Of a stretch of DNA of 64,000 nt, positions 1 to 64,000 are shown in pieces. This stretch comes from a virus: the IMG/VR virus record IMGVR_UViG_3300013120_000767, positions 1-64,000 of that record. One strand, given 5' to 3'. Below the pieces are notes generated by a model that was not told the DNA's origin, did no database searches, and saw only the letters and a program-made list of their open reading frames with translations. The position numbers were made by a program, and so were the translations under genes. Positions within the stretch are counted from its first letter, which is position 1. The number at the start of each line of letters is the position of its first letter.

Positions 1-461
1 GGCTGTTCTTCTTCCAAGGGCGTGAGGTCGGCGGGGGGACACATCCACTCCCCGAGCGCCCCACAGCCCCTTAGACCACTATCCAGGACAACGTAGATAC
101 ACCCCACGATGCCGCCTACCACCGTCCCCGGTCCTTGATGGGCAACCATCACCCTCTGTCCCTTGCGGAACCCGTGCCGGGACTCGGGCGTTTCTCTCGC
201 CAGCCTTGCTGCCTCTGCGACTGCCATGGCCTTTCCTATGTAACGATCAGCAAGACGCAGCTGGAATTCAGCCCGTACCTCTACCGTTTCTATCTCTTGT
301 CCCCCCACATCTTCGCTTATGGGCAGGCCCGACACACTAGGGTACGTCACCATGTACGAGTGTCGGGGGGGACGCTGCGGCAGTCGGGCCTTTGCCGCCT
401 GCCCGCGTCGGTTTTCCCGCTCAAGAATGCAGCTGATGATGCTGTTCAGTGTTTTTTTCAT
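1..461 (-). CDS. Hypothetical protein, 3' end beyond window
   Basis: An open frame of 153 codons starts at the ATG on 459-461 and is still open at base 1, so the C terminus is missing. The start overlaps the stop of the upstream gene as ATGA, which supports translational coupling and the start choice. The N terminus (MKKTLNSIISCILERENRR) is basic. The last third (about residues 95-135, with KGQRVMVAHQGPGTVVGG and YVVLDSG) has the look of a small SH3-like or CarD-type beta barrel, a weak impression only. No function is assigned. It is the last visible gene of the minus-strand operon. Confidence 0.7.
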   Translation of the reverse strand, partial: MKKTLNSIISCILERENRRGQAAKARLPQRPPRHSYMVTYPSVSGLPISEDVGGQEIETVEVRAEFQLRLADRYIGKAMAVAEAARLARETPESRHGFRKGQRVMVAHQGPGTVVGGIVGCIYVVLDSGLRGCGALGEWMCPPADLTPLEEEQ

Positions 462-919
462 GGTTTTCCTCCGACTCCTCCGTCGTTGGGCATTAGGATA
501 CTCTCCAATTTGTGCATGATGGCCTCACAGGCATCCCGAACCTCCAGGAGCATCCCATCCCCCTCAGGGGCCGCCTCGTTGATTTCGGCAATGAGGTCGC
601 AGGCGTCGTCCTTGACAGCTGTCAGTATTGAACGGACCTCTTTCAGCCGCGCCGAGGTTTCCCTTGTCAGTTTGGCCCCTTCCAGCATAGCTCTGGCATT
701 GGCCTCGCCTCCATGATGGGGGGCGAATACGCCGACCACCCCCACGCCGGGGACGGAGATGGTGTTGAACCAGTCACCATTCTCAAAGAAGGCCCTAAGC
801 CTCTCTTCGAGTTGTCGGTATTTCGCCTTTTGCTCCGGACCCACTTTTTCAACAAAGGCGGTGTCCCCGAGTTGGGATTGCTCCAGCTCCTCCAGGCGGT
901 GGATGAGGTCAGTGAGCAT
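458..919 (-). CDS. Hypothetical protein, mostly helical
   Basis: A 153-residue protein that I do not recognise. It begins MLTDLIHRLEELEQSQ and is rich in Glu, Lys and Leu, with likely helices at about residues 1-45 and 75-145. A Gly/Val-rich middle (around 55-70, VPGVGVVGVFAPHHGG) probably forms a turn or short strand. The start has GAGGAAGAGC upstream. It overlaps the upstream 71-residue gene by 11 bases and the downstream gene by four (ATGA), so it is part of the tightly packed minus-strand operon. A coiled-coil or regulatory small phage protein is possible but unsupported. Confidence 0.75.
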   Translation of the reverse strand: MLTDLIHRLEELEQSQLGDTAFVEKVGPEQKAKYRQLEERLRAFFENGDWFNTISVPGVGVVGVFAPHHGGEANARAMLEGAKLTRETSARLKEVRSILTAVKDDACDLIAEINEAAPEGDGMLLEVRDACEAIMHKLESILMPNDGGVGGKP

Positions 920-1124
920 GCTCTTCCTCTACCTGCTTGACTTGGCTGGTGAGTTCCAGGGGGCCCCATTCCTCTTCGAGCCGGGCCCTCAGTTCGCCGA
1001 TGTCCCGTAGGGTGCTCTGTTCGTTGAGTAGTCCCAACTTGTCGTTGGGGAACAGGCGCACCGTCAGTTCACCGATTTTGGCGGTGATGGTGAGGCCTCT
1101 AGTACTCGTCGTCTTCTTCGTCAT
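909..1124 (-). CDS. Small hypothetical protein
   Basis: A 71-residue protein (MTKKTTSTRGLTITAKIG...). I chose the ATG at 1122-1124 because GGAGG lies six bases upstream; longer readings use ATG codons inside or upstream of that ribosome site. It overlaps the end of the Toprim gene by 26 bases. The first half looks beta-rich (ITAKIGELTVRLF), the second half helical (LRDIGELRARLEEEW). No family recognised. Confidence 0.6.
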   Translation of the reverse strand: MTKKTTSTRGLTITAKIGELTVRLFPNDKLGLLNEQSTLRDIGELRARLEEEWGPLELTSQVKQVEEEHAH

Positions 1125-2070
1125 CTGCATCCTCCATGTCCAGTTCACGGACTAGTTCGGAGACTTCTTCCCAGTTGCGCTGAATCCCAACGAGGTCCCG
1201 TTTCTCTCGTTCTTCCCGGGCTCGTACTTTGTCGAAGTTTGCTTGGTCCATCCGCCTCAAGATTTCCTCTTGGATGATGCCTGAAAGGACGTCGGGGGGA
1301 AGAGCGTCCAGCTCCCAGCATTCTTCCCCGTACAGAGCGACATATTCAGCAAAGCGGGAGTCGGTCACTTTGGCTGGGTTGGGCGGTGGGTTGTATTCTT
1401 CCACTTGGTCCATGTTCAAGCCGGCCCTGAACACCCGCGGGGGGTTGTGCCCGTGGTGGGTGAGGAACAGAGTCAGCCGGTCCACCGTATCCCGGGTCAT
1501 GTCGATCCCGGAAGGGTCGTGGTCGCCCAGGTGGATAATGGTAGGTGTCTGCCCTCGGCGCAGGTGCCTGATGAGGCGTTGGGCGCCCACCCACATCCCG
1601 GTCTGGGAGTTGTATCCCAGGCAGGCATAGTAGGGCACGTCGAGGGGGTCGCAGGCGTGCTGGACGATTTCAATAAGACTTTCTTTTTCAACCCAGACTT
1701 CGATGCGTTGGGGTTGGGTGGCCCACTTGTCCCGACGGTAGCCGTAGACGCAGGCGTCGATGATCTCCGTTGGGCTGTTCCAGTGGGGGCGCTGCGGGGT
1801 GCCCGCACCCCGCAGTCCTCGGCGACGGTCTTCAATGGCGTCCCAGTCAACCAAGCCGGCCAAGCGGGCGTCCGAGATGAGGTTCCCCAGGTTGGAGTAC
1901 TCCCGTTGGGAGTTGGGGATGAGGTCGCGGCTCACAAACTGGTAGAAAAGTTGGCGGAGAGTAAGTGAAAAACCCTTGGCTAAGTACTCCTCGATGATGC
2001 TGTTGGCCCACTCGATCTTCGCCCGGGAGGACTCCCGGAATCGTTTGGGGGTGTAGCAGATTTTCGCCAT
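1099..2070 (-). CDS. TopoVI-A/Spo11-like Toprim protein (Mini-A type)
   Basis: A 323-residue protein with the two landmarks of the type IIB topoisomerase A subunit. An N-terminal winged-helix segment contains LRQLFYQF (residues 39-46), where Tyr43 lies where TopoVI-A/Spo11 carry the DNA-cleaving tyrosine. A Toprim domain follows, with EVWVEKE (124-130, the metal-binding Glu) and GDHDPSGIDM (182-191, the DxD pair Asp183/Asp185). It is slightly short for a TopoVI-A subunit, ends in an acidic tail, and no B (ATPase) subunit gene is nearby. This fits the stand-alone Mini-A relatives described from mobile elements, as I recall them. AAGGAGG precedes the ATG. The likely role is DNA cleavage or topology during replication or recombination; activity is inferred from motifs only. 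Confidence 0.7.
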   Translation of the reverse strand: MAKICYTPKRFRESSRAKIEWANSIIEEYLAKGFSLTLRQLFYQFVSRDLIPNSQREYSNLGNLISDARLAGLVDWDAIEDRRRGLRGAGTPQRPHWNSPTEIIDACVYGYRRDKWATQPQRIEVWVEKESLIEIVQHACDPLDVPYYACLGYNSQTGMWVGAQRLIRHLRRGQTPTIIHLGDHDPSGIDMTRDTVDRLTLFLTHHGHNPPRVFRAGLNMDQVEEYNPPPNPAKVTDSRFAEYVALYGEECWELDALPPDVLSGIIQEEILRRMDQANFDKVRAREEREKRDLVGIQRNWEEVSELVRELDMEDADDEEDDEY

Positions 2071-2099
2071 GCGGCCTCCTTCGCTTGCGGAGTGGTCGT

Positions 2100-2351
2100 T
2101 TACTGGCTTTTACCTCTGAATTCAATGTTTTCCTGGCTCACGAAGAACAGGGTCATATCCCGGACCTCGTAGTTCCAGCGGGCTCTTGCCCAATAGCGAA
2201 AGACGACGTACTCCATGTCTACTATCGCTCGGATGTGCAGCAATCGACCTTGGGTGTGATAGTAACGAAGAAACAGCTTCGTCCCGGGGACGATTTTTGC
2301 TGCTATGGGGCCCTTGAGGAACTTGTGATACTCCGCAAGTGCGCTGCTCAT
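2100..2351 (-). CDS. Small hypothetical protein
   Basis: An 83-residue protein, MSSALAEYHKFLKGPIAAK..., placed at the ATG that overlaps the upstream stop as ATGA; nine more codons are open upstream but lie inside the neighbouring gene. The centre is beta-rich and aromatic (KLFLRYYHTQG, VVFRYWARARW), compatible with a small beta barrel. Function unknown. Confidence 0.65.
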   Translation of the reverse strand: MSSALAEYHKFLKGPIAAKIVPGTKLFLRYYHTQGRLLHIRAIVDMEYVVFRYWARARWNYEVRDMTLFFVSQENIEFRGKSQ

Positions 2352-2710
2352 GCGAGCTCCAGCTGGACTCCTACCCACTCCCAGTATCCCAGGCGGGTGT
2401 TGCCGGCCGCGACCTCATCTTGCCAGTCGCCAACAGGGTGGTCGGGGTAGTGCCCCCAAAAACCCCCGTGCTCCTTGTGGGGAGGAGAGACCACTCTACG
2501 CAGTGCGGTCTGCACGTCCCGGGTGACGGGCCCGTGCAAGGTGCAGAACTGGTCCTGGGGGTGGAACTCCACAACGTGGGGGATCTCCCCCTCGCAGTCG
2601 TCCTGGTTGCTCACAAAGAAATCGTACTCCTCTCCGCCCACTACGAGGGAGCAACGGAGCTTGCCGGTGCTGTCGTACCATGGCATGGCGATGGTGAATT
2701 CAGTATTCAT
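2348..2710 (-). CDS. Hypothetical protein
   Basis: A 120-residue protein starting MNTEFTIAMPWYDSTGK, preceded by GAGGAGGACCA. It is rich in Trp, His and acidic residues (GGFWGHYPDHPVGDW at about 83-97). The start overlaps the stop of the zinc-ribbon gene (ATGA) and the end overlaps the next gene the same way, so all three are probably translated as a coupled set. No domain recognised. Confidence 0.7.
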   Translation of the reverse strand: MNTEFTIAMPWYDSTGKLRCSLVVGGEEYDFFVSNQDDCEGEIPHVVEFHPQDQFCTLHGPVTRDVQTALRRVVSPPHKEHGGFWGHYPDHPVGDWQDEVAAGNTRLGYWEWVGVQLELA

Positions 2711-2946
2711 TGGTCCTCCTCAGTTGGTTCGTCGCCCCTGCGGTACCACCACAGGGGCTCGACCTCGATGCCCAGTGTTTTTTTGAGCACGAAGGCCATT
2801 GGGTTTCCGAAGGCGACGGTGACGAAGTCCCGGTACTCCCCGCACACTTTGCAGTGCACGGTCAACCCGGAGTACGGGGGGTCTTCGCGCACCACTGTGT
2901 GCCCGCAGGTCAGTTCGTAGTCCCACAGGGGGCACTTCGAGCACAT
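2707..2946 (-). CDS. Small zinc-ribbon-like protein
   Basis: A 79-residue protein with cysteines arranged as CSKC near the N terminus (C2, C5), a lone C14, and a CKVC pair (C32, C35), enough for one treble-clef or zinc-ribbon site. The rest is hydrophobic and aromatic (FVTVAFGNPMAF, PLWWYRRG). GGGAG precedes the start by six bases. Small zinc ribbons of this kind often bind nucleic acid or protein; the role here is unknown. Coupled by ATGA to the following gene. Confidence 0.65.
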   Translation of the reverse strand: MCSKCPLWDYELTCGHTVVREDPPYSGLTVHCKVCGEYRDFVTVAFGNPMAFVLKKTLGIEVEPLWWYRRGDEPTEEDQ

Positions 2947-2949
2947 GGG

Positions 2950-3282
2950 CTACTCCCGTTTCTTTGCCTCTTCCCGCACTTCTTGGAAGATGGCCTCCCT
3001 TTCTGCCAAGTAGCCGGCGTAGTCGATGCCGAGGAAATCAGCAATGAATTCTTCCGGCTTGAGGCGAATGGGGACGAACGTTGGTATGGTGGGCCCAACC
3101 CACAGCCCGTCTTCGTCGACGCAGTCGGGGTCATCTGCGTATTCCGGGTCAGGAGCGTCCTCGACGTACTTGCAGAAAACCCACCCTTTCCCCTCCGTTA
3201 TCCAATCATAGAACTCCTGAGCGAGGTCTCTTTTCACCTTGTTCGCCAGGAGCTTGTCCAGCTCCGGTGTTGGTTTTGCCAT
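2950..3282 (-). CDS. Hypothetical protein
   Basis: A 110-residue acidic protein starting MAKPTPELDKLLANKVKRD. The start is set by AGGAGG five to eight bases upstream and by the TAATG overlap with the preceding stop; the frame stays open further upstream but that part is inside the neighbouring gene. The middle is Asp/Glu/Pro rich (VEDAPDPEYADDPDC) and the ends look helical. No known family. Confidence 0.7.
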   Translation of the reverse strand: MAKPTPELDKLLANKVKRDLAQEFYDWITEGKGWVFCKYVEDAPDPEYADDPDCVDEDGLWVGPTIPTFVPIRLKPEEFIADFLGIDYAGYLAEREAIFQEVREEAKKRE

Positions 3283-3539
3283 TACTCCTCCTTGCAGGCC
3301 GTCGCCATCCATCCGGCGTACTTGTCTCTTATTCTGTATGCCTTGGTTCGGGAACCAACCACCAACTCGAGTTGGCACTTGGTTCCAGCTTTGGTGAGGC
3401 GGGGCCCTCCCGGTAGCTGGTCGGGGAATTTCGTTCCCCGCAGGCACACCGAGTGGGCTCCCTTGACTGTGCTGGTGACGAACACCCGTACAGGCTTCTT
3501 GGTGTGGTGTAGCAACCACAGGAAATCTTTCTTCAGCAT
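3282..3539 (-). CDS. Small basic hypothetical protein
   Basis: An 85-residue basic protein, MLKKDFLWLLHHTKKPVRVF..., with beta-strand-like segments (VRVFVTST, CQLELVVGSRT). The stop overlaps the next start as TAATG. Lysine and arginine content suggests nucleic-acid contact, but no motif confirms this. Confidence 0.65.
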   Translation of the reverse strand: MLKKDFLWLLHHTKKPVRVFVTSTVKGAHSVCLRGTKFPDQLPGGPRLTKAGTKCQLELVVGSRTKAYRIRDKYAGWMATACKEE

Positions 3540-3835
3540 GGGATTACCTGTACCCCTCCCCGAGGCCCGAAACGAATGATGCGGTCTGGGTACCAGTAGG
3601 GGTCATCCAAATGAGGCTTGTCGAAGAATAGCTGCATTTCAGCGCCGTGCCCATACTCATAAGCACTTGCGCCGGCGTCGACGCAAGGGCACCGACTCCG
3701 CGTGACGGGGTCCCACCCGTCTCCGCGACACTCGAAGATCTCCCGGGCGCCGGTGATGCTGGGAAACTCTTCAAGGTCGCTCCTCTCAGGGGTTGCATAG
3801 CTGCTCCCCCCGTACCACAACCCCCAGACTTTCAT
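3533..3835 (-). CDS. Hypothetical protein
   Basis: A 100-residue protein starting MKVWGLWYGGSSYATPER, preceded by AAGGGGGAAAGA. The N-terminal WGLWYGGSSYA followed by a central FECRGDGW and CPCVD gives it a compact, aromatic, cysteine-containing character. I have a general impression of similar small proteins in actinobacterial phages, but I cannot name a family. It sits in the middle of the small-gene operon and overlaps the next gene by seven bases. Confidence 0.65.
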   Translation of the reverse strand: MKVWGLWYGGSSYATPERSDLEEFPSITGAREIFECRGDGWDPVTRSRCPCVDAGASAYEYGHGAEMQLFFDKPHLDDPYWYPDRIIRFGPRGGVQVIPC

Positions 3836-3849
3836 TCTTTCCCCCTTCG

Positions 3850-4356
3850 CTAGCCCCTCTTCTTGGCCGCTTCATCGAGTTCGTCCCACCGAGGGTCGTC
3901 AGTGAGCACCAGCACCTTAGCGAACGCCATGTAGGCCATAGATAATTCTCGGGCTATTCGTGCCCGTTTGTCAATAGGCTCGTCTGGGTCGCTGATGGTG
4001 TCCCTCAGTCCTTGGGTGTCGACCAGGGAGGGAAGTGGGGGAGCGCCTCCCCGCTGTTTGAGCCACTGGCGTTTCCGCCGAGTGACTAAGGAATTGCCCT
4101 TTGCCCCGCAGGTTTCGCAGTAGTATTTCCCCTTAGGATCTGCTTCCTCCTCCTCGTAGAAGGTTCCGTCCACTCCCGTCCACTCGGTTATGGTGTGGAC
4201 GTCGCCGTGTCCGTCTGTAGCTACAAGAGCAATCCCCACCGAACGAGGGACGTTGGTGTTATGGTAGACTTCCGTGCTCCCGCAGAAAGGGCAGCGGGGA
4301 ATGAGGCTTTGCTCTTCGGCGATCTTCTGTGCCTCGCTTTTGTCTTCGTCAATCAT
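3850..4356 (-). CDS. Zinc-ribbon (Lar-like) hypothetical protein
   Basis: A 168-residue protein with an N-terminal zinc ribbon: CPFCGS at about residues 20-25 and CETCG at about 80-84, the spacing typical of phage Lar-type restriction-alleviation ribbons and related treble-clef proteins. A helical C-terminal half follows (RARIARELSMAYMAF, DELDEAAKKRG). I chose the ATG at 4356 because GGAGGACCTCA lies directly upstream; a longer open frame upstream overlaps the previous gene. Restriction alleviation is only one possibility and rests on the ribbon alone. Confidence 0.6.
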   Translation of the reverse strand: MIDEDKSEAQKIAEEQSLIPRCPFCGSTEVYHNTNVPRSVGIALVATDGHGDVHTITEWTGVDGTFYEEEEADPKGKYYCETCGAKGNSLVTRRKRQWLKQRGGAPPLPSLVDTQGLRDTISDPDEPIDKRARIARELSMAYMAFAKVLVLTDDPRWDELDEAAKKRG

Positions 4357-4735
4357 TGAGGTCCTCCAGGTACTTGATGGACTCCTCCAGCCACTCCCGT
4401 TCGTCTTCCCCCTGCTGCTCGAAGTAGGCGGAGATAGCCGCATCTTTGTCTTTTGGGGCTTCCTCTCGGGGGCTCCCCATGACGTCTTCCCAGTCCTCCA
4501 TTGCATACTCGTGCAGACGGTTGGTCATACCATCTTCGGTAGCAGTGATGAAAACGGTGGGGGAGTCCCCCAGATAGGTGATGACGGCCACGTGGACCCG
4601 GGGCGTTTCCCCCAAGGCTGCCACGGCCAGTACGTGTGCGTCGTCGAGATCCTGCCAATCGACAGAACCCCCCGACTTTTCCCCGTTCTTGTACGCCTGA
4701 ACGAGGGCTTTGCATGCGTCAACTAGCTTCTTCAT
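4349..4735 (-). CDS. Hypothetical protein
   Basis: A 128-residue acidic protein starting MKKLVDACKALVQAYKNGEK. It has a beta-rich centre (VHVAVITYLGDSPTVFITAT) and a helical acidic C terminus (EREWLEESIKYLEDLND). GGAGG lies about ten bases before the ATG. It overlaps the next gene by eight bases. Function unknown. Confidence 0.7.
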   Translation of the reverse strand: MKKLVDACKALVQAYKNGEKSGGSVDWQDLDDAHVLAVAALGETPRVHVAVITYLGDSPTVFITATEDGMTNRLHEYAMEDWEDVMGSPREEAPKDKDAAISAYFEQQGEDEREWLEESIKYLEDLND

Positions 4736-4763
4736 GTCTGGAATACCTCCGTTCTAGATTCCA

Positions 4764-4880
4764 TCAGCGGCGGACACTTTCGGCTTCAGCAAACTTGTCC
4801 AGGGGGGGGTGTTCCTCGTCGTAGCGAACGCCGTCTGTAGCTTCAAATGAGTCGTCGAGCCTTGCCCCACACCCCGTCAC
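4764..4880 (-). CDS. Possible 38-codon gene or frameshifted tail
   Basis: An open frame encodes VTGCGARLDDSFEATDGV followed by about 20 more residues (YDEEHPP, DKFAEAESVRR) and fills the gap between two neighbours. It overlaps the last codons of the 107-residue gene in the +1 frame relative to it. The GTG start has no good ribosome site, so it could be a small independent gene, or the real C terminus of the upstream gene reached through a frameshift or sequencing indel. Codon choice looks like coding sequence. Confidence 0.35.
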   Translation of the reverse strand: MTGCGARLDDSFEATDGVRYDEEHPPLDKFAEAESVRR

Positions 4881-5166
4881 CGGGGGAAGGCAGGCACTCG
4901 TTGGGGGCGATGTGGAGTTGCCAGTGGTAATCCAGATTCCCTTTGTCTATGCCAATCAGGCGAGCGTCCGTGACTCGGTCCGGGTGAGCGTCCCCCGGCC
5001 GGATGCACGTTACTTCTCCGCCGCAGTGATTGGCTACGGTCTGCGCAATGTCCCGGAGGAACCGAGTGTACCGGTCGCGGTCCATCCCCTCCCCTCGGCT
5101 GGCGGGGTCGCAGATGAGGTCCGCTACCAGCGCGGCAAGCTCTGTTTCGGTGATGATTTTCGGCAT
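4843..5166 (-). CDS. Hypothetical protein
   Basis: A 107-residue protein starting MPKIITETELAALVADL. The start overlaps the stop of the PP-loop gene as TAATG, with GAGGACCAAC just upstream. The N-terminal half is helical (RYTRFLRDIAQTVANH), the second half carries likely strands (LIGIDKGNLDYHWQLHI). The C terminus may continue in another frame (see the feature at 4764). No function assigned. Confidence 0.65.
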   Translation of the reverse strand: MPKIITETELAALVADLICDPASRGEGMDRDRYTRFLRDIAQTVANHCGGEVTCIRPGDAHPDRVTDARLIGIDKGNLDYHWQLHIAPNECLPSPGDGVWGKARRLI

Positions 5167-6188
5167 TATGTTGGTCCTCCGCCCTTCTTGAAGGCGCCCG
5201 TTGGGCATTCCCATGGGTCCGTAGTGATGGGGTGATTGTACTGGTGACTGCGCCCGGCTTCTATGGCCCAGGCTGCCGAGTGGGGGAGCCACCTGAGGTA
5301 GCTGGTTCCCCTATCAGCGAGTTCGGGAAGGGTCGTCCCGTCGCGCAGTGTATGCCGCAATGCCACTTCGTACTCGGCAATTTCAGCAAACTGTTCCGGG
5401 AAGAGTTCCCGTACGGTGGCCCACTGGTCTGGGTTGCCGAAGATGCAGGCAGCGCAAGACAGCCGGCCGAAGCCCAGGTGGTACGCCGGATGGGGGTTGA
5501 CCCCATAGTTCTTGATGGTGTCCCACACTTGCTTCTCAGGAAAGTCGATGACCGGCCGCCAGTGAGTGATGATTCGCTTCCTGGTGGAGGCCCGATCGTT
5601 TTCCGCTTCCAAGTACTTGGCCCGACCAGGGGATTCCTCTCGCCTCTCTCCGGTGACGAACAGGAAGAACCCCCGTGCGAAGGTTGGGTCGTTGGCGAAG
5701 ATTTTGTCGCCCACGTCGATTTTGAGGTAGGCTGAGCACCAGCGCCGGGTCAGGTCGGCAGCGATGGCCGGGAACCGTCGCCTGGTGCCCTTGGGGCCCT
5801 TCCCGCCTGTGCGGGCGATGCCGCCCCCAACCAACTCCAAAGAGGTGGGGGCAGTGGGCTCATTGTCTCGTAGTAGCTCCCTGCGAAAGCCCCCTTCCTT
5901 CCACGAGAAGTAGAGGTCGATTTCCAGCTGCTCAGCGGCGGCGCAGCAGTAGTCGGACGTGCAGGGCCAATCAAAGAAGGGGGTGGCCCCGCCCTCCACG
6001 TCGTGGTGCCACAGGTACATTTGCTCTGGCGGGCACCCGAGGTCCAGCAACTTCATCGTGCTGGCTTGGGAGTCCTTCCCACCGCTAAAAGCGATGATGA
6101 CTTTGTCGTAAGCCGAGAAGTCCCCAGCCTTGGCTCGGTTCAGCTCACGCAGTTGCTTTTGAGACAGCTCCATGTTCCGGCTTGCCAT
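5166..6188 (-). CDS. PAPS-reductase/DndC-family PP-loop protein
   Basis: A 340-residue protein of the adenine-nucleotide alpha hydrolase superfamily. The PP-loop SGGKDS is at residues 35-40, within VIIAFSGGKDSQAS, and binds the pyrophosphate of ATP or PAPS. A C-terminal LSCAACIFGNPDQW resembles the cysteine segment of phage CysH-like proteins, and a middle RRWCSAYLK segment is typical of this group. I placed the start at MASRNMEL because GGAGG lies six bases before it. Phage members of this family are often annotated as PAPS reductase, but the same fold serves DNA phosphorothioation and tRNA thiolation. No other sulfur-assimilation gene is nearby, so the substrate is open. Confidence 0.75.
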   Translation of the reverse strand: MASRNMELSQKQLRELNRAKAGDFSAYDKVIIAFSGGKDSQASTMKLLDLGCPPEQMYLWHHDVEGGATPFFDWPCTSDYCCAAAEQLEIDLYFSWKEGGFRRELLRDNEPTAPTSLELVGGGIARTGGKGPKGTRRRFPAIAADLTRRWCSAYLKIDVGDKIFANDPTFARGFFLFVTGERREESPGRAKYLEAENDRASTRKRIITHWRPVIDFPEKQVWDTIKNYGVNPHPAYHLGFGRLSCAACIFGNPDQWATVRELFPEQFAEIAEYEVALRHTLRDGTTLPELADRGTSYLRWLPHSAAWAIEAGRSHQYNHPITTDPWECPTGAFKKGGGPT

Positions 6189-6288
6189 AGGCACCCTCCA
6201 GTAAGCAAGCAGCAACTCCTCCACACGAGCACCTTGCCCAGGCTTGGCGTTGTCTGCGGTGAGGTTGGTGATTGGCTCTGAATCTCAT
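6145..6288 (-). CDS. Possible 47-codon gene
   Basis: A short frame, MRFRANHQPHRRQRQAW..., starts with ATGA overlapping the stop of the gene at 6285 and has AAGGA five bases upstream. It contains CSCGG and overlaps the start of the PP-loop gene by 44 bases. The start signal is good, but the length and overlap leave it doubtful. Confidence 0.35.
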   Translation of the reverse strand: MRFRANHQPHRRQRQAWARCSCGGVAACLLEGAYGKPEHGAVSKATA

Positions 6289-6842
6289 GATTTCCTTCTA
6301 ACTTCTTGGAGCCCCCGGAGGAACTGCGTACGGGTTACCCGAGTCATATTTACGGGGTGCTCTACACCCCATATTCCTACCGCTGGGCAGTTCCGGGACC
6401 ACGTTTGCACCACCCGGAACTCCGGGTCCGGTAATTCGGGGGCGCCAGTCAACCCCCGAAGTTCGAAGACCTCGCCGTAAACCATGTAGGGTCCGTCCTC
6501 CCCCTCCACCTGACGCATGTAGAATGCCCCCGGCGGGCAGTTCGGGGGTGCTCCCTCCTTGGTTGTCACGGAGATCCGGCGTTCTTCTCTTTGGTAGGTC
6601 GTCACCGAAACCCGCAGGTAGGAGAATTCCTCGACAATGGCAGTAGCGATGCCCTGAGCAAGCTCGTTTGGGTCGCCGAGGAGTTCTAGGCAGGTTGTTT
6701 CAAAGGAGCTCTTCTGCCTTTCTTTGTCCCAGTTTTCCCCTTCTATGCCTTGGACTTTGCCTGCCAGAAGTCGGACTTGCTCGTGGACGTATCGTTGTGG
6801 TACCCCGCTTACCTCCACTAAGAACCAGTAGTTGCTGCGCAT
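6285..6842 (-). CDS. Hypothetical protein, first gene of minus operon
   Basis: A 185-residue protein starting MRSNYWFLVEVSGVPQ, with GGAGGG four bases before the ATG. It is the promoter-proximal gene of the minus-strand operon. It looks alpha/beta (helix around 35-75, strands FSYLRVSVTTY and RRISVTT at about 73-92) and has a C-terminal segment rich in Val, Trp and Arg. I do not recognise a family. A low-salience early protein is likely, given its position beside the divergent promoter region. Confidence 0.7.
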   Translation of the reverse strand: MRSNYWFLVEVSGVPQRYVHEQVRLLAGKVQGIEGENWDKERQKSSFETTCLELLGDPNELAQGIATAIVEEFSYLRVSVTTYQREERRISVTTKEGAPPNCPPGAFYMRQVEGEDGPYMVYGEVFELRGLTGAPELPDPEFRVVQTWSRNCPAVGIWGVEHPVNMTRVTRTQFLRGLQEVRRKS

Positions 6843-6902
6843 TTAACCCTCCATAAAAATAGCCTATTTTGGGAGTGAGGGCAATTCCCTCCTCCCATTT
6901 CT

Positions 6903-6911
6903 CTTATAGCA
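6903..6911 (-). promoter_or_regulatory. Putative extended -10 promoter, minus operon
   Basis: On the minus strand the sequence reads TGCTATAAG, a TGn-extended -10 hexamer, about 60 bases before the first minus-strand start. No convincing -35 is present. It would drive the small-gene operon leftwards. Confidence 0.4.
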
Positions 6912-6926
6912 GATGGGGCGAAAGTT

Positions 6927-6955
6927 TTGAGTTGCGCACGGGGGAGTAATAGTGT
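6927..6955 (+). promoter_or_regulatory. Putative promoter of biosynthetic island
   Basis: TTGAGT, a 17-base spacer and TAGTGT precede the first plus-strand gene by about 26 bases. An overlapping alternative is TTGCGC, 17 bases, TAAAAC. Both hexamers deviate from consensus, so this is a candidate only. Confidence 0.35.
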
Positions 6956-6980
6956 AAAACTTAAATGAATTGGGGGAGTC

Positions 6981-8246
6981 ATGGCCCGGTCCGACAACGT
7001 GAAAATTACTAGGACACTCGTAGGGGAGCGGGCAAAAAAGAGGGGGAAACGTCGCCCCTCTAAGAAAGGCCCTGTACTTGTGAGGGGGCCTGGGGGCCGC
7101 CCATTGGTTTCGCCCAATCATCGGGGGGGCCCCTCCCCTTGTGAAGCGAAGACACCGGTACGGCATGGGGGGGTTGTTAAGCGCAGCCCCCCCTCCCCGT
7201 TCGTTGCAGGTGGAGCAGCAGTGGCCCAGAAAAAGCCCTTGGACACAAGTTCTGGTAGACCTCGGGCAGCTGCGGATGTCGAAGTTACTCTGAGCGAACT
7301 CTCGGCACTCCCCCTGAGCTTGGGTACTACGGGGAGGGCCCTACTGGTTTATCATAGGCCGGAAGAGGTCTTCCACAATATTGCTCGTCATATGGCGGCT
7401 AACTTTCCCCCTTCATGGCATGTGGAAATAGTGCCGTCGGCGGCAATTCCGGATTTGCGGGGGTACGAGGTAGTTACGTTAATCCGTTGGCGGGCAGCAA
7501 GCAACGTCCTTCCCCTGCTCCCAAAAGAGGCCGTTTTGGTCCTTTGCGTGTACAGCCATTATCTGTGGAAGCGGCACCGAACTGAGTTCGACACAGCAGT
7601 TGAGCGGGCGGACATCATCACGGGGGCAAGTCAGCTGCTGGTGGAGGAATTGCGCGAGGTGTTGGGGCGGCCTATTGAGTACATGTCTGATGGGGTAGAT
7701 GCACGAATGTTTACCCCTTCAGTTAATCGGCTGAAGTCTCCCGTTCTTCGGGTTGGTTGGGCAGGGAACTCCAAAGTGGCGCGAGGAGTAAAGAACTTAC
7801 AGAAATTAGAGGAGGCGGCAGCGCAAGTTTCAGGGGTGGAGCTAGTCGTCGCCGACATCGCGCGAAAGAGGATTCCCTACGTAGCCATGCCTGAGTGGTA
7901 CCGAGGACTTTCAGCCATTGTCTGTGTTTCCACCAGCGAAGGAACCCCCAACCCGATCATGGAGGGGGCGGCTTCGGGGCTGCCTTACATTTCAACTCCC
8001 GTAGGTTTAGTCCCGGAGATCCACGCCTGCTCCCAGGGGGGCGTGCTCATTTTGGAGGATTCAGTGGCGGGCATTGTCGAGGCCTTGGAGACATTCAAGG
8101 CGTGCGCTGCCCTGCACCGGAAGTGGGGACGGAAAAACCGCGAAGTAATGCAGCGGTCCTGGAGTTGGGCCAGCCGGTTCCACGGCCTCGTTGAGCGCAT
8201 TGGGAGGATTTGTGATTTACGCCGGAGTATATCGTCGGGAGGGTGA
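6981..8246 (+). CDS. GT4-family glycosyltransferase with basic N-terminal tail
   Basis: A 421-residue protein. Residues 1 to about 110 are a basic, Pro/Gly/Arg-rich, probably disordered extension (KKRGKRRPSKKG, RGPGGRP). From about 118 it has the two-Rossmann GT-B layout: RALLVYHRPEEV opens the first lobe, LRVGWAGNSKVARG (256-269) starts the second, and the E-x7-E signature of retaining GT4 enzymes is at Glu320/Glu328 (SEGTPNPIMEGAASGLP). It would transfer a sugar from a nucleotide donor to an unknown acceptor in the cytoplasm. GGGGGAG precedes the ATG. It is the first gene of the island, and its end overlaps the next gene. The family call is firm; donor and acceptor are unknown. Confidence 0.85.
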   Translation: MARSDNVKITRTLVGERAKKRGKRRPSKKGPVLVRGPGGRPLVSPNHRGGPSPCEAKTPVRHGGVVKRSPPSPFVAGGAAVAQKKPLDTSSGRPRAAADVEVTLSELSALPLSLGTTGRALLVYHRPEEVFHNIARHMAANFPPSWHVEIVPSAAIPDLRGYEVVTLIRWRAASNVLPLLPKEAVLVLCVYSHYLWKRHRTEFDTAVERADIITGASQLLVEELREVLGRPIEYMSDGVDARMFTPSVNRLKSPVLRVGWAGNSKVARGVKNLQKLEEAAAQVSGVELVVADIARKRIPYVAMPEWYRGLSAIVCVSTSEGTPNPIMEGAASGLPYISTPVGLVPEIHACSQGGVLILEDSVAGIVEALETFKACAALHRKWGRKNREVMQRSWSWASRFHGLVERIGRICDLRRSISSGG

Positions 8247-9939
8247 CCCTCGGGCGATGGTGTCGGTTTGTCGTCACCGGTATGGAAGAGGGGCCCCGCT
8301 CCTTTATGAGGAGGGTACGGAGATGGCCTTGGCCGCTACGCTCCCCCCCACTGTTTCCAGCGGGCCCTTGTCCCTGGGCGACGCTACTGTTTTCTTCTCC
8401 GGCTATTTACAAAATCGGGAAGCCCTTATTGCCACCCACGTTCCTCACAAGAAGGGGGCCGGCGACGCAGAAGTAGTGCGGGCGTTGGTTGAAGGAATGG
8501 GGGTGTACCTGACGGTGTCTGCGTTGCGTGGGTTGTTCGCCCTGGTAGTGCAAACCTTCGAAGGGCTGTGGTTGGCAGTTGACCCAGCGTGGGGCAGTGT
8601 TCTCTATTACCATGTCGACAAGAAGGGAGGTGTGCTCTTTGCCAACAAGATTAGCTCCTTGTTGACTTTGGTGCCCGCCGTTCCCCATATTACCCAGGAT
8701 TTATGGACTTTCGAATTCCCCGTTGCTGCTGCAACGATGTTTGAAGGTATCCACCAGGTCCCCGCGCAGCACATTGTTCACTTCGCTTGGGGGTCAACGA
8801 CGCCGGCGGCTATCCGGTACTGGCACCCGCGTGTCCCCCTTGTGCAGGGCTCCCCCACGCAAAGTGTGGTTGCTTTTGAGCAGTTGCTGCGCCAGTCGGC
8901 GGAGACTTGCCGCCGGGACAACCAGGGCTTCACCGTTTCAGGGGGACTGGACTCGGCGGTCTTGGCTGCGCTGATGCGCCCAGAACAGGTCATTGTCAAC
9001 ACCTACGAAGGGTACGGGGATGCCTTCGACGAGCTTGAGTACGCCCTTGCGGTGGCTGCCTCCATTGGGGCCGGAGTTCACTACGTCCGCCCCACGGCAG
9101 ATGATTTCAGGAAGTACTTCCCGGAAATCATTCGGAACCTTGAGGGCATCGTTGCCACTTTCTCCCCTATCTCCAATTTCATGATGGCAAAGAAGACGCA
9201 GGAGTTGGGCTTCTCTTCCTGCGTTTTTGGCCATGGGCCGGATGAGCTCCTCAGTGGGTACATTCGGCATTTGCTTATCATGTACGGGGCGCAGCATGCG
9301 GGTGAGGGGGACTTGACGGAGCAGTTCCTTGGTGCCACTTCTTGCCATGCCTACCGGCCGTTGGCTGAGTACTTATGGGCAACTCCAGAGTTGGCTGAAG
9401 CGTCGCCGCTGGAGCAGCACCTCCGAGTTACGGATCGTTCCCCTACTAGTGGACGGGAGCAGCGAGAGCAGGTGACTAGGTACTTCAATGAGTTCCCGCA
9501 GCTCCCCAATTCACTCGGCAACGTAGAGTTTAACCTTACCTACCCCGCGCAGATGCACATGGGCGCGAGCGACGCCACCGCATTTGGGCTGGAGGCGTTC
9601 TGCCCCTACTTGGACCCCAACGTCATGCAGTTCTGTTTCTCTGTCCCGCACTTGAAGTTGGTTGAGGGGCAGACTAAGTGGATTCTGCGCGAGGTTGGTC
9701 GGCGAATCGGGGTCCCCTCCTCAGTCACGGAGCGGGCGGACAAAAAAGGGTTGGTGGTGCCGGCCACTCGTTGGCTTCAGGGGCCACTTACGGAGTGGGC
9801 GGACGAGTTGGTTCGAGGCTTGCGCAGGCGCCTCCCGCACGACCCTAACGTGCACACTAAATTGAGACGGGGGGAATTCGACCGTCAGCTGTACAAGTTG
9901 GTTTCGCTGGAGTTATGGTTTCGGGAGTTTATCGACTGA
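8212..9939 (+). CDS. Asparagine-synthase-like amidotransferase lacking Cys2
   Basis: A 575-residue AsnB-family protein. An N-terminal Ntn-type glutaminase-like domain (about 1-200; SGYLQNREAL, ANKISSLL) is followed by the synthetase PP-loop SGGLDS at 243-248 and the typical downstream VFGHGPDELLSGY. I chose GTG at 8212, four bases after GGGAGG; the protein then begins (f)M-I-Y-A-G-V. The catalytic Cys expected at position 2 is absent in this reading and in the longer one, so glutamine hydrolysis is probably lost and free ammonia would be used. AsnB-like enzymes in sugar loci amidate uronic acids, which fits the UDP-glucose dehydrogenase in the same island. That link is inference. Confidence 0.8.
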   Translation: MIYAGVYRREGDPRAMVSVCRHRYGRGAPLLYEEGTEMALAATLPPTVSSGPLSLGDATVFFSGYLQNREALIATHVPHKKGAGDAEVVRALVEGMGVYLTVSALRGLFALVVQTFEGLWLAVDPAWGSVLYYHVDKKGGVLFANKISSLLTLVPAVPHITQDLWTFEFPVAAATMFEGIHQVPAQHIVHFAWGSTTPAAIRYWHPRVPLVQGSPTQSVVAFEQLLRQSAETCRRDNQGFTVSGGLDSAVLAALMRPEQVIVNTYEGYGDAFDELEYALAVAASIGAGVHYVRPTADDFRKYFPEIIRNLEGIVATFSPISNFMMAKKTQELGFSSCVFGHGPDELLSGYIRHLLIMYGAQHAGEGDLTEQFLGATSCHAYRPLAEYLWATPELAEASPLEQHLRVTDRSPTSGREQREQVTRYFNEFPQLPNSLGNVEFNLTYPAQMHMGASDATAFGLEAFCPYLDPNVMQFCFSVPHLKLVEGQTKWILREVGRRIGVPSSVTERADKKGLVVPATRWLQGPLTEWADELVRGLRRRLPHDPNVHTKLRRGEFDRQLYKLVSLELWFREFID

Positions 9940-11063
9940 TGCGGATTTGCTATGTGTGGAACCAACCGCCTGGTTACGGGGGCGCCTCTACTGAGGCGTA
10001 CGAGACAGTGAAGCGTTTGCGGCAATTGGGGTGCGGGGTGCTGGGGGTAGCTATTGACCACTGCGGCAAATGCCGGCATCTGGGCCTTCCTTACGACATC
10101 ACCGGCAACTGGAGCGACCCCGACCGGATCGGGGGAATTCGGGCTACAGGGTGGTGCCAACGGGATGACCCAGCCCTTCTTGCGGGTGATTTCGATGTGA
10201 TGGTAGGGAAGAACTACGATGCGCCTTGGGTGCTGCGGAAACGCACCGACGTACCCAAAGTGTACCTGACGTCGGGAGTAGACTTCATCTCGCGCTCAGG
10301 CAAGCCCTACCACCAAGTCCAGGAGCCCCCGCCTGAGGGCAACAACGACTTCGTAGCGTTTGGGAGTGCCGACCACGTACTTGTTCACAGCACCATCGAT
10401 TTGGCCTACTACCGTAAATATTTCCCGGCGAAGTTGGTAGCCAAGATCCACCGGGACTCGGTTATTTACACTCCGGATATTGCTGTGCCTCCCATCAACA
10501 GTGAATGGGCCCGCCCCTACCGGGAGCGTCAGTTCGGTTTGTGCTTCTCCGCCTCGGATTGGGGGCGGAGGATGAAAAACCGGGGGCTGCTGGAGGCGGT
10601 CGCTCGGCGGTTTCCTCAAGTGCGCATCGCCGTATGCGGTGACCGGCTGAACCTGCCCTTGCCCAACGTCATTGACTTCGGGTTGGTCGACCACGCTACC
10701 ATGTTGACGCTTTTGGGCAACTCGCGAGTAGTAGTCATCCCTTCCATGTACGACCCTTCCCCCAATTTGTACGCCGAGGCGGCCAAGTTGGGGTGCAACG
10801 TAGTAGTCTCAACCAATGTGGGGAACATAGATAAGCACCCTCCCCCGTTGTGTTGCCCGGATTTGTCAATTGAGACGTTTGCAGCAGCAATCACCCATGC
10901 ACTCGCTGAGAAGCAGCAGCTGCGCTATCGTAAGGTGGACCCGATGGGGGCAGCAGAAGCTCTCCTCGCTTGTCTTCGCAGCGTGTGCCAATCGAAAAGG
11001 AGAAAGACATGGTTATCAAAGTCAACATGCCTGAGTACCTCCCCGAGGTTCTCGCTGAGATGA
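9939..11063 (+). CDS. GT4-family glycosyltransferase
   Basis: A 374-residue GT-B glycosyltransferase. The N-terminal Rossmann lobe begins MRICYVWNQPPGYGGAST, with a glycine-rich acceptor loop, and the C-terminal lobe contains QFGLCFSASDWGRRMKNRG and the donor-binding SMYDPSPNLYAEAAKLG. In that segment Asp/Pro-Asn-x-x-x-E replaces the usual E-x7-E, so one of the two conserved acids is changed. The start overlaps the previous stop (TGATG). The last 25 residues (QSKRRKTWLSKST...) are basic and run over the ribosome site of the next gene. It is probably the second sugar-transfer step of the pathway. Confidence 0.8.
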   Translation: MRICYVWNQPPGYGGASTEAYETVKRLRQLGCGVLGVAIDHCGKCRHLGLPYDITGNWSDPDRIGGIRATGWCQRDDPALLAGDFDVMVGKNYDAPWVLRKRTDVPKVYLTSGVDFISRSGKPYHQVQEPPPEGNNDFVAFGSADHVLVHSTIDLAYYRKYFPAKLVAKIHRDSVIYTPDIAVPPINSEWARPYRERQFGLCFSASDWGRRMKNRGLLEAVARRFPQVRIAVCGDRLNLPLPNVIDFGLVDHATMLTLLGNSRVVVIPSMYDPSPNLYAEAAKLGCNVVVSTNVGNIDKHPPPLCCPDLSIETFAAAITHALAEKQQLRYRKVDPMGAAEALLACLRSVCQSKRRKTWLSKSTCLSTSPRFSLR

Positions 11064-11998
11064 CGCAAAAGCGAGCAGGCACCACCTGCATCGCAGTCAC
11101 TGAGGAGCCTGGGCCCCTGGCCACCCTGTTGGGGGAACGCTACGGGGTAGCCTTCTTGCTGCCCAGCACCGACCCCGAAGCACTTGACAATTTCGATTCG
11201 TTGTGGTCCGCCGCTCGGAACCTGCTCACTGTGCACAGTCGTAAGGTCAACCGGGGCTTTCGAGACATCACGGCGGCCCTTTTCGATGCGCAGCCGAACA
11301 TGATTCACAGCTTAGGCATCCTCAATTTCTATATGGACCTTTACGAGGCGAAGATGGGGAAACTGCCCAAAACCGTTCTCGAGCTTGGTTTCGGCGATAG
11401 CCCGGTAGGGTCAATGCTCGCTTGCAACATGTGGGGGGCGGAGTACGCCGGCGTCACCGCGGTGAGGGAGGTCGATCCTGAGCTCCGTGAGGTGGAGCGG
11501 GAGGTACTGGCCAAGCTCAACCTTGCCTCTTTCATAGAGAAGGCCGAGCGGCGAGTTGCTCGGGACTACCGTTTGGGCGAAGGGGGGAAGTTCCCCTTGC
11601 GGCGGAAGAAGTACGATCTCATCTTTGCGCACGTAGTCCTGGAGCACGTGGAAAACATGCAAGGCTTCCTGGGTGAAGTGCGGAGGTTGCTCAAGAAGGG
11701 TGGGCAGTTCATTGCTTACACCGATTTGTCCGGTCATGGCATTTCCGGAGATCCGCACCCGCTTCACTTCTTGACCATGACGCAGGAAGAGTGGGAGGCT
11801 GCGCAAGTTGGCTACTTGGACCATCATGGGTACCTCCCCTGCCGCCGGGAGCGGGCGCCTTGGTACGTGGCACAAGTGAAGCAGGCCGGAATGCAGGTCG
11901 AGTTCGAGGTGCGGAACCGTACCGAGCTCCCGGAGAACTCCCAGGTAACGGGGGAGGACGCCGACGTAACCGAGCTGATCACCTACGGTTCTGTGTAG
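11009..11998 (+). CDS. SAM-dependent methyltransferase (class I)
   Basis: A 329-residue protein. After a helical N-terminal region of about 120 residues comes a class I Rossmann methyltransferase: motif I TVLELGFGDSPVG (122-134), a post-motif acidic residue in VREVD, motif IV YDLIFAHVVLEHVENM, and LLKKGGQFIAYTDLSGHG after it. I placed the start at MVIKVNMPEYL because AAGGAG lies seven bases upstream; an earlier start would lie inside the glycosyltransferase gene. It resembles the gene at 13569 in layout (helical N-terminal domain, FGxG/FGPD motif I, GHG, HFLT/DFLT segments), so the two are probably paralogues. The acceptor (sugar, peptide or other) is unknown. Confidence 0.8.
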   Translation: MVIKVNMPEYLPEVLAEMTQKRAGTTCIAVTEEPGPLATLLGERYGVAFLLPSTDPEALDNFDSLWSAARNLLTVHSRKVNRGFRDITAALFDAQPNMIHSLGILNFYMDLYEAKMGKLPKTVLELGFGDSPVGSMLACNMWGAEYAGVTAVREVDPELREVEREVLAKLNLASFIEKAERRVARDYRLGEGGKFPLRRKKYDLIFAHVVLEHVENMQGFLGEVRRLLKKGGQFIAYTDLSGHGISGDPHPLHFLTMTQEEWEAAQVGYLDHHGYLPCRRERAPWYVAQVKQAGMQVEFEVRNRTELPENSQVTGEDADVTELITYGSV

Positions 11999-12007
11999 AG
12001 GGGCGAA

Positions 12008-13000
12008 ATGGCCGAGTACCCGCACATGTTGCGCACCGAGCAATTGGCGCAAGAGGCCGTTAATGTTGTGCTAACTACCGGGTGCAACCTCACTTGCCGC
12101 ATGTGCGGGTCTCAGCACACCAAGGAGAAAAAAAAGCTCGAGTGGATGCCCTTTGCCGTGTGGCAGGCGCTGATTGACCAGCTCCCGCCTTATCGGACCA
12201 TCGAGATCAATTCGGAGGGGGAGCACACTACCCACCCCGACTTCTTGAAGATGCTGGACTACCTCAATATGAATGGGAAGTTTGCCTTGAAGTTGAACAC
12301 CAACGGGATGTGGCGCTTCCCAGCTCAGGAACTGTGGCCGTTGTTGAATCGCAACACCTACTCGTTGTCCTTTTCAATGGACGGGCTCAAGGACAACTTT
12401 GAGCGGCTGCGTACCGGGGCTAAGTTCGACGTAGTCTTGGAGAACGTCCGAGAGGCTATTAGCACACTGAGTAGGTGGAACTACGTTGGGCTTTCCTACA
12501 TGGCTACGGCCCGCAATATGGGGGACGTGATCCCCTTGTTGCGGTTGCTGCCGGGGATTCGGTGGATTTTCCTCAACACGTTGCATGTCTGCACTGAGGA
12601 GATGGTCGGAGAGAGCCTGTACGGGTTACGCGAGGAGTACCAGCAATGCTTGGAAGAAACCCAGGCTTACTGCGAAGGCCACGGCATCTCCTTCGGGGCA
12701 GTCCACGGGATTGGGGGTGAGTATGGCGCCTCCCCTGTGTGGGCTGTGCCTGGGTGTTCCTTCCCGAAGTACATGTACGTGCGCCCCACTGGGGATGTTT
12801 TTCCCTGCTGCAACAGGTACGACGCCTCGATTGGTAACGTGACTGAGAGCAGCTGGGAGGAAATCGTCAAGCAGGGACGGTACCGTTTCGATACTAGGAG
12901 CGCCAAGTGTGACCGGTGCTACGCTGCCAGGGGGGAGTGGCAATGGACGCACCACTTTATCAATGCGGAGTACTACAAGTTGTGGGAGAACCTCGGGTAA
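12008..13000 (+). CDS. Radical SAM/SPASM enzyme
   Basis: A 330-residue radical SAM protein. The [4Fe-4S]-SAM cluster motif CNLTCRMC (Cys26, Cys30, Cys33) is followed by an INSEGEH segment in place of the usual GGE glycine strand, then LKLNTNGMW and LSFSMDGLK strands. The C-terminal third has a SPASM-type arrangement: PGCSFPKYMYVRPTGDVFP, then CCNRYD, IGNV, WEEI and KCDRCYAARG, which would bind auxiliary clusters. Enzymes of this class modify ribosomal peptides, proteins or sugars (for example anaerobic maturases or twitch/SPASM dehydrogenases). It sits directly before a transglutaminase-like gene, which is a peptide-handling context, but no precursor peptide is evident. Confidence 0.85.
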   Translation: MAEYPHMLRTEQLAQEAVNVVLTTGCNLTCRMCGSQHTKEKKKLEWMPFAVWQALIDQLPPYRTIEINSEGEHTTHPDFLKMLDYLNMNGKFALKLNTNGMWRFPAQELWPLLNRNTYSLSFSMDGLKDNFERLRTGAKFDVVLENVREAISTLSRWNYVGLSYMATARNMGDVIPLLRLLPGIRWIFLNTLHVCTEEMVGESLYGLREEYQQCLEETQAYCEGHGISFGAVHGIGGEYGASPVWAVPGCSFPKYMYVRPTGDVFPCCNRYDASIGNVTESSWEEIVKQGRYRFDTRSAKCDRCYAARGEWQWTHHFINAEYYKLWENLG

Positions 13001-13038
13001 GGCTCGCTCGGCGCAATTTGGCTTGCGCACGCACGCAC

Positions 13039-13554
13039 ATGGACCGGTGTATGTTCAACTATGGGGTCGACCTGGTAGGTCAGCCTTGGGGGGCGGTGTA
13101 CAATCTAGTGCATAACTTGTGGGTGCCTTCAGCGCAATACGCCTTCCTTGCCTTTATCATGGGGTACGTGCGGCACAACATTAAGCTTGGCATTCCGGAG
13201 GACGACTGGCATCAGCATTTCGACCTGGCTAAGCTGTTCCGGGGGGAGGACGTCGCCGCATGTGCCGGGTACTGTTTGGCTCTGCGTTACCTGGGGGCAA
13301 CTATCGGGTATTTTTCCCGCTACGTCCACATTGCAAATGCGGCAGGAGTGCAGCACACAGTTGTGGAGTTTTTACTGAAGGGGGGCTACGTGTTTTTCGA
13401 CCCCCTGTTTGGCTTTGCTTCGCGAGGGCTGAAGTCGGTTGCTGACTTGATTGCAGACCCTGCTGAGGTTATTGCCTGGGAGCAGGCAGGCGGGCCCTAC
13501 TCGGCCAGGTACGGAGAGTCAGGAGCTGCCTATCTGCACACGTTGGTCGATTAG
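13039..13554 (+). CDS. Transglutaminase-like protein
   Basis: A protein of about 171 residues with a plausible Cys-His-Asp papain-like triad of the transglutaminase core: CAGYCLALRYLGATIGYFSRYVHIA supplies the cysteine helix, GVQHTVVEF the histidine strand and YVFFDPLFGF the aspartate strand. The order and spacing match transglutaminase-like domains used for peptide cleavage or cross-linking. The start is uncertain. ATG 13039 has no ribosome site, while a GTG at 12982 would add 19 residues and overlap the radical SAM gene, with a GGAG about 11 bases upstream. Pairing with the radical SAM enzyme suggests both act on the same peptide or protein. The fold call comes from motif shape, not a search. 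Confidence 0.5.
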   Translation: MDRCMFNYGVDLVGQPWGAVYNLVHNLWVPSAQYAFLAFIMGYVRHNIKLGIPEDDWHQHFDLAKLFRGEDVAACAGYCLALRYLGATIGYFSRYVHIANAAGVQHTVVEFLLKGGYVFFDPLFGFASRGLKSVADLIADPAEVIAWEQAGGPYSARYGESGAAYLHTLVD

Positions 13555-13568
13555 GAGATTTTTGGCTG

Positions 13569-14579
13569 ATGGATACGCCTATAGAGTGTGTAACAGGGGC
13601 TTGTGGGTTGGACCAGTTCACTCAGTGGTTCGAGCGGACCTATGGCGGTACCCTCTTCCTCACCAGTGTAGAGGAGTGGGCGGCGGTCCCCCGTAGTTTG
13701 CAGGAATTGTTAGGCACTTACCGAGTAATTCCGGTGGTTCTAACAGATAAGGGTACCCCTCTTGAGTGCACTCCCTGTGTGGGGCGTTTCCTGGTACGGC
13801 GAGTTGCCCAGGCTCGGGGGTGGTACGCTGATATTGCAGCAGTGGAGGGCCTTGTTGCCCGAACGGTACTGCGAGGGGCGGACACCAGCGGGAGCCCGCT
13901 CCACAATATGGCGGGGGTAGCTCAGCAATTCAGGTGGTACCGAAAGTTGCGGGGCCACGACCCTCGAGACGTGTTCGAGATGGGGTTCGGCCCGGACCAT
14001 CACGGGCAATTGCTTGCGTGCGGTATGCGGGGGGCCGTTTTCAGTGGGGCCACGTTAGACGAGGGCCCCCAGACGAATTTGCAAGCGTTGGTTTCCCTAC
14101 TTACTCGTTTTGTTGATGTTCCCGACCTATCGCCTGCTTTGGGGTGCGTTCGTTACGCTACTCGAGTAGAGGACTTTCCGGGGGAGTCGTGTTTTGACTT
14201 GGTGTATTCCGTAGTGACGTTGGAGCACGTCCCTAATCCAGCTGCTTGCGTGCAACGTATGTACGACTTACTTCGTCCGGGAGCGCTGCTCTTGGCAACT
14301 ATCGGTATCGACGGGCACGGTTTAGGCGAAGGGCCGCTGGATTTCTTGACCTGGTCGGAAGAAGACTATCGCCGAGCAGTGGGGGACAATTGCGTAGGTT
14401 ACCCACAGAATCGGTTGCGGGCGCACGAATGGGAGAGGTTGTTCCGGGATGTCGGCTTGGCCAATGTGGCGATGACAACGACCAATCATGTTGCTGTCCC
14501 TGACTCGGTTGCTGCGTTGTATCCGGAAGGTACTTTGCTTTCCCCCTTGTCGGTGCAACTTAGTGGGGACAAACCATGA
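13569..14579 (+). CDS. SAM-dependent methyltransferase (class I), second copy
   Basis: A 336-residue protein with a helical N-terminal domain of about 130 residues and a class I methyltransferase core: motif I VFEMGFGPDHHGQLL, FDLVYSVVTLEHVPNPA as motif IV, then LLRPGALLLATIGIDGHG. The C-terminal DFLTWSEEDYRRAVG and WERLFRDVGL segments match the equivalent parts of the methyltransferase at 11009, so the two look like diverged duplicates. A GAG-rich site (TTAGGAGATTTTTGGCTG) lies before the ATG. The stop overlaps the next start (ATGA). Two methylations, or two related acceptors, may be needed in the pathway. Confidence 0.75.
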   Translation: MDTPIECVTGACGLDQFTQWFERTYGGTLFLTSVEEWAAVPRSLQELLGTYRVIPVVLTDKGTPLECTPCVGRFLVRRVAQARGWYADIAAVEGLVARTVLRGADTSGSPLHNMAGVAQQFRWYRKLRGHDPRDVFEMGFGPDHHGQLLACGMRGAVFSGATLDEGPQTNLQALVSLLTRFVDVPDLSPALGCVRYATRVEDFPGESCFDLVYSVVTLEHVPNPAACVQRMYDLLRPGALLLATIGIDGHGLGEGPLDFLTWSEEDYRRAVGDNCVGYPQNRLRAHEWERLFRDVGLANVAMTTTNHVAVPDSVAALYPEGTLLSPLSVQLSGDKP

Positions 14580-15307
14580 TTGGGGTCATTGGCAGTTGCC
14601 GGGTGGCCACCCCCTTAGCTTGGGGAGGGGAGGGTTTCCCCCGCCCAACTAAATTGCATAGCTTCGCTGACCTGTACGGTCTGACCCACACTTCGGGTGA
14701 GGCAGCCCAACTCGTCGGCTACGTCGTCGGCGAGGTTAGGATTCCCTGCGAGTTGCGGGATCTCATCTTGCAGCATCCCCAGGAGCCCGTCCCCGTTCCC
14801 AAATTGGCTGTGGCGGTAGTGGAAATCAGCACCTTCCGGCAGGCCGAACTGGGACGGTACGTGCTGCACCGGTGGTGTGTCAAGGAGCAGGTGCTGGACA
14901 AGTACCAAATGAGCTGGGACGGCGATCATTTAGTAGGGGGCAACGGGGGGGCGCCCCCGTTGGTTGGGGGGATACACCGGAGGTTCTTGGACGTCAACGA
15001 CATTAATCGGGACCTTTCGGTTCTGCGTCGGTTATTGGGGTGCCCCTTGCTGGTGGTGTCGCACTTCAACGCTGACTTTGCCCCCTTCGGCAATCCCGGG
15101 AGGAGCCGAAGGAGGGACGTCCTCCTTGCGTTGCTGCGGTCTTGCCGTGTAGAGGGGGTGCGGGTAGTGGACCCGTCGCTACTACTCCCTGCTGACTTGG
15201 CGCAGGCGTTGGTGAGCCCTACGCACTACAGCGACGACTTCGTACCAGTAGTAGGGGAATGGTTGCGGGCAGAGGCTGCGCAAATAATTAAGGATGGAGC
15301 TGAGTGA
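14576..15307 (+). CDS. SGNH/GSCFA-like putative esterase or acyltransferase
   Basis: A 243-residue protein beginning MIGVIGSCRVATPLAWGG. The GSC-R block near the N terminus, a middle KLHSFADLYGLTHTSGE, and a C-terminal PTHYSDDF near the end resemble the Ser/Cys block and the D-x-H type terminal block of the SGNH/GSCFA hydrolase fold, also seen in WcbI-type polysaccharide modification proteins. It would add or remove an acyl group on a sugar. The start overlaps the preceding stop (ATGA). The fold assignment is tentative. Confidence 0.45.
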   Translation: MIGVIGSCRVATPLAWGGEGFPRPTKLHSFADLYGLTHTSGEAAQLVGYVVGEVRIPCELRDLILQHPQEPVPVPKLAVAVVEISTFRQAELGRYVLHRWCVKEQVLDKYQMSWDGDHLVGGNGGAPPLVGGIHRRFLDVNDINRDLSVLRRLLGCPLLVVSHFNADFAPFGNPGRSRRRDVLLALLRSCRVEGVRVVDPSLLLPADLAQALVSPTHYSDDFVPVVGEWLRAEAAQIIKDGAE

Positions 15308-15546
15308 TGGGGGTTTTCCAGATACTTGGGTCGTCACCGGTAGCCGCATTTGTGAACCAGACCCTGGTGAACTTCCCTTACTCGCACGACGTCCCTCCGG
15401 CAACGTTGTCGGCAACTGAGCAATGGGCGTTGCTGCGCTTCCTGGCAACGCGAGTGAAAGCCTATGTGCGCTGGGCGGAGACCCCTGAAGTGGGGGCGTT
15501 GAGTTCACTACACGCGCGTGTGGCGGGGCTGCGGTTAGTTCAGTAA
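15307..15546 (+). CDS. Small hypothetical protein
   Basis: A 79-residue protein, MGVFQILGSSPVAAFVNQ..., starting at the ATG that overlaps the upstream stop (TGATG) with GGAG eight bases before; a GTG three bases earlier is also possible. It is predicted helical (TEQWALLRFLATRVKAYVRWAE). It could be a small partner of a neighbouring enzyme or a modified peptide, but it has no leader-core pattern, cysteine cluster or GG site that would mark a RiPP precursor. Confidence 0.55.
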   Translation: MGVFQILGSSPVAAFVNQTLVNFPYSHDVPPATLSATEQWALLRFLATRVKAYVRWAETPEVGALSSLHARVAGLRLVQ

Positions 15547-15561
15547 TTGACGGAGGTAGTG

Positions 15562-16878
15562 ATGCAGATAGCACTGGTAGGAACCGGGTACGTAGGCTTG
15601 GTCGCTGCGGTTGGCTTTGCAGAAAAGGGCCACAGCGTTGTCGGCGTCGACAGCAACGCCGCCGTGGTGGAAAATTTGACGCGGGGAGTACCTCACATTT
15701 ACGAGCCTGGCTTGGAGCAGCGCTTGGGTAGGGCGTTGGCCACAGGGAACCTTCGATTTACAACCGACTTGCACGACGCGGTTAAGGTGTCCGAGGTGCT
15801 GTTCATTGCTGTGGGTACCCCCTCCGATGTCGACGGCTCGGCGGACCTTTCCAACGTCCTCGCGGTAGCGCAGCAGGTCGGGGAGGTTGTGTCCAAGGGC
15901 CAAATAGTGGTCTTGAAGAGCACCGTGCCGGTCGGCACCAACGCCCGAGTTACGGCGATTATCCGCGCGGCTGCCGGGGAGGCCATCGAGGTGGTCTCCA
16001 ATCCCGAGTTTCTCAAGGAGGGCACGGCGGTTGCGGACTTCTTGAATCCGGACCGCGTCGTCATCGGCTCGAGTTGCCCCGTTACCCAGGCAGTAATGAG
16101 GACGCTCTACGCCCCCTTTTACCGGCGCACCGGCCGTATCTTGTTCATGGACGCAGTGAGTGCCGAGATTACCAAGTACGGAGCCAACGCTATGTTGGCT
16201 ACGCGAATCTCCTTCATGAATGAGATGGCCGACTTGTGCGCTGCGGTAGGCGGCGATGTCGACGCCGTCCGCCGAGGGATGGGGGCGGACGCCCGCATCG
16301 GGGACCGTTTCCTGTTCGCCGGCGCCGGGTACGGTGGTTCCTGTTTTCCCAAGGACGTGCGTGCCTTGCTGCGCATGGCCAACGAGCTCGATATTCCTCT
16401 ACGCATAGCGCACAGTGTCGATGAAGTAAACACCCAGCAACGTCAATTGGTAGGGCGCTCACTTATCAGCTACTTCAAGGACCGGGGTGGGCTTGCAGGG
16501 AAGCGGGTGGCCGTGTGGGGGCTGGCTTTCAAACCGAACACCGACGACATGAGGGAAGCCCCCGCACGGGAGCTGTTGGTCCAGTTGTTGGCGCAGGGGG
16601 CTGAAGTTGTTGCGTACGACCCGGCGGCGATGCCCAAAGCACAGGAGCTTTTTCCTACGGGGGTCACCTTTGCGGGTGACCTGTACGCTGCGGTGGCGGG
16701 GGCGGATGCGCTGGCCATTATGACCGAGTGGGGGATGTTCCAGGGGGCGGACTTAGGTGCAGTTCAGGAGGCCATGAACACCCCGGTGATCTTCGACGGC
16801 CGCAACTTGTTCCGCCTGGAGGAAATGAGGGCGGCGGGATTCACCTATTGGTCCATCGGTCGCCCATTAGTGGGCTGA
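15562..16878 (+). CDS. ugd: UDP-glucose 6-dehydrogenase
   Basis: A 438-residue UDP-glucose/GDP-mannose dehydrogenase family enzyme. It has the NAD-binding GTGYVGLVAAVGFA at 7-20, the catalytic AEITKYGAN (Lys205), the FAGAGYGGSCFPKD active-site loop with Cys261, and the C-terminal GLAFKPNTDDMREAPA. It oxidises a nucleotide hexose twice to the uronic acid, most likely UDP-glucose to UDP-glucuronate, using two NAD+. Length and all catalytic residues match working enzymes. GGAGG lies five bases before the ATG. In this island it would supply the uronic acid for the glycosyltransferases and possibly the substrate for amidation by the AsnB-like protein. Confidence 0.92.
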   Translation: MQIALVGTGYVGLVAAVGFAEKGHSVVGVDSNAAVVENLTRGVPHIYEPGLEQRLGRALATGNLRFTTDLHDAVKVSEVLFIAVGTPSDVDGSADLSNVLAVAQQVGEVVSKGQIVVLKSTVPVGTNARVTAIIRAAAGEAIEVVSNPEFLKEGTAVADFLNPDRVVIGSSCPVTQAVMRTLYAPFYRRTGRILFMDAVSAEITKYGANAMLATRISFMNEMADLCAAVGGDVDAVRRGMGADARIGDRFLFAGAGYGGSCFPKDVRALLRMANELDIPLRIAHSVDEVNTQQRQLVGRSLISYFKDRGGLAGKRVAVWGLAFKPNTDDMREAPARELLVQLLAQGAEVVAYDPAAMPKAQELFPTGVTFAGDLYAAVAGADALAIMTEWGMFQGADLGAVQEAMNTPVIFDGRNLFRLEEMRAAGFTYWSIGRPLVG

Positions 16879-16888
16879 CGGGGGTGCC

Positions 16889-18694
16889 ATGCAACGACGG
16901 CGGCCGCGCAGGCGGCGGGGACCAGTGGTAGTTTTGCCCCCTTCAGGGCAGCCCCGGGTTGTGCGCCGCCCCCGCCCCGTCATCAACGGACCCGATTACA
17001 TTACCCAACCGCAGCCGCACGGAGTGATGCGGGGGAGCGCCCGCCCTACTTCGGTCCCCCGCCGCATGAAGGCCCTTTTTTTCGTCCTCCATGTAGGATA
17101 CGTGCGGGCAACTTTGGCCTACATGACCGCTTTGCACATGGGCATTCTGGACGACCTCCATTGGGAGTGGTCGTTGTGCGAAGACCCCGAGTTGCCGGAA
17201 GAAGAGTTGCGCAGCTACGACCTCATCCTCCTATGGCCGCACGGGTGGGAGGCGTGCGACGAGCCTTGGCCTTTCTGGGAACGCTCTCGGCGTTTGCTGG
17301 CCCGGGCTCGGGAGTTGAAAATCCCGGTGTTCAGTGGGATACCCACAAAGGCGTGCGGGCATCACGCTTCTTTACAGCAGTGGGCGGAGGCGGGCATCAA
17401 GTGCCCCCAGTCCCAGCGGCTGGGCCCCAAGGAGGAAGTGCGGTTGCCCTACCCGGTTGTTTTGCGGAGGGACCGCAAAATGAGCCAGGGGAATTCCATG
17501 TACCTGGCCCGGTCCCGGGAAGAGGAACGGGAGATTCGCCAAGCGCACCCTGAGTTGGACCTGGCAGTGGAGTATATCGATGTGCGCCGGGGAGACGGGT
17601 TCTACAGCAAATACCGCTGCTACATTGCCGGCGGCACTGTAATTCCCAGGCAGGCAATGTTCTCCGACCAGTGGATAGTGACTCTGGGGCACACCGTGGG
17701 AGTGCGTTGCCCTGTTTCAGTGGCGGAGAATCAGCGCTTGTTCACTGAGGCGGACCCCGCCCGGGACGAGATACTACTCCGAGCTGCCCGGGCGGTGGGG
17801 TTGGATGCGGGGGCGGTAGACTACTCGTACACCCCCGAGGGCGACCTGGTGGTATGGGAGATCAACGCCTGCTACGGCATGGCGGGGAAGGGGAGCCGCA
17901 CCATCGATATCGCCTTTCGAAAGTCCACTGGTATTGCCAATCCGGAGATGGTCGTGCATAAGGAGCAGCAGTTGGCCTTGGTTTCCGGGCGGGAGATGCA
18001 CATGCGGGCAGTGGGGGGAGACCGGCCCGTGGCGGTCCTGTGGACCGGGGGGTGGGACTCCACGTTCCGCATCTGCCAATTGCTGGACGGGGGGGCAGAG
18101 GTGCTCCCAGTGTACTTGGCCAGCGCCCTTGACATGCGCAAGAACCAAATGTCCGAAATTGTCACCATGCAGGCCCTCCGGCCCTTGTTGCGGAAGAGGT
18201 TCCCTCGAAGTAAGGTGCTCCCCACCATGCACGTTGGCCGGCCGGGGGACCACTCGATATCTCACGGCATCCCCGGCGACCACCTGGTAACTGCCGCAGC
18301 CAAACAGATCGGGTACGGCGGCACGGGTAAGGAGAGGATGGGCAGGCAGTACGAGGCGTTTTGCCGGTTCGCTAAGCACTTTGGGGAGATGGAGCTGTGC
18401 ATCGAGGTGGGGGGGCGGGCGGAGAAGCTCCTCCGCAGCGACGTGGTGGATACTCCCCAGGGAATTCGGCTGAAACCTTACTCGGAGCTGACAGACAAGG
18501 CCCTCGAGATTTTCCGCCCCTTTGTGTTCCCCCTTATCAGGAGTACCAAGGCTCACATGCTGGCCGTCAGCGAAGAACGGGAGTACCTCCCAATCCTCAA
18601 GCGGACCTGGTCATGTTGGTTTCCTCAGAAGAACGGCTCCCCTTGCGGCCGGTGTGAGATGTGCATTCGCCGAGCGGTGCCGGCACAAGGTTAA
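16889..18694 (+). CDS. ATP-grasp / QueC-like PP-loop fusion
   Basis: A 601-residue fusion. Residues 1-59 are a basic Arg/Pro-rich tail. Residues about 60-365 look like an ATP-grasp ligase: YPVVLRRDRKMSQGNSMYLA, EYIDVRRGDGFYSKYRCY and the metal-binding DYSYTPEGDLVVWEINACYG. Residues about 380-601 resemble 7-cyano-7-deazaguanine synthase (QueC): the PP-loop LWTGGWDSTFR (384-394) and a C-terminal zinc tetrad Cys576, Cys586, Cys589, Cys592 (PCGRCEMC). Both domains make acyl-phosphate or adenylate intermediates, so the protein may couple two ATP-driven amide or ligation steps. No queuosine-precursor genes (queD, queE) are nearby, so base modification is only one option. GGGGGTGCC precedes the ATG; an internal ATG at 17066 lacks a ribosome site. 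Confidence 0.75.
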   Translation: MQRRRPRRRRGPVVVLPPSGQPRVVRRPRPVINGPDYITQPQPHGVMRGSARPTSVPRRMKALFFVLHVGYVRATLAYMTALHMGILDDLHWEWSLCEDPELPEEELRSYDLILLWPHGWEACDEPWPFWERSRRLLARARELKIPVFSGIPTKACGHHASLQQWAEAGIKCPQSQRLGPKEEVRLPYPVVLRRDRKMSQGNSMYLARSREEEREIRQAHPELDLAVEYIDVRRGDGFYSKYRCYIAGGTVIPRQAMFSDQWIVTLGHTVGVRCPVSVAENQRLFTEADPARDEILLRAARAVGLDAGAVDYSYTPEGDLVVWEINACYGMAGKGSRTIDIAFRKSTGIANPEMVVHKEQQLALVSGREMHMRAVGGDRPVAVLWTGGWDSTFRICQLLDGGAEVLPVYLASALDMRKNQMSEIVTMQALRPLLRKRFPRSKVLPTMHVGRPGDHSISHGIPGDHLVTAAAKQIGYGGTGKERMGRQYEAFCRFAKHFGEMELCIEVGGRAEKLLRSDVVDTPQGIRLKPYSELTDKALEIFRPFVFPLIRSTKAHMLAVSEEREYLPILKRTWSCWFPQKNGSPCGRCEMCIRRAVPAQG

Positions 18695-18801
18695 AAAACG
18701 AGTTTCTTTAGCCTTGTGCTGGTGGCTACGTCTCCCCTGGGCCCGCAGGACGGGGGGAGCGCTCCTTGTTCAGGGCTGTTGCGTACTCCTCGTAGTTAGG
18801 G

Positions 18802-18831
18802 TTGCCTTTCAAGGCGACTAAGTGCTATAAT
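18802..18831 (+). promoter_or_regulatory. Strong sigma70-like promoter before terminase
   Basis: TTGCCT at 18802-18807, an 18-base spacer, and a perfect TATAAT at 18826-18831. The start codon of the terminase lies only 25 bases downstream. It would begin transcription of the head genes. The 107 bases between the island and this promoter hold no gene; a weak CTCCCC/GGGGAG hairpin without a T run is the only other structure seen. Confidence 0.65.
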
Positions 18832-18855
18832 ACCACGACGAAAAGGGGGGACCTC

Positions 18856-20556
18856 TTGCTTTTCCCGTTCAGGCAGTTACCGCCCAAGGAGTCGGAAGAG
18901 GAAATTTTGGAGTTGCCCCCTATTCCGCTGTCTGAATTAGCGCCCACTTTGTTGAACATCCAAACTCCAAGTGGGGTGGTGCCTCTCAGTTATGAAGACC
19001 GCCCTTTCCTCCGGCAGATTGTGGACAGCTTTCCGGCAATGAGGAAGATGTTTTTTCTGTGGGGCCGGCAACTGGAAAAATCGACCTCGTTGGCGGTAAT
19101 TCCCCTCCTGCTTTCTACTTTGCAGACTATGACCGTCCAGTACACTTCGGGGACGCTCACCCAAGCGATGGAGTTCTCCCACTGGAAGCTGGACGGGTTC
19201 ATCAAACACTCCGAGTTCCTCAGGAGCATCTACGACACGCGGGGTGTCCAGCTGATGTACAACCGGCGGGAGAAGGAGAGCTACACTGGCTCCCGCATCC
19301 TGACAGGCACCGCCTTTGGTGACGCCGCCCGAATTCGTGGTGTGCCTGCTGACATGTTGGAGATGGACGAGCTTGAGCTGGTGCAGTTGGAGGTGGTGCC
19401 GGTGTTGCAGCATTCGCTCCACCACTCCCCCTACAAGTATGAGCTCCATGCGGCCACACCCTTGTCCACTGACAACACTGCCTGGGTGTACTGGGACAAG
19501 TACTCCGTCCAGCATGAGTGGGGCATCCCTTGCTCTTGCCGGTCGATGTCCAGCGGGGTGGGCCAGATCAATATGAACTCCTTCCATTGGAACATTCTTA
19601 CCCCCCGTAACCTCTCCCGGTCCGGCCCCATTTGCGACAAGTGTGGGAGGCTCATTGACACCTTGGAGGGGAAGTGGCTGCGGACTACGGGCACCCAGTC
19701 CCCCCGCACCTGGCACGCCTTCCGGCTGCCTCAGTTGGCCGCCCCCTACACTGACTACGACGACATCGTGACCAGCATGGAGCAGCGGCCAATCGAGACC
19801 ATGCAGGAGTCCTTCGCCCTGTCCGTGACGCAGGCCCGGCAGGTCTTCACCGACGCCCTGATTGAGAAGATCAGCGATGCGGAGCTGCCCAATACTGAGG
19901 ATAACGTGTTGGCTCGGGCCGGCGTGTACCCCATGTTCGTGGGCGTCGACTGGGGCGCTGGCGGCCAATCCGCCACAGTCATCGTGTTCGGGGCGTACAT
20001 CAAAGACATCTTTACGTTCGTAGGGGGCTTCCGTTACTTCGAGTTAGGGCTCCCGGACCTGGAGGAGTACCGGGTGGGGACTGAAGTGGACGCCTACCTT
20101 CCCTTCCTGCCGTTGCTGCGGCAAGTGCGCATCGCCAAGCTGGGAGCGGACGCTGGAATGGGGTACGTGCGTAACCGGATGCTTGTCAGCATATTCGGGG
20201 CGGAGCGGTTCGTGCAGGTCCAGTATGTCAACCAGAACGCCCCTATCAAGTTTGCCCCCCACGACCTCATTGTGAAGGTCAGCCGAGACGAGATGCTCAC
20301 CAATGTGGTGACGGCGATGAAGATGACCCCCTCCCGTTTCAAGCTCCCCCGGATGGCGGATTTGCGGGCGCACCATTGGTACCAGGACTTGAAGGCGGTG
20401 AAGGCGGAAGTGGACAGAAAGGGAAAGGTGCGGTACATTCACAGTGAGAATGAGACGGATGACTACTTCCATGCTATGTTCAACTGTCTCCTGGCGTCGC
20501 ATTTGGTGTATCCGCGCAGCGACATGTTCCCGGCGGCATCTTTCCAGTTGACATAA
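18856..20556 (+). CDS. terL: Terminase large subunit
   Basis: A 566-residue DNA-packaging motor. The N-terminal ATPase has FLWGRQLEKSTSLA, a Walker A variant in which the usual Gly-Lys is Glu-Lys, and DMLEMDELEL in the Walker B region. A zinc-like cluster CSC...CDKCG lies in the middle. The C-terminal RNase-H-like nuclease has GVDWGAGGQSATVIVFG, LGADAGMGY and DDYFHAMFNCLLA, which supply the three acidic residues. I chose TTG 18856 because AAAAGGGGGG lies five bases upstream and the promoter -10 lies before it; a longer reading from 18802 would start inside the promoter. The protein cuts concatemers and pumps DNA into the prohead. No small subunit is recognised nearby. Confidence 0.9.
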   Translation: MLFPFRQLPPKESEEEILELPPIPLSELAPTLLNIQTPSGVVPLSYEDRPFLRQIVDSFPAMRKMFFLWGRQLEKSTSLAVIPLLLSTLQTMTVQYTSGTLTQAMEFSHWKLDGFIKHSEFLRSIYDTRGVQLMYNRREKESYTGSRILTGTAFGDAARIRGVPADMLEMDELELVQLEVVPVLQHSLHHSPYKYELHAATPLSTDNTAWVYWDKYSVQHEWGIPCSCRSMSSGVGQINMNSFHWNILTPRNLSRSGPICDKCGRLIDTLEGKWLRTTGTQSPRTWHAFRLPQLAAPYTDYDDIVTSMEQRPIETMQESFALSVTQARQVFTDALIEKISDAELPNTEDNVLARAGVYPMFVGVDWGAGGQSATVIVFGAYIKDIFTFVGGFRYFELGLPDLEEYRVGTEVDAYLPFLPLLRQVRIAKLGADAGMGYVRNRMLVSIFGAERFVQVQYVNQNAPIKFAPHDLIVKVSRDEMLTNVVTAMKMTPSRFKLPRMADLRAHHWYQDLKAVKAEVDRKGKVRYIHSENETDDYFHAMFNCLLASHLVYPRSDMFPAASFQLT

Positions 20557-20573
20557 GGGAGGTGGATGAGGTA

Positions 20574-20663
20574 ATGAAAGGAGTATCAGGCCAAACGGCC
20601 CTATCTCGCACGGCTTCTCCCCGCAAGCGTGGGGAGAGCTGCGTTTGGAGGTCAGCTCGGTGA
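20574..20663 (+). CDS. Possible 29-codon leader ORF
   Basis: ATG at 20574 opens a basic frame (MKGVSGQTALSRTASPRKR...) that ends with TGA overlapping the GTG of the next gene as GTGA. A two-codon frame, ATG AGG TAA, precedes it as TAATG. The frame covers a strong hairpin. It may be a translated leader or chance. Confidence 0.25.
   Translation: MKGVSGQTALSRTASPRKRGESCVWRSAR
20615..20638 (+). promoter_or_regulatory. Hairpin in terminase-downstream leader
   Basis: A ten-pair stem (TTCTCCCCGC with GTGGGGAGAG) closes on the tetraloop AAGC. A second small hairpin, GGCC-AAAC-GGCC, lies at 20589-20600. No T run follows, so this is not a typical terminator; an attenuator or packaging signal is possible. 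Confidence 0.4.
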
Positions 20664-21418
20664 AGGACAGGCAAAGCAAGTCCATGGCTGCCCTCATCGG
20701 TGCGGGGGGCCTCAAAGCTGTCATGGCCGACCTCCCCAAGGGAACTATTGAGCACGCTGTAGAGGGAGGGGTCCTCCGCCGCATGCAGCGGAAACGGGTG
20801 CGGGAAGCCTTCCGAATGAAGCGGCTCCTTGCCTCCTTCCGCAGGCGAGGACTTCCCCGGGCGGCTGGCGGAGTAGCGGTAGGGGCAGCGACTTTTCCGA
20901 TATTCGTTAGCGGCGTGAAAGACTTGAAGTCCGGCGACCCCGGCCGAAGAGCTCGGGGGATGACCAAGATCCTGGCCAGCGGCATTGTCTACTCGGGAGG
21001 CAAAGGGGGCGTGGAGTACGCCCTTGAGCGGGCCCAGTCGGGGAAGAAATTGACCGCTGCGGGGATGCGTAAGGTGTTTGGCCGGGCGTTTGCTGCCAGG
21101 GCGGTACCGGGATTGGCGGCGGCAGCTGTGACAGCGGGGAGCATTGGCTACGGCCTGAAACGCAAGAAAAAAAAGGGAGGCTCGATTATTCCCCTGGTAG
21201 CGGGGGTAGGGGGGTTGACTGCGGCGGCTAAGCAAGTACCGGAAACGGTGTTCTTCAAGGCCAAAGGATCACCTCTGAAGTTGCGCACGTACAGAAAAGT
21301 CCTGCGCCGTCCCAAGTTGTGGCTGCCGAGAGTGGTCGGCCGGGGGGTTGCCGGGGCTTTTGGAGCTGGGATTTTGGGAGCCGTGACGGAGCGGGTGTTG
21401 CGGGATTCTAAGAAGTAG
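20660..21418 (+). CDS. Basic Gly/Ala-rich putative head protein
   Basis: A 252-residue basic protein. GTG at 20660 is preceded eight bases upstream by GGAGG. Glycine/alanine-rich hydrophobic segments occur at about 67-87 (AAGGVAVGAATFPIFVSGV), 150-170 (AVPGLAAAAVTAGSIGYG), 180-195 and near the C terminus, separated by Lys/Arg clusters (KRKKKKGG). This alternation suggests a membrane-active or glycine-zipper protein packaged with DNA. It lies between terminase and protease, where other myoviruses carry the portal, but it is far too short and has no portal features. It lacks the EKxA motif of its neighbours. Function unknown. Confidence 0.6.
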   Translation: MKDRQSKSMAALIGAGGLKAVMADLPKGTIEHAVEGGVLRRMQRKRVREAFRMKRLLASFRRRGLPRAAGGVAVGAATFPIFVSGVKDLKSGDPGRRARGMTKILASGIVYSGGKGGVEYALERAQSGKKLTAAGMRKVFGRAFAARAVPGLAAAAVTAGSIGYGLKRKKKKGGSIIPLVAGVGGLTAAAKQVPETVFFKAKGSPLKLRTYRKVLRRPKLWLPRVVGRGVAGAFGAGILGAVTERVLRDSKK

Positions 21419-21442
21419 AGTCCTGCGGAATTCACCTTTTCC

Positions 21443-21470
21443 TTGTCATGAGCTGTTTCTTTGTTACCAT
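21443..21470 (+). promoter_or_regulatory. Putative promoter
   Basis: TTGTCA, a 16-base spacer and TACCAT lie in the 75-base gap before the gene at 21494. The -35 is good and the -10 is poor. Confidence 0.35.
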
Positions 21471-21493
21471 AGTAATGTGTATGGAGGTCGGCG

Positions 21494-22234
21494 ATGGAAG
21501 TGTATCCTGAACTTCTCACCGAAATGGCAATCACCATAGTCAAGGCGTTTTTCCACAATGAAGGGAAGAAGGACCTGTCAACGTTGGTTGCGGAAAATGT
21601 TGCCCGGTTCGCGCGAATACACAAGGGGAAAGCTTTGACGGATACTCACGTCCGCACCCTTTGTCAAATGGTCAATCGGGCAGTCCACAAGAACGCGTTC
21701 AAGAAGCATCGCTTGGTCCGCTTCAAATTGGCCTCCTTGGCCAAGGTACGGCTGGGGGGGAGGGCGAGGAAGGAAGCGAAGGGCCCACCCCTCACCCTCC
21801 CGGAGTTGCGCCGAGTAGGGCCGGTGTCGCACACCTCCAAGGCGAAAAAGGCCAAGAGGAAGCCGAAAATCCCTCTGCGGGACAAGCTCCCAGGGCACCG
21901 CCATTTGAAGAAGACGGCAGCCGCCGAGGTTCTCAGTGAGAGCTTGGGGGATCTGACCGGAACGGTCAACGCAGCGCTGCGGAAGTTGCCTCCTGAGGAA
22001 CTCATGGGGCTGGCGGTAGTCTTGGACCGGGGGCACGGGTCCACCGTCCTTACCCGAGTTATGCAGGGGGCCTTGGAGAAGACAGCCGACATAGACTTCG
22101 ACAAGGTGGCCCAGTATACTGGAATGACCCCGTCAGCAGAGCACCCGGTGGTGGCGTCGATGACATCATTTTTGACGGCTGTGGCTGCGTATACCGACGC
22201 CTCCGCCAAGTTGGAGGGGGCATGGGTCAAGTAG
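21494..22234 (+). CDS. Putative core/internal head protein with EKxA sites
   Basis: A 246-residue protein. The N-terminal half is basic (KKAKRKPKIP, KHRLVRFKLASLAK), the C-terminal half acidic. It has three candidate maturation sites: HLKKTAAAE at about 136-144, ALEKTADID at about 197-205 and DFDKVAQY just after. These match the hydrophobic-E/K-K-x-A pattern of the prohead protease neighbourhood. I infer a head-core or DNA-associated protein trimmed during maturation. GGAGG lies nine bases before the start. It overlaps the next gene by 13 bases. Confidence 0.6.
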   Translation: MEVYPELLTEMAITIVKAFFHNEGKKDLSTLVAENVARFARIHKGKALTDTHVRTLCQMVNRAVHKNAFKKHRLVRFKLASLAKVRLGGRARKEAKGPPLTLPELRRVGPVSHTSKAKKAKRKPKIPLRDKLPGHRHLKKTAAAEVLSESLGDLTGTVNAALRKLPPEELMGLAVVLDRGHGSTVLTRVMQGALEKTADIDFDKVAQYTGMTPSAEHPVVASMTSFLTAVAAYTDASAKLEGAWVK

Positions 22235-22563
22235 GGCCATTGCTTGCGGCTGCGGTTGCGGAATACCAACGCCGGAAGGAGCTGGAGAAGGTCGCTGTGG
22301 TGCGCCTTTTCAAACCACAGACTCGGTATGACCGGGTAGCGGGGTATCTGCGCAAGGTAACTTCCTCCCCGGTCAACCCGTACACAATCGCTACTCGCCC
22401 GGCGCAGTCGGCCGTACGAAAGGCGTTACGGGGTGGGATAGGGGCAACCGCGGGGAGAGCGATGCGGTTGGGTATTGCGGGGCTCTTTGCCCATGAATTT
22501 ATCACTGGGATGCGGGCGAACATGGCCGCCAGCCGGAAAGCCATGCAAATTTGGGGGACGTGA
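22222..22563 (+). CDS. Small basic putative head protein with LEKVA
   Basis: A 113-residue basic protein with ELEKVAVV at residues 20-27, so a short acidic propeptide of about 23 residues would be removed if the site is cut. The remainder contains a Gly/Ala segment (GGIGATAGRAMRLGIAGLF) and basic flanks. GGAGGGGGC directly precedes the ATG. The stop overlaps the next ATG (TGATG). Probably an internal virion protein. Confidence 0.65.
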   Translation: MGQVGPLLAAAVAEYQRRKELEKVAVVRLFKPQTRYDRVAGYLRKVTSSPVNPYTIATRPAQSAVRKALRGGIGATAGRAMRLGIAGLFAHEFITGMRANMAASRKAMQIWGT

Positions 22564-23048
22564 TGGCCATTGACAAAGCAGTACTTGCACAGTTCATAGC
22601 AGACCGCAGCGAAGACGGCCTTGAGAAGGACGCCTTCATGAAGGGCTTTCGTAGTGCCTGGGCAGCTCGCCGAGCAGCAGGGGCGGCCGCCCGTAAAAAA
22701 GTAGTAGCAGCGAAGGTTCGGGGGAAGGCAACTATGGCCAGAACAAAAAGGGCAATGCGGAGGAAGGAAGTGGCCGCCAAGGGCACAGCTCGAGTAGAGG
22801 CAGTCACCGGCAAGTACGCCCGCAAAGCAGAAATCAGAGAAGCTCGACACGCTGCCCGGATGAAGCGCATTCAGAGTGGCCAGGGTCGCTTTGCTGGGCT
22901 TTTCCAGCGGGCCGCCAAGGAGCAACCAGCCGCACCAGCGCGTAAGTGGCTGTGGCCGGCAGTAGGCGCAGGCGGCGCATTGGTCGCAGGGGGCGCCTAC
23001 ATGGCCAGCAGGGGCCAGCGCCCGTCGTACGTGCCCGCCAACTATTAG
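22563..23048 (+). CDS. Basic putative internal head protein with LEKDA
   Basis: A 161-residue protein starting MAIDKAVLAQFIADRSED, followed by GLEKDAFMKGF at residues 19-29. The rest to about 130 is extremely rich in Lys, Arg and Ala (AARKKVVAAKVRGKATMARTK), like a DNA-condensing histone tail. One hydrophobic segment near the C terminus (LWPAVGAGGALVAGGAYMA) could span a membrane. The pattern, a short acidic N-terminal propeptide, a cleavage motif and a basic body, matches T4-type internal proteins delivered with the DNA. Start chosen at the TGATG overlap. Confidence 0.65.
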   Translation: MAIDKAVLAQFIADRSEDGLEKDAFMKGFRSAWAARRAAGAAARKKVVAAKVRGKATMARTKRAMRRKEVAAKGTARVEAVTGKYARKAEIREARHAARMKRIQSGQGRFAGLFQRAAKEQPAAPARKWLWPAVGAGGALVAGGAYMASRGQRPSYVPANY

Positions 23049-23059
23049 GAGGAGCCAAC

Positions 23060-23521
23060 ATGCCAGGAGGAAGGATAGGCAAGCTACTCGCCAAGGCCAG
23101 CAAGGCGTGGCGGCGCACCCCGAAAAAGAGGAAGACCCTCGCTCGAATCGCTAGTGCGGCCGGCCCCACTGGGGTCCTTCTGGGTACGTCCTTGGCTGCG
23201 GCGGCTGCGATAGCCGGTGGGGTGGCTGCGCATGAGCGCCTTACTCGGGACGGGGATTTCCAGAGAGCACTTGGTGAGTCCCCCAGCTTGCGGAGGAAGC
23301 AAGTACGGGCATACAAGCACTTCATGTCCTTGCGTCGGATGAACCCAACCCTTTCCCGGGACCCGCTGGCGGCAGCTGGGTACATGAACAAGGGGATGGC
23401 CTTTGAGCAGGAGGGAATTGATCCCTCCGTAGTCCTGGCGTTGGCGCAGCCAGCGGACAAAGGAGTGTTTGACCCCATGAAGGCGGCGACTCTCCATCAG
23501 AAGATGATGGGGGAGGTCTGA
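23060..23521 (+). CDS. Putative head protein with one membrane segment
   Basis: A 153-residue protein starting at the ATG after AGGAGGAGCCAAC. The N terminus is basic (KAWRRTPKKRKTLARIAS), a hydrophobic helix follows at about 35-57 (GVLLGTSLAAAAAIAGGVAA), and the C-terminal half is helical and soluble (LRRKQVRAYKHFMSLRR). No clear EKxA site. Gene position suggests a virion protein, possibly for DNA delivery through the envelope. Confidence 0.55.
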   Translation: MPGGRIGKLLAKASKAWRRTPKKRKTLARIASAAGPTGVLLGTSLAAAAAIAGGVAAHERLTRDGDFQRALGESPSLRRKQVRAYKHFMSLRRMNPTLSRDPLAAAGYMNKGMAFEQEGIDPSVVLALAQPADKGVFDPMKAATLHQKMMGEV

Positions 23522-23524
23522 CAA

Positions 23525-25243
23525 ATGCTCCACAAAGCACTCGACGTCCCCGCCTTTGACGATCACCACCACCAGCGAGTGTTCACCCTGACCGGTTTGG
23601 AAAAGACGGCGGCAGCCCTCCCAGCTGGAGCTAAGTCTCATTTCTCGGCGGCGTTACAGAGCCAGATCAAGTTGATCAAACCGCACCCTGCCTACTCGTA
23701 CATGGTGATCATTCCCATTGGAGCATTCGAGTACTGGGGCCCCAACTCCCGGGGCGACGCTGTCCTGGAGGAGCATCTGGCTCCGACCAACTGGCAGACC
23801 TGTAAAGTATATGCTAAGCGCCCCTATGGGTACCGTACGTTCCTCAATGGGAAGTTTTTTGCCCACCACAAGAACAAGCCGCAAAAGGGGCATCCGGTCT
23901 ACGGCGACGTCATTTTCACCAACTACAACTGGGGGATGCACTGGATTGAGCTGCTGGTCAAAGTCTTCCGAGAGCCGCTGGCCAAGGACCACCCGGACAT
24001 CTTGAATTGGATTGACAGCGGTCATCCCTTCGACGTGTCCATGGGGATGTACGCTGTTGCTGACGTCTGCCCGATTTGTGGGAATACTCGGCGCCACCAC
24101 GAGGACCCGGCGTGTTTGCACATCAATAGGCGGTTCATTGGCACCATCATGCCCAACGGCCGAGTGGCCTGCATGGTCAATCTCTACCCCAAGTTCCATG
24201 ACATCTCGGCAGTGGACGAGGGGGCGGACACCTTAGCGCATGGGCTGCTGAAGGTGGCGGCCAAAGACGGCTCTATGTCTTCGGGAGTACCTGCTTCCCG
24301 CATCCCCAAAGCTCGGGTGACGGCGGCGTTGCGGGAACTGGTGCGCAAGGGCGCCATTGCCAAAGCTGGGAAAGTTCCGGCCCTTCGCAGTTCGTCTCCG
24401 GCGCAGTTGGAGAAGCGCTTCCTCATCAGGAAGATGGCGGAGATGTTCAGCAAGGAAGCCAGCATCGACCCCGGCGCTTTGCTGGCAGCGGGGGACAAGC
24501 ATGGCCCAGGGCTGATCCTCTCCCTCATACGCAACAAGGTTCTGCTTGACCCTCGGGAGTTTACAGCGGCTTTCCTTGGAGCGCAGGGGAAGAGGAAGCA
24601 AGGACTCCTGATAATCAAGAAGCAAGTCATGATTCCGTTTCCTGACGGGGTCACTCCTGTAGAAGTTGACGGTACCGACAAGCCGGGGGTTTCTGCGGAC
24701 AGGCACGTGCAGCGCAAACTGGCGCCGCACCGTTCTATCCTTCCCAAGATTCTACGTGCCCGCCTCCGACGTCTGTTGGACCGCTTGGCGCTGGCGGAGG
24801 AGACTCTCTCCAATACCCGAACGGAGCTGGAGGAGTGGGGGATTGAGAAGAACGCTGAATTGGAGGGGGCCTACCGGAACTACCTGGGCATGATCATGAC
24901 CGCGCCCGATGTAGCTGTTCCTTTGATGGGGGACTCCCCCTACGCCCTGGCCAGCGACCGGGAAGTGTTGGGGATCGAGAAGCAAGCTGGTTTGACGACT
25001 TTGCTGATTGCTCCCAGTCTCACCATCCCCCTGTGGCTTATGGCTCGAACAGCGAGCAAGAACCAGGAAGCGAACGCTGAGCAGTTGGCGCTCTTGGCGG
25101 CATTGGCGGGGGCACGAAGCAAAGGCCCCCGAGTGACAGTCATCAATCCCCCACCTATGCCTGACCTGCGGCCGACGGCCCTGCCTTACGCCTTGCTCCA
25201 CAGCCTGGCCAACGACCCGGAATTGCGGGAAGAGGGGGAGTAA
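23525..25243 (+). CDS. Prohead maturation protease fused to core-like domain
   Basis: A 572-residue protein. Residues about 50-245 resemble phage prohead serine proteases of the U9/U35 (HK97/T4 gp21) type: catalytic His candidates in FFAHHKN (114/115), Ser172 in FDVSMGM, a zinc-like CPICGN...CLHI (Cys182, Cys185, Cys197) and PKFHDISAVDEGAD, a characteristic segment at the end of the domain. The domain is bracketed by GLEKTA (24-29) and GLLKVA (240-245), exactly where self-cleavage would release it. The remaining 325 residues hold FSKEAS, GIEKNAEL and GIEKQAGL, so they may be a core or scaffold part cut into pieces. It would process core proteins and capsid precursor inside the prohead. The family call comes from conserved blocks, not a search. 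Confidence 0.8.
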   Translation: MLHKALDVPAFDDHHHQRVFTLTGLEKTAAALPAGAKSHFSAALQSQIKLIKPHPAYSYMVIIPIGAFEYWGPNSRGDAVLEEHLAPTNWQTCKVYAKRPYGYRTFLNGKFFAHHKNKPQKGHPVYGDVIFTNYNWGMHWIELLVKVFREPLAKDHPDILNWIDSGHPFDVSMGMYAVADVCPICGNTRRHHEDPACLHINRRFIGTIMPNGRVACMVNLYPKFHDISAVDEGADTLAHGLLKVAAKDGSMSSGVPASRIPKARVTAALRELVRKGAIAKAGKVPALRSSSPAQLEKRFLIRKMAEMFSKEASIDPGALLAAGDKHGPGLILSLIRNKVLLDPREFTAAFLGAQGKRKQGLLIIKKQVMIPFPDGVTPVEVDGTDKPGVSADRHVQRKLAPHRSILPKILRARLRRLLDRLALAEETLSNTRTELEEWGIEKNAELEGAYRNYLGMIMTAPDVAVPLMGDSPYALASDREVLGIEKQAGLTTLLIAPSLTIPLWLMARTASKNQEANAEQLALLAALAGARSKGPRVTVINPPPMPDLRPTALPYALLHSLANDPELREEGE

Positions 25244-25244
25244 C

Positions 25245-25565
25245 GTGGACCCTTTCGTCGCCGGCTTCATGGCTGCCCTGGAAGACGGGTTGGATAAGGA
25301 GGGCATGGCCCGCATGGTAGCTCAAACTCCGGGGCTGCGGGCGGTAGCTATGGGCAAAGAGCGGATGGGCGCCGGAGGCGCCCGAATACCTTCCATCATA
25401 GCAGGCACTCGAGCCGGCCCGAAAGTGCTCAGGCCACGAGTTCAGAAGCCGGCAGGGGGCCTCTTGAGCAATATTCGTCGCGGAACTACGCAGCAAACCG
25501 GGCTCAACCCTAAGGCCAAAGCCGAAAGGATGGGGTTGACTGCAAAACCAAAGATGGGGCAATAA
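25245..25565 (+). CDS. Small putative core protein
   Basis: A 106-residue protein starting with GTG one base after the protease stop, with GGGGGAG upstream. It opens MDPFVAGFMAALEDGLDKEG, which resembles the GF...DGLEK segment of the neighbouring cleaved proteins, although the Ala is replaced (DKEGMA). The body is basic (KAKAERMGLTAKPK). The frame continues for 38 further sense codons after its TAA (see 25566). Confidence 0.6.
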   Translation: MDPFVAGFMAALEDGLDKEGMARMVAQTPGLRAVAMGKERMGAGGARIPSIIAGTRAGPKVLRPRVQKPAGGLLSNIRRGTTQQTGLNPKAKAERMGLTAKPKMGQ

Positions 25566-25682
25566 GCGCCTACGAGAATTTGGGCCGGGAGCGAGTTTGC
25601 CAAGATCCTTAAAAGAGTACGCGGGCGCCCGCATCCGTGGGTGACGTCCGCGTTCCAGAAAGTGCGCCTGCGAGCTAAGTAA
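25566..25682 (+). other. In-frame coding-like extension after TAA stop
   Basis: Directly after the TAA at 25563-25565 the same frame stays open for 38 codons (APTRIWAGSEFAKILKRVRG, then RPHPWVTSAFQ and KVRLRAK) and stops at TAA 25680-25682. Composition fits the basic neighbours. It may be a severed C terminus, a readthrough product, or chance. The perfect palindrome GCGGGCGCCCGC at 25621-25632 lies inside. Confidence 0.35.
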
Positions 25683-25716
25683 TTCTCCCCCCGTTTACTT
25701 TTTTGCAAGTTTTTCC

Positions 25717-25745
25717 TTGCGCTGACTTCCTCAGCAGGTTATACA
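25717..25745 (+). promoter_or_regulatory. Putative promoter before core/capsid genes
   Basis: TTGCGC, a 17-base spacer and TATACA lie about 77 bases before the acidic core protein gene. The surrounding 25683-25822 stretch is otherwise non-coding and AT-richer than the genome, with T runs at 25696-25716. Confidence 0.55.
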
Positions 25746-25822
25746 TTAGGAGTAAGGCGAGCATTTACGGATGCTAAGACCCACCTTGGTCAAACCAACA
25801 GAACATGTCAGGAGGAGTGAAG

Positions 25823-26455
25823 ATGAAAATCACAGAGAAGGACATCATTGAGGCCCTTCAGGCGGCGGACACCGAGCCCGCGGCCGACGAGGAAACAGGG
25901 CTCGAAGGCACCCTGGAGAAGGTAGCAAGCGTCCAGGAAGTGCTGGGTGAGGACGATATGTCCCTGGCCGACCTGGACGACGAGGAAGCCCTCGAGGCCC
26001 TTGCCGCTGCCGGCATCCCGGAAGAGGAAGCCATGGAGCTGGTCGAGGCCCTGATGGAAATCCTGGGTGAGGGCGAGGCGGAAGAGGGCGTTGACAAGGA
26101 GGCGGCTCAGGAAGAGATGTTTGGCATGGGCTACGCCTATGGCAAGGGCTTCCAGGCAGCGCTCGACGAGGGTGCTGCGGCCGACGAAGGCGTGGAGAAG
26201 CAGGCCGCCAGCGCACGGGTTCAGGCCCTCAAGGCGCAGCTCTTCGGTGAGAAGCAGAAGGGCAAGCTGGGTAAGTACAAGGCCCGGATGGCGAGGCGGC
26301 AGGCGCTGAAAGGCAAGGCCTCCGCCCTGCTCGGCAAGGCCAAGAGCAAGCTCGGAGCGGCCGGGAAGCTCGGCCTGAAGCACAAAGGCAAGATTGGCAT
26401 CGGCGCCCTCCTGGCGGCGTTGGCAGGCACCGGCGGCTACGCTGCCGGCAAGTAG
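25823..26455 (+). CDS. Acidic/basic bipartite core (scaffold) protein
   Basis: A 210-residue protein starting MKITEKDIIEAL, with AGGAGG seven bases upstream. Residues 1 to about 105 are very acidic and helical (DDEEALEALAAAGIPEEEA), and residues about 140-195 very basic (KGKLGKYKARMARRQ). Three sites of the shared motif divide it: TLEKVASV (about 30-37), GVDKEAAQ (about 90-97) and GVEKQAAS (about 126-133). The C terminus is hydrophobic (GIGALLAALAGTGGYAAG). This is the profile of a prohead core protein: an acidic scaffold part degraded at maturation and a basic part kept with the DNA. It lies just upstream of the capsid gene, as expected. Confidence 0.7.
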   Translation: MKITEKDIIEALQAADTEPAADEETGLEGTLEKVASVQEVLGEDDMSLADLDDEEALEALAAAGIPEEEAMELVEALMEILGEGEAEEGVDKEAAQEEMFGMGYAYGKGFQAALDEGAAADEGVEKQAASARVQALKAQLFGEKQKGKLGKYKARMARRQALKGKASALLGKAKSKLGAAGKLGLKHKGKIGIGALLAALAGTGGYAAGK

Positions 26456-26488
26456 CAGGCGCCTGTTGCAGAAACTCACGTGACGGAT

Positions 26489-26506
26489 GGGGGCCTTAGG
26501 GCCCCC
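26489..26506 (+). terminator. Hairpin between core protein genes
   Basis: GGGGGCC and GGCCCCC pair over seven bases with the loop TTAG. The following TCTGTCC is only weakly T-rich, so this may attenuate rather than end transcription. Confidence 0.4.
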
Positions 26507-26533
26507 TCTGTCCACGGAGAAGGAGGAGCCCCG

Positions 26534-26800
26534 ATGACCCTGGAAGAACTGTACCAGCAAGGCTTCCAAGACGGCCTGGAAAAAGTCGCTGAGGCAGAGG
26601 ACGAAGGCATCGAAGCGCAGGCGGGGTGGCTGAAGACCCTGAAAGCGAAGCGAGCCAAAGGCCTCCTGGCGCTGGCGAAGAAGAAGGGCGCCAAGGTAGG
26701 CTTCAAAGACCTCAGCGCCGGCCGCAAGGTCGGCGGGCTGGGGGCGCTCCTAGCGGCCGCAGTAGGCGGCCGCGGACTCGGCAAGAAACGGGCAGCATAG
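26534..26800 (+). CDS. Small internal head protein with GFQDGLEKVA
   Basis: An 88-residue protein starting MTLEELYQQGFQDGLEKVAEA, with AAGGAGGAG before the ATG. The motif GFQDGLEKVA (10-19) is nearly identical to GFQDSLEKVA of the sigma-like protein at 53565. After an acidic linker the rest is basic (KTLKAKRAKGLLALAKKKG) with a Gly/Ala tail. Most likely a virion protein whose N-terminal 17-18 residues act as a core-targeting propeptide. Confidence 0.7.
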   Translation: MTLEELYQQGFQDGLEKVAEAEDEGIEAQAGWLKTLKAKRAKGLLALAKKKGAKVGFKDLSAGRKVGGLGALLAAAVGGRGLGKKRAA

Positions 26801-26812
26801 GAGGGTAGTCCC

Positions 26813-27226
26813 ATGAGGAAGACGCTGACAGAATTGCTCCTCGACCGTAACCCGGTGGAGGTGGCTGATGCCATAGTTGGCGCCTCTCGTGAGGACAGGG
26901 AAGAAGGCATCGAAAAGAACGCGACCATAGACGATGCTCTTTCCACCCTGGGAATCGAGGCTGATTTGGGCGGGTCCGAGAGTGGCCTTGACCCTGAGCA
27001 CCTGGAGAAGGTTGCTTCGGCAGTCGAACGGGTGGTGGGCGCCCTTTCCTTTGTTCGTCCGGACGTTGAGCTGGAGGACATCTTGTCGGTTGAGGGAAAA
27101 CGGCTTCTGGAAGGGCGCGAGATTCCGCAGTTGGAAGACAGCCCCTTCGAGAAGCAGGCATCCCGCAGAATCACCCCTGCGCTGAAGGAGCGGATCAGGG
27201 CTCACCTGGGGAGGAGGCAGTCATGA
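26813..27226 (+). CDS. Core protein with three EKxA sites
   Basis: A 137-residue acidic protein with GIEKNATI (about 32-39), HLEKVASA (about 63-70) and PFEKQASR (about 111-118). Cutting at all three would leave small peptides, as for T4-type scaffold proteins. The C terminus is basic (LKERIRAHLGRRQ). GGAGGGTAGTCCC precedes the ATG, and the stop overlaps the next start (ATGA). Confidence 0.65.
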   Translation: MRKTLTELLLDRNPVEVADAIVGASREDREEGIEKNATIDDALSTLGIEADLGGSESGLDPEHLEKVASAVERVVGALSFVRPDVELEDILSVEGKRLLEGREIPQLEDSPFEKQASRRITPALKERIRAHLGRRQS

Positions 27227-27543
27227 AGATTTCAGAATTGACCGGCGCCCTGGAGGGGGTCCCTGAGCTGCTCCGTTCGGCAGCCGCTGAGATTCGAGAA
27301 GGTCGGACCGCCCGGACCAAGCTGGAGAAGACTGCAGCGGTGGCTCGGGTGAAAGCCACCTTCTCTGATTCCTCGTCAACAGACGAGGACATCCTGTCCG
27401 AACTTCCGAGGGAGGCCATCGAGAAGTTAGCTGACAGGTTGGCGCCGAGAAGCACACTGGGTGAGGCCAGCGAGGAGGCAAGCTCGCCCGATCGGACCAC
27501 GAGTGACGTGGACTTTCTTGAGAACTTGAGAACATTACAATAG
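27223..27543 (+). CDS. Small core protein with LEKTA site
   Basis: A 106-residue protein with KLEKTAAV (about 33-40) and AIEKLADR (about 64-71). It is acidic and helical, lies in the core gene run immediately before the capsid genes, and is translationally coupled to the previous gene. Probably scaffold or internal peptide precursor. Confidence 0.65.
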   Translation: MKISELTGALEGVPELLRSAAAEIREGRTARTKLEKTAAVARVKATFSDSSSTDEDILSELPREAIEKLADRLAPRSTLGEASEEASSPDRTTSDVDFLENLRTLQ

Positions 27544-27554
27544 GGAGGTAAATC

Positions 27555-28115
27555 ATGCCAGTAACACTTCCCACCCTGAGCAACCAGTTCCCGAACGTAA
27601 TCGTTCGGACCGCCCATCACCTCACGGCGTTCATCGACACCGTGGCGGTGGAGCCGTACAGTTGGGCGTACATTTCGGATGGTGAATGGGTGGAGCTCGA
27701 CGCAACTCTCGACAAGTACAAGGTCCCGGGGGCCGGCGCCGTTCCGGCGGCAGTCGACTTGGCCGCCAAGACCCTGTACTTCGTCACGGGCAAGACTGCC
27801 GAGCCGCCCCGACAGGCGATGACCCGGGAGGTGGAAGATTCCAGCTCCACGACACAGGAAGGGTACCTTCCGGTGTACAAGGGCCATGAGCCGGTCGAGG
27901 TCGACTCGAAGATCTACGACCCGGATGCCGTGGCAACGTGGGCAACCGTTGGAGTAGCCGTGTACGTAGTGAGCATGCTGGACGGGGATGGAAACGCCCG
28001 TGCAGTACTGTCCACCGACGCCACGGGTGACGGTGGTACAAGCGGCCTTGCCATAGGCACACTCATCAAGAACGCCGCCAACAACAACGGCTTTGTCCGT
28101 GTCCAGTTGACATAG
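27555..28115 (+). CDS. Putative capsid decoration protein
   Basis: A 186-residue protein starting MPVTLPTLSNQFPNVI, preceded by GGGAGGTAAATC. It is rich in beta-prone and small residues (WATVGVAVYVVSMLDGDGNARAV), has no EKxA site and sits directly before the major capsid gene. Such genes often encode decoration or head-fibre proteins. The call rests on position and composition. Confidence 0.5.
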   Translation: MPVTLPTLSNQFPNVIVRTAHHLTAFIDTVAVEPYSWAYISDGEWVELDATLDKYKVPGAGAVPAAVDLAAKTLYFVTGKTAEPPRQAMTREVEDSSSTTQEGYLPVYKGHEPVEVDSKIYDPDAVATWATVGVAVYVVSMLDGDGNARAVLSTDATGDGGTSGLAIGTLIKNAANNNGFVRVQLT

Positions 28116-28124
28116 GAGGGGACC

Positions 28125-29282
28125 ATGCTGAGAGATCACGAAATTCGTGAGATGAATGAGCGCTGGGCCGACTCCTTCGACGAACCAGGGGAGGGTCTTG
28201 CCAAGGTGGCTGCGCTGAACAGGCAGTACATCGAAGACCACATTCGGGAAGGTTCATTCCTGGACGCTGTCAAGGAGCCGGAGCCGATCACCAACGAGGA
28301 CTGTGAAAGGTCCGTCAATACCACCTCGCCGATCATCATCGACGAGATCACGGATGGCCAGTGGGGCATGCCGGTGGACTTCACCGGCAGCACTCGGAAT
28401 GAGGCCGTGCGGCAGCCGAAGTATGCCATCACGATCCAGAAGATTCAGACGGCAACTGCGGTGTACGACACGGACGAGATCCGGATGTCCCGGCGACCCA
28501 TCACCAAGCACCTGAAAAGGGACCTGGGCGATGCGTTGGCGGACGCCAAAGACCGCTCCTTCGTGATCAACATCGAGACGGCGGTGTGGTTCCTGTTCAA
28601 GGACTACACGGCGGGGAACGCCGCCAACGGTCTGAACAACACCAACATCGACGACGGCACCGTGACCGAGTACTCAGTCTACAAGAGTGCCGCAGCGAAG
28701 GAGGTGGTGGACGCAGCAGGCGCAGTTGCTGACACCTGGGAAGTGACGCCCTTGCGGAAGACCGACTTCACCGACTTCCAGAACTCGTTCAACACGAATG
28801 AGGGGGAGCAGTTGGTTGGGGCCATTGTGCTCATGACCAACCACGACTTCAATCGTGCCAGCGACTGGACGATTGAGGAAGTGGGGGATGTCACGGTCAA
28901 GAACACGGTGGAGACCACCAAGGGCTACCGCAAGTTCAAGGACATGCGGGTGGTTCGTACGGGCAAGCACCGCTGGCTCCGTCTGGGCAACGTCTACGGC
29001 TTCTCGCCGTGGTCGCACCTGGGTCGTTACTTCCAACTGGAAGGCGTCAAGACCTACCAGGACAAGAGAGGCACCCGGGTCGAGATGTTTGCCTGGATGT
29101 ACATCGGGCTCGGCTTCGGCAATCTGGCTGGGTTGAAGAAGATGGAGTGCTACTCTGCTTCGAGTACCCCGACCTACGAGGACACCGGCTTCGCCGTGGT
29201 CCGCCCAAAGGTTGAGGACGATGTCATCCGGAACAACCGAGTCGACACCGGAGACTGGCTGCCGAGGTTCACCGCCTCATAG
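28125..29282 (+). CDS. Major capsid protein
   Basis: A 385-residue protein in the classic position after protease and core genes, with a strong site (AGGAGGGGACC). The N terminus contains GEGLAKVAALN (22-32), matching the maturation motif and predicting removal of a short acidic propeptide of about 27 residues. What remains has the alternating strand/helix make-up of HK97-fold capsids: an extended N-arm (SPIIIDEITDGQWGMPVDF), a spine helix region (KHLKRDLGDALADAKDR) and beta-rich C-terminal A- and P-domain segments (VRTGKHRWLRLGNVYGFSP). It would form the icosahedral shell. The assignment rests on synteny and features, not on a direct match. Confidence 0.75.
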   Translation: MLRDHEIREMNERWADSFDEPGEGLAKVAALNRQYIEDHIREGSFLDAVKEPEPITNEDCERSVNTTSPIIIDEITDGQWGMPVDFTGSTRNEAVRQPKYAITIQKIQTATAVYDTDEIRMSRRPITKHLKRDLGDALADAKDRSFVINIETAVWFLFKDYTAGNAANGLNNTNIDDGTVTEYSVYKSAAAKEVVDAAGAVADTWEVTPLRKTDFTDFQNSFNTNEGEQLVGAIVLMTNHDFNRASDWTIEEVGDVTVKNTVETTKGYRKFKDMRVVRTGKHRWLRLGNVYGFSPWSHLGRYFQLEGVKTYQDKRGTRVEMFAWMYIGLGFGNLAGLKKMECYSASSTPTYEDTGFAVVRPKVEDDVIRNNRVDTGDWLPRFTAS

Positions 29283-29296
29283 ACGAAGGGGGTGAC

Positions 29297-30136
29297 ATGT
29301 TTCGTCTATTCAAAACCGGAAACCCAAAGCCTGGGAAGGGTAAGTGGAAGCGCTTGCTTACCCTTCCCGGCAGCCCCTTGCGCCCACGGGTCGGGGGTAT
29401 TCTGATTCCCACACGAGGTGTCTCCGTTACGTCGATCTTCATAGCGGACAACGTCACAATCATCAACACGTTGATTCGGGCTGACGCCATCCGCGTTGAG
29501 TACAAAGGGGAGGAGGCACAGCCCCGGCAGTTACTCCATTTGGTGCGGGAAGTGTCGAGTTTGGTGCCCACGTTGAGTCGGGGGGCAGCCCCAAAACTCG
29601 AACTGGAGGAGGTCCCCGCCAAGGAACCTCCAGAAGACTCACCTCCACCGGCGAAGTCGGAGTCGGTTCCTGCCCCCGTGCCAGAGCCGGTGGCGCCTAC
29701 CCCTCCCAAACCCAAGCCCAAACCCAAGCCCAAACCTGAGCCCAAACCTGAGGCCAAGCCTGAGGCCAAGCCTGAGCCCAAGCCTGAGCCCAAGCCTGAG
29801 GCCAAGCCTGAGGCCAAGCCTGAGCCCAAACCTGAATCTGAACCAGGCAAGGGCAAAAAGGGGAAGAAGGGAAAGCGAGCTCGGGACGAGGAGGGGAGAT
29901 ACGCAGGAGACGACCCGGAAACGCCTGATGTGAACGAGGCGTGGGTGGAATCCTCCGAGGAGCAGGCGGATGAGGAGACCCCTATCGTCGCTCCGCCCAA
30001 GCCGCCGCATCGGATGAACAAGGCCGACTTGGTCGACTGGCTTGACCAATGCGGTTATGAGCGGGAGGATTTGGAGGCGATGCGGCGCAACGAACTAGTC
30101 AAGTTTGGTAGGAGGCTGATGCAGAAAGATGGCTAA
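29297..30136 (+). CDS. Lys-Pro repeat protein with C-terminal LEM/SAP-like helix pair
   Basis: A 279-residue protein. Residues 1 to about 85 look folded and beta-rich (VGGILIPTRGVSVTSIFIADN). A long Pro/Lys/Glu repeat follows (PKPKPKPKPEPKPEAKPEAK, about 136-180), then an acidic linker and a C-terminal NKADLVDWLDQCGYEREDL with LEAMRRNELVKFG, a two-helix motif like the LEM/SAP/HeH folds used to contact nucleic acid. It may be a head completion protein with an extended spacer. The first codons contain a 12-bp perfect inverted repeat. Confidence 0.6.
   Translation: MFRLFKTGNPKPGKGKWKRLLTLPGSPLRPRVGGILIPTRGVSVTSIFIADNVTIINTLIRADAIRVEYKGEEAQPRQLLHLVREVSSLVPTLSRGAAPKLELEEVPAKEPPEDSPPPAKSESVPAPVPEPVAPTPPKPKPKPKPKPEPKPEAKPEAKPEPKPEPKPEAKPEAKPEPKPESEPGKGKKGKKGKRARDEEGRYAGDDPETPDVNEAWVESSEEQADEETPIVAPPKPPHRMNKADLVDWLDQCGYEREDLEAMRRNELVKFGRRLMQKDG
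29333..29368 (+). promoter_or_regulatory. 12-bp inverted repeat after capsid gene
   Basis: GGGAAGGGTAAG and CTTACCCTTCCC are perfectly complementary over 12 bases, separated by a 12-base loop that itself contains AAGCGCTT. It lies in codons 13-24 of the gene after the capsid gene and could limit translation or transcription downstream of the abundant capsid message. Confidence 0.5.
29706..29841 (+). repeat. Coding tandem repeat (Pro-Lys/Pro-Glu)
   Basis: Degenerate 6- and 12-base units of the type CCCAAACCCAAG and GCCTGAGGCCAA encode KPKP, KPEP and KPEA repeats. It is a protein-level low-complexity spacer. Confidence 0.8.
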
Positions 30137-30431
30137 GCGGGACGAACCTATCCAGTTGTGGAACCATGGCAATTTTCCTCTCATGGTGAAGGGGGGGATG
30201 ATCCCCCCTGGTGGGTCCTTTTGGACAACCAGGGGCGAAGCTGCCCGGTACACCACCAAGAAGCTGCAACCGCACCCTCCGGCTGCTGAAGTTGTTGAAG
30301 CGCCTGCACGGAAAAAATCGACCCCCCTCCCCGAAGCGGAAGAGCCTGGAAAGAAAGCCCCCTCCAGACAAAGCAAACCCCGAAAGAGAAAAAAGCCCCC
30401 GGCGAAAAAGAAGGTTCCCGAGGAGGGGTAA
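30129..30431 (+). CDS. Small basic head/connector protein
   Basis: A 100-residue protein. The first 45 residues look folded (PIQLWNHGNFPLMVKGGMIP), the rest is Lys/Pro rich and disordered (KPRKRKKPPAKKKVPEEG), like the tail of the preceding protein. It overlaps the preceding gene by eight bases. Unknown; a small head-surface or completion protein is likely. Confidence 0.6.
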   Translation: MAKRDEPIQLWNHGNFPLMVKGGMIPPGGSFWTTRGEAARYTTKKLQPHPPAAEVVEAPARKKSTPLPEAEEPGKKAPSRQSKPRKRKKPPAKKKVPEEG

Positions 30432-30887
30432 ATGTCCACGGATAGCCCCCTCCAGAGCTACGTTGAAGCCGTCAAGGCGACAATGCGGGACCGGCCCGAT
30501 CTGAACGCCCTTATTGAGGGGGAGGAGCACAAGGATGAAGACCGCGTAAAAGCACTGGAAGAGGCACTCGACTGGTTGAACAGCACCCCCCCGCTTACCG
30601 AGTATACTTTCGTGGACTGCCCGTTCCGTAGGTACCTCATCGATTTAAGCATCATCCGTCTTTTGCGCAGCCTGTTGTACTTGTTGGAGCGGAACGCCCT
30701 AGAGGTGTCAGACCCTGGGGGAGTGGCGGCGACTAAGACGCAGCGGGACTACATTCGGAGGACCATTCAGGAACTGCGGGCCGAGGTCCTCCCGGAGCTG
30801 AAAGAGGCGAAGAAGGCACGAGCATTGATGGACTCCATCGCGTACTCGGGCTCAGTGGGCAGCTCGTACTACGGAAACAATTGGTGA
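30432..30887 (+). CDS. Putative head-tail connector protein
   Basis: A 151-residue mainly helical protein (LQSYVEAVKATMRDR, LIDLSIIRLLRSLLYLLERN) starting immediately after the previous stop, with GAGGAGGGGTAA upstream. Size, helicity and position between capsid and tail genes fit an adaptor or completion protein of the head-tail joint. No sequence signature proves it. Confidence 0.5.
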   Translation: MSTDSPLQSYVEAVKATMRDRPDLNALIEGEEHKDEDRVKALEEALDWLNSTPPLTEYTFVDCPFRRYLIDLSIIRLLRSLLYLLERNALEVSDPGGVAATKTQRDYIRRTIQELRAEVLPELKEAKKARALMDSIAYSGSVGSSYYGNNW

Positions 30888-30891
30888 TGAA

Positions 30892-31662
30892 GTGGGCATC
30901 AAGGTGGTACGGACAGGACCGGCAATGGTTACCCTCCAGTGGGAAGGCTTGCAGAGCTCCCACCGGCCGATAGAGGTGTACGTGGAACGGGCCGGGTCGT
31001 ACACGGGGCCCTTCACAGAACTGGCCGGCCCCCTCACGGACCGCAACAACTACCAGGACACTGCGATTAAGAGAGGGGCCCGCTACTACTACCGGCTCCG
31101 TGAGGTGGTTGACGGGACCGACACGTACTACCCAACTTCGGGAGGAGTGTCGATTGCTCCGGAAGAGACGTTGGCGATTGCCGAAGTGCGGCGGCTCCTC
31201 TATATGGACCTCTACTATGGGAAGGCGTTCGTCTTGTACTACCCGGTGAAGACATTTGGTCAGCGGTGCTCCTGTTATGACGCCACTCGGGGCAGGAAGA
31301 ATACGAAGTGCCTCGCTTGTTTCGGCAAGGGCTTCGTTGGGGGTTTCTTCAACCCGATAGTGCTACCCATCAAGCACACCCCCAAGCAGGACGAAGGCCC
31401 AGAGACCTCCAGGGCTACCGGGCGAAGTCTGCGGGCAATGCTCCCTGGTATTTTTCCCCTGCGTAAGGGGGACGTCTTCGTTGATTCCACGAATGACAGG
31501 TTCATTGTGGCGGGGGTGGAGATGCTCCGGTTCGAGGGGGCGTTGGTGAAACACGCTATTACGGCGTCTCCGGTGCCAGCGGACAACATCTTGCACCAAC
31601 TCCCGGCGGACCTCGGCCTGTTGGAGAAACCGGCAAAGTTGATGGTGGAGCGAGTATCATGA
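30892..31662 (+). CDS. Connector protein with FN3-like and zinc-binding domains
   Basis: A 256-residue protein, GTG start. Residues 1-88 resemble a fibronectin type III domain (MVTLQWEGLQSS, YYYRLREVVDGTDTYYP). A cysteine cluster CSCYD...CLACFGKGFVGGFF at about 125-152 matches the zinc-binding motif seen in phage proteins of the head-tail junction (C-x-C-x10-C-x2-C followed by G-x-GGF). The last third is beta-rich. Context between connector genes and sheath supports a neck or stopper role. It ends coupled (ATGA) to the next gene. Confidence 0.6.
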   Translation: MGIKVVRTGPAMVTLQWEGLQSSHRPIEVYVERAGSYTGPFTELAGPLTDRNNYQDTAIKRGARYYYRLREVVDGTDTYYPTSGGVSIAPEETLAIAEVRRLLYMDLYYGKAFVLYYPVKTFGQRCSCYDATRGRKNTKCLACFGKGFVGGFFNPIVLPIKHTPKQDEGPETSRATGRSLRAMLPGIFPLRKGDVFVDSTNDRFIVAGVEMLRFEGALVKHAITASPVPADNILHQLPADLGLLEKPAKLMVERVS

Positions 31663-31841
31663 AGGAGAGGAAAAGGGCGCCTTTTACTCGTGGGCAACTG
31701 GCGGGGGCGGCAGGAGTGGCAGTGGCGCTTCCGGTTGCTCTTCTACACCTTAAGTACAGGAGTTTGGGCCTGCGACGGCTCAAGATCCTGGTGCGGAAGC
31801 GCCTGAAAGAAGGGGCCAAGCTCCCATTGTTGGGGAAGTAA
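31659..31841 (+). CDS. Small single-pass membrane-like protein
   Basis: A 60-residue protein with one hydrophobic segment (GAAGVAVALPVALLHL, about 16-31) and a strongly basic C terminus (RRLKILVRKRLKEG). The start overlaps the previous stop (ATGA) and the stop abuts the next GTG. Its role inside the tail gene run is unknown. Confidence 0.55.
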   Translation: MKERKRAPFTRGQLAGAAGVAVALPVALLHLKYRSLGLRRLKILVRKRLKEGAKLPLLGK

Positions 31842-32645
31842 GTGGAACGTACCGGCAAGAACCTGAATCGCTTGAACGTCTTAGGTAGGGACTCCTCCGC
31901 GTTGGCCCTGAAGGGGCTCCTCGCCTTCCTCCAAGGCGTGTTCAAGGAGGGGTTCTTTGGGTACAAGTGGGTGGAGGACAGGAACAACACGGACATTATC
32001 ATCGCTGAAGGGAACGTGGATGGGTCAATCGACCCGGAAGATGTGGAAAAACTGCCGGCGATTTTCGTCCATGAGGGGCCAGCTCAGTGGCAGAGTATGA
32101 ACGCCGCCGCCATCGCCTTGTGGGAGAGGACTCGGGGGCACAAGCAGCTGAAGTCACCGGAAACTTTCACGTTGGTAGCGCAGGTAGTGGCCGAGGACGT
32201 GGACGAAATGAAGGACATCACGGCGACGGTGTTCACCATGATCCCGACGTTCCCTTCCCTGATCGGGAAAAGGACAGGGATTTCTTTTCCCGGGTCCCCT
32301 GTAAGGGCGTACGGCTTGACGCAGGCGAAGAGCGGCTCGGCCTACCCCACTGGGATAATTAATTTGCCTTGCTCCGTCATGGTAGGGCTAGATGTTTCGC
32401 GAGAAAAGGGATCACTCTTTGACACGCTGCTGAAGAATGTTACAATGACGATTACAGCGGCGTTGCCCGAACCCGAAACCCGCAGAACCAACCGCTTCAT
32501 CCTTGGCAACACCCCGAAAGACATGCTTGATGTTGTGGTCCACCAGAGACGCTACCGGGGGAATGTCCTTGTAGACGACCCGTTGGCGGACGAGGAAGCC
32601 GAAGAGGGTTGCTTGGAACAGCAAACCGAGTTGACGGAGGAATAA
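31842..32645 (+). CDS. Putative tail terminator/completion protein
   Basis: A 267-residue protein with GTG start directly before the sheath gene, the normal place of the tail terminator. It has an alpha/beta pattern (ALKGLLAFLQGVFKEG, NTDIIIAEG, ETFTLVAQVVAEDVDEM) like the terminator family. The C terminus is acidic. Function is inferred from synteny. Confidence 0.5.
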   Translation: MERTGKNLNRLNVLGRDSSALALKGLLAFLQGVFKEGFFGYKWVEDRNNTDIIIAEGNVDGSIDPEDVEKLPAIFVHEGPAQWQSMNAAAIALWERTRGHKQLKSPETFTLVAQVVAEDVDEMKDITATVFTMIPTFPSLIGKRTGISFPGSPVRAYGLTQAKSGSAYPTGIINLPCSVMVGLDVSREKGSLFDTLLKNVTMTITAALPEPETRRTNRFILGNTPKDMLDVVVHQRRYRGNVLVDDPLADEEAEEGCLEQQTELTEE

Positions 32646-32648
32646 ACC

Positions 32649-35600
32649 ATGGCTGTGAACAAACTGACTTACGGTGGCGTACAAATCACTTTTGGTATCC
32701 AGGCGGCGACGCCCGTGATTACCGCCCCCAGGAAGAATCTCCTCCTGGTAGGCCCAGCCTACTACGTGGTGGAGGCATTCGACAGTGACGGGGCCTTCGA
32801 CGTAGACGCTTTGTTGTCCGGACCGGCCACCTTGATCGGTAGTACGGCCATGGAGAACCCGGGAGGGCATACCGGCAGCATCTTTGTGAATGGGGCGGAG
32901 ACACAGGTCTCCTTCGCTGCCGGAACTTGGTCTATCGGCCAGGTGGTGGCCAAACTGAACGCTGATGTCACTGGCATTACAGCGTTCATCGTCAACACGA
33001 CCTTCCTGGGCATCCGCACCACCCGGACCGGGGCTTCGGCCTCCCTGCGGGTGACGGGGGGCATTGCTGCCGACTTCGGCCTCACGGCGGGGGAGATGAC
33101 GTACGGGTACGGGTCTTACACAGAACAGCGCATAGAAGCCCCGTTCACCACCTTGCCGGACCCCAGGGGCATCCTGGACCAATGCGTACTGGATGAGTCG
33201 TCCATCTCCGTCTATGCCAATATGGCAGGGACGACGTTCACTTTCGACGAGGACACCGCCTTCGAACGCAACGGGTACTACCGCCCCAGCTCCAAGCGCC
33301 TGCTCGACGAAAACGCCGTGGCAGTGGTGGTGGGTGGGTACTCCCCATACTCGTGGTCTGCAACCACTCTGCGCCCCTGGGACCCCGAGGGGGGCTTTGT
33401 CACCAAGTTCTGGGGGCCGGGGGATGACGCCATCGGCTACGTCCTGGCGACTCCTGTCGATGCCGTCAATGGCTTCAAGGTGCAAGCCAAGGGTGTCCTG
33501 GACGCTGTGGACGGGAGCTACCTGACCGGTCAGATCGGTGATTACCACGGCGCCGCGGGCAACAACGTCAACCTCGTCGTGACTGTAGGGGCCGGGCCGG
33601 ACGCCACCGTGGTGGCGGTAGTTGGAAATCAGATTACGATCACCATCACCGGGACGCAGACCCTGGCCGACGTCATTGCTGCCATCGAGGCGCACGCCGT
33701 GGCCAGCGACATGGTCTACGTGGAGCTCCTCACTGGGGCTGCCGGGACTACCGCCGTAACCTTGTGGGACGGCACTGTGGAGCTTTACCTGGGAGGTGGA
33801 GAAGACCCCCTCTCCTTCGCTGGAGCGGACGGCACCAACGAGCCCGGTGGTGAGTTCCTGGTCATTGGGGACCATAGCAACAGCATTGCGCCTATTGCTA
33901 TGGCCACCGGCGATTACATCGACCTGGCCGTAGAGGGAGGCATCCGCACTCGGGTAACCTTCCAGGATGCAGACGACATCGACGATGTGATTACGGCCAT
34001 CAATGCCGCCTTCCCGGGCATCACCATTGCCGCCAAGGACGGGACTGGGAACTTCCTGGTGCTGACCGGCCCGACCACGGCAGTGGACCTGCTCGGGTTC
34101 AAGTCGAGCTTGGTCATTTATGGCTCGAACTGCTTGAACAAGTTGTTCATCAAGGACACCATCCTGGCCGTTGCCACCAAGTTGGGCACTACGGCCACTA
34201 CCTTGGTAGTCGCCGCCGCTGATGCAGGCGGCGTAGTGGAAGGAGACACCGTCCGTTTGAACGGCGGCACTGCCACTGCCACCATTCTCAGGATAGTGGT
34301 GGACGGCACAGACTTGGTGCTCCACCTGGACCAACCTACCACTTCCTTCCTGCCCATCATCGGGGAGGGTATCACCTACCGCGACATCGACATCATTTCG
34401 CAGTTGGCCGCTTCCAATTTCACCGGCCATCGTCACCACGGCGCCCCGTACATGGCACAGGTGGACGACCGCCTGTGGGCGCAGGGCACGGTGCAAAGCG
34501 TCCTGCTGTCTTCCAACACCACCATTACCACGGTCGGGGACGTAGTAGCGGCGCAGCAGTCGTTCACCTTCGCTGCCCTGGAGACGGGGAGCATCTTCGG
34601 GTTGACGGACACCTTCGTGTATTGGTACCTCGAAGCTCGGGGCTGTGAGGACTCAACGGGGGCCACCAAGCCCTTCCCGAGCATCCTCATCGACTCCACC
34701 GAGGACCTCATCACGTTGTACAACGACGTCATCGTGGACAGCTACGGCCGATCCCCGGTCAACCCGTCGTACAACCTCTACGCCAGCTACTCAGCGTTGC
34801 GCTTGGACATCTCACCGACGTACGCCCGGGACCGCACCAAGATCTCGGGGGCGGCCGATTTGCTAGACAAACTCGACCCGATTGCCCCCTTGGAGAACCC
34901 CCTGGGTTGGGCAGCCTACATGGCCATGCTCGCCTCCGGCGGGCTGTACGAATTCTACGTGCTGGGTGTGCCCTCCGACGACGTGGCGGGGTACTTGGCC
35001 TGTGTCCCCATCATGGAGAAGTACCCGGACTGGATCATCGTGCCGCTGACGGACGACAGCGTCATCAATCAAGTCCTTGGGTCTTTCATCAGCACCATGG
35101 CGCTGCCGGAGAGCCGGCGTGAAGCCGTGACCTTGCTGACGTCGGACATTCCGGACGAGGAGTACTCGACCACGCTGGGGAGCGGGGCCAACTGCCTGGA
35201 CAACGAGTTGGGGGCGGAGACCACCCTGATCTTCGACCAGTCCCTCTTCTCCTTGGCAGCGGTCCTCACGGCCGGCGGCATCGACCCGGAGACGCTGACC
35301 ACGGCGGATGGGGTGTACCTCCAGGTTTCAGGGGGCGGGGCCTCCTCGGCGGAGGCGCTGCACAAGTACCTGGTCAGTTCGGTGGACACCGATGCCAACA
35401 CGGCCCTGGTCATCCTTGTGTTTGGGGCCACGGAGAACACCGATGCGTTCTACAGCACGGAGACCCCGCCGGTAGTTTCCGGTGCGGATGTCTCTCTGTA
35501 CCAACGAGGGGATGCAATTGACGCCGACGACACGGACGCCATGTTGGAGGCGCTCCAGGCCGAAGCGGCAACGTTCGCCAGTCGGCGTATCTGCCTCTTG

Positions 35601-36155
35601 CCTTCCGAGTCCGTAGACGTGGATGTCAACGGGGTGACCACCAACGTAGCCAACTACTACGGCGCCGCCGCAGTGGGTGGCTACGCATTGGCCCACAAGG
35701 TTGAGTTCCCGTTCTCGGGGTACACCATCCCCGGCTTGTTGCACGCGTACGGGACGGACGACCTGTTCCCCGACCTGGACCGCATTACCGGGCTGTTCTT
35801 CCTTATGAATGGGGACGCAGAGGGGACGGTGGAGGTCTGTCGACAGTTCACCACGGACACTTCGGCGGTGAAGAACTCCGAGTTCTCAGTCACTTCGCAG
35901 TTGGACTCTTTGGCCCTCCGGGTCAGGAGCGCCCTGCGCAACTGGCGTAAGAAGAACACGGGGGACGCTACCCTGGGTGCGCAGAATACGGAGGTCGCAG
36001 CGGCCATTGAAGCGTGGGCGACCGCCAGGGAGGGGGTATCGGGGAGGATTGAGGACTTGAGCAACCACGCCACCCTCATCAACGTGCACAACATTATTCT
36101 AGAGGCGAACGTGTTCATTCCGCTGGGCGGAGTGTTCGTGTACATCATTGCATAG
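32649..36155 (+). CDS. Tail sheath protein (unusually large)
   Basis: A 1168-residue protein. The C-terminal 200 residues carry the sheath signature region: HKVEFPFSGYTIPG, then FTTDTSAVKNSEFSVTSQ and LRVRSALRNWRKKNTG, and a final strand (VFIPLGGVFVYII) used for donor-strand linkage between subunits. The N terminus (ITAPRKNLLLVGPA) and LEARGCEDS region also fit. T4 gp18 has 659 residues, so about 500 extra residues are inserted, as several beta-rich modules (for example about 75-150 and 395-490) with a repeated V/I-x-A-I-N-A-A/F-type helix. It forms the contractile sheath with the 226-residue tube protein that follows. Confidence 0.8.
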   Translation: MAVNKLTYGGVQITFGIQAATPVITAPRKNLLLVGPAYYVVEAFDSDGAFDVDALLSGPATLIGSTAMENPGGHTGSIFVNGAETQVSFAAGTWSIGQVVAKLNADVTGITAFIVNTTFLGIRTTRTGASASLRVTGGIAADFGLTAGEMTYGYGSYTEQRIEAPFTTLPDPRGILDQCVLDESSISVYANMAGTTFTFDEDTAFERNGYYRPSSKRLLDENAVAVVVGGYSPYSWSATTLRPWDPEGGFVTKFWGPGDDAIGYVLATPVDAVNGFKVQAKGVLDAVDGSYLTGQIGDYHGAAGNNVNLVVTVGAGPDATVVAVVGNQITITITGTQTLADVIAAIEAHAVASDMVYVELLTGAAGTTAVTLWDGTVELYLGGGEDPLSFAGADGTNEPGGEFLVIGDHSNSIAPIAMATGDYIDLAVEGGIRTRVTFQDADDIDDVITAINAAFPGITIAAKDGTGNFLVLTGPTTAVDLLGFKSSLVIYGSNCLNKLFIKDTILAVATKLGTTATTLVVAAADAGGVVEGDTVRLNGGTATATILRIVVDGTDLVLHLDQPTTSFLPIIGEGITYRDIDIISQLAASNFTGHRHHGAPYMAQVDDRLWAQGTVQSVLLSSNTTITTVGDVVAAQQSFTFAALETGSIFGLTDTFVYWYLEARGCEDSTGATKPFPSILIDSTEDLITLYNDVIVDSYGRSPVNPSYNLYASYSALRLDISPTYARDRTKISGAADLLDKLDPIAPLENPLGWAAYMAMLASGGLYEFYVLGVPSDDVAGYLACVPIMEKYPDWIIVPLTDDSVINQVLGSFISTMALPESRREAVTLLTSDIPDEEYSTTLGSGANCLDNELGAETTLIFDQSLFSLAAVLTAGGIDPETLTTADGVYLQVSGGGASSAEALHKYLVSSVDTDANTALVILVFGATENTDAFYSTETPPVVSGADVSLYQRGDAIDADDTDAMLEALQAEAATFASRRICLLPSESVDVDVNGVTTNVANYYGAAAVGGYALAHKVEFPFSGYTIPGLLHAYGTDDLFPDLDRITGLFFLMNGDAEGTVEVCRQFTTDTSAVKNSEFSVTSQLDSLALRVRSALRNWRKKNTGDATLGAQNTEVAAAIEAWATAREGVSGRIEDLSNHATLINVHNIILEANVFIPLGGVFVYIIA

Positions 36156-36167
36156 GGAGGACACAAC

Positions 36168-36848
36168 ATGGCGCGACAGGATAGCTGGAACCCGCTGACC
36201 AAGACGGTGCAAGGCGGGATGAAAGAAGGCAAGCACGCCTCGGCAACGTTCACGTTGCTGGGCTCCGGGCCACCGCACTTGGCGGACATCACGGACAACA
36301 GCAATATTGCCGACTCCGTGTTCCCCATTGGGCTGGCGCAGGACTTCTCCTGGGGGCAAACGAAGGGGGTGGCCCGCTTCTACGAGATCGGCTCGAAGCG
36401 CAGCTACGTAGTTTTCGGCCACACGGCCGGAGGGGTGACTCTCACGGATGTGTACTACTCCGGACCCAATATCATGAGGAAGCTGTTCGCCGTGTGGCAA
36501 GATAAGGACAGTCAGCAACTGTTCACCACCACTTCACAGACGGCGGAGCCGAATCCGGCGTACGGGTTACCGACTATCGCCCCGGGGTACAACAACTACC
36601 TCTACAATCTCGAGTCGGACTTCTTCGATCGGTGCTTCGGGTTGTTCATGCAAATCTATGACAACCTAGGGAACCTGCTGGTGAAGTCCTACTTCGAGGA
36701 GGCCGTGACACCGTCCTACAACTTGGGTTTCAATGCCCAGGGCGTCATCATTCAGGAGTCGGTGACTATCGACTATGAGCGGGTGATGCCGGTGGATGGA
36801 GTTGACTACGAAGACTTGATGCAGGGTATCCTGGACACTCCCTACTAG
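36168..36848 (+). CDS. Tail tube protein
   Basis: A 226-residue protein directly after the sheath gene, preceded by GGGAGGACACAAC. It is beta-rich and soluble (ATFTLLGSGPPHLADITD, SKRSYVVFGHTAGGVTLTD) and has the tube-like C-terminal GFNAQGVIIQESVTIDYERV. Size and position match inner tail tubes of contractile phages. Its stop overlaps the stop of the convergent minus-strand gene by two bases, so no room is left for a terminator between them. Confidence 0.75.
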   Translation: MARQDSWNPLTKTVQGGMKEGKHASATFTLLGSGPPHLADITDNSNIADSVFPIGLAQDFSWGQTKGVARFYEIGSKRSYVVFGHTAGGVTLTDVYYSGPNIMRKLFAVWQDKDSQQLFTTTSQTAEPNPAYGLPTIAPGYNNYLYNLESDFFDRCFGLFMQIYDNLGNLLVKSYFEEAVTPSYNLGFNAQGVIIQESVTIDYERVMPVDGVDYEDLMQGILDTPY

Positions 36849-37369
36849 GGCCCCCGCAGCATTGAGGAAATAGTAGGAACTCCGTACATCGCGGCAACAG
36901 CGCTCCCCTTGTGCTCCAACCAAATGATAAACTCTTCCGGCCCTACCGCCAGGTAGTGGGTAGTGTCGCCTCTTCTTCCCTTCTCAGTGACTGCAACGTC
37001 CCTACCTCGGCAGGTAAAAGTCAGCCCCTTAGGCAGCCCGAAAGCAGCCCCGTAAAAAGCCCCGGGAATAGCAGCCAGTGAAGGTTGGGGCACATCCTCA
37101 AATACCTCGGAGGAGAACCGGGAGGGGGTCTTCAGTACCACAGTGTTGGCATGAACGTTCTCCTTCTGGAATAGCGCCAATACTCGCTGGGGGGAGAAGG
37201 CTTCCCGCTTCTCCGGCGGCATCTCCACGGTCAGCAAGCCGTCTTCAATGGTGAGAGTGACGAACCCCCAGTGCTCCAGGAAGTATATAAGGGCGACGAC
37301 GTTATGGTCGTCTTCCTGGTAGAACTTCAGTAAAGTACCGGACTTGAGGGCTTGAAGCAGGGGGATCAT
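36845..37369 (-). CDS. Unknown protein co-operonic with chaperonin
   Basis: A 174-residue protein starting MIPLLQALKSGTLLKFYQ, whose start overlaps the groEL stop (ATGA). Composition is alpha/beta with no membrane segment; recognisable blocks are VVALIYFLEHWGFVTL, TPSRFSSEVFEDVP and GPEEFIIWLEHKG. I know no family. Tight coupling to groEL suggests a function tied to the chaperonin, such as a substrate, adaptor or regulator. Confidence 0.65.
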   Translation of the reverse strand: MIPLLQALKSGTLLKFYQEDDHNVVALIYFLEHWGFVTLTIEDGLLTVEMPPEKREAFSPQRVLALFQKENVHANTVVLKTPSRFSSEVFEDVPQPSLAAIPGAFYGAAFGLPKGLTFTCRGRDVAVTEKGRRGDTTHYLAVGPEEFIIWLEHKGSAVAAMYGVPTISSMLRGP

Positions 37370-39003
37370 TTTTTGTTTCCACGTTGCACAATCATGGCCT
37401 TAGTGTTGCCCAAAGTGGTGGCACAACTGAACGCAATGCGCAGCGCCGTCAGGGGGACCAGGGCCGGTTCCCAAATCTTCGTTTTGTCTAAGTTCGCGAA
37501 CTGCATGGTGCTGATGTCGACGCCCCAATTGGGCCGCTTTTCGCGTAGGAAGCGCCCCATCATATCAAAGGTGTCGTGTCCGGGTTCCCCGCCTTCCAAG
37601 GCGTTGGCGATGAGCAACTCCACTGGGCGGGTTACGGTCTTCAAAAAGATTTCCTTGGCCCGTACGTCGTTCAGCCCTTTGGGTTCGATGCCCCTGACTG
37701 CCTGAAGCATGACTTTGAAGGCGCAGCACCCGCCGGGGAGGATGCCCCCCCGTAGGGCCGCCATGCAGGCGGAGATACCATCCTCGACCAAGAAGCGGTG
37801 GGCTGCCTTCTCTGCGTTGTTGTACCCAGGTACGAATACCGACCCTACGCCGCCCGCTAGTTGCGCAATTCGTTCTTGGTACCTCTTACGCTCGTGGGGG
37901 TTGTCTTCTGCCGCCTGTTTGAGGCTGGCGATGTGGGCCTCCACTACTTCCTCTTCTCCGCCAGCGTCGAAGAGCACCGTGCGTTTGTCCGAGATGAGGA
38001 CCCGTCCGGCTTTCCCCAGGTGCTCCATGACGTCGTTGGGGGTAAACTCCCGGATGTCCTTGCCGTGATTGGTGGCGAACAGCCTCCCGCCGGTGGCGAG
38101 GGCGATGTCCTCCAGCATGCGCAAGCGGCGCTCTCCCGACCCCGGCGCCCGGATGGCGCAGGAGTGGACCCGGCCCTGCTTTCGGTTAATGATCATCATC
38201 CCCAGGGCGTTGCCGACTATATCGGGCGCAATCAGCAATAGGGGTTGGCCGATGTGGTCTACGGTTTGCAGGATGGGTAAGACTTCCTCCGCTTCAGCCA
38301 GGGTGTCGGCGCTGACAAACACCAGGCACGCCTCATCTGGTTGGCCCCCAAAGTCAATCTTGCCGGCCTGGTCATCCTGGACCAGGAAATGCGAGGAGGC
38401 GTACCCCCGGTCGAATATCATCCCTTGGGTGACTTCGTAGTACGGCTCGCCGGAAGGGGAGTCTTGGAAGGCTACCACACCATCCCTCCCCACGGCATGA
38501 ACCGCTTCGGCCACAAGCGTGCTGAGGACCTCGTCACCGTTGCAGGCGATAGTCGCGACCGCTTTCAGGGTGCCCAGTTTGTTCTCGATAGTGACGATGC
38601 GCTCCTTCACCGCGTCCGTGGCTACATTAAAGTACCTACGCAGGTGCGCTAGAGTTTCCCTGTAGTCCCGCCCTGTCAATTGGAGCAGCTGCCGAGCTAA
38701 CTCCACTGCCAGGATGACTGTAGTGGTGGTCCCATCCCCGATGAGGTTGTTCATTTCCATAGCCGCTCCGACTACGGTTTGAATGGCCGAGTTTTCGACG
38801 GGGTCTTCCGACCACACATGGCGGGCTACGTTAACACCATCCTTGGTGTAGGTGGGTTGCCCAAGCTTCATTTGCAGACCGACAAACTGACCGGCGGGGC
38901 CGAGTGTGGTTTGCACCGTGCGGGACAGCAGGTCCAGGCCTGCAACCATGCGGTCTTTCGGTTCGAGAACGACAGCGACATCGGTAAGCTTTTCAATCTT
39001 CAT
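37366..39003 (-). CDS. groEL: GroEL-type chaperonin (60 kDa)
   Basis: A 545-residue group I chaperonin subunit. The equatorial ATP site is intact: TLGPAGQFVGL, TYTKDGVNVAR and GDGTTTTVILA in the first 100 residues and HRFLVEDGISACMAALRGGI near 400, which contains the Asp for hydrolysis. The apical region (VTQGMIFDRGYASSHFLVQD) matches the substrate/GroES-binding zone. The C terminus ends in RGNKK rather than a GGM tail. It would fold phage virion proteins, probably with the phage GroES encoded just upstream, with which it overlaps. The start at 39003 was chosen over an upstream TTG; GGAGG lies 12 bases before it. Phage-encoded GroEL is known from a few large phages and is rare. Confidence 0.93.
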   Translation of the reverse strand: MKIEKLTDVAVVLEPKDRMVAGLDLLSRTVQTTLGPAGQFVGLQMKLGQPTYTKDGVNVARHVWSEDPVENSAIQTVVGAAMEMNNLIGDGTTTTVILAVELARQLLQLTGRDYRETLAHLRRYFNVATDAVKERIVTIENKLGTLKAVATIACNGDEVLSTLVAEAVHAVGRDGVVAFQDSPSGEPYYEVTQGMIFDRGYASSHFLVQDDQAGKIDFGGQPDEACLVFVSADTLAEAEEVLPILQTVDHIGQPLLLIAPDIVGNALGMMIINRKQGRVHSCAIRAPGSGERRLRMLEDIALATGGRLFATNHGKDIREFTPNDVMEHLGKAGRVLISDKRTVLFDAGGEEEVVEAHIASLKQAAEDNPHERKRYQERIAQLAGGVGSVFVPGYNNAEKAAHRFLVEDGISACMAALRGGILPGGCCAFKVMLQAVRGIEPKGLNDVRAKEIFLKTVTRPVELLIANALEGGEPGHDTFDMMGRFLREKRPNWGVDISTMQFANLDKTKIWEPALVPLTALRIAFSCATTLGNTKAMIVQRGNKK

Positions 39004-39298
39004 GGGTGCTTGCGACCTCCTCGAGTTTGGCAATCAAGTAACTGTAGCGAATAGCGAAACGTGTCTCCCCTTCTCGGCTGCGGATGCGGATTCCTCCTAC
39101 CAGGGAGGCCAACACAACATCTCCGGCGGAGACCGGCAGCTCCTCCCAACCCTCCGGCCCGAAGATTTTGCCGGCGGAGACCACCCTCATGGTGACGGCA
39201 AGGGCCTCCATGAACTTCGTCTCATCCGGCATTTCCAGGGTGATTCCAGCCTGAGGAATGTACCGTTCGACAATGACCCAATCGTAGAGAGCTTGCAT
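38993..39298 (-). CDS. groES: GroES-type co-chaperonin (10 kDa)
   Basis: A 101-residue GroES-family protein. LYDWVIVER opens the barrel as in bacterial LHDRVIVKR; the mobile loop holds QAGITLEM, with ITL in place of the IVL tripeptide that docks on GroEL; VSAGDVVLASLVGGIRI and YLIAKLEEV correspond to the final strands. It caps the chaperonin cage. GGGAGG lies four bases before ATG 39298. It is the first gene of the three-gene minus-strand operon and lies 20-50 bases after its promoter. Confidence 0.85.
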   Translation of the reverse strand: MQALYDWVIVERYIPQAGITLEMPDETKFMEALAVTMRVVSAGKIFGPEGWEELPVSAGDVVLASLVGGIRIRSREGETRFAIRYSYLIAKLEEVASTHED

Positions 39299-39317
39299 CC
39301 TTCCTCCCTTGTCCACT

Positions 39318-39347
39318 CATATAACAACTGCCACGTACGAATGTCAA
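39318..39347 (-). promoter_or_regulatory. Strong promoter of groES-groEL operon
   Basis: On the minus strand a perfect TTGACA (39342-39347) is followed after 18 bases by TATATG (39318-39323), with TGT giving a TGn extended -10; TTATAT with 17 bases is an alternative. It reads into groES. Confidence 0.75.
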
Positions 39348-39358
39348 GAAAGTTGTTA
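39322..39358. promoter_or_regulatory. Inverted repeat over the groES promoter
   Basis: TAACAACT (39322-39329) and AGTTGTTA (39351-39358) are perfect 8-bp inverted arms with a 21-base spacer. One arm overlaps the -10, the other lies just upstream of the -35, an arrangement suited to a dimeric repressor or looping operator. It is not a CIRCE element. Confidence 0.5.
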
Positions 39359-39368
39359 AACATTTCCC

Positions 39369-39397
39369 TTTACAGGAAGTTCCAAGCAAGCTATATT
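39369..39397 (+). promoter_or_regulatory. Promoter of the second tail gene run
   Basis: TTTACA (39369-39374), 17 bases and TATATT (39392-39397), about 34 bases before the gene at 39431. It diverges from the groES promoter and restarts rightward transcription after the inverted operon. Confidence 0.65.
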
Positions 39398-39430
39398 ACC
39401 CCCGTGACAGACCTTAAGGAGGAGGCGTAA

Positions 39431-39952
39431 ATGGCTGAAAAACACAAAGTACCGAAGAAGCCGAAAAGGAAGAAGAGAAAAACCCCCAGCGTCGATCCCA
39501 CCAAGATGAGGGTGCTCCCGGGAGGGAGGGCAGGGCCCCCTGGAGGCCCTCCGGGAGCACCTGTGCAGGAATCGCGGGAAGCGCGCACGCTGAAGATGCT
39601 GGCGCTGCGTAACTTGGCTCGGGAGTTTGAGGGCAAGCCCCTGTACTTCCTGCCGGTAGACACCAACCCGTTGGCGGTGATGGGCCTCCTCCAAGCGACG
39701 CCGGCGGAGGAGGGGCTCAACCAGCAGACGAACATTCCCTGGTCGGTACTTGAGACATTCCTCCCATTGCCTCTTCTGGACGTGCCCGGGCGGACGGGGA
39801 TGTACTACCTTGTCGAAGTTGTCGGGAGGACCGCTGAGCGGGTGACGTTGACCTTCACTCGTAAGGACATCATTGACGAGTCCAAGATCCCCAAGCCTCC
39901 GCCGCAGAAAGCGCCTGAGGTGCCTGAGGAACCAAAGGAAAAGAAGGAGTAA
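39431..39952 (+). CDS. Hypothetical tail-module protein
   Basis: A 173-residue protein with AAGGAGGAGG before the start. The N-terminal 45 residues are very basic and then Gly/Pro rich (KKPKRKKRKTP, GGRAGPPGGPPGAP). The middle is a small alpha/beta domain (PLYFLPVDTNPLAVMGLLQ, TGMYYLVEVVGRTAERVTL) and the C terminus is Pro/Lys/Glu rich. It lies just before the tail-assembly chaperone. Function unknown. Confidence 0.6.
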   Translation: MAEKHKVPKKPKRKKRKTPSVDPTKMRVLPGGRAGPPGGPPGAPVQESREARTLKMLALRNLAREFEGKPLYFLPVDTNPLAVMGLLQATPAEEGLNQQTNIPWSVLETFLPLPLLDVPGRTGMYYLVEVVGRTAERVTLTFTRKDIIDESKIPKPPPQKAPEVPEEPKEKKE

Positions 39953-39954
39953 CC

Positions 39955-40557
39955 ATGCCAGACGACCAAGGAATTTTCCCCGGGCCGGACGAGCAGGAAC
40001 AATTGAACCAGTTGGCTGCCGAGGAAGAGGAGGAGGAGCCGTTTGCTGAAGGGGAGGCGGCAATCTCCGGGTTCTCCTTGCAGGCGGAGACTGGTTTCAA
40101 TTGGCGGGAGTTGGGCGGGTTGAAGCAGGCAGTGGAGTCCCGGTTGGAGCCCCTAGACTTCGGCGACGTCCTGACCGGGGCGGCCACTCAGGTAGTCGCT
40201 ATCGTTCCCGGCAAGTTGGACGTCACCTACCGAATGTCTTCTACCGGGCATCGAGGGGCCATCGTGACCGCCATGCAGGAGAAGTTCGGGCATGCCGGTG
40301 TTATGTCTCCGGAGGGAGCATTCCACCAGCAAATCTTCCGCCTCTGTTGTGGCTTGGCTGCAATTGCGGAGGGGGAACTCCCCGACCCATTGCCGGACAA
40401 GCTCAAGCAGCAGTTCAGCAAGAACGTTCTGGACGGAAACATCAAGGCTATTTTGTCCTTGCCGGACCCGGTCTTCTGGCTGGTGTGGTTCAACTTCACC
40501 TGGTTCGAAGTTCGTGTGCAGGAGACATTGACTTTGGAGGCTTTAAAAAATGGGTAA
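39955..40557 (+). CDS. Tail assembly chaperone, short form (G-like)
   Basis: A 200-residue protein with an acidic N terminus (AAEEEEEEPF) and a helical body, ending ETLTLEALKNG. It is the upstream frame of a two-frame gene before the tape measure, the usual arrangement for tail assembly chaperones (lambda G/GT type). Termination at TAA 40555-40557 gives this abundant short form. The last codons contain the slippery heptamer that leads to the long form. Confidence 0.75.
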   Translation: MPDDQGIFPGPDEQEQLNQLAAEEEEEEPFAEGEAAISGFSLQAETGFNWRELGGLKQAVESRLEPLDFGDVLTGAATQVVAIVPGKLDVTYRMSSTGHRGAIVTAMQEKFGHAGVMSPEGAFHQQIFRLCCGLAAIAEGELPDPLPDKLKQQFSKNVLDGNIKAILSLPDPVFWLVWFNFTWFEVRVQETLTLEALKNG

Positions 40558-40973
40558 ACACTCCCATGGGATGGGCCAGGCTCCAACTCTTCTTTGAGAA
40601 GACGTCGTTGCCTGCCCATGGGAGTGAGGCGGAACTACCCATGCTCCTGTACGTGATGGAGCGGAACAACATCTACCGCAGGTTGTTGTTCATGTTTGCC
40701 TCGCTGCTAGGAGGGAAGGATAGAGCTCGTGGGTTGGGGGACCACATTGATGAGGTCCTCCACCTTGTGGACGAAAAGGAGATTGGAGCTAAGTTGAGGC
40801 AGCAACGGAAACTTTTCGGTGCTTGGACCGAACAAGACCCATTTGAAGTACATAAGTTGCCGACATTGGATGAACTAATGCGGGCAGCTCGTCAACGGGA
40901 ACGGGCTCAACGAAGTCGCTACGGCGGCAAACTTAAGGGATTAAAGGACTCAATGCTCCCGGAGGGGATATGA
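39955..40973 (+). CDS. Tail assembly chaperone, -1 frameshift form (GT-like)
   Basis: A -1 shift at T TTA AAA (40542-40548) joins the first frame to the overlapping downstream frame, giving about 339 residues. The joined part continues KKWVNTPMGWARLQLFFEK and ends with a basic helical region (ELMRAARQRERAQRSRYG). No ribosome site starts the second frame by itself, and it begins inside the first. By analogy with lambda GT, the extension would bind tail tube subunits while the common part coats the tape measure protein. The frameshift is read from sequence; efficiency is unknown. Confidence 0.75.
40542..40626 (+). promoter_or_regulatory. Programmed -1 frameshift signal
   Basis: The heptamer TTTAAAA is in the exact X-XXY-YYZ register of the first frame. 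Ten bases later begins CACTCCCATGGG (40559-40570), perfectly complementary to CCCATGGGAGTG (40615-40626), a 12-bp stem with a 44-base loop. Stop TAA is at 40555-40557. Confidence 0.75.
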
Positions 40974-41296
40974 GACTTTTCGTTAGCAGAATCAGGAATG
41001 AGCTGGAGCTTGAGACTGGGAGGTACCTGAACATTTTGGTTATTTCCGACGGGGAGACAGAGGTGGACGTTCCTGTTGCAGATGATGTCTTTGAGCACGT
41101 AATGGTTACGTTCCGGGAAGGGATGGGCAATATATCCAATCCAGCCAACGACCGCCAACGCCCAGCTAAACCGGAAGTAGGAGAACTACCCGGCTCCGAC
41201 CTGTCCATCCCTGATTTGGGTTCTTTGGCCCAGGAAGACGAAGGGCGGGAAGATGGCGAGGAGTGGATAATTTCCGAGGAGGAGAAAGATGGTTGA
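40970..41296 (+). CDS. Hypothetical tail-module protein
   Basis: A 108-residue protein coupled to the frameshifted gene (ATGA). The N-terminal 50 residues look like a small beta-rich domain (YLNILVISDGETEVDVPV), the C terminus is acidic and disordered (EDEGREDGEEWIISEEEK). Unknown. Confidence 0.6.
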   Translation: MRLFVSRIRNELELETGRYLNILVISDGETEVDVPVADDVFEHVMVTFREGMGNISNPANDRQRPAKPEVGELPGSDLSIPDLGSLAQEDEGREDGEEWIISEEEKDG

Positions 41297-41537
41297 TCGC
41301 ACCGAGAGAGACGGATTTAACGTAGTCAGCGTCACGGAGGTCCGTATTTACTCCGCGAGCTATGTTGACGGCGTTGGGAAGATGCAGGTGATGCCGGTGG
41401 CCGTTATTGACGGCGAAGTGGCGAAGTTCAAGGATGATCAGTTGGTTATCGACCGCCGCGCCACCCCTGAATTCATCGTTGAAGGAGTGAAGGCCCATGT
41501 CGAAGCCCTCTCCGAAGAAGGCGACGAGGAAGTGTAA
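41289..41537 (+). CDS. Small hypothetical protein
   Basis: An 82-residue protein with GAGGAGAAAG before the ATG, overlapping its neighbours on both sides (8 and 41 bases). Beta-rich first half (NVVSVTEVRIYSASY), acidic helical C terminus. Unknown. Confidence 0.6.
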   Translation: MVDRTERDGFNVVSVTEVRIYSASYVDGVGKMQVMPVAVIDGEVAKFKDDQLVIDRRATPEFIVEGVKAHVEALSEEGDEEV

Positions 41538-41721
41538 AAAGGCCGTCTTTGTCGGGCTGCGCGTTACGGCGGACACCGACAGGTTCCTCAAAGAGATCGC
41601 CACTCGGGCAGGTACATCCAAGTCGGGTGCTATCCGAGGGTTGATCAAGGGAGTGATGGGAGTACTGCTGCGGAGAGCCCATGCGCGTCGACAAAAAGAG
41701 GCGGGGGCGGGGAATCCATGA
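41497..41721 (+). CDS. Ribbon-helix-helix-like small protein
   Basis: A 74-residue basic protein. AVFVGLRVTADTDRFLKEIA is followed by TRAGTSKSGAIRGLIKGVM, a strand and two helices of the type seen in MetJ/Arc regulators. GAAGGAG precedes the start. It overlaps the previous gene by 41 bases and the next by 41, an unusually deep double overlap. It could be a DNA-binding regulator placed inside the tail module, for example acting on one of the nearby promoters. Confidence 0.55.
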   Translation: MSKPSPKKATRKCKKAVFVGLRVTADTDRFLKEIATRAGTSKSGAIRGLIKGVMGVLLRRAHARRQKEAGAGNP

Positions 41722-42145
41722 GGTTCTGGGGGTAGTCGCCGCTGCTTTTGCTTGGGGCGCTACCGAAATCCATGTCCTGCCGGATAAGTTTCAACTTGAG
41801 TTGAGAGCAACGCCTGCGAAGGACACTGTGCGTTCCTTGGAGGACCTCTTGGGGCTGCGGGAGATCACCGCCGTCCGCCTCACCAAGGAGGCGGTCGAGG
41901 ACCTACAGGGAGTATTTGCCTTTTGCGCCGACCGCGGCTACTTCCTCGTCCGGATCTATGTGCGCAATGTGCCCAGCTTGTTCCAATGGGCGGGGCTCCG
42001 CCCGGCGGCTACCTTGATGGGTGTTCCCGTTGCCCCCTCTGACCAGTTGGAAAGGGGGAGCATCGTTTTCGCTTTGTCCAAGGTCCCGTACGGCCCGCTC
42101 AGTACGGTGAATTTCCTATTGAAGGGGGAGTACTATGAGGGATAA
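41681..42145 (+). CDS. Hypothetical tail-module protein
   Basis: A 154-residue alpha/beta protein (ATEIHVLPDKFQLELRATP, RGYFLVRIYVRNVPSLF). The start lies within the previous gene and the end overlaps the next by 11 bases. No family recognised. Confidence 0.6.
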   Translation: MRVDKKRRGRGIHEVLGVVAAAFAWGATEIHVLPDKFQLELRATPAKDTVRSLEDLLGLREITAVRLTKEAVEDLQGVFAFCADRGYFLVRIYVRNVPSLFQWAGLRPAATLMGVPVAPSDQLERGSIVFALSKVPYGPLSTVNFLLKGEYYEG

Positions 42146-42545
42146 AGTGGCAACATTGCGTAGAGCGCTGAAGAAGCTCAACGTGAGCGGTTTGCGGGTG
42201 CTCTACAATGAGAAGCGCAGAATTGTCAAGTTGGAAATGGACCGGATCGACCGGATACCCGGCGGCGTGGTAATGGCCGGCACCATGTCCCGAAAAGGGA
42301 AAAAGCTGATGATTGTCATCCCCTTTGACCGGTTGGACCTGGCTATCCAAGGGACGGCCCGCCCCCCCGGGAAGTACCGCACCCGCCGAATCGACATGGG
42401 TGGGGGCCGCTTCGTCCTGGGCGAGTTTGTTGAGCTGAGGACAGTCGGCGTCGAAGTCGAAGGCTGCTTTACCCTGGACTACTTGACTGCCGACGGAGCC
42501 ACCCGAGTGGCCGGCACCGTGCCCATCAAAGAAGGGGAGGTGTGA
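42135..42545 (+). CDS. Hypothetical tail-module protein
   Basis: A 136-residue protein, basic N terminus (KVATLRRALKKLN), then beta-rich (KLMIVIPFDRLDLAIQG, GCFTLDYLTADGATRVAG). GGGGGAG lies before the ATG. Unknown. Confidence 0.6.
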   Translation: MRDKVATLRRALKKLNVSGLRVLYNEKRRIVKLEMDRIDRIPGGVVMAGTMSRKGKKLMIVIPFDRLDLAIQGTARPPGKYRTRRIDMGGGRFVLGEFVELRTVGVEVEGCFTLDYLTADGATRVAGTVPIKEGEV

Positions 42546-43057
42546 TGGTTTCGCCAATTCCTCGAGTTATGATACAGCTGGTATTCGGGAGGGATGAGGA
42601 CCGGGCCTACCCGTTGGTGGATTTGACCTTTTGGAGCGGGCACGACGTCATGCAGCAAACGGAGCTTACCACCAGCAGCTACGGGGTGTGCACCAAGTGC
42701 CACGGTGCCGTGGTTGACTACGTTTGCGTATGCTGCTACGAGACCTTCCACCCGGCGACGGATGAAGAAGAGGCGTGGGAGGGGTTGTTGATTACCGGGG
42801 GCAAGCGGTATGTAGCCTCCGAGCTCGCCCGCATCTGGGAGACCATCGCTGAAAAGACCGGAAGGGCGTCCGACGTCTCCTCTATGTACTTGCCGTTCAA
42901 CGTCAGGGAAGAAGAGGAGATGATGGAGGCGGCCCGCCGGCACCCGGACGAGCTCATGGAGATGGGGTCATATCGGGTGTACGAAGCGGACCAGATCGAG
43001 CGGGACTTGCAGGGGCGGTCCCTTTCTTCTCTGTTCGAAATGTTCTTGGAGCTTTAG
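42545..43057 (+). CDS. Hypothetical protein with zinc ribbon
   Basis: A 170-residue protein. CTKCHGAVVDYVCVCC at about 49-64 provides two CxxC pairs for one zinc site, followed by an acidic helical C-terminal part (EEEEMMEAARRHPDELMEM). The ATG overlaps the upstream stop (TGATG). It may be a tail-assembly or baseplate-associated factor by position; the role is unknown. Confidence 0.6.
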   Translation: MVSPIPRVMIQLVFGRDEDRAYPLVDLTFWSGHDVMQQTELTTSSYGVCTKCHGAVVDYVCVCCYETFHPATDEEEAWEGLLITGGKRYVASELARIWETIAEKTGRASDVSSMYLPFNVREEEEMMEAARRHPDELMEMGSYRVYEADQIERDLQGRSLSSLFEMFLEL

Positions 43058-43371
43058 TGGATCGCCGCCAATTACGGACTTTGCTGGCCGAAGTTCAGAA
43101 AGCTCAGGAGAAGGCTCAGCTGTATCAGCTGCTGATCAACTACCTGGGGGAGCTGTCTGATGGGATGGGGGGGCCCGAGGCGGAGGCTTCCTTCCTTGGC
43201 CGGGAAGTCATCCAAGAGGTCATCCTGGAGTTGCGGGACCGCAAAGAGCTCCTCGCTGAGGTGGCACTTTCCGGGTCCGAGCCTCGCCGTAAAACCCCCC
43301 GTAGGAGGGCGGCGAAGTCTCCCCCCAAGAAACCTCCGGAAGGGGGCAGAAAACCTCCCCCCAAGAAGTAA
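43057..43371 (+). CDS. Hypothetical protein upstream of tape measure
   Basis: A 104-residue protein with a GTG start overlapping the previous stop. The first 75 residues form a helical, probably coiled-coil region (LLAEVQKAQEKAQLYQLLIN), the rest is Lys/Arg/Pro rich (RRRAAKSPPKKPPEGG). The 72 bases after it hold only the ribosome site region of the tape measure gene. Confidence 0.6.
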   Translation: MDRRQLRTLLAEVQKAQEKAQLYQLLINYLGELSDGMGGPEAEASFLGREVIQEVILELRDRKELLAEVALSGSEPRRKTPRRRAAKSPPKKPPEGGRKPPPKK

Positions 43372-43443
43372 GCCCAAGAAGATGGACACCCCTCCCTATT
43401 TCCGCTACACTTAGCCTAAGAGTGCGCCCGCCGGGGAGAAGGC

Positions 43444-46400
43444 ATGGTAGACATCCTCACTCAGCAACAGGTAATAGCGGCCCAACGGGCAGCGATGATG
43501 CAGGCCCGCCAGTTCAATATGATGGCGGCCGGCCAGGCCCGGTATGGGGGGCAGATGGGCCCTTACGCCGGGTCCTACCCGGGGGGTATGCCTGCTGGTG
43601 AGATGGTCAACCCGCTGGCTCCCACCCCGGCCAATGTAGGCACCACCGCAGGAGTTGCGGCAGGAGCTGCCGGTGCTGCCGGCGTAGGGATGCTGGGGTG
43701 GGCCTCCATGGCCATGGGGATGCACCGTATGGGGACGGCGCCGAGGATCGCCGCCAGCGTTTTCGACCCCCTGACTATGGGACTGCACGGTTGGACTAGG
43801 GGGTTACAGGGGGTCATGCGGGGCGCCGGGATGCCGGTCAAGGCCGGTTTCTGGAACACGATCAGGGACCTCCCCAGCCTGTATGCTCGTCGAGGCCCCA
43901 TGGGCATCGCCCGTGGGGTCCTGGGCGGAGCTATAGGTGCCGCAGCGTTTGCCGCTCCGACCATTGCCGGCTTAGCCGGGGTGAACTGGGCCGGGCAGCA
44001 GATCGGCGTGGGCGCCGGGCAGTACGGGCACACAGCAGACATTATCCAGGCCATTCGCCCCCATATCGGCATGCGCGGTTCGTTCGGGGCGCAAGACTTC
44101 GGCGGCGTCCGTAATGTCATGATGGACTATGCTCACAGGGGTCAGGACACGTCCGGGAGGTTCCGGGACGCTTCTCAACTCCTGTACGCCACAGGGATCG
44201 GGCAGGAGTATCGAGGCGCTGGGACTGCTAAGGAATTCTCAGCTAAGTTCCGGAAGTTGTTGGACGAGACAAAAACCGTAGCGGGCGTACTCCGTACCAG
44301 TTTGGCCGATGCCTACGCTACGATGAAGCAAACTGCGGGGATGGGCTTCTTCAAGACCGGCGACCAGGCGGCGTATGTCACCGGTACTCACTTTCGAGCG
44401 GCGGGGACCGGGATAGACTCGGCCACTCTCATGCAGGTGGGGTTGGCCGGCAGCCAACAGGCCTCCATGTTCGGTACTCGCCGAGCGACAGGGGCGCTGC
44501 AAGCGACGCAGTTAGCTACCGGAATAGCCCAAGCAGCTCGTTCCGGGCTGATCTCGGGGGAACGAGTTCAGGAAATCACGGGCATGTCCGTCTCGCAGGG
44601 CGCCCCCAACCTGGCCATGCGGATGATGCAGGCCGCCCCCTTGGCGCTGCAAAGCGAGCTGGGGCAGACCGTCATGGCTGCCTTGATGGATCGCAGTGGG
44701 GGCCTGGACACTGCCCGCATGGCGCAGTTTCGCAGCGGCGGGCTGAACTGGAAAGACCTCCGAAAAATGGCCCGAAAGAACTTGTCTCGAAAGGGTTTCT
44801 TGTCCTCCTTCGCTGCCAACCAGTCAAACTTGATGGGGCAGATGATGGGCTCCATGGACCCGTCCGAGCTGGTCCAGCGGATGGGGGGTGTGTACGCCCA
44901 GCAGGCAGGAACCGACCCGGTCACTGGGATGCGTGCCCTCACCGGTCTCGGGCAAGAGGAAGTATCCATGCTGCGCCAGGTCACCACCAACCTTGGGGAG
45001 CTGGGACGGTCAAGCCTCCAGGAGGGCCTGGTGCGCCAAATGGGGCAGCTCAAAGAGCAGGTTCGCGGCCAGGTGATGAGCCCGGGGATGATCGTGGGGC
45101 GGATACGTAAGCAGTTACTGGGCCCCCTCGAAAAGAGACTTCAGGACTTCGGGGCACAGCTCAACCAGCGAGTGACGGGTTACATTAACAAGTACCTCGA
45201 CCAGATGATCAACACTCAGACGTCCTACGTCTCTAAGTCCTTCGACGACGTCATGAATCGGGCCATGCGGGGCTTACCCACTGGGAACTTCTGGCGGGGG
45301 ATGCAGGCAACCATTAGCGGCAGCCCTGCCGCTGCTGCTGCTTTCGCCTCACCGATGGGGCTGCCTTCTTTAAGTGGTGAGTTCGGGAGTGGCGGTCTGA
45401 TGGGGTCCTTGCTCCCTCCGGATGCCTTAGCGGGAGCTTTCGGCGGCCCCACGATGACAGGAGCGCAGTCTACTATGAGTACGGCCCTCATGGGCGAGTT
45501 TGGGCTGGGCGGCGGCGGAGGGGGTCTGGTTGCCGGTGGGCAGTTTGCTACGTCGGTCGATCCCATGTTCGCATTTGCCGCTACTCCCTCTGAGTACGCT
45601 GCCGTGGGAGGCATGGCCGAACCGCAGTACTCATTCGGGGGGAAGCTGTGGGAAGGAATGACTGAGGCTGGGGCGGCTATTGGGGGCTTTGCCGGGGGCG
45701 CGGTCGGGGGGGACGTGGGAGAGTGGGCCGGGTCGGGGTTGGGGCGAGTGGGGGCACTAGGGGCTCATCCTGTGTACGGGAGGGCGGTACGGGGCGCCTT
45801 TGGGCGGGCAGGGGCAGTTGTCGGTCGGGGGCTTACGCCCATGCGTTACTTCAAAGGCGGTCGGTTCATGGGCGGAGGCGCTCGGGCAGCTAAAGGTGGG
45901 CAATGGGCCTTCCGAGGGTTGGCGGGCGAGCGGGGAATTTTGGCCCCCTTCCTGCAAGGCTCCAGGTACGGAGGAGGCGGTATCGGGGCCAGCCTTCGTG
46001 GTGGGATGGGAGAAGTCGGGAAGTGGGCAAAGGGGACTGGGGCGTACCGAGGGGGTAGGGCAGTGCTCAGGGGGGCGGGGAAGCTCCCCGTAGTGGGTAC
46101 GGCATTGGACGTCGGGAAGATGGGCCTCGGCATGGGGAAGGCGGGGATGGGAGTAGGTGGCGGAGCTATGGCCCTTGGGCGGGGGTTGCTCAAGTGGGGA
46201 GGCGTCGCCGCCGTGGGGCTCACGACGGCTGCGGATCTGTACGCCTACCACCAGCGGCACGCTGCATTTGAGGAGGCCCTCGGCTCCAGGTCCGGAATGG
46301 AGGCGGTCATCGCCCAAATGTCAAGGACTGGGTATAACCTCAGGCAGGCGGACGAAGATGTTTCGGGCTTCTTGGGCCAGTTCAACCTATCCGGGAGAAA

Positions 46401-48624
46401 GGTGGGATTGCGGCGGGCCGGGTTTACCGACTATGCCAAGATGGCTGCCTACTCGGCGTTGTTGTCCCCCGGCGAGTTGATAGGGGGGCAGGATTTCAGG
46501 GAAACGCTTATGCAGGGTTTGGACATAGCACGCCCGGGGGAGATGGAGGGAATGCAGAAGTTCGCGGTAGGAGGCGAAACCTACTACGCTTTCTCTGACG
46601 ACGACGACTCATTCCAGAAAGTCAAGAACGCAGTGCGGGGAATGGGCACCATAGCGCCCCCCGCTACAGCGGGGAAGCCGCCGTGGTGGTTGGGGGGATT
46701 CACCAAGGAGGCCGGAGTTGCAGCAAGAACGGCAGCGGTTGATCAGGAAGTTGCCATATCTCACCGACGGGTCAGCGACCAAGAACTGGCCCGTACTTCG
46801 CGAGATTTGGGTGTGGATGTATACCATTCTTCCGCTGAGGTGATACTGTACCAGGACATCGCTATGTCTCGCAGTGATCATGACGTCATCAAGCAGTTCC
46901 TGGTCGACGCTCGAGCGGGCAATGCGGGCGCAATGTCTCGAATGAAGGGGTACTTGGAAGGGTCTCCTCAGATGATCAAGTTAGCACAGACGTTGGCAGG
47001 CACCCCCGACTGGAAAGCAGCGCACTGGGAGGCTTTTGAGAAGCTGGAACTCCTCTCCGGAGGCAAGCTACAGGCCCCCTCGGGGTACGCCCCCGCCCAG
47101 GACCTCACGGACATTCCGGACTTGCCTAGATGGGCGCAGAGCCTTAAGGGACATGCGGCCGCTCAGTTCGGGCAGGGCTTCAGGCGTGGGACCGGCGCTC
47201 CCCCCACCAAAGCCGACACCTACCACGCCACGATGCGCAAGCTGGGAGCCCCGGAAGGGATAACTGCTGAAGAGATAGTGGGTGCCCGGGGATTCACCCG
47301 GGAGGCCCTCGCTCGGGGGATGTTGCAGGAAATGTCTCTCGTTGTCGACCCCAGCAAAGCCCGTCGGGGGAGCCGAGGCAGTGTTGGCGAGCATGCCCTG
47401 GAGCAGCAAATCAAAAAGGCGTGGGACCCGTTGGCTATCTCCCGTTCCGGGTTCCGGCGTAAACTGTCGGCCCTGGGTGACGAGATCATGCGGATGAAGG
47501 GGGCCGAAGTAGCTGGGAAGCCGGTGGACGACCGCACCTATCGGGCAATGATGAAAGAGATGGCGATGTACACTACTAAAGAGGTCACCCGGGGGGTGAT
47601 GAGCCCCCTGTTCGAGGGGGACCCCCAGTACGGGGGCATGGTTCGGGGAACTGCCGGCCTGAGAGCTTCGCGATTGCACGGGCTGGCCGAACTGGGGAAG
47701 GTCGCTGAGTACTACAAGGTGGAAGACCGCTGGTATGAGCAGGCAGGGACCATCAAGGAGAGGTGGAAGAAAAATAAGATGAGGGATCAGCTGCGATACA
47801 TCCTCCCGGCCGGGAACATCCGGGGCGCCCTGGAGAAGTACATAGATGAGTTCCCCGCTGCTCTCAGCGCGGGAAAAGAGGCCCTGACGAAGAGCTTGTC
47901 CCAGGACGTCCTGGCGCAAATTGACCAAGCGGGAGCGTCGGAGTTGGAGGAGCTCTCCCGGATCTTCGCGTCCGACCCCCTGCTCAGTGCTCAGTTTGGG
48001 AGGTACACCAACCAGATGCTCGCCATTGAGACCGGGTGGACTCGGCGACGGAAACCAAAGGCCGTGCTGGAGAGGTTTGAGGGGATGGCCGGTATGGCTG
48101 TATGGGGTGACCTCAAGAAGTGGGAACGGGACGTCATGAAGGGCGGAGGGAGGCTTTGGACGGTCCAGGCGAAGATCGCTGAGGAGTTACAGAAGTCATA
48201 CCGCTTCGAGGGGTCCCGCGGAGAGGGCCTTACAAAGGCCCACGAAATTGCCGGGATGATGATCAAGGCCATGGGGGCCAAGACCAGCGATGAGCAGCGC
48301 AAGCAGGCTCGTTCGGTGGCGGCCGCCTTGCGCAAGTTCACTCGGCACCCCATGGGTGCGGGGGTGGCCGGAGAGCAGGGGGAAGTGGGGGACCTCGGCA
48401 AGTTGATTGCTATGTTGGAGAGCTCCGAAGCTGAGAAGGGGAAGCTCATCGACCTCTTCAAGGACGGGACTGCTCAATTCACCATGTCCCAGGCGGGGAT
48501 GGAATCGCTGGGGAAGGAGTTGGCCGCAGCGTTGAAGGCGGGGGGCAGAGGCGGGGGTCTCCACATCTCTTTGGGGGGAGCTCCCAGTAAAGACAACCAA
48601 GACGCAGAGGGGGCCGGCCACTGA
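43444..48624 (+). CDS. Tape measure protein
   Basis: A 1726-residue protein, the longest complete gene here, directly downstream of the chaperone cluster. It has the expected make-up: an Ala/Gly/Met-rich N terminus, several hydrophobic glycine-rich stretches (GTTAGVAAGAAGAAGVGML near 67; GGAIGAAAFAAPTIAGLAG near 160; GGFAGGAVGGDVGEW near 745) and long helical regions. At roughly 1.5 angstrom per residue the tail would be near 250 nm. A candidate maturation site GGFTKEAGVAA lies near residue 1085, so it may be cut after assembly. It sets tail length and probably helps DNA pass the membrane. Confidence 0.85.
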   Translation: MVDILTQQQVIAAQRAAMMQARQFNMMAAGQARYGGQMGPYAGSYPGGMPAGEMVNPLAPTPANVGTTAGVAAGAAGAAGVGMLGWASMAMGMHRMGTAPRIAASVFDPLTMGLHGWTRGLQGVMRGAGMPVKAGFWNTIRDLPSLYARRGPMGIARGVLGGAIGAAAFAAPTIAGLAGVNWAGQQIGVGAGQYGHTADIIQAIRPHIGMRGSFGAQDFGGVRNVMMDYAHRGQDTSGRFRDASQLLYATGIGQEYRGAGTAKEFSAKFRKLLDETKTVAGVLRTSLADAYATMKQTAGMGFFKTGDQAAYVTGTHFRAAGTGIDSATLMQVGLAGSQQASMFGTRRATGALQATQLATGIAQAARSGLISGERVQEITGMSVSQGAPNLAMRMMQAAPLALQSELGQTVMAALMDRSGGLDTARMAQFRSGGLNWKDLRKMARKNLSRKGFLSSFAANQSNLMGQMMGSMDPSELVQRMGGVYAQQAGTDPVTGMRALTGLGQEEVSMLRQVTTNLGELGRSSLQEGLVRQMGQLKEQVRGQVMSPGMIVGRIRKQLLGPLEKRLQDFGAQLNQRVTGYINKYLDQMINTQTSYVSKSFDDVMNRAMRGLPTGNFWRGMQATISGSPAAAAAFASPMGLPSLSGEFGSGGLMGSLLPPDALAGAFGGPTMTGAQSTMSTALMGEFGLGGGGGGLVAGGQFATSVDPMFAFAATPSEYAAVGGMAEPQYSFGGKLWEGMTEAGAAIGGFAGGAVGGDVGEWAGSGLGRVGALGAHPVYGRAVRGAFGRAGAVVGRGLTPMRYFKGGRFMGGGARAAKGGQWAFRGLAGERGILAPFLQGSRYGGGGIGASLRGGMGEVGKWAKGTGAYRGGRAVLRGAGKLPVVGTALDVGKMGLGMGKAGMGVGGGAMALGRGLLKWGGVAAVGLTTAADLYAYHQRHAAFEEALGSRSGMEAVIAQMSRTGYNLRQADEDVSGFLGQFNLSGRKVGLRRAGFTDYAKMAAYSALLSPGELIGGQDFRETLMQGLDIARPGEMEGMQKFAVGGETYYAFSDDDDSFQKVKNAVRGMGTIAPPATAGKPPWWLGGFTKEAGVAARTAAVDQEVAISHRRVSDQELARTSRDLGVDVYHSSAEVILYQDIAMSRSDHDVIKQFLVDARAGNAGAMSRMKGYLEGSPQMIKLAQTLAGTPDWKAAHWEAFEKLELLSGGKLQAPSGYAPAQDLTDIPDLPRWAQSLKGHAAAQFGQGFRRGTGAPPTKADTYHATMRKLGAPEGITAEEIVGARGFTREALARGMLQEMSLVVDPSKARRGSRGSVGEHALEQQIKKAWDPLAISRSGFRRKLSALGDEIMRMKGAEVAGKPVDDRTYRAMMKEMAMYTTKEVTRGVMSPLFEGDPQYGGMVRGTAGLRASRLHGLAELGKVAEYYKVEDRWYEQAGTIKERWKKNKMRDQLRYILPAGNIRGALEKYIDEFPAALSAGKEALTKSLSQDVLAQIDQAGASELEELSRIFASDPLLSAQFGRYTNQMLAIETGWTRRRKPKAVLERFEGMAGMAVWGDLKKWERDVMKGGGRLWTVQAKIAEELQKSYRFEGSRGEGLTKAHEIAGMMIKAMGAKTSDEQRKQARSVAAALRKFTRHPMGAGVAGEQGEVGDLGKLIAMLESSEAEKGKLIDLFKDGTAQFTMSQAGMESLGKELAAALKAGGRGGGLHISLGGAPSKDNQDAEGAGH

Positions 48625-48830
48625 TGCAGGTGATGAACACAGCCGGTGCTCCCAGCTCTTTCGCCCTGCAAAATTTCGGGGTGACGATGACGTTCACCGA
48701 CAAGGCCTACATGGAACCGGAAGATTTTCTTACCCTCCTGATGAAGGCTGTCATCTTTGAGCGAAGAACAGGTGAAATCGGGTATCCTCTACTGGAAGAG
48801 GCAACCTGGGAAGTGATGATGGAGTACTGA
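48624..48830 (+). CDS. Small hypothetical tail protein
   Basis: A 68-residue protein whose ATG overlaps the tape measure stop (TGATG). NTAGAPSSFALQNFGVTM then an acidic helical part. Probably a small tail or baseplate component by position. Confidence 0.6.
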   Translation: MQVMNTAGAPSSFALQNFGVTMTFTDKAYMEPEDFLTLLMKAVIFERRTGEIGYPLLEEATWEVMMEY

Positions 48831-48832
48831 AT

Positions 48833-50299
48833 ATGGCCCTGAAGAAGCTGGACTACGGCGTAACGATGTACGAGTCCTCAGTGCAGACTGATGCGGACGC
48901 TGCCTCTTTTCAGGGTCCCCGGTACGGGGGGTTGGGGCGAGGGCCGGTGGGCGCCAAGCTCACCGGGGATGTAGTTCCCAAGCCCGGCGCCGCTAAAGCC
49001 AAAGGAGCAGCCGCAATTTCTCAATATGGAGGCGACGGGGCCTCCCGGAAGAACATGGGGATCACCTCCCCGTTTTCACAGTCGTCGCTGTATATCCGAC
49101 CCCGGTACGGCACCCGTATCCGCCCCGTGCAGGATATAGCGGCCATCTACATACGGAGTATGTTTGCCACGGACGGGAAGTTCGAACGAGAGTTCCTCTC
49201 CCGGGACTTCTCCGTACAGGGGATCGCGTACCAACGAACAGACCTGCACGAGGTGTACTCAACCTTCCCAGCCAACGTCTTCGCCAATTTCCGTTCTTCA
49301 GCACCCATCATGGTGGCCTTCTCCTGCAAAATTCTCAATGCCTTGGACTTCGAGTGGGAGAAGGCTTGGAACAACTACCGGAACGGGCGGTACCTCAATC
49401 CCCGATGGTTGGCAGCCAACAGCAAAATTCTCGAGATTCGCGTGGACGGGTTGATCTACGTGGGTTACATCATCTCGGACTCGATCCAGAAAACCATAGA
49501 AATGGAGGGGGGCCCCTCACTCACGTTCCAATTCCTGTGTTTGCAGTTCTACCATGCCGCAGTGATGTACGAGCAGAACATCAGCCAGCTGAACTTGACC
49601 GAGTCCTACTACGTGGACGCCGACTTTCGCCAGTTCACAACCAGGTACCTGACCTCGGCGGAGGTGCAAAAGGATCTCCCACCGGAATACCGAGCTTACT
49701 GGCGGAACTACGTGGGGTGGGTTCAAGACGACAAGGACTTGAAAAAGGCGGAAGAGGAGACCTTCTTGAAGAAGTTCTGGAAGGGCATCAAGGACTACGT
49801 TGCGGACCCACAGAAAGCCATGGTGCTCGTGCAAGCCCTTGCCAGTGGGGACGGGGGAGTCATCGCTTCGGCATTAGGCAATCTGGGGTCCGGGGCGCTC
49901 GAGGCTGGGCTGCTCTCAGGGGCGCAGGGCACGCCCTTTTCGGGCATGGTGAATGCCATGCTGGAAAACGGCATGGCCAAGAAAATGGTGACCAGTTTGT
50001 TCCGAGAGGACTGGGGGACTGCCCTTTACACCTTCACGGGCATGTCGCAGAACGTGCTTCAAAGTACCTCTGCGGTGACACTGGACAACAAGTTGATGTC
50101 AGGGAAGGCGGTGAAGTCATGGGGTGGGGCCACTATCGGCATGGGGGCCTGGAGCCAACGGCAGTACTACGGGGCGAAGCGGAAAAACAAGACCGCCGCT
50201 GGGTGGGGGAGTGGGGCCAGCACTACCCAAGCGAGCACCAGTGGGGCTTCCGGCCCGGCTTGGGGAGCAACTCAGAACACTCCGTCAGCTCCTGCGTAG
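48833..50299 (+). CDS. Putative tail/baseplate protein
   Basis: A 488-residue protein after the tape measure. The N-terminal 90 residues are low-complexity (GRGPVGAKLTGDVVPKPG). Residues about 95-265 form an alpha/beta domain (FERE, AFSCKILNALDFEWEK, ILEIRVDGLIYVGYIISDS). The C-terminal part is helical and then Gly/Ala/Ser/Thr rich (GWGSGASTTQASTSGA). Position corresponds to the distal tail or hub-assembly proteins of contractile phages. No enzymatic motif is seen. Confidence 0.55.
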   Translation: MALKKLDYGVTMYESSVQTDADAASFQGPRYGGLGRGPVGAKLTGDVVPKPGAAKAKGAAAISQYGGDGASRKNMGITSPFSQSSLYIRPRYGTRIRPVQDIAAIYIRSMFATDGKFEREFLSRDFSVQGIAYQRTDLHEVYSTFPANVFANFRSSAPIMVAFSCKILNALDFEWEKAWNNYRNGRYLNPRWLAANSKILEIRVDGLIYVGYIISDSIQKTIEMEGGPSLTFQFLCLQFYHAAVMYEQNISQLNLTESYYVDADFRQFTTRYLTSAEVQKDLPPEYRAYWRNYVGWVQDDKDLKKAEEETFLKKFWKGIKDYVADPQKAMVLVQALASGDGGVIASALGNLGSGALEAGLLSGAQGTPFSGMVNAMLENGMAKKMVTSLFREDWGTALYTFTGMSQNVLQSTSAVTLDNKLMSGKAVKSWGGATIGMGAWSQRQYYGAKRKNKTAAGWGSGASTTQASTSGASGPAWGATQNTPSAPA

Positions 50300-50306
50300 G
50301 GGAAAG

Positions 50307-53300
50307 ATGGCACTGCATGCAGCAAAACGGCAAGAAGTCAAATGTTTTGTAGAGGGCGTGGAGTTCCCCATGGTCTCAGCCCGAGGGGTATACGCCACCG
50401 CCACTGGCGCCCCCTTGGCCATGCAGATCCAGTTGGTGACTGGGGGAGACCCCCGCTTCCTGGGCCGGTCGTACATTCAGCTGTACTACTACGACTCCCT
50501 GGAATACCCGGACGGCATTGTGGCCTTCGAAGGGGAGATGATGGGCTACCGGTTCTACGCCACGCAGGGGGCAGGCTCTTCCGTGCTCAGTTGTGCGTCG
50601 TCTCAGTCCTACCAGGCCAAGATGCTACTGAATATCCTCTCTCAGCGGTCCCGGGACTACCGGGAGGAGAACGACACAGAGCTCAAACAAACTGCTACCA
50701 AGGTCGGGGAGAAGTATGCCTCGTTCTCCGGAGGCATCACCATCCCCGAGTACGAGACGGTGCAGCAGGCGCTGTTCACCCGGCCGATTACGCAAAACTT
50801 GGACGGGGTGTTGGGCGGCCTCATCCACTTGATGGAGTTGTTCACCGGCATCCAGAAGGGGAAAAAGCGCCTGCGACCTATGGACAACTTCATCGGCATG
50901 GCTGAGTACCGGTTGAACTTACTTCAGCGCATTGTGGCTCCGGAAGGAGACACTACAATAGAGAGGCTGATGCGCCTACCGTCCACCAAGAAGTTCTTGA
51001 AGAAACTTCTGAAAGGGTTTCGGGGGGAGCAGCCGTTGTCGTACGCCGCCCTCAAGCAGGCGTTGTTGCGGCGGCTCCATTACCAATCAGTGGTCTCCTG
51101 CGCCTCAAAGTATACCCCCGCTCGTGAGGTCCAAAAGACCGTAACTGCCTACAAAGGACTGAAGGGCCTCCAGAAGTACCAGGACTTCGTGGCTTTCCTT
51201 GAGGCCTTACGCAAGGAAATGATCAAGCAGAGGGCCCACGACATCTTCCTGGCGTGGGACCTCAGCGGGAAGATGTCCACAGTTTCAGACATACAGGTGT
51301 TCCTTTACACCGCCCTCCACACCTTGACTGCTCAGTACCTCTCCGGGATGGTAGCGTTAAATCCCACGACGCCGGCGGGGGAGACCTACGACGCCAAGTT
51401 GAAGGCCCAACGGAAGTCCCAAACAGACCGGTTGCACTCGCTGACGGCGGAAGTCAGGAGCAGCTTGTCCCACGTCGTTACTGACCTGCATAGGTGGAAT
51501 GAGTCCCTGCCTTATTCGGGTACGGACAAGGTGCTTTTCGCAAAGGACAACCGAGCGGCATGGAACTTAACCCTGGGGCGGGTCAAGAAGGCCATTGCCG
51601 ACCTCAAGAAGTGGCTGTCGTTCATTGGGCATGGCGCCCCCTCCGGGACGTTCAAAAGGACAGTGGAGCTCGTTGACAGGTACCACGAGGAGATCCTCCT
51701 CCCCGACTTGTGGTTCGGAATCCCTCCGGCGTGCAATCTGTTCATGGAGTCCATGTACACCTCGTTTACCTCCGGGAGGAACTACTCTGCCGAGCCTACC
51801 CGGTTGCTCCTCATCGGCCCGAAGGTGGGGTTTGAAGGAGTGTACATCCGCTCCCAGGGGAAAACCATGGTGGTGGCTCCCAACCTTCAAGGCAACCAGG
51901 GCAAGAGAATTCTCGAGGATACCTTGAAGGGGAAGTACACTTTACTCCCCCATGAGATTTTCATGGGCCCGCAGCCGGTGGCTTTGCCCATTACCCAGGC
52001 GTTGGGGTTGGCTGAGTTCGAAGCCAGCAGCGGAACTTCGACGAACGATAAGTATGAAGGTATCGGATTGGGTGCCCCCCCGGATTTGCAGGAGTTGTTG
52101 GATAAGTCCCCCCTCTCTCGAGGCTTCCCCTTCCTCCAACGAGTGGCCCATGCCTCGTTCATGACTCAGTACTTCGGCATCCGCACTGCTTCCTTGGTGG
52201 GGGACTTCTATCCCCGCTTCATTGCTGGACTGCCGGTGGCTATTGAAATCCGCAACACAGTCAGCGACGACAAGGTCACCAACTCCTTGGTAGTGGGGCA
52301 GATTAGGCAGATTGACTTGGCAATCACCCCCAAGACAATAGGGATGACCACGCACGTGACACACGTACGCTCATACGAGGAGTGGCGGGACATCGGGGTC
52401 TACCTGAGGATGTACAAGCGGGACCCGTACGCCTCTGCTGCGGCGAAGTGGCGGGGGAGTCGTAACAAGCTGGTGGCGTCCATTGAGAAAGGAACGGTGT
52501 TGGCTCCCGATACGCAGCAAGAGACGTTGTCGGTCCTTCAGGACATTTATGCTGAGGCCACAGCCAAAGCTGCGGTAGAGACGGACAGAAAAAAGAAAGA
52601 TCGATTGGTTGCCTTGGGGAACAAAGCGCACCAGGCGCAAGTAGCTGGGACAGCCACGGTCCGGGCGCAAGAAGCCCTGACTGAGATCAGCGTTGCTGGG
52701 ACGGGGGGCGACCCTGAGGGGGGGCCGCTGAGCCAAATAAAGAAGAAGTACAGCATAGATATTTTCGGCACCAGTGCGGAAGAAGGCGCCCGTGAGCAAG
52801 CTGCTGCCGCTTCGTCGCTGGAACGGGCCGCCGACCTTAGGAAGCGCATTTACGAGACCCAAACAGCCCTGTTCAGGACGAATGTTGAGGAAGTGGTGGC
52901 GTTGATGGACACCCCCACGGGTTCTCCTGTGTCCCAGAGTGAGCACCAGATGTCCCTGGACCAGCTGTGCCGGCCGCCTTGGTTGGACCCGATGTACAAC
53001 AACGACTCCATCGGGGAGAGGGTGTACCAGCCCCTGTGGGGCGTGGACAGCATGTACGATGTAGTAGCGAGGAGGCTGGGCGCCGAAGCCGTGGCCGACT
53101 ACTCACAGATGGATATTATCTTGACCTTCTTCATGGCGCAAGACGAAGCCTTACGTAATCCTACTTTGGAACGTCGGGCGATAATCAAGCCCCCGGAGCA
53201 AGTGAATTTCGTCCCAAGCGCATACGTGCTACACTCCCCCCTTGAGGAGGACTCCTGGATAACCGGGAAGTTCAAGAAGAGCGCCGTAGCAGCGGCGGTC

Positions 53301-53555
53301 AACGCTGCTCTTAACGAGACGGCGCTGGGCGGTGTGCTTCAATTGGAGGAGGAGGTGTTCATTCCTGAAGGGGTGACTACGATCAACACCAGCGACATTG
53401 ACCCCCGCGGTCCTCGGGCGGCACGGGTCTTCACAGCGATCAAGCGGATGGTGGAGAATGTACCGCACGCCAGGGAGCACTACAACTACTTGTTTGCTGT
53501 GGATGCAGAGGACCTGCACGCTACGGGCGACGACACAGGCGCCCTGACCGGATAG
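50307..53555 (+). CDS. Putative baseplate hub protein
   Basis: A 1082-residue protein. I start it at the ATG after AGGGGAAAG; the 61 codons upstream lie in the previous gene. Residues 1 to about 120 look like the first beta barrel of a hub protein (KCFVEGVEFPMVSARGVY, SYIQLYYYDSLEYPDGI). A long helical, Lys/Arg-rich middle follows, then a second beta-rich region (GDFYPRFIAGLPVAIEIRN) and a coiled coil around 740-880. Position after the tape measure supports a hub or tail-tip function. No lysozyme motif was recognised. Confidence 0.55.
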   Translation: MALHAAKRQEVKCFVEGVEFPMVSARGVYATATGAPLAMQIQLVTGGDPRFLGRSYIQLYYYDSLEYPDGIVAFEGEMMGYRFYATQGAGSSVLSCASSQSYQAKMLLNILSQRSRDYREENDTELKQTATKVGEKYASFSGGITIPEYETVQQALFTRPITQNLDGVLGGLIHLMELFTGIQKGKKRLRPMDNFIGMAEYRLNLLQRIVAPEGDTTIERLMRLPSTKKFLKKLLKGFRGEQPLSYAALKQALLRRLHYQSVVSCASKYTPAREVQKTVTAYKGLKGLQKYQDFVAFLEALRKEMIKQRAHDIFLAWDLSGKMSTVSDIQVFLYTALHTLTAQYLSGMVALNPTTPAGETYDAKLKAQRKSQTDRLHSLTAEVRSSLSHVVTDLHRWNESLPYSGTDKVLFAKDNRAAWNLTLGRVKKAIADLKKWLSFIGHGAPSGTFKRTVELVDRYHEEILLPDLWFGIPPACNLFMESMYTSFTSGRNYSAEPTRLLLIGPKVGFEGVYIRSQGKTMVVAPNLQGNQGKRILEDTLKGKYTLLPHEIFMGPQPVALPITQALGLAEFEASSGTSTNDKYEGIGLGAPPDLQELLDKSPLSRGFPFLQRVAHASFMTQYFGIRTASLVGDFYPRFIAGLPVAIEIRNTVSDDKVTNSLVVGQIRQIDLAITPKTIGMTTHVTHVRSYEEWRDIGVYLRMYKRDPYASAAAKWRGSRNKLVASIEKGTVLAPDTQQETLSVLQDIYAEATAKAAVETDRKKKDRLVALGNKAHQAQVAGTATVRAQEALTEISVAGTGGDPEGGPLSQIKKKYSIDIFGTSAEEGAREQAAAASSLERAADLRKRIYETQTALFRTNVEEVVALMDTPTGSPVSQSEHQMSLDQLCRPPWLDPMYNNDSIGERVYQPLWGVDSMYDVVARRLGAEAVADYSQMDIILTFFMAQDEALRNPTLERRAIIKPPEQVNFVPSAYVLHSPLEEDSWITGKFKKSAVAAAVNAALNETALGGVLQLEEEVFIPEGVTTINTSDIDPRGPRAARVFTAIKRMVENVPHAREHYNYLFAVDAEDLHATGDDTGALTG

Positions 53556-53564
53556 GAGGAAGCC

Positions 53565-54518
53565 ATGGGAGTTAGGAAGAAGCGCCAAGTGTTCATAGTC
53601 CGTGTACGGGACGAGGAGAGCGATTCCCCCACCCTGATGGTAGCGCACACCCGGTACGGTAGAGTAGTGGGGGAAGTTCCTTGCGCAGTTGCGGGTGAGG
53701 AACTCCAGAAGTTGGCCAGGTTCCAGGCACTGCACCAGGAAACACCCCTCTTCGTCATCGCCGGGGACGGCGAACGCGGCCAATTAGTGGACCCGGTCCT
53801 GATTGGCTTTCAGGACTCCTTGGAGAAGGTGGCGGCGGCCTTGGACCCTTTGACTGTGGCTACCACAAACTGGCAACAGAAGAAGCACAACAAGCGCTAC
53901 CTCCCCCCGGTAATTGCCGAGCTGCGTAAGGTCGTCGCCGGCAGGGCGCAGGACTTCGCCAGTAGAGGGGGGCCCGTTATCCCCCAGGCCGAGTTCATGA
54001 AGGCAGGACTGAAAGCGTTGCGTAAGTACGACCCCAGTCGGGGAGTGCGGGCTTCCACTTTCGTGGTTGGCTCCCTCAAGGGAGCGCATCGCCCCCTGCT
54101 GCGGCGAGCTACCCCGGTGCGGGTCCCGGAGCAACGCCTCCAGCAAGTAGGCAAAGTTCGGAGAGCCGAGCGGGTGCTTGAGAATCGGTTGGGGCGGGCG
54201 CCGACAACGGCAGAAATAGCCAGCCAAGCTCGTGTGAAGGAGACGGATGTGGTCCTCCTCCAAAAGGAGGTGAAGCCTGTCCATATGCAGACCAAGGAAG
54301 AGGTACCACACGGGACTCGGGCTAGCCGAGTCAAGGAGGTTTGGTCCCTCCTGCCCCCGGAATTGACAGGGACCGAACTGGCAGTGTACCGCTTTCTGGA
54401 CAAAAACCCAAACGCCAAGAACACGGCCATAGCGCAGCGGTTGGGGATTTCGTCTTCCCAGGTCTCCCGGTACCGGCAGAAGCTGCGCAGGAGGGTAGAG
54501 GCACATGCCAAGCCTTGA
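53565..54518 (+). CDS. Sigma70-like factor with N-terminal cleavable domain
   Basis: A 317-residue protein. Residues 1-85 are a separate beta-rich domain (QVFIVRVRDEESDSPTLMV). GFQDSLEKVAAALDP (81-95) carries the prohead-maturation motif and nearly repeats GFQDGLEKVA of the head protein at 26534. From about 105 it resembles a sigma70-family protein: region 2-like GLKALRKYDPSRGVRASTF (148-166), a region-3-like LENRLGRAPTTAEIASQAR (205-223), and a C-terminal helix-turn-helix NTAIAQRLGISSSQVSRYR (286-304). Helix spacing fits sigma regions 2, 3 and 4. I infer a sigma factor that may be packaged and cut free at LEKVA. Acidic residues of promoter melting and -10 contact are not verifiable here. AGGAGGAAGCC precedes the ATG. 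Confidence 0.75.
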   Translation: MGVRKKRQVFIVRVRDEESDSPTLMVAHTRYGRVVGEVPCAVAGEELQKLARFQALHQETPLFVIAGDGERGQLVDPVLIGFQDSLEKVAAALDPLTVATTNWQQKKHNKRYLPPVIAELRKVVAGRAQDFASRGGPVIPQAEFMKAGLKALRKYDPSRGVRASTFVVGSLKGAHRPLLRRATPVRVPEQRLQQVGKVRRAERVLENRLGRAPTTAEIASQARVKETDVVLLQKEVKPVHMQTKEEVPHGTRASRVKEVWSLLPPELTGTELAVYRFLDKNPNAKNTAIAQRLGISSSQVSRYRQKLRRRVEAHAKP

Positions 54519-54678
54519 GGAGGCCAAAGCGGTAGCTACAGCGGTGAAAGAGTGGGCCGAGCTGGAGCTCGAACGGGTCCGGGCGGAGAAGGACGCCCTT
54601 GACCACATTTTGGCCCGGGAGGATAAGTACGATGAAGTGCAGGGCCTCATTGACCAGGCGCAGACAGCGGAGGAGTAG
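54505..54678 (+). CDS. Small coiled-coil protein
   Basis: A 57-residue protein starting MPSLEEAKAVATAVKEWAEL. It overlaps the end of the sigma gene by 14 bases and its stop abuts the next ATG. It is strongly acidic and helical (LERVRAEKDALDHILARED), a probable coiled coil. GAGGGTAGAGGCAC lies upstream. It could be a partner (for example an anti-sigma) of the preceding protein, but this is only positional. Confidence 0.6.
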   Translation: MPSLEEAKAVATAVKEWAELELERVRAEKDALDHILAREDKYDEVQGLIDQAQTAEE

Positions 54679-55584
54679 ATGCTGGCTCCCACAATAGGCA
54701 TTATGGGTAAAGCCCTCTCCTTGACCTACGTGGACCCCGAGTACCGCACGGGGTTGGCCGTTACGGTGACAGTCGATGGGGTGGAGTATGCGTGCACCGA
54801 ACACCCAACGTTGCAAGGGGTATATTTGCGGTCCCTCATCCTCGATGAAGCCGGCAGCTACGCAGCCACCTGGAACGTGCAACTGGGTGGGGAGACGGTG
54901 GCTACGGACACCCAGTCGATCTACATTTACGAGTCGGCGGATTATCTCCACGACGTCATCATTTCAGTGGTCGACGAGGACGGGCTTGAGATGGCCGACA
55001 TTACAGTCATCATTTCCCAATGGGTGGACGGGGGGCGGGAGTTGATCACGTACGCCGTTACCAACGCTGATGGGCAGGTCACCTTCCAGTTGGAGGACGG
55101 GCAGTACCGATTCAGCTTGTACAAGAGCGGCGCCACTTTCGACACCAACAACCACGAGCTTGACATTGACGGCACCCAGGATGAGTACCTGTCCGAGGTG
55201 ACCGGGTCGTACATCGAGGTCCCGAACATAGGCTACATCCCCCCGGTGAGCTTGGTTACCCTGTCCGCCTTCCTGGTTGACATGGGGGGTGACCCGGTGG
55301 CTTTCCGGAACATTGCCATCACTTGTTTGACCCCCATTGAGCATGTGGAGGCAGCGCAATTTATCGCTTTGGAGGGGCGGACGGTGATCAAGACGTCGGC
55401 CACAGGGGAGGCGTCCATCGCCTTGGTCCCTGGGATTGAAGTGGAGGTCTCGGTGGAGAACACTTCCATCGTGCGTCGGTTCACTGTTCCAGCGGAGGAT
55501 TTCAACCTCTCCGACTACCTGGGGGAGAACGACTACTTCGACGTCCAGGACACTGTCTACCCAGACGCAGAGAGGACTTCATGA
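54679..55584 (+). CDS. Baseplate/tail protein with Ig-like domains
   Basis: A 301-residue beta-rich protein. It has at least two repeated immunoglobulin-like or carboxypeptidase-regulatory-like modules: LAVTVTVDGVEYACTEHP, then VIISVVDEDGLEMADITVII with VTNADGQVTFQLEDGQYRF, the D-G-x-x-x-F/Y-x-L-x-x-G-x-Y pattern typical of such domains. It probably decorates the baseplate or tail and aids surface binding. Its stop overlaps the next start (ATGA). Confidence 0.6.
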   Translation: MLAPTIGIMGKALSLTYVDPEYRTGLAVTVTVDGVEYACTEHPTLQGVYLRSLILDEAGSYAATWNVQLGGETVATDTQSIYIYESADYLHDVIISVVDEDGLEMADITVIISQWVDGGRELITYAVTNADGQVTFQLEDGQYRFSLYKSGATFDTNNHELDIDGTQDEYLSEVTGSYIEVPNIGYIPPVSLVTLSAFLVDMGGDPVAFRNIAITCLTPIEHVEAAQFIALEGRTVIKTSATGEASIALVPGIEVEVSVENTSIVRRFTVPAEDFNLSDYLGENDYFDVQDTVYPDAERTS

Positions 55585-56480
55585 GCAAAGCCGTAACCGT
55601 AACCGTAAAAGACCAATTTGATGCCCTCATAGCGTTGATTGCCCGAGTGGCGGTGTTCCAAGGTGGGGCATTGGTCACCTTCCAGGACACCGATGCCTTG
55701 GGCGTGGCGGACTTCCTGCTGGAGGAGGGGGACTACGTCGTACGTATCCTCCTTACTACCGGGGCCTACGAAGCCAGCACCCCCTACGCTATGACTGTGG
55801 GCGCCGACGTCAATGATTTTGAGATAACGGTGACCAAGGTGGTGTTCCCCGCCGTGAGCAACCCTCACCTGTGCCTCTGCGGGGGGTACGTCACTTACCA
55901 GTCCAGCGACCAGATGGTGTTCGAGCTTCAGCAGGGCGACGAGTTCGGGTTTCGGGAGTCGAGCTTGACCGACATTCACTTCCCGGTCTCCACCGTCCTT
56001 CGCTGCGAGTCGTCGGTCCCAACCATAGCGGAGTTGCCTCGGGGGGTGCGTTACCGGGTGGTCGTGCATCGCCTCCCCTCCTGGGAAATCATAGTTCCGG
56101 ACGCCGCCTCTGCAGCCTTGCAGGACGTCCTGTTCCCGTTATTGGATACCCTCCTGATGGCCTCGTCGACGTTGTCCCTGGAGGTGGGGGATGAAGAAGA
56201 GGTAGCCTACACGGAGCGCTACTTGAGTGGGTTGGTCCTCGACCCAGCGGAGGACTCCTCCTTGATTGACCAGGTACTGTCGGAAGCGGCGGAAACCATA
56301 GGTGTGGAGTTTGTCAGCAGCGACGACTCGGTGGCTACCGTGACCAAGGGGGCCGGGATAATCACCATCAAGGGGGTGGGGGCGGGGACGGCGGTCATCT
56401 CCGCCAACATCGCCCAGCTGTTCGGGGTGGAAGGCGCCATTGACGAAGTAGCCTCCTTGGTAACCGTGGAGGTCACGTGA
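55581..56480 (+). CDS. Baseplate/tail protein with Big2-like C terminus
   Basis: A 299-residue protein with N-terminal carboxypeptidase-regulatory-like strands (VTVKDQFDALIALIARVAVF), and a C-terminal bacterial Ig-like (Big2) motif: VEFVSSDDSVATVTKGAGI followed by ITIKGVGAGTAVISANIA. It begins with an ATGA overlap and is related in design to the preceding gene. Probably a tail appendage protein. Confidence 0.6.
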   Translation: MSKAVTVTVKDQFDALIALIARVAVFQGGALVTFQDTDALGVADFLLEEGDYVVRILLTTGAYEASTPYAMTVGADVNDFEITVTKVVFPAVSNPHLCLCGGYVTYQSSDQMVFELQQGDEFGFRESSLTDIHFPVSTVLRCESSVPTIAELPRGVRYRVVVHRLPSWEIIVPDAASAALQDVLFPLLDTLLMASSTLSLEVGDEEEVAYTERYLSGLVLDPAEDSSLIDQVLSEAAETIGVEFVSSDDSVATVTKGAGIITIKGVGAGTAVISANIAQLFGVEGAIDEVASLVTVEVT

Positions 56481-59134
56481 TCCGCCCGGAACAATTAGAC
56501 AAGTTCGGCCCGGTGGCGGCCGCCAGGTGCTCATTGCTGGTCAATTTTCTCCTTGACCCTGACAGTATCCTCCATGTTCAAGCGCAATCCTTCTCCTGGG
56601 CTTGCCGGGTAGCCGCCGACCAGAAGATTGCAGCCGAGTCGCTCCTGGACGTTCTGAACTCCCCCACTTACGTTCATTACACAGCGGAAGTGACCGCCGA
56701 AGACCTGGAGAGCGCCCTGAACCAGGCCGCCGCTACCTTGGAGGAGAGCACAAGGTACAAGGCCATCGTTTGGGACGAGTTCAACCGCAACCATCAGAAG
56801 TTGAGCAATTGGGGCACTATCTTTCAAACTTCGGGCATCCTGAATGGGGCGGACGCTATCACTCTGGCTCCCCTGCTTGAGTACTGCAAAGAGGAGGGGC
56901 TCGAGGAGCACTTCAACGTTTACAGGAACCTGCTGGGGCTGTCCTGGAACGACTCGTATTTGCAACCCAAGTACACCGGGGCGCTGGTTCCCCTTGGGCC
57001 CATCACCAAAGGGGAGATCGTCGGGCGTACCGGCCCCTTCCCGTCGGCGCCGGGGGACCAGTTCTCGGTAGCGGTGAACTGGGGGACACTGACGACTTGG
57101 GCAATGCCGACAGCATCCCCCCCGGCTATGTTCGGGACCAGTAGCGATGTCACCATCACCGAAGCGGGGGCGGCAATCCTTTCGTTCGACGTGCTTGCAG
57201 ACCCCGTCAACACCATTCGGTACGGCCCGGTGGCGATGAACGCTGTAGCTGGCGGCTTCGTGCAAGTAGCTGATGCCGCAAGTATCTCGGCGGGGGATTG
57301 GCTCAATGTCCCCGCCCTCCCCCCGGGCGACCAATGGCACCTGGTCGAATCAGTGGGGGAGGCGTTCATCTACTGCCCAACCATGACGTTCGTTGGGGCC
57401 ATCCTGGGGACAATCCACTTCGGTTCCGACTTCTCCATGATCATCAATGGGAGCACCTACTCCGGCACCACTCCTTTGGGGGCAGCAGTGACGGTGGCAA
57501 ACATCGTGGCGGCGTTGCAGGGCTTTCTGCCGGCCGCCGGCGACGACGGAGTAGTGGTGACCTCAGCGGGGACGGTAGTGACGGTGACTACGTTGGGAGA
57601 ATCCTCCGAAGACTACCTGTCCTGGTATGGGACGGTCAATGGGTACCCCCGTAGTTACGACTACTTGAATATCGACCCGGAGGAGGCCATTCAGTACGGG
57701 ACGGATGATAACCAGGTCACCACGTTTACTACGTATACGTCAAGCGCAGACCTGTCGTTGGTCCCGGGGACGTACACCCCGACGCAGCTAGCGGCGGCCA
57801 TTGAGGCGTTGGGGGCGCCCTTCCATGGGGAGGTGCTCGGGAGCAACCTCCATGCCTATGTCGACGACTATGGAGATTGGGCCTTCCTGCGCGTGTCCTC
57901 TAATCCCTTTGACTTGCCTGAAGTAGCTTGGGGAGAGTCCATTTACTTGGAGGACACCCCCATTCTGGATTTCATCCGTTCGGACCAGTCGACCGAGTCT
58001 GCTATGCAGACGCTCACCCTGAACAGCGCCATAGTCCCCTATGCTTTCACCAGCATCGCCCTGGACTGGGTAGTTCTCCTGAGGGAGCTCGGAGAGAAGC
58101 AATGGCGGGCTTACCCGATACTTTCAGTAGGGGACACCAGCGTCACTTTGCTCCGTGACCCCACCGTCGGGGGCGGCCCGGGAACCTTTGAAGTCAAGGC
58201 CCGCCGAGACCGGGTTAAGGTTCGCCTGATCACCGACGATCTCCCCAATGTCCTGTACATGGAGTGGGGGGGTTCCGGGGCGGATGTTTACGGGTTCGAC
58301 GGGGGGTATGCCTACGCCACCACCCGCCGGTTCTCCCTGGTTACGACAGTGCTGGGGAAGTCCTCCGTGAGGAAGGGGGACTGGCTGCTGAACGTTCCTC
58401 TCCCGTTACCTGGGGAGGAAGCGTTCACACCCTCAGTGTACCCCCAGCCTTACTACGAAGCGTTCACCATTCCCGCTACGGCTGAGTTCCCCAGTGGGTG
58501 GGACCCAACTGGCAGTACCCCGCCCAAATACGAGGATGTGCAGTACCTGTTCACGTTGGGGGCGACTTGGCCTGTGTTGACCTACGTGGCGGCCCTCACT
58601 GACACCTTCATGGAGATGGCTGACGACGTTCCCCTTGCCATGTTCGACCTGTTGGCAACGCCGGGAACGTACCAGGCTTATGGCGGCTTCGCTGCGCAAG
58701 GCATCCCCTACCTTCAGGACCTGGACGCCTACCGCACCTCTGCCCCTTTTGGCGCGACGACGCCCTCCCCAGCAATGGCGCAGGCTGCTTTGGCTGCGGC
58801 CCTTATGGCCTACATAGCTTTGCTCGACCAATTCGTAGACAACGACTTCCTCTACGCCCCCGTGGGGGCCGCTACCGGAGTTAGAGAGTACCTGGAGGAC
58901 CAGAGCAAAAAGGTGCTGGGAGGCGCCCTGGACCGGGCGTGGTTCGACCGGTTCTTCATTGCCAATGAGGGGGATGCGGAGATAGTTGCGGCATCCCCCA
59001 TGCCGGGGGGCTCTTTTGAGCAGCTTTTCGGATATGAAGGGGACGATCCGGACGATGCGACCACGCAAAGGTTGAATCCTAACGCAGATGGTGTAGAGTA
59101 TTCCTTGGAAGATGAGACGGAGTACGTGAAATGA
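56477..59134 (+). CDS. Large baseplate/tail fibre-type protein
   Basis: An 885-residue protein starting at a GTG that overlaps the previous stop as GTGA. The N-terminal 150 residues are helical (AALNQAAATLEEST-like, LESALNQAAATLEES). Residues about 150-700 are beta-rich with modules like those inserted in the sheath (FSMIINGSTYSGTTPLGAAV, TPTQLAAAIEALGAP). The C-terminal 180 residues are helical again. Position before the baseplate J gene supports a baseplate or fibre-anchor role. Confidence 0.55.
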   Translation: MIRPEQLDKFGPVAAARCSLLVNFLLDPDSILHVQAQSFSWACRVAADQKIAAESLLDVLNSPTYVHYTAEVTAEDLESALNQAAATLEESTRYKAIVWDEFNRNHQKLSNWGTIFQTSGILNGADAITLAPLLEYCKEEGLEEHFNVYRNLLGLSWNDSYLQPKYTGALVPLGPITKGEIVGRTGPFPSAPGDQFSVAVNWGTLTTWAMPTASPPAMFGTSSDVTITEAGAAILSFDVLADPVNTIRYGPVAMNAVAGGFVQVADAASISAGDWLNVPALPPGDQWHLVESVGEAFIYCPTMTFVGAILGTIHFGSDFSMIINGSTYSGTTPLGAAVTVANIVAALQGFLPAAGDDGVVVTSAGTVVTVTTLGESSEDYLSWYGTVNGYPRSYDYLNIDPEEAIQYGTDDNQVTTFTTYTSSADLSLVPGTYTPTQLAAAIEALGAPFHGEVLGSNLHAYVDDYGDWAFLRVSSNPFDLPEVAWGESIYLEDTPILDFIRSDQSTESAMQTLTLNSAIVPYAFTSIALDWVVLLRELGEKQWRAYPILSVGDTSVTLLRDPTVGGGPGTFEVKARRDRVKVRLITDDLPNVLYMEWGGSGADVYGFDGGYAYATTRRFSLVTTVLGKSSVRKGDWLLNVPLPLPGEEAFTPSVYPQPYYEAFTIPATAEFPSGWDPTGSTPPKYEDVQYLFTLGATWPVLTYVAALTDTFMEMADDVPLAMFDLLATPGTYQAYGGFAAQGIPYLQDLDAYRTSAPFGATTPSPAMAQAALAAALMAYIALLDQFVDNDFLYAPVGAATGVREYLEDQSKKVLGGALDRAWFDRFFIANEGDAEIVAASPMPGGSFEQLFGYEGDDPDDATTQRLNPNADGVEYSLEDETEYVK

Positions 59135-59325
59135 CGGCAGTTGCGGACGACCTTGCGGGGAAAGTTCAGCTCATCTTGAGCTTAGCTCCTTCTTTGCGCA
59201 GTCGGGCGGCTACTGTGCGGCAGTCTCCCTTCCAAGCCGCCCTGCGGAGGTATCAGGACCTCCTGCGGGCGGAGGAGGAGCTGGTGATGATCATTCAGGT
59301 GTGCGACGAGGTGCTCGGTGCATGA
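59131..59325 (+). CDS. Small helical protein
   Basis: A 64-residue helical protein, MTAVADDLAGKVQLIL..., coupled to the previous gene by ATGA and overlapping the next by eight bases. Unknown; probably a baseplate assembly factor by position. Confidence 0.6.
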   Translation: MTAVADDLAGKVQLILSLAPSLRSRAATVRQSPFQAALRRYQDLLRAEEELVMIIQVCDEVLGA

Positions 59326-59947
59326 CCTGCGAGCCACTCGGCCAGTAGCGAAAGCCACCATTTTGAAGTTGCAGTGGGTCAGCATGACCCCGCCTTCATT
59401 GGACATATACGTTCGGGATGAGATCAAGGACGTCACTGCCATCTACCTGGATGGTATTTCCGTCACCACTTGGGTACTGATGGGTCCCAATAAGATTCGG
59501 GCCCTCCCCCCAGTCCCCGACTTCGGACGCATCTCCGTGTACGTAGAGCCTTACTCCTTACATTCGGCAGGGGTGCAGGTTACCCTGGAGCCCAGCCAGT
59601 TCCTCGCTGGGCCGGACCGACTGTTGCAGCTGATCTGCCGCTTGTGGTTGACGGAAGTTGGCTCCATTATGGACCATAGCGGGGTGGGGATACTGGTAAC
59701 GCAGACGGACATGAACGAAGTGGGGCTGGAGGGCCTCCCTTACCTCATTACGGAGCGGGTAAAAAGGATGGAAGAAACCATCTTGACCACTCAGCGGGGC
59801 CAGGAAAACCTCATGAACAATGAAACCCTCGAGTCCTTGGAGGTGTTGACACTTCTCACTTTGCCGGGGACGTTGTCCGTCGCCGTGTACATGCGGGCTA
59901 TTACTCGAGCCGGGAGCTTGCTGGTGCACCTTTCGACGGAGGTATAA
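59318..59947 (+). CDS. Putative baseplate protein (wedge-like)
   Basis: A 209-residue protein starting with GTG (GAGG six bases upstream). A beta-rich N-terminal half (AIYLDGISVTTWVLMGPNK) and a helical C-terminal half (ERVKRMEETILTTQRGQENLM) precede the baseplate J gene, where baseplate wedge proteins lie in contractile phages. A later ATG at 59384 has no ribosome site. Confidence 0.5.
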   Translation: MHDLRATRPVAKATILKLQWVSMTPPSLDIYVRDEIKDVTAIYLDGISVTTWVLMGPNKIRALPPVPDFGRISVYVEPYSLHSAGVQVTLEPSQFLAGPDRLLQLICRLWLTEVGSIMDHSGVGILVTQTDMNEVGLEGLPYLITERVKRMEETILTTQRGQENLMNNETLESLEVLTLLTLPGTLSVAVYMRAITRAGSLLVHLSTEV

Positions 59948-59950
59948 GGG

Positions 59951-62900
59951 ATGGAGAGGGACAAACTCATACAATTCGTACAGGAGCTCTACACAGAGTA
60001 CGACGAGTCCATCCCCACCGCCGAGGGGTCGGCCGTTTACACCAAGGTCATCGCCCCCCTGGTGGAACGGTTCGGGGACGATCCATACACTCCCGACGTC
60101 AAGGACTTTGTAGTGGACTTGCTCCAGTCGGAGTTCCCGGAGATGGACTTCACGGAGCTCAGCGCCTACTCCGACATCGTGGTCACCCCTTTCAAGGTGA
60201 TCATCGACCCCCTGCGCCGGGAGATCCTCCGGTTGAAAATGGCGCAGAGCCTCTACTACAAGGACTACCTCACGGAGGAGGAGATAGAGGGGCTGGCCAG
60301 CGTCTTCCAAGTCATGCGGCAGCAGGGCTCAAAAGCTCGGGTTACTGTCCGTCTGTATGCCCGCGCCCCCCGGGTCATCGAGGTGAACTTCGGCGCCTCC
60401 GCCTACACTGCGGGGGGGCTCAGCTATATGCCCATTGAGTTCTACAAGTTCACCCCCGAGCAGGTGGCGCAGAACCGGGATAGGAACTACTACTACGTCG
60501 AAGCCACGTTCGAAGCCGTGGAAGAGGGGGAGGCCTACAATATCGGCCCGACTCAGATCATCGGAGTCAGCGGCGTGGTAGGCGCCGTGTGGGCGTCGAA
60601 CCCCTCCTCGGCGACGCCCGGCACCAACCGGGAGACCATTGACGAGTACGTGGACCGCCTCACGGATTGGGTGTCAGAGCATGCCCCTATTACCTCTTCC
60701 GGCATCATCTCCCGAGTTATGGAGTTGTTCCCGGCCATCTCCGAGATTTTCGTGGTGGGCAACGGCGACATCCTCATGTACCGGGACATCCTGACGTACA
60801 CGGCTACGACTTTGGCGACCTTGCCAGTAGGCAACGGGACGGGGACATTGGTGGCGTGGGCCCCCGGCAGCGGGACCCTGGCGACCATCCCCTACGCCTA
60901 CCAGATCACGGGGGACTTCTCCGCCGTTATGCCGCCCAACATCAGTGAAGGCTACGCTCCTACCAAGATAGTCATCAACGGGTTCGAGTACACCATAACT
61001 ACGTTGGGCGCCGGGTCGGCGGACTTCGATAGCTACACCCCCGCCGACTGTCCCTGGGGGGAAGCAGGCTCCACCTCGGTGGAGTACACGGCCCCTAACG
61101 GCTGCGTCATCCCCCACTACGTGGGGCTGATGGAAGCTGGGGAGAATATGTCCCTGGTTGAAGCGGGGGATCTCCTTCTTATCTACAATGGGGTGACCTA
61201 CGACGAGCATACTATCCTCGACGTCCCCATCATTGGCGGGAATTACATGGCGGTGATAAAGGGCCCCATCGAAATCATCAAGATGAGCCCTACCAATGCG
61301 GACCCGTCGGAGACTAATTACTTAGCTCTGCATAGGGGCGGGGCCATTGAGTTTACTGCCGCCATTGGAGCGAACCAAATCGACTTCACTGCCACAAAAC
61401 CCGTACAGGTAGGGGACCGCCTGGTGGGGATGGTGGCGGGGCTTCCCGTGGAGTTCAATGTATCCTACGTATCCTCCGGCCGCCTCTACTTGACTAAGGT
61501 CGACCCAGCGTCGGCACCGGCTTCTCCGACAGTGCGTTGTTCAGGAGTAGCGGACACGGTTACCCCCGCATCTTACGCAATCACAGACGCCGATGGGAAC
61601 TTCGTAGCGAATGGGGTGCAGCAAGGGGACCTTTATTTCGACGCTGACGTTGACCGATTCGCCACAGTGGATACCTTCACGGTGTCCGCTCTTATTCTGG
61701 AAAGCGCCGAGTGGAGCGGGCTGTTTGCCGCCGGGAATGACTACACCATCTACGGCCCGGGGAACGCCCTCCTGTTCACCGACTGGGTAGTCTACCGTCG
61801 AGCCGACGGGGAGTACGATGACGACCTCACCCCTCAGGACAACTTGGATTGGGTTATTCTGGTCGACCCCTCCAATTTGCTGAGCTTGGCAGGGGGCACC
61901 ACAGGGTACTGGCAAGCTCGACGAGTGGCCACCGCCAACGACTTCCTCATCACTGCCATGCTCCCGGATGGGACTGCACAGTCCACGGAGAGCGGCACCC
62001 TCCATTTGGGCGGCTGCACAGATGTCTACATGCACACGACAGAGGAAGCCTCGGTGGGCGCCTTCGACGGAGTGTACGACTTGGTTCCCTACGCCACAGC
62101 GTTGGCCACGTGGACCTCAGGGAACGACACGATGACGTTGGCATCCGTCGTTTTCAATTCGGACCTGGCAGCGGGCTACCCGGACCCCACTGAAGACTAC
62201 TCAGCGATGATCCCCAGCATCATTACGTTGGAGATCGACGATCGTGACCCCCGCCAGGTGTACCGGGTGCTGGCGCTGTCCGAAACCGGGGCCCGCCTGA
62301 GTGAGGACATGGGGGACTCCGGCACCAACCAGCCGGTCACCTTGTACGTCAACCACGAAGTGGACTTGCTCTCCGTCAAGAACTTGAAGAAGGCGGGGAC
62401 GGACGGGACCGTGGGGTTCTCCAAGTACGTCATCCTGGGGACGGCTGCCCCCGCGTCTACGGTACCGGGGGACACCCTCGAAATCTTGTCGGACATAGGG
62501 AAGGGGGCCTACGAAATTCAGTCCCTCCACAGCGGAGGGCTCATCGTCCTATTGACCACTACTGTGAGCGGGTTCGACACGGACGTAGAGTACGAGATTT
62601 ATTCCACTGACGCGGGGGTGAACGCTCCTATCTCCCGTATCGACCACGTCGAGTTACGGGCGGCCACCGGGACTACCGCTATCAACCTGTACTACCGGGA
62701 CCCCCTAGCCTGCCGAGTAATGGGCGACAGTGTCACCGACGGCCCCAATGTCATCATCCCGCCGGATGAAGAGGAGGGGTCATTGGGGGACTACCTGGGC
62801 AGCGTTGCTCACCTGGTGCCTCCGCCGGCCGGGGCGTTCAGTAATAGCTTGGGGTTATTCGCCTGGTCGGGAGACGTCGAGGAAATGGGGGTCAAGGAGG

Positions 62901-64000
62901 GGGACGTACTCATCCTCCACGGGGCCGGCAACAACTACTCCGCCCGCATCCTCCTGGCGGAGTACAGCGTAGACGACGAGCAGTCGTACATCCTGTACTC
63001 CCCCTACGGGTACGCCACAGTGGACGAGGACGACGTCCCCTTCGAGATCCACGCTGCGCAAGTGGCCACCGTCCGACTCTACTTTGAGCACCCGCTGGAG
63101 GCCATGGTCGGGTGGTTCACACCCGCCCTGACAACAATCTTCTACTTGGGGGCCTACACCTACAGCCCCCACATGGATCACAAGGAGCTGTACACCCTGG
63201 AGGACGCGCATACGGAGCTCGTCATCGACGTCAGTGGGGGGGCGACCAGCACCATCAGTACCAACTCCGCTACCCTTGACTTTGGGGAGCTGCGCCTGAA
63301 GCCGGGGGACATAGTGCTGCTGAAGTACTCAGCTATCATCAGCTCCTCCCTCGCTTCGACTTGTGACGTAGCCGGGAAGTCGCTGACGTTGGCAGTGGGC
63401 GGGAACGCCAAGACTATCTACTTCGTAGGCACTGACCCACTCACGTTGGATGACGCCGACGGCATCTCCGGGCAAATTGAGGACGGGTTCGGCATCGACG
63501 TCATCGTGCGGGCCCAAGGGGACCTGTTCCGTATGTACCTGGTCTCCACGCAGAAGGTGACCGTAACCGGGGGCACCGCCGTCACCGACTTGGGGCTGTT
63601 GGCCAACATGACCAACGACACCCTCAATGAGGAACTCAAAGGGAACCACACCATCATCAGCATAGACGAGACCTCGTTCACGGTGGACACAGTATTCTCC
63701 AGTGGGGCCACCGGTGACCAAGCGATGGTCGGCGTCTTCATACGGACCGGGGTGGTGTCACTGACGCCGGCAGAGATGGCCCTCAACACGGAGTACGGGT
63801 TCTACTACATGGACGTGGAGGTGCAATCCATGCAGGACGCCCCCTCCTCCTTTCTGGCGGGGAACACATACCTCGGCATTCAGGACTTCTACTACATGGC
63901 GGGTTTCAGCCTCTCCACCGACAAGGAGTACTCGTTTGGGGCCAACGAGGACCCACACATGTACCTGTCCCCCTACGTGGTAGACGAGAACGGGAACGAC
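59951..64000 (+). CDS. Baseplate J/gp6-like protein, 3' end beyond window
   Basis: The frame opens at ATG 59951 and is still open at 64000 (1350 codons), so the C terminus is missing. Residues 1 to about 290 resemble baseplate J (gp6-like) proteins: QGSKARVTVRLYARAPRV, PIEFYKFTPEQVAQNRD, then SATPGTNRETIDEYVDRL and SGIISRVMELFPAISEIFVV. Beyond that come about 1050 residues of beta-rich modules, far more than in usual J proteins, probably fused appendage domains. Acidic composition and many Tyr/Gly-rich strands suggest fibre-like material. GGG lies before the start. Confidence 0.7.
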   Translation, partial: MERDKLIQFVQELYTEYDESIPTAEGSAVYTKVIAPLVERFGDDPYTPDVKDFVVDLLQSEFPEMDFTELSAYSDIVVTPFKVIIDPLRREILRLKMAQSLYYKDYLTEEEIEGLASVFQVMRQQGSKARVTVRLYARAPRVIEVNFGASAYTAGGLSYMPIEFYKFTPEQVAQNRDRNYYYVEATFEAVEEGEAYNIGPTQIIGVSGVVGAVWASNPSSATPGTNRETIDEYVDRLTDWVSEHAPITSSGIISRVMELFPAISEIFVVGNGDILMYRDILTYTATTLATLPVGNGTGTLVAWAPGSGTLATIPYAYQITGDFSAVMPPNISEGYAPTKIVINGFEYTITTLGAGSADFDSYTPADCPWGEAGSTSVEYTAPNGCVIPHYVGLMEAGENMSLVEAGDLLLIYNGVTYDEHTILDVPIIGGNYMAVIKGPIEIIKMSPTNADPSETNYLALHRGGAIEFTAAIGANQIDFTATKPVQVGDRLVGMVAGLPVEFNVSYVSSGRLYLTKVDPASAPASPTVRCSGVADTVTPASYAITDADGNFVANGVQQGDLYFDADVDRFATVDTFTVSALILESAEWSGLFAAGNDYTIYGPGNALLFTDWVVYRRADGEYDDDLTPQDNLDWVILVDPSNLLSLAGGTTGYWQARRVATANDFLITAMLPDGTAQSTESGTLHLGGCTDVYMHTTEEASVGAFDGVYDLVPYATALATWTSGNDTMTLASVVFNSDLAAGYPDPTEDYSAMIPSIITLEIDDRDPRQVYRVLALSETGARLSEDMGDSGTNQPVTLYVNHEVDLLSVKNLKKAGTDGTVGFSKYVILGTAAPASTVPGDTLEILSDIGKGAYEIQSLHSGGLIVLLTTTVSGFDTDVEYEIYSTDAGVNAPISRIDHVELRAATGTTAINLYYRDPLACRVMGDSVTDGPNVIIPPDEEEGSLGDYLGSVAHLVPPPAGAFSNSLGLFAWSGDVEEMGVKEGDVLILHGAGNNYSARILLAEYSVDDEQSYILYSPYGYATVDEDDVPFEIHAAQVATVRLYFEHPLEAMVGWFTPALTTIFYLGAYTYSPHMDHKELYTLEDAHTELVIDVSGGATSTISTNSATLDFGELRLKPGDIVLLKYSAIISSSLASTCDVAGKSLTLAVGGNAKTIYFVGTDPLTLDDADGISGQIEDGFGIDVIVRAQGDLFRMYLVSTQKVTVTGGTAVTDLGLLANMTNDTLNEELKGNHTIISIDETSFTVDTVFSSGATGDQAMVGVFIRTGVVSLTPAEMALNTEYGFYYMDVEVQSMQDAPSSFLAGNTYLGIQDFYYMAGFSLSTDKEYSFGANEDPHMYLSPYVVDENGND

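Follow-up and report, generated by a model that had tools for sequence, protein, structure and literature searches.

The window analysed here comprises bases 1-64000 (64,000 nucleotides) of G000, a virus record of 134,075 bases. The features discussed are collected in Table 1. An identical sigma factor is encoded on a second contig of 145,296 bases (G001), which extends past the start of G000.

Table 1. Sigma factor gene and head-module genes of the window
Feature	Position	Strand	Evidence
Sigma70-family factor with N-terminal extension, 317 aa	53565..54518	+	Pfam, PHROG and PDB matches, AlphaFold model
Sigma core, residues 103-317	53871..54515	+	domain matches, PDB alignment, AlphaFold model
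Orphan N-terminal domain, residues 1-84	53565..53816	+	predicted mixed alpha/beta, low confidence
GFQDSLEKVA, residues 81-90; candidate prohead-protease site, predicted cut after A90	53805..53834	+	
Terminase large subunit, start of head module	18802..20556	+	PHROG 675, E 9.4e-41
Head-module protein with LEKTA	21494..22234	+	
Probable prohead protease, itself containing three EKxA sites	23525..25243	+	weak match to PHROG head maturation protease, E 0.0042
Head-module protein with LEKVA and VEKQA	25805..26455 (alternative start 25823)	+	
Small head-module protein with GFQDGLEKVA	26534..26800	+	
Head-module protein with three EKxA sites	26813..27226	+	
Head-module protein with two EKxA sites	27223..27543	+	
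Probable major capsid protein (MCP), LAKVA at residues 25-29	28125..29282	+	

The sigma factor ORF has an AGGAGG just 5' of its ATG, and the upstream gene ends 9 nt before it. Judged by its sequence, it is a genuine gene of the sigma70 family. Regions 2, 3 and 4 follow each other in order: Sigma70_r2 was matched weakly (E 0.019, below the Pfam cut-off), Sigma70_r3 clearly at residues 195-238 (E 6.6e-9), and a C-terminal helix-turn-helix at residues 269-309 stands for region 4. The protein also matches PHROG 351 (sigma factor, E 7.7e-12) and, by sequence, a PDB sigma factor (E 2.3e-10, the alignment spanning residues 121-237). Together with the string GFQDSLEKVA described below, these matches confirm the sigma70-like protein with an extra N-terminal domain of about 85 residues reported in the initial annotation. 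The structure prediction of both parts proposed there succeeded mostly for the core: in an AlphaFold model built from 19 sequences most of the core is confident and most of residues 1-84 stay below a pLDDT of 50, and residues 1-94 modelled alone with AF2 reached a pLDDT of 56, too low for a fold search. Foldseek with the whole, partly disordered model matched sigma chains at low TM-scores (0.17-0.26 by query length among the 50 matches listed).

GFQDSLEKVA is identical at nine of ten positions to GFQDGLEKVA, residues 10-19 of the small head-module protein encoded at 26534-26800. This exceeds the best match in each of 12 shuffles of the other proteins (seven positions in 11 shuffles, eight in one). 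The best real match among the 121 proteins outside the set of 11 head proteins used in this test, a set partly picked by the motif, was 7/10. The pattern [LIMVF]EKxA occurs 24 times in the 133 predicted proteins (40,160 aa), whereas 500 shuffles averaged 3.5 copies and never gave more than 10. Of these 24 copies, 14 fall into the run of 13 genes that follows the terminase and ends with the MCP (2,618 aa) and eight into the ten genes of a block reaching from the portal to the RNA polymerase (RNAP; 5,057 aa), the latter block having been delimited after motifs were noticed there; both head blocks together hold 22 copies in 7,675 aa. Outside of them the sigma factor has one copy, and the remaining 109 predicted proteins, with 32,168 aa in all, contain a single one between them. 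As expected of a prohead-protease substrate, the sigma factor shares its putative cleavage motif with the head proteins of the same phage. A cut after A90 would give a product of 227 residues; the untagged sigma factors of related phages have full lengths of 229-265 aa.

The protease candidate has relatives in Salmonella phage Arash (gp222, E 2e-18), in Bacillus phage G (gp19, E 4e-8) and in three Vibrio phages. The MCP shows 29.6% identity to its counterpart in the related genome G041 and was aligned by blastp to the annotated major capsid protein of Arash (E 2e-6). The closest relative according to the capsid protein (69% identical) is the 11.7-kb contig L011, whose matching head proteins carry EKxA sites, too, though not always in the same place; in the protease, L011 retains two of the three sites of the window and lacks the one at residue 440. 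EKxA sites recur in the head proteins of G041 as well.

Prohead proteases usually cut capsid proteins near the N-terminus. A K-x-A near the N-terminus of the capsid protein, aligned or similarly placed, is present in the window and in all 12 relatives read (L011, G041, G043, G045, G046, G047, G055, G051, G053, G056, G057 and Arash). For this reason K-x-A, usually followed by a small or acidic residue, probably represents a prohead-protease site, the bond cut being presumably the one behind the alanine. In five of the 14 records searched the capsid protein was not found on the contig. Single-sequence scans of viral contigs returned only near-identical contigs or L011, and a search with an alignment of a pair of capsid proteins yielded nothing further.

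As a yardstick for N-terminal tags, we counted in G000 and G041 together the proteins whose 25 N-terminal residues include K-x-A with A, S, G, E, D, T, Q or N as the next residue; they number 21 of 212 outside the head blocks and 9 of 53 within them. The pattern hydrophobic-x-K-x-A was found in the first 50 aa of 3/107 non-head proteins in G000 and of 11/105 in G041, several of the latter in the tail region. Non-head genes of G041 with such an N-terminal motif (L153-L159) lie at 8776, 15197, 17244, 49422, 51977 and 56368. These occurrences weaken the specificity of the motif in G041.

Some further observations concern the head region and its surroundings. Immediately behind the capsid protein (29297-30136) a protein with a long run of KPKPEPKPEAKPE-type repeats is encoded. 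In front of the terminase, at 15547-18694, a UDP-glucose dehydrogenase (E 4.7e-98) is found together with a protein whose C-terminal part is QueC-like and has a second, weak transferase-like match adjoining; a role of these genes in DNA or surface modification is possible. In L011 the terminase ORF opens (bases 1-180) with a stretch resembling an intein's C-terminus, GGVVTHN followed by STTL, and a helicase-like protein on the minus strand (L003 8430-11192; G000 92430-95195) is interrupted by intein splicing and LAGLIDADG domains. The protease ORF of L225 (G047 113249-118273) is, at 1,674 aa, much longer than its relatives, possibly owing to an insertion such as an intein.

Tags comparable to LEKVA were looked for in other sigma factors. 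A first scan demanded EKxA upstream of YDPSxG and, being biased by this, served as a lead only; it gave 13 stretches, including a 265-aa sigma factor starting with MNPFDEYMAEKAAS, which is encoded by G041 (121 kb) and one other contig. A second scan used alignment patterns without the tag and was therefore blind to the motif. It recovered the window's sigma factor and that of G041 again among 37 loci, of which 20 were read, the other 17 contigs belonging to sets read earlier; L196 is a generic sigma factor. Another sigma alignment failed to recover the window's own sigma factor and was thus unusable as a test for the tag.

The motif-blind scan revealed seven further sigma lineages with K-x-A in the first 23 residues: LQKEA (L161), LLKIA (L162), MIKTA (L163), FLKLA (L164), AEKAA (L166, identical with G041), SAKKA (L167) and RKKTA (L193), the starts of L161 and L193 being chosen internal ATGs. 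With the window's LEKVA this amounts to eight tagged lineages, L162 and L163 being close kin. The tags of G047 and G055 fit K-x-A only, not hydrophobic-x-K-x-A. Prefixes up to the predicted cut comprise 11-23 aa in the seven lineages and 90 in the window; the predicted mature lengths of the seven are 252-298 aa and thus differ from the 227 aa of the window's sigma factor. In every tagged phage with a readable capsid protein (window, G041, G043, G045, G046, G047 and G055) K-x-A is present there, too, and the tags of the two proteins can be alike: G043 has EKEAA in its capsid protein and QKEAA in its sigma factor, G045 TKTAA and IKTAA, respectively. As far as the searches can tell, the 50,697 phage records include no isolate of the tagged branch; the matches comprised more remote RNAPs besides Arash and three Vibrio phages.

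A search for relatives of residues 1-84 of the window's sigma factor, proposed in the initial annotation with a view to fusions to other cargo, detected none in 230 loci, in G000 and G041 or in the part of G001 that was covered. In view of this result and of the short prefixes of the other tagged sigma factors, packaging through this domain as a specific module, also claimed there, is not supported, and we rejected the domain of about 85 aa as a shared cargo module.

Untagged in the motif-blind reading were L172/L173, L174, L177, L181, L190, L191/L192, L194 and L195. A midpoint-rooted tree of 25 sigma cores with the N-termini removed split the eight tagged rows from the 17 untagged ones with weak support (76/81) and with a long branch for the window; L160, L165, L172 and L192 (duplicates or near-duplicates) and the generic L196 were left out, and 9 of the 18 relatives of one alignment were used. 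The initial annotation had staked its proposal on LEKVA being conserved alongside the sigma domains. This is not the case in the sister branch, where the sigma factor is kept and an N-terminal propeptide is absent; in the tagged branch a putative propeptide with a degenerate form of the signal is retained in 8/8 lineages, as expected of capsid-targeted cargo.

The sigma-alignment search gave a match in 32 of 34 related records; the two records lacking one are short fragments (12.8 and 23.9 kb). The distance from the terminase match to the sigma start behind it is 8.6-11.1 kb in 29 of 31 related records (G001, the window's twin, was left out) and 16.7 and 30.9 kb in the other two. The sigma factors of Arash (234 aa) and Vibrio phage D181 (229 aa) are both encoded in the tail cluster and have no N-terminal tag, and none of 29 untagged relatives (22 distinct proteins, 229-265 aa) has an N-terminal domain like that of the window. 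K-x-A occurs in the first 60 residues of 13 of these 29, in nine of them within the sigma core; the other four, identical to each other, have EKPAW at residues 5-9, presumably by chance. In 33 further sigma loci read (out of 42, the remaining nine contigs being covered by the 29 relatives) hydrophobic-x-K-x-A was found in two only (L108, L125), both times inside the core. Because untagged relatives keep the sigma gene in the tail cluster without such a domain, this location is, as far as sequence comparison can tell, ancestral and the N-terminal extension a later addition. The late tail-gene location noted in the initial annotation is thus real, but as evidence for packaging it was rejected, given the similar distance from the terminase in untagged related phages.

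A second, weak sigma-like match, possibly a second sigma factor, was observed at W01 120992-121237 and at similar places in eight other records (E 2e-5 to 5e-4). TATAAT-like A/T-rich stretches lie directly 5' of the untagged sigma genes L173 and L174 (G049 and G050), 25 bases before the start. A promoter motif read by the sigma factor was not found in the upstream regions, which gave mostly ribosome-binding sites and weak short k-mers.

Outside the window, at G000 120176-126214, the beta and beta' subunits of a bacterial-type RNAP are fused in a single ORF (2,012 aa), which contains the motif NADFDGD. Rpb2_6 was matched in the first 1,274 aa (E 5.4e-49) and Thermus beta' with an E-value of 3.7e-91. 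The alignment of the beta' part with Thermus beta' continues without a break through a region which we take to be the sigma-binding coiled coil. Homologues of this RNAP were found in 18 of 26 sigma-bearing records and in 14 of 18 records of a second set, G037 being in both. All 16 sigma-bearing records of at least 167 kb possess it; the records without it are shorter, the longest being G001, which stops before that region. The RNAP is a single open frame in G041, G043, G044, G045, G047, G049, G050 and G055, too. Of these eight phages and the window's, seven have a tagged and two (G049, G050) an untagged sigma factor; in the record of L164 (G046) the sigma factor is tagged and no RNAP is present on the contig. 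The gene lies inside the head block: G041, G043, G045 and G047 have, in this order, genes for portal, RNAP, a head protein, terminase, protease and capsid protein; in G055 the series is seen from the RNAP on, and in G000 the RNAP is flanked by the portal and that head protein. A clear tag is missing in the RNAP, which has a single K-x-A at residue 54 in the window's phage and at residue 57 in G041 and none in the last 60 residues. The RNAP ORF of L223 (G055 106086-113633) comprises 2,515 aa, much more than its relatives, and may contain an insertion such as an intein.

From these data we infer that the phage makes, late in infection, a sigma70-family initiation factor as a precursor with an N-terminal capsid-entry propeptide. 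The N-terminus would carry the precursor into the prohead, where the prohead protease would cut it after LEKVA (A90), and the mature sigma factor would be ejected along with the DNA. It may then give promoter specificity to the phage beta-beta' RNAP, probably cargo of the same head, so that early genes could be read at once. Entry into the prohead and cleavage there would be the simplest account of a signal common to the capsid protein, the protease, the core proteins and the N-terminus of the sigma factor, and this signal is kept across sigma lineages whose prefixes otherwise differ. The cut at LEKVA postulated in the initial annotation thereby gains a head-protein signal behaving like a prohead-protease site and the K-x-A of seven other lineages, while cleavage itself stays a prediction. 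Against packaging it counts that the whole sister branch keeps a sigma factor without a tag and that G049 and G050, which have the fused RNAP, lack the tag as well. In the Arash record, moreover, which labels many proteins as structural and gives no basis for these labels, the RNAP subunits and the sigma factor do not carry the label. On balance, packaging together with processing of the sigma factor appears probable. The complete chain of packaging, processing, ejection and the phage RNAP as partner has, in our estimate, about an even chance of being correct. That the phage lineage packages a sigma70-type holoenzyme, consisting of the beta-beta' fusion and a tag-imported, protease-freed sigma factor and allowing early transcription independent of the host, is a more tentative reading and falls a little short of that.

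Since the phage encodes its own bacterial-type beta-beta' RNAP among the head genes, this enzyme seems a likelier partner of the sigma factor than the host RNAP, which is a possible one; the redirection of host RNAP postulated in the initial annotation is accordingly less likely than claimed there. It might be that the sigma factor is packaged and processed but acts on the host RNAP at the start of infection, the phage RNAP being made later for the late genes and staying unpackaged. The motif evidence would be the same, the RNAP has no clear tag, and the Arash record does not label the RNAP as structural. The constant presence of the RNAP in the long sigma-bearing records, the place of its gene among head genes and the unbroken alignment of beta' through the putative sigma-binding region speak against this, and according to the available part of the source the beta subunit of the virion RNAP (vRNAP) loses an N-terminal propeptide in phage 201phi2-1 and is packaged uncut in SPN3US (PMC5694885), so that a missing tag does not exclude packaging. 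We regard this alternative as unlikely.

Equally improbable in our view is an ordinary late-gene sigma factor that stays in the cell and whose linker EKxA is due to chance or has another role. The gene would then simply have kept its place in the tail cluster of untagged related phages, and [LIMVF]EKxA turns up in 4% of shuffles of the sigma sequence. Against it stand the 9/10 decapeptide match, the rarity of the motif outside the head blocks and the tags in seven other lineages. A head-internal structural or DNA-bound protein that has lost its sigma activity, as could be suspected from the weak Sigma70_r2 match and from the window's row being the longest end branch of the sigma tree (2.21), is highly improbable considering the recognisable regions 2, 3 and 4, the mostly confident model of the core and the retention of the sigma factor in nearly all related records.

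If packaging and cleavage of the sigma factor hold true, this would be the first protease-processed packaged sigma factor known to us, and a transcription factor would carry a capsid-targeting tag. The phages would also offer a simple sigma-RNAP pair for studying how viral RNAPs find promoters. A literature search, covering the available portions of the papers, gave no case of a packaged or virion-associated phage sigma factor, which is no proof of absence.

According to the accessible parts of reviews, jumbo phages bearing an RNAP have no sigma homologues and those bearing a sigma factor borrow the host RNAP (PMC7824862, PMC7598289, PMC13282480); moraphages are described with a sigma factor and without an RNAP of their own (PMC12619734, available in part). 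The phages analysed here, whose long records mostly span 167-193 kb and so fall just short of jumbo size, have, by their gene content, both an RNAP and a sigma factor and in this respect depart from the reviews as far as these are available. In the phiKZ-like phages (phiKZ, SPN3US and 201phi2-1) a multisubunit RNAP is packaged in the head together with protease-trimmed proteins (PMC5694885, available part), similar to our proposal. Their RNAPs consist of several chains, and the accessible text reports no sigma homologue except for a structural likeness of gp68 (PMC13282480). Here, instead, one beta-beta' chain and a recognisable sigma70 factor are encoded, and the phage of the window does not share the phiKZ-like combination of split beta, split beta' and no sigma homologue.

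The internal proteins and Alt of phage T4 enter the capsid with a short targeting propeptide that is removed by the protease; in the part of the source at hand, 10-20 residues are given for the propeptides of the internal proteins and longer ones for SPN3US head proteins (PMC5694885). The prefixes predicted here would be of the T4 size in the seven lineages and far longer in the window. The cut motif and the cargo differ from those of the T4 capsid-targeting sequence, and targeting by the tag is putative in our case. In crAss-like phages an RNAP carried in the virion reads the early genes, as proposed here; it is highly divergent, with both catalytic barrels in one chain, and the available part of that paper makes no mention of a sigma factor (PMC7886860). 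A crAssphage protein is annotated as sigma-W factor in a table of another, partly accessible source (PMC8093824), and the combination of RNAP and sigma factor may therefore exist elsewhere, too. Among known phages, Arash and the Vibrio phages D181, D148 and D69 have the same families of terminase, protease, RNAP and sigma factor. Arash and D181 encode the sigma factor in the tail cluster like the phage of the window but, unlike the latter, without a tag and with the RNAP distributed over two or more ORFs.
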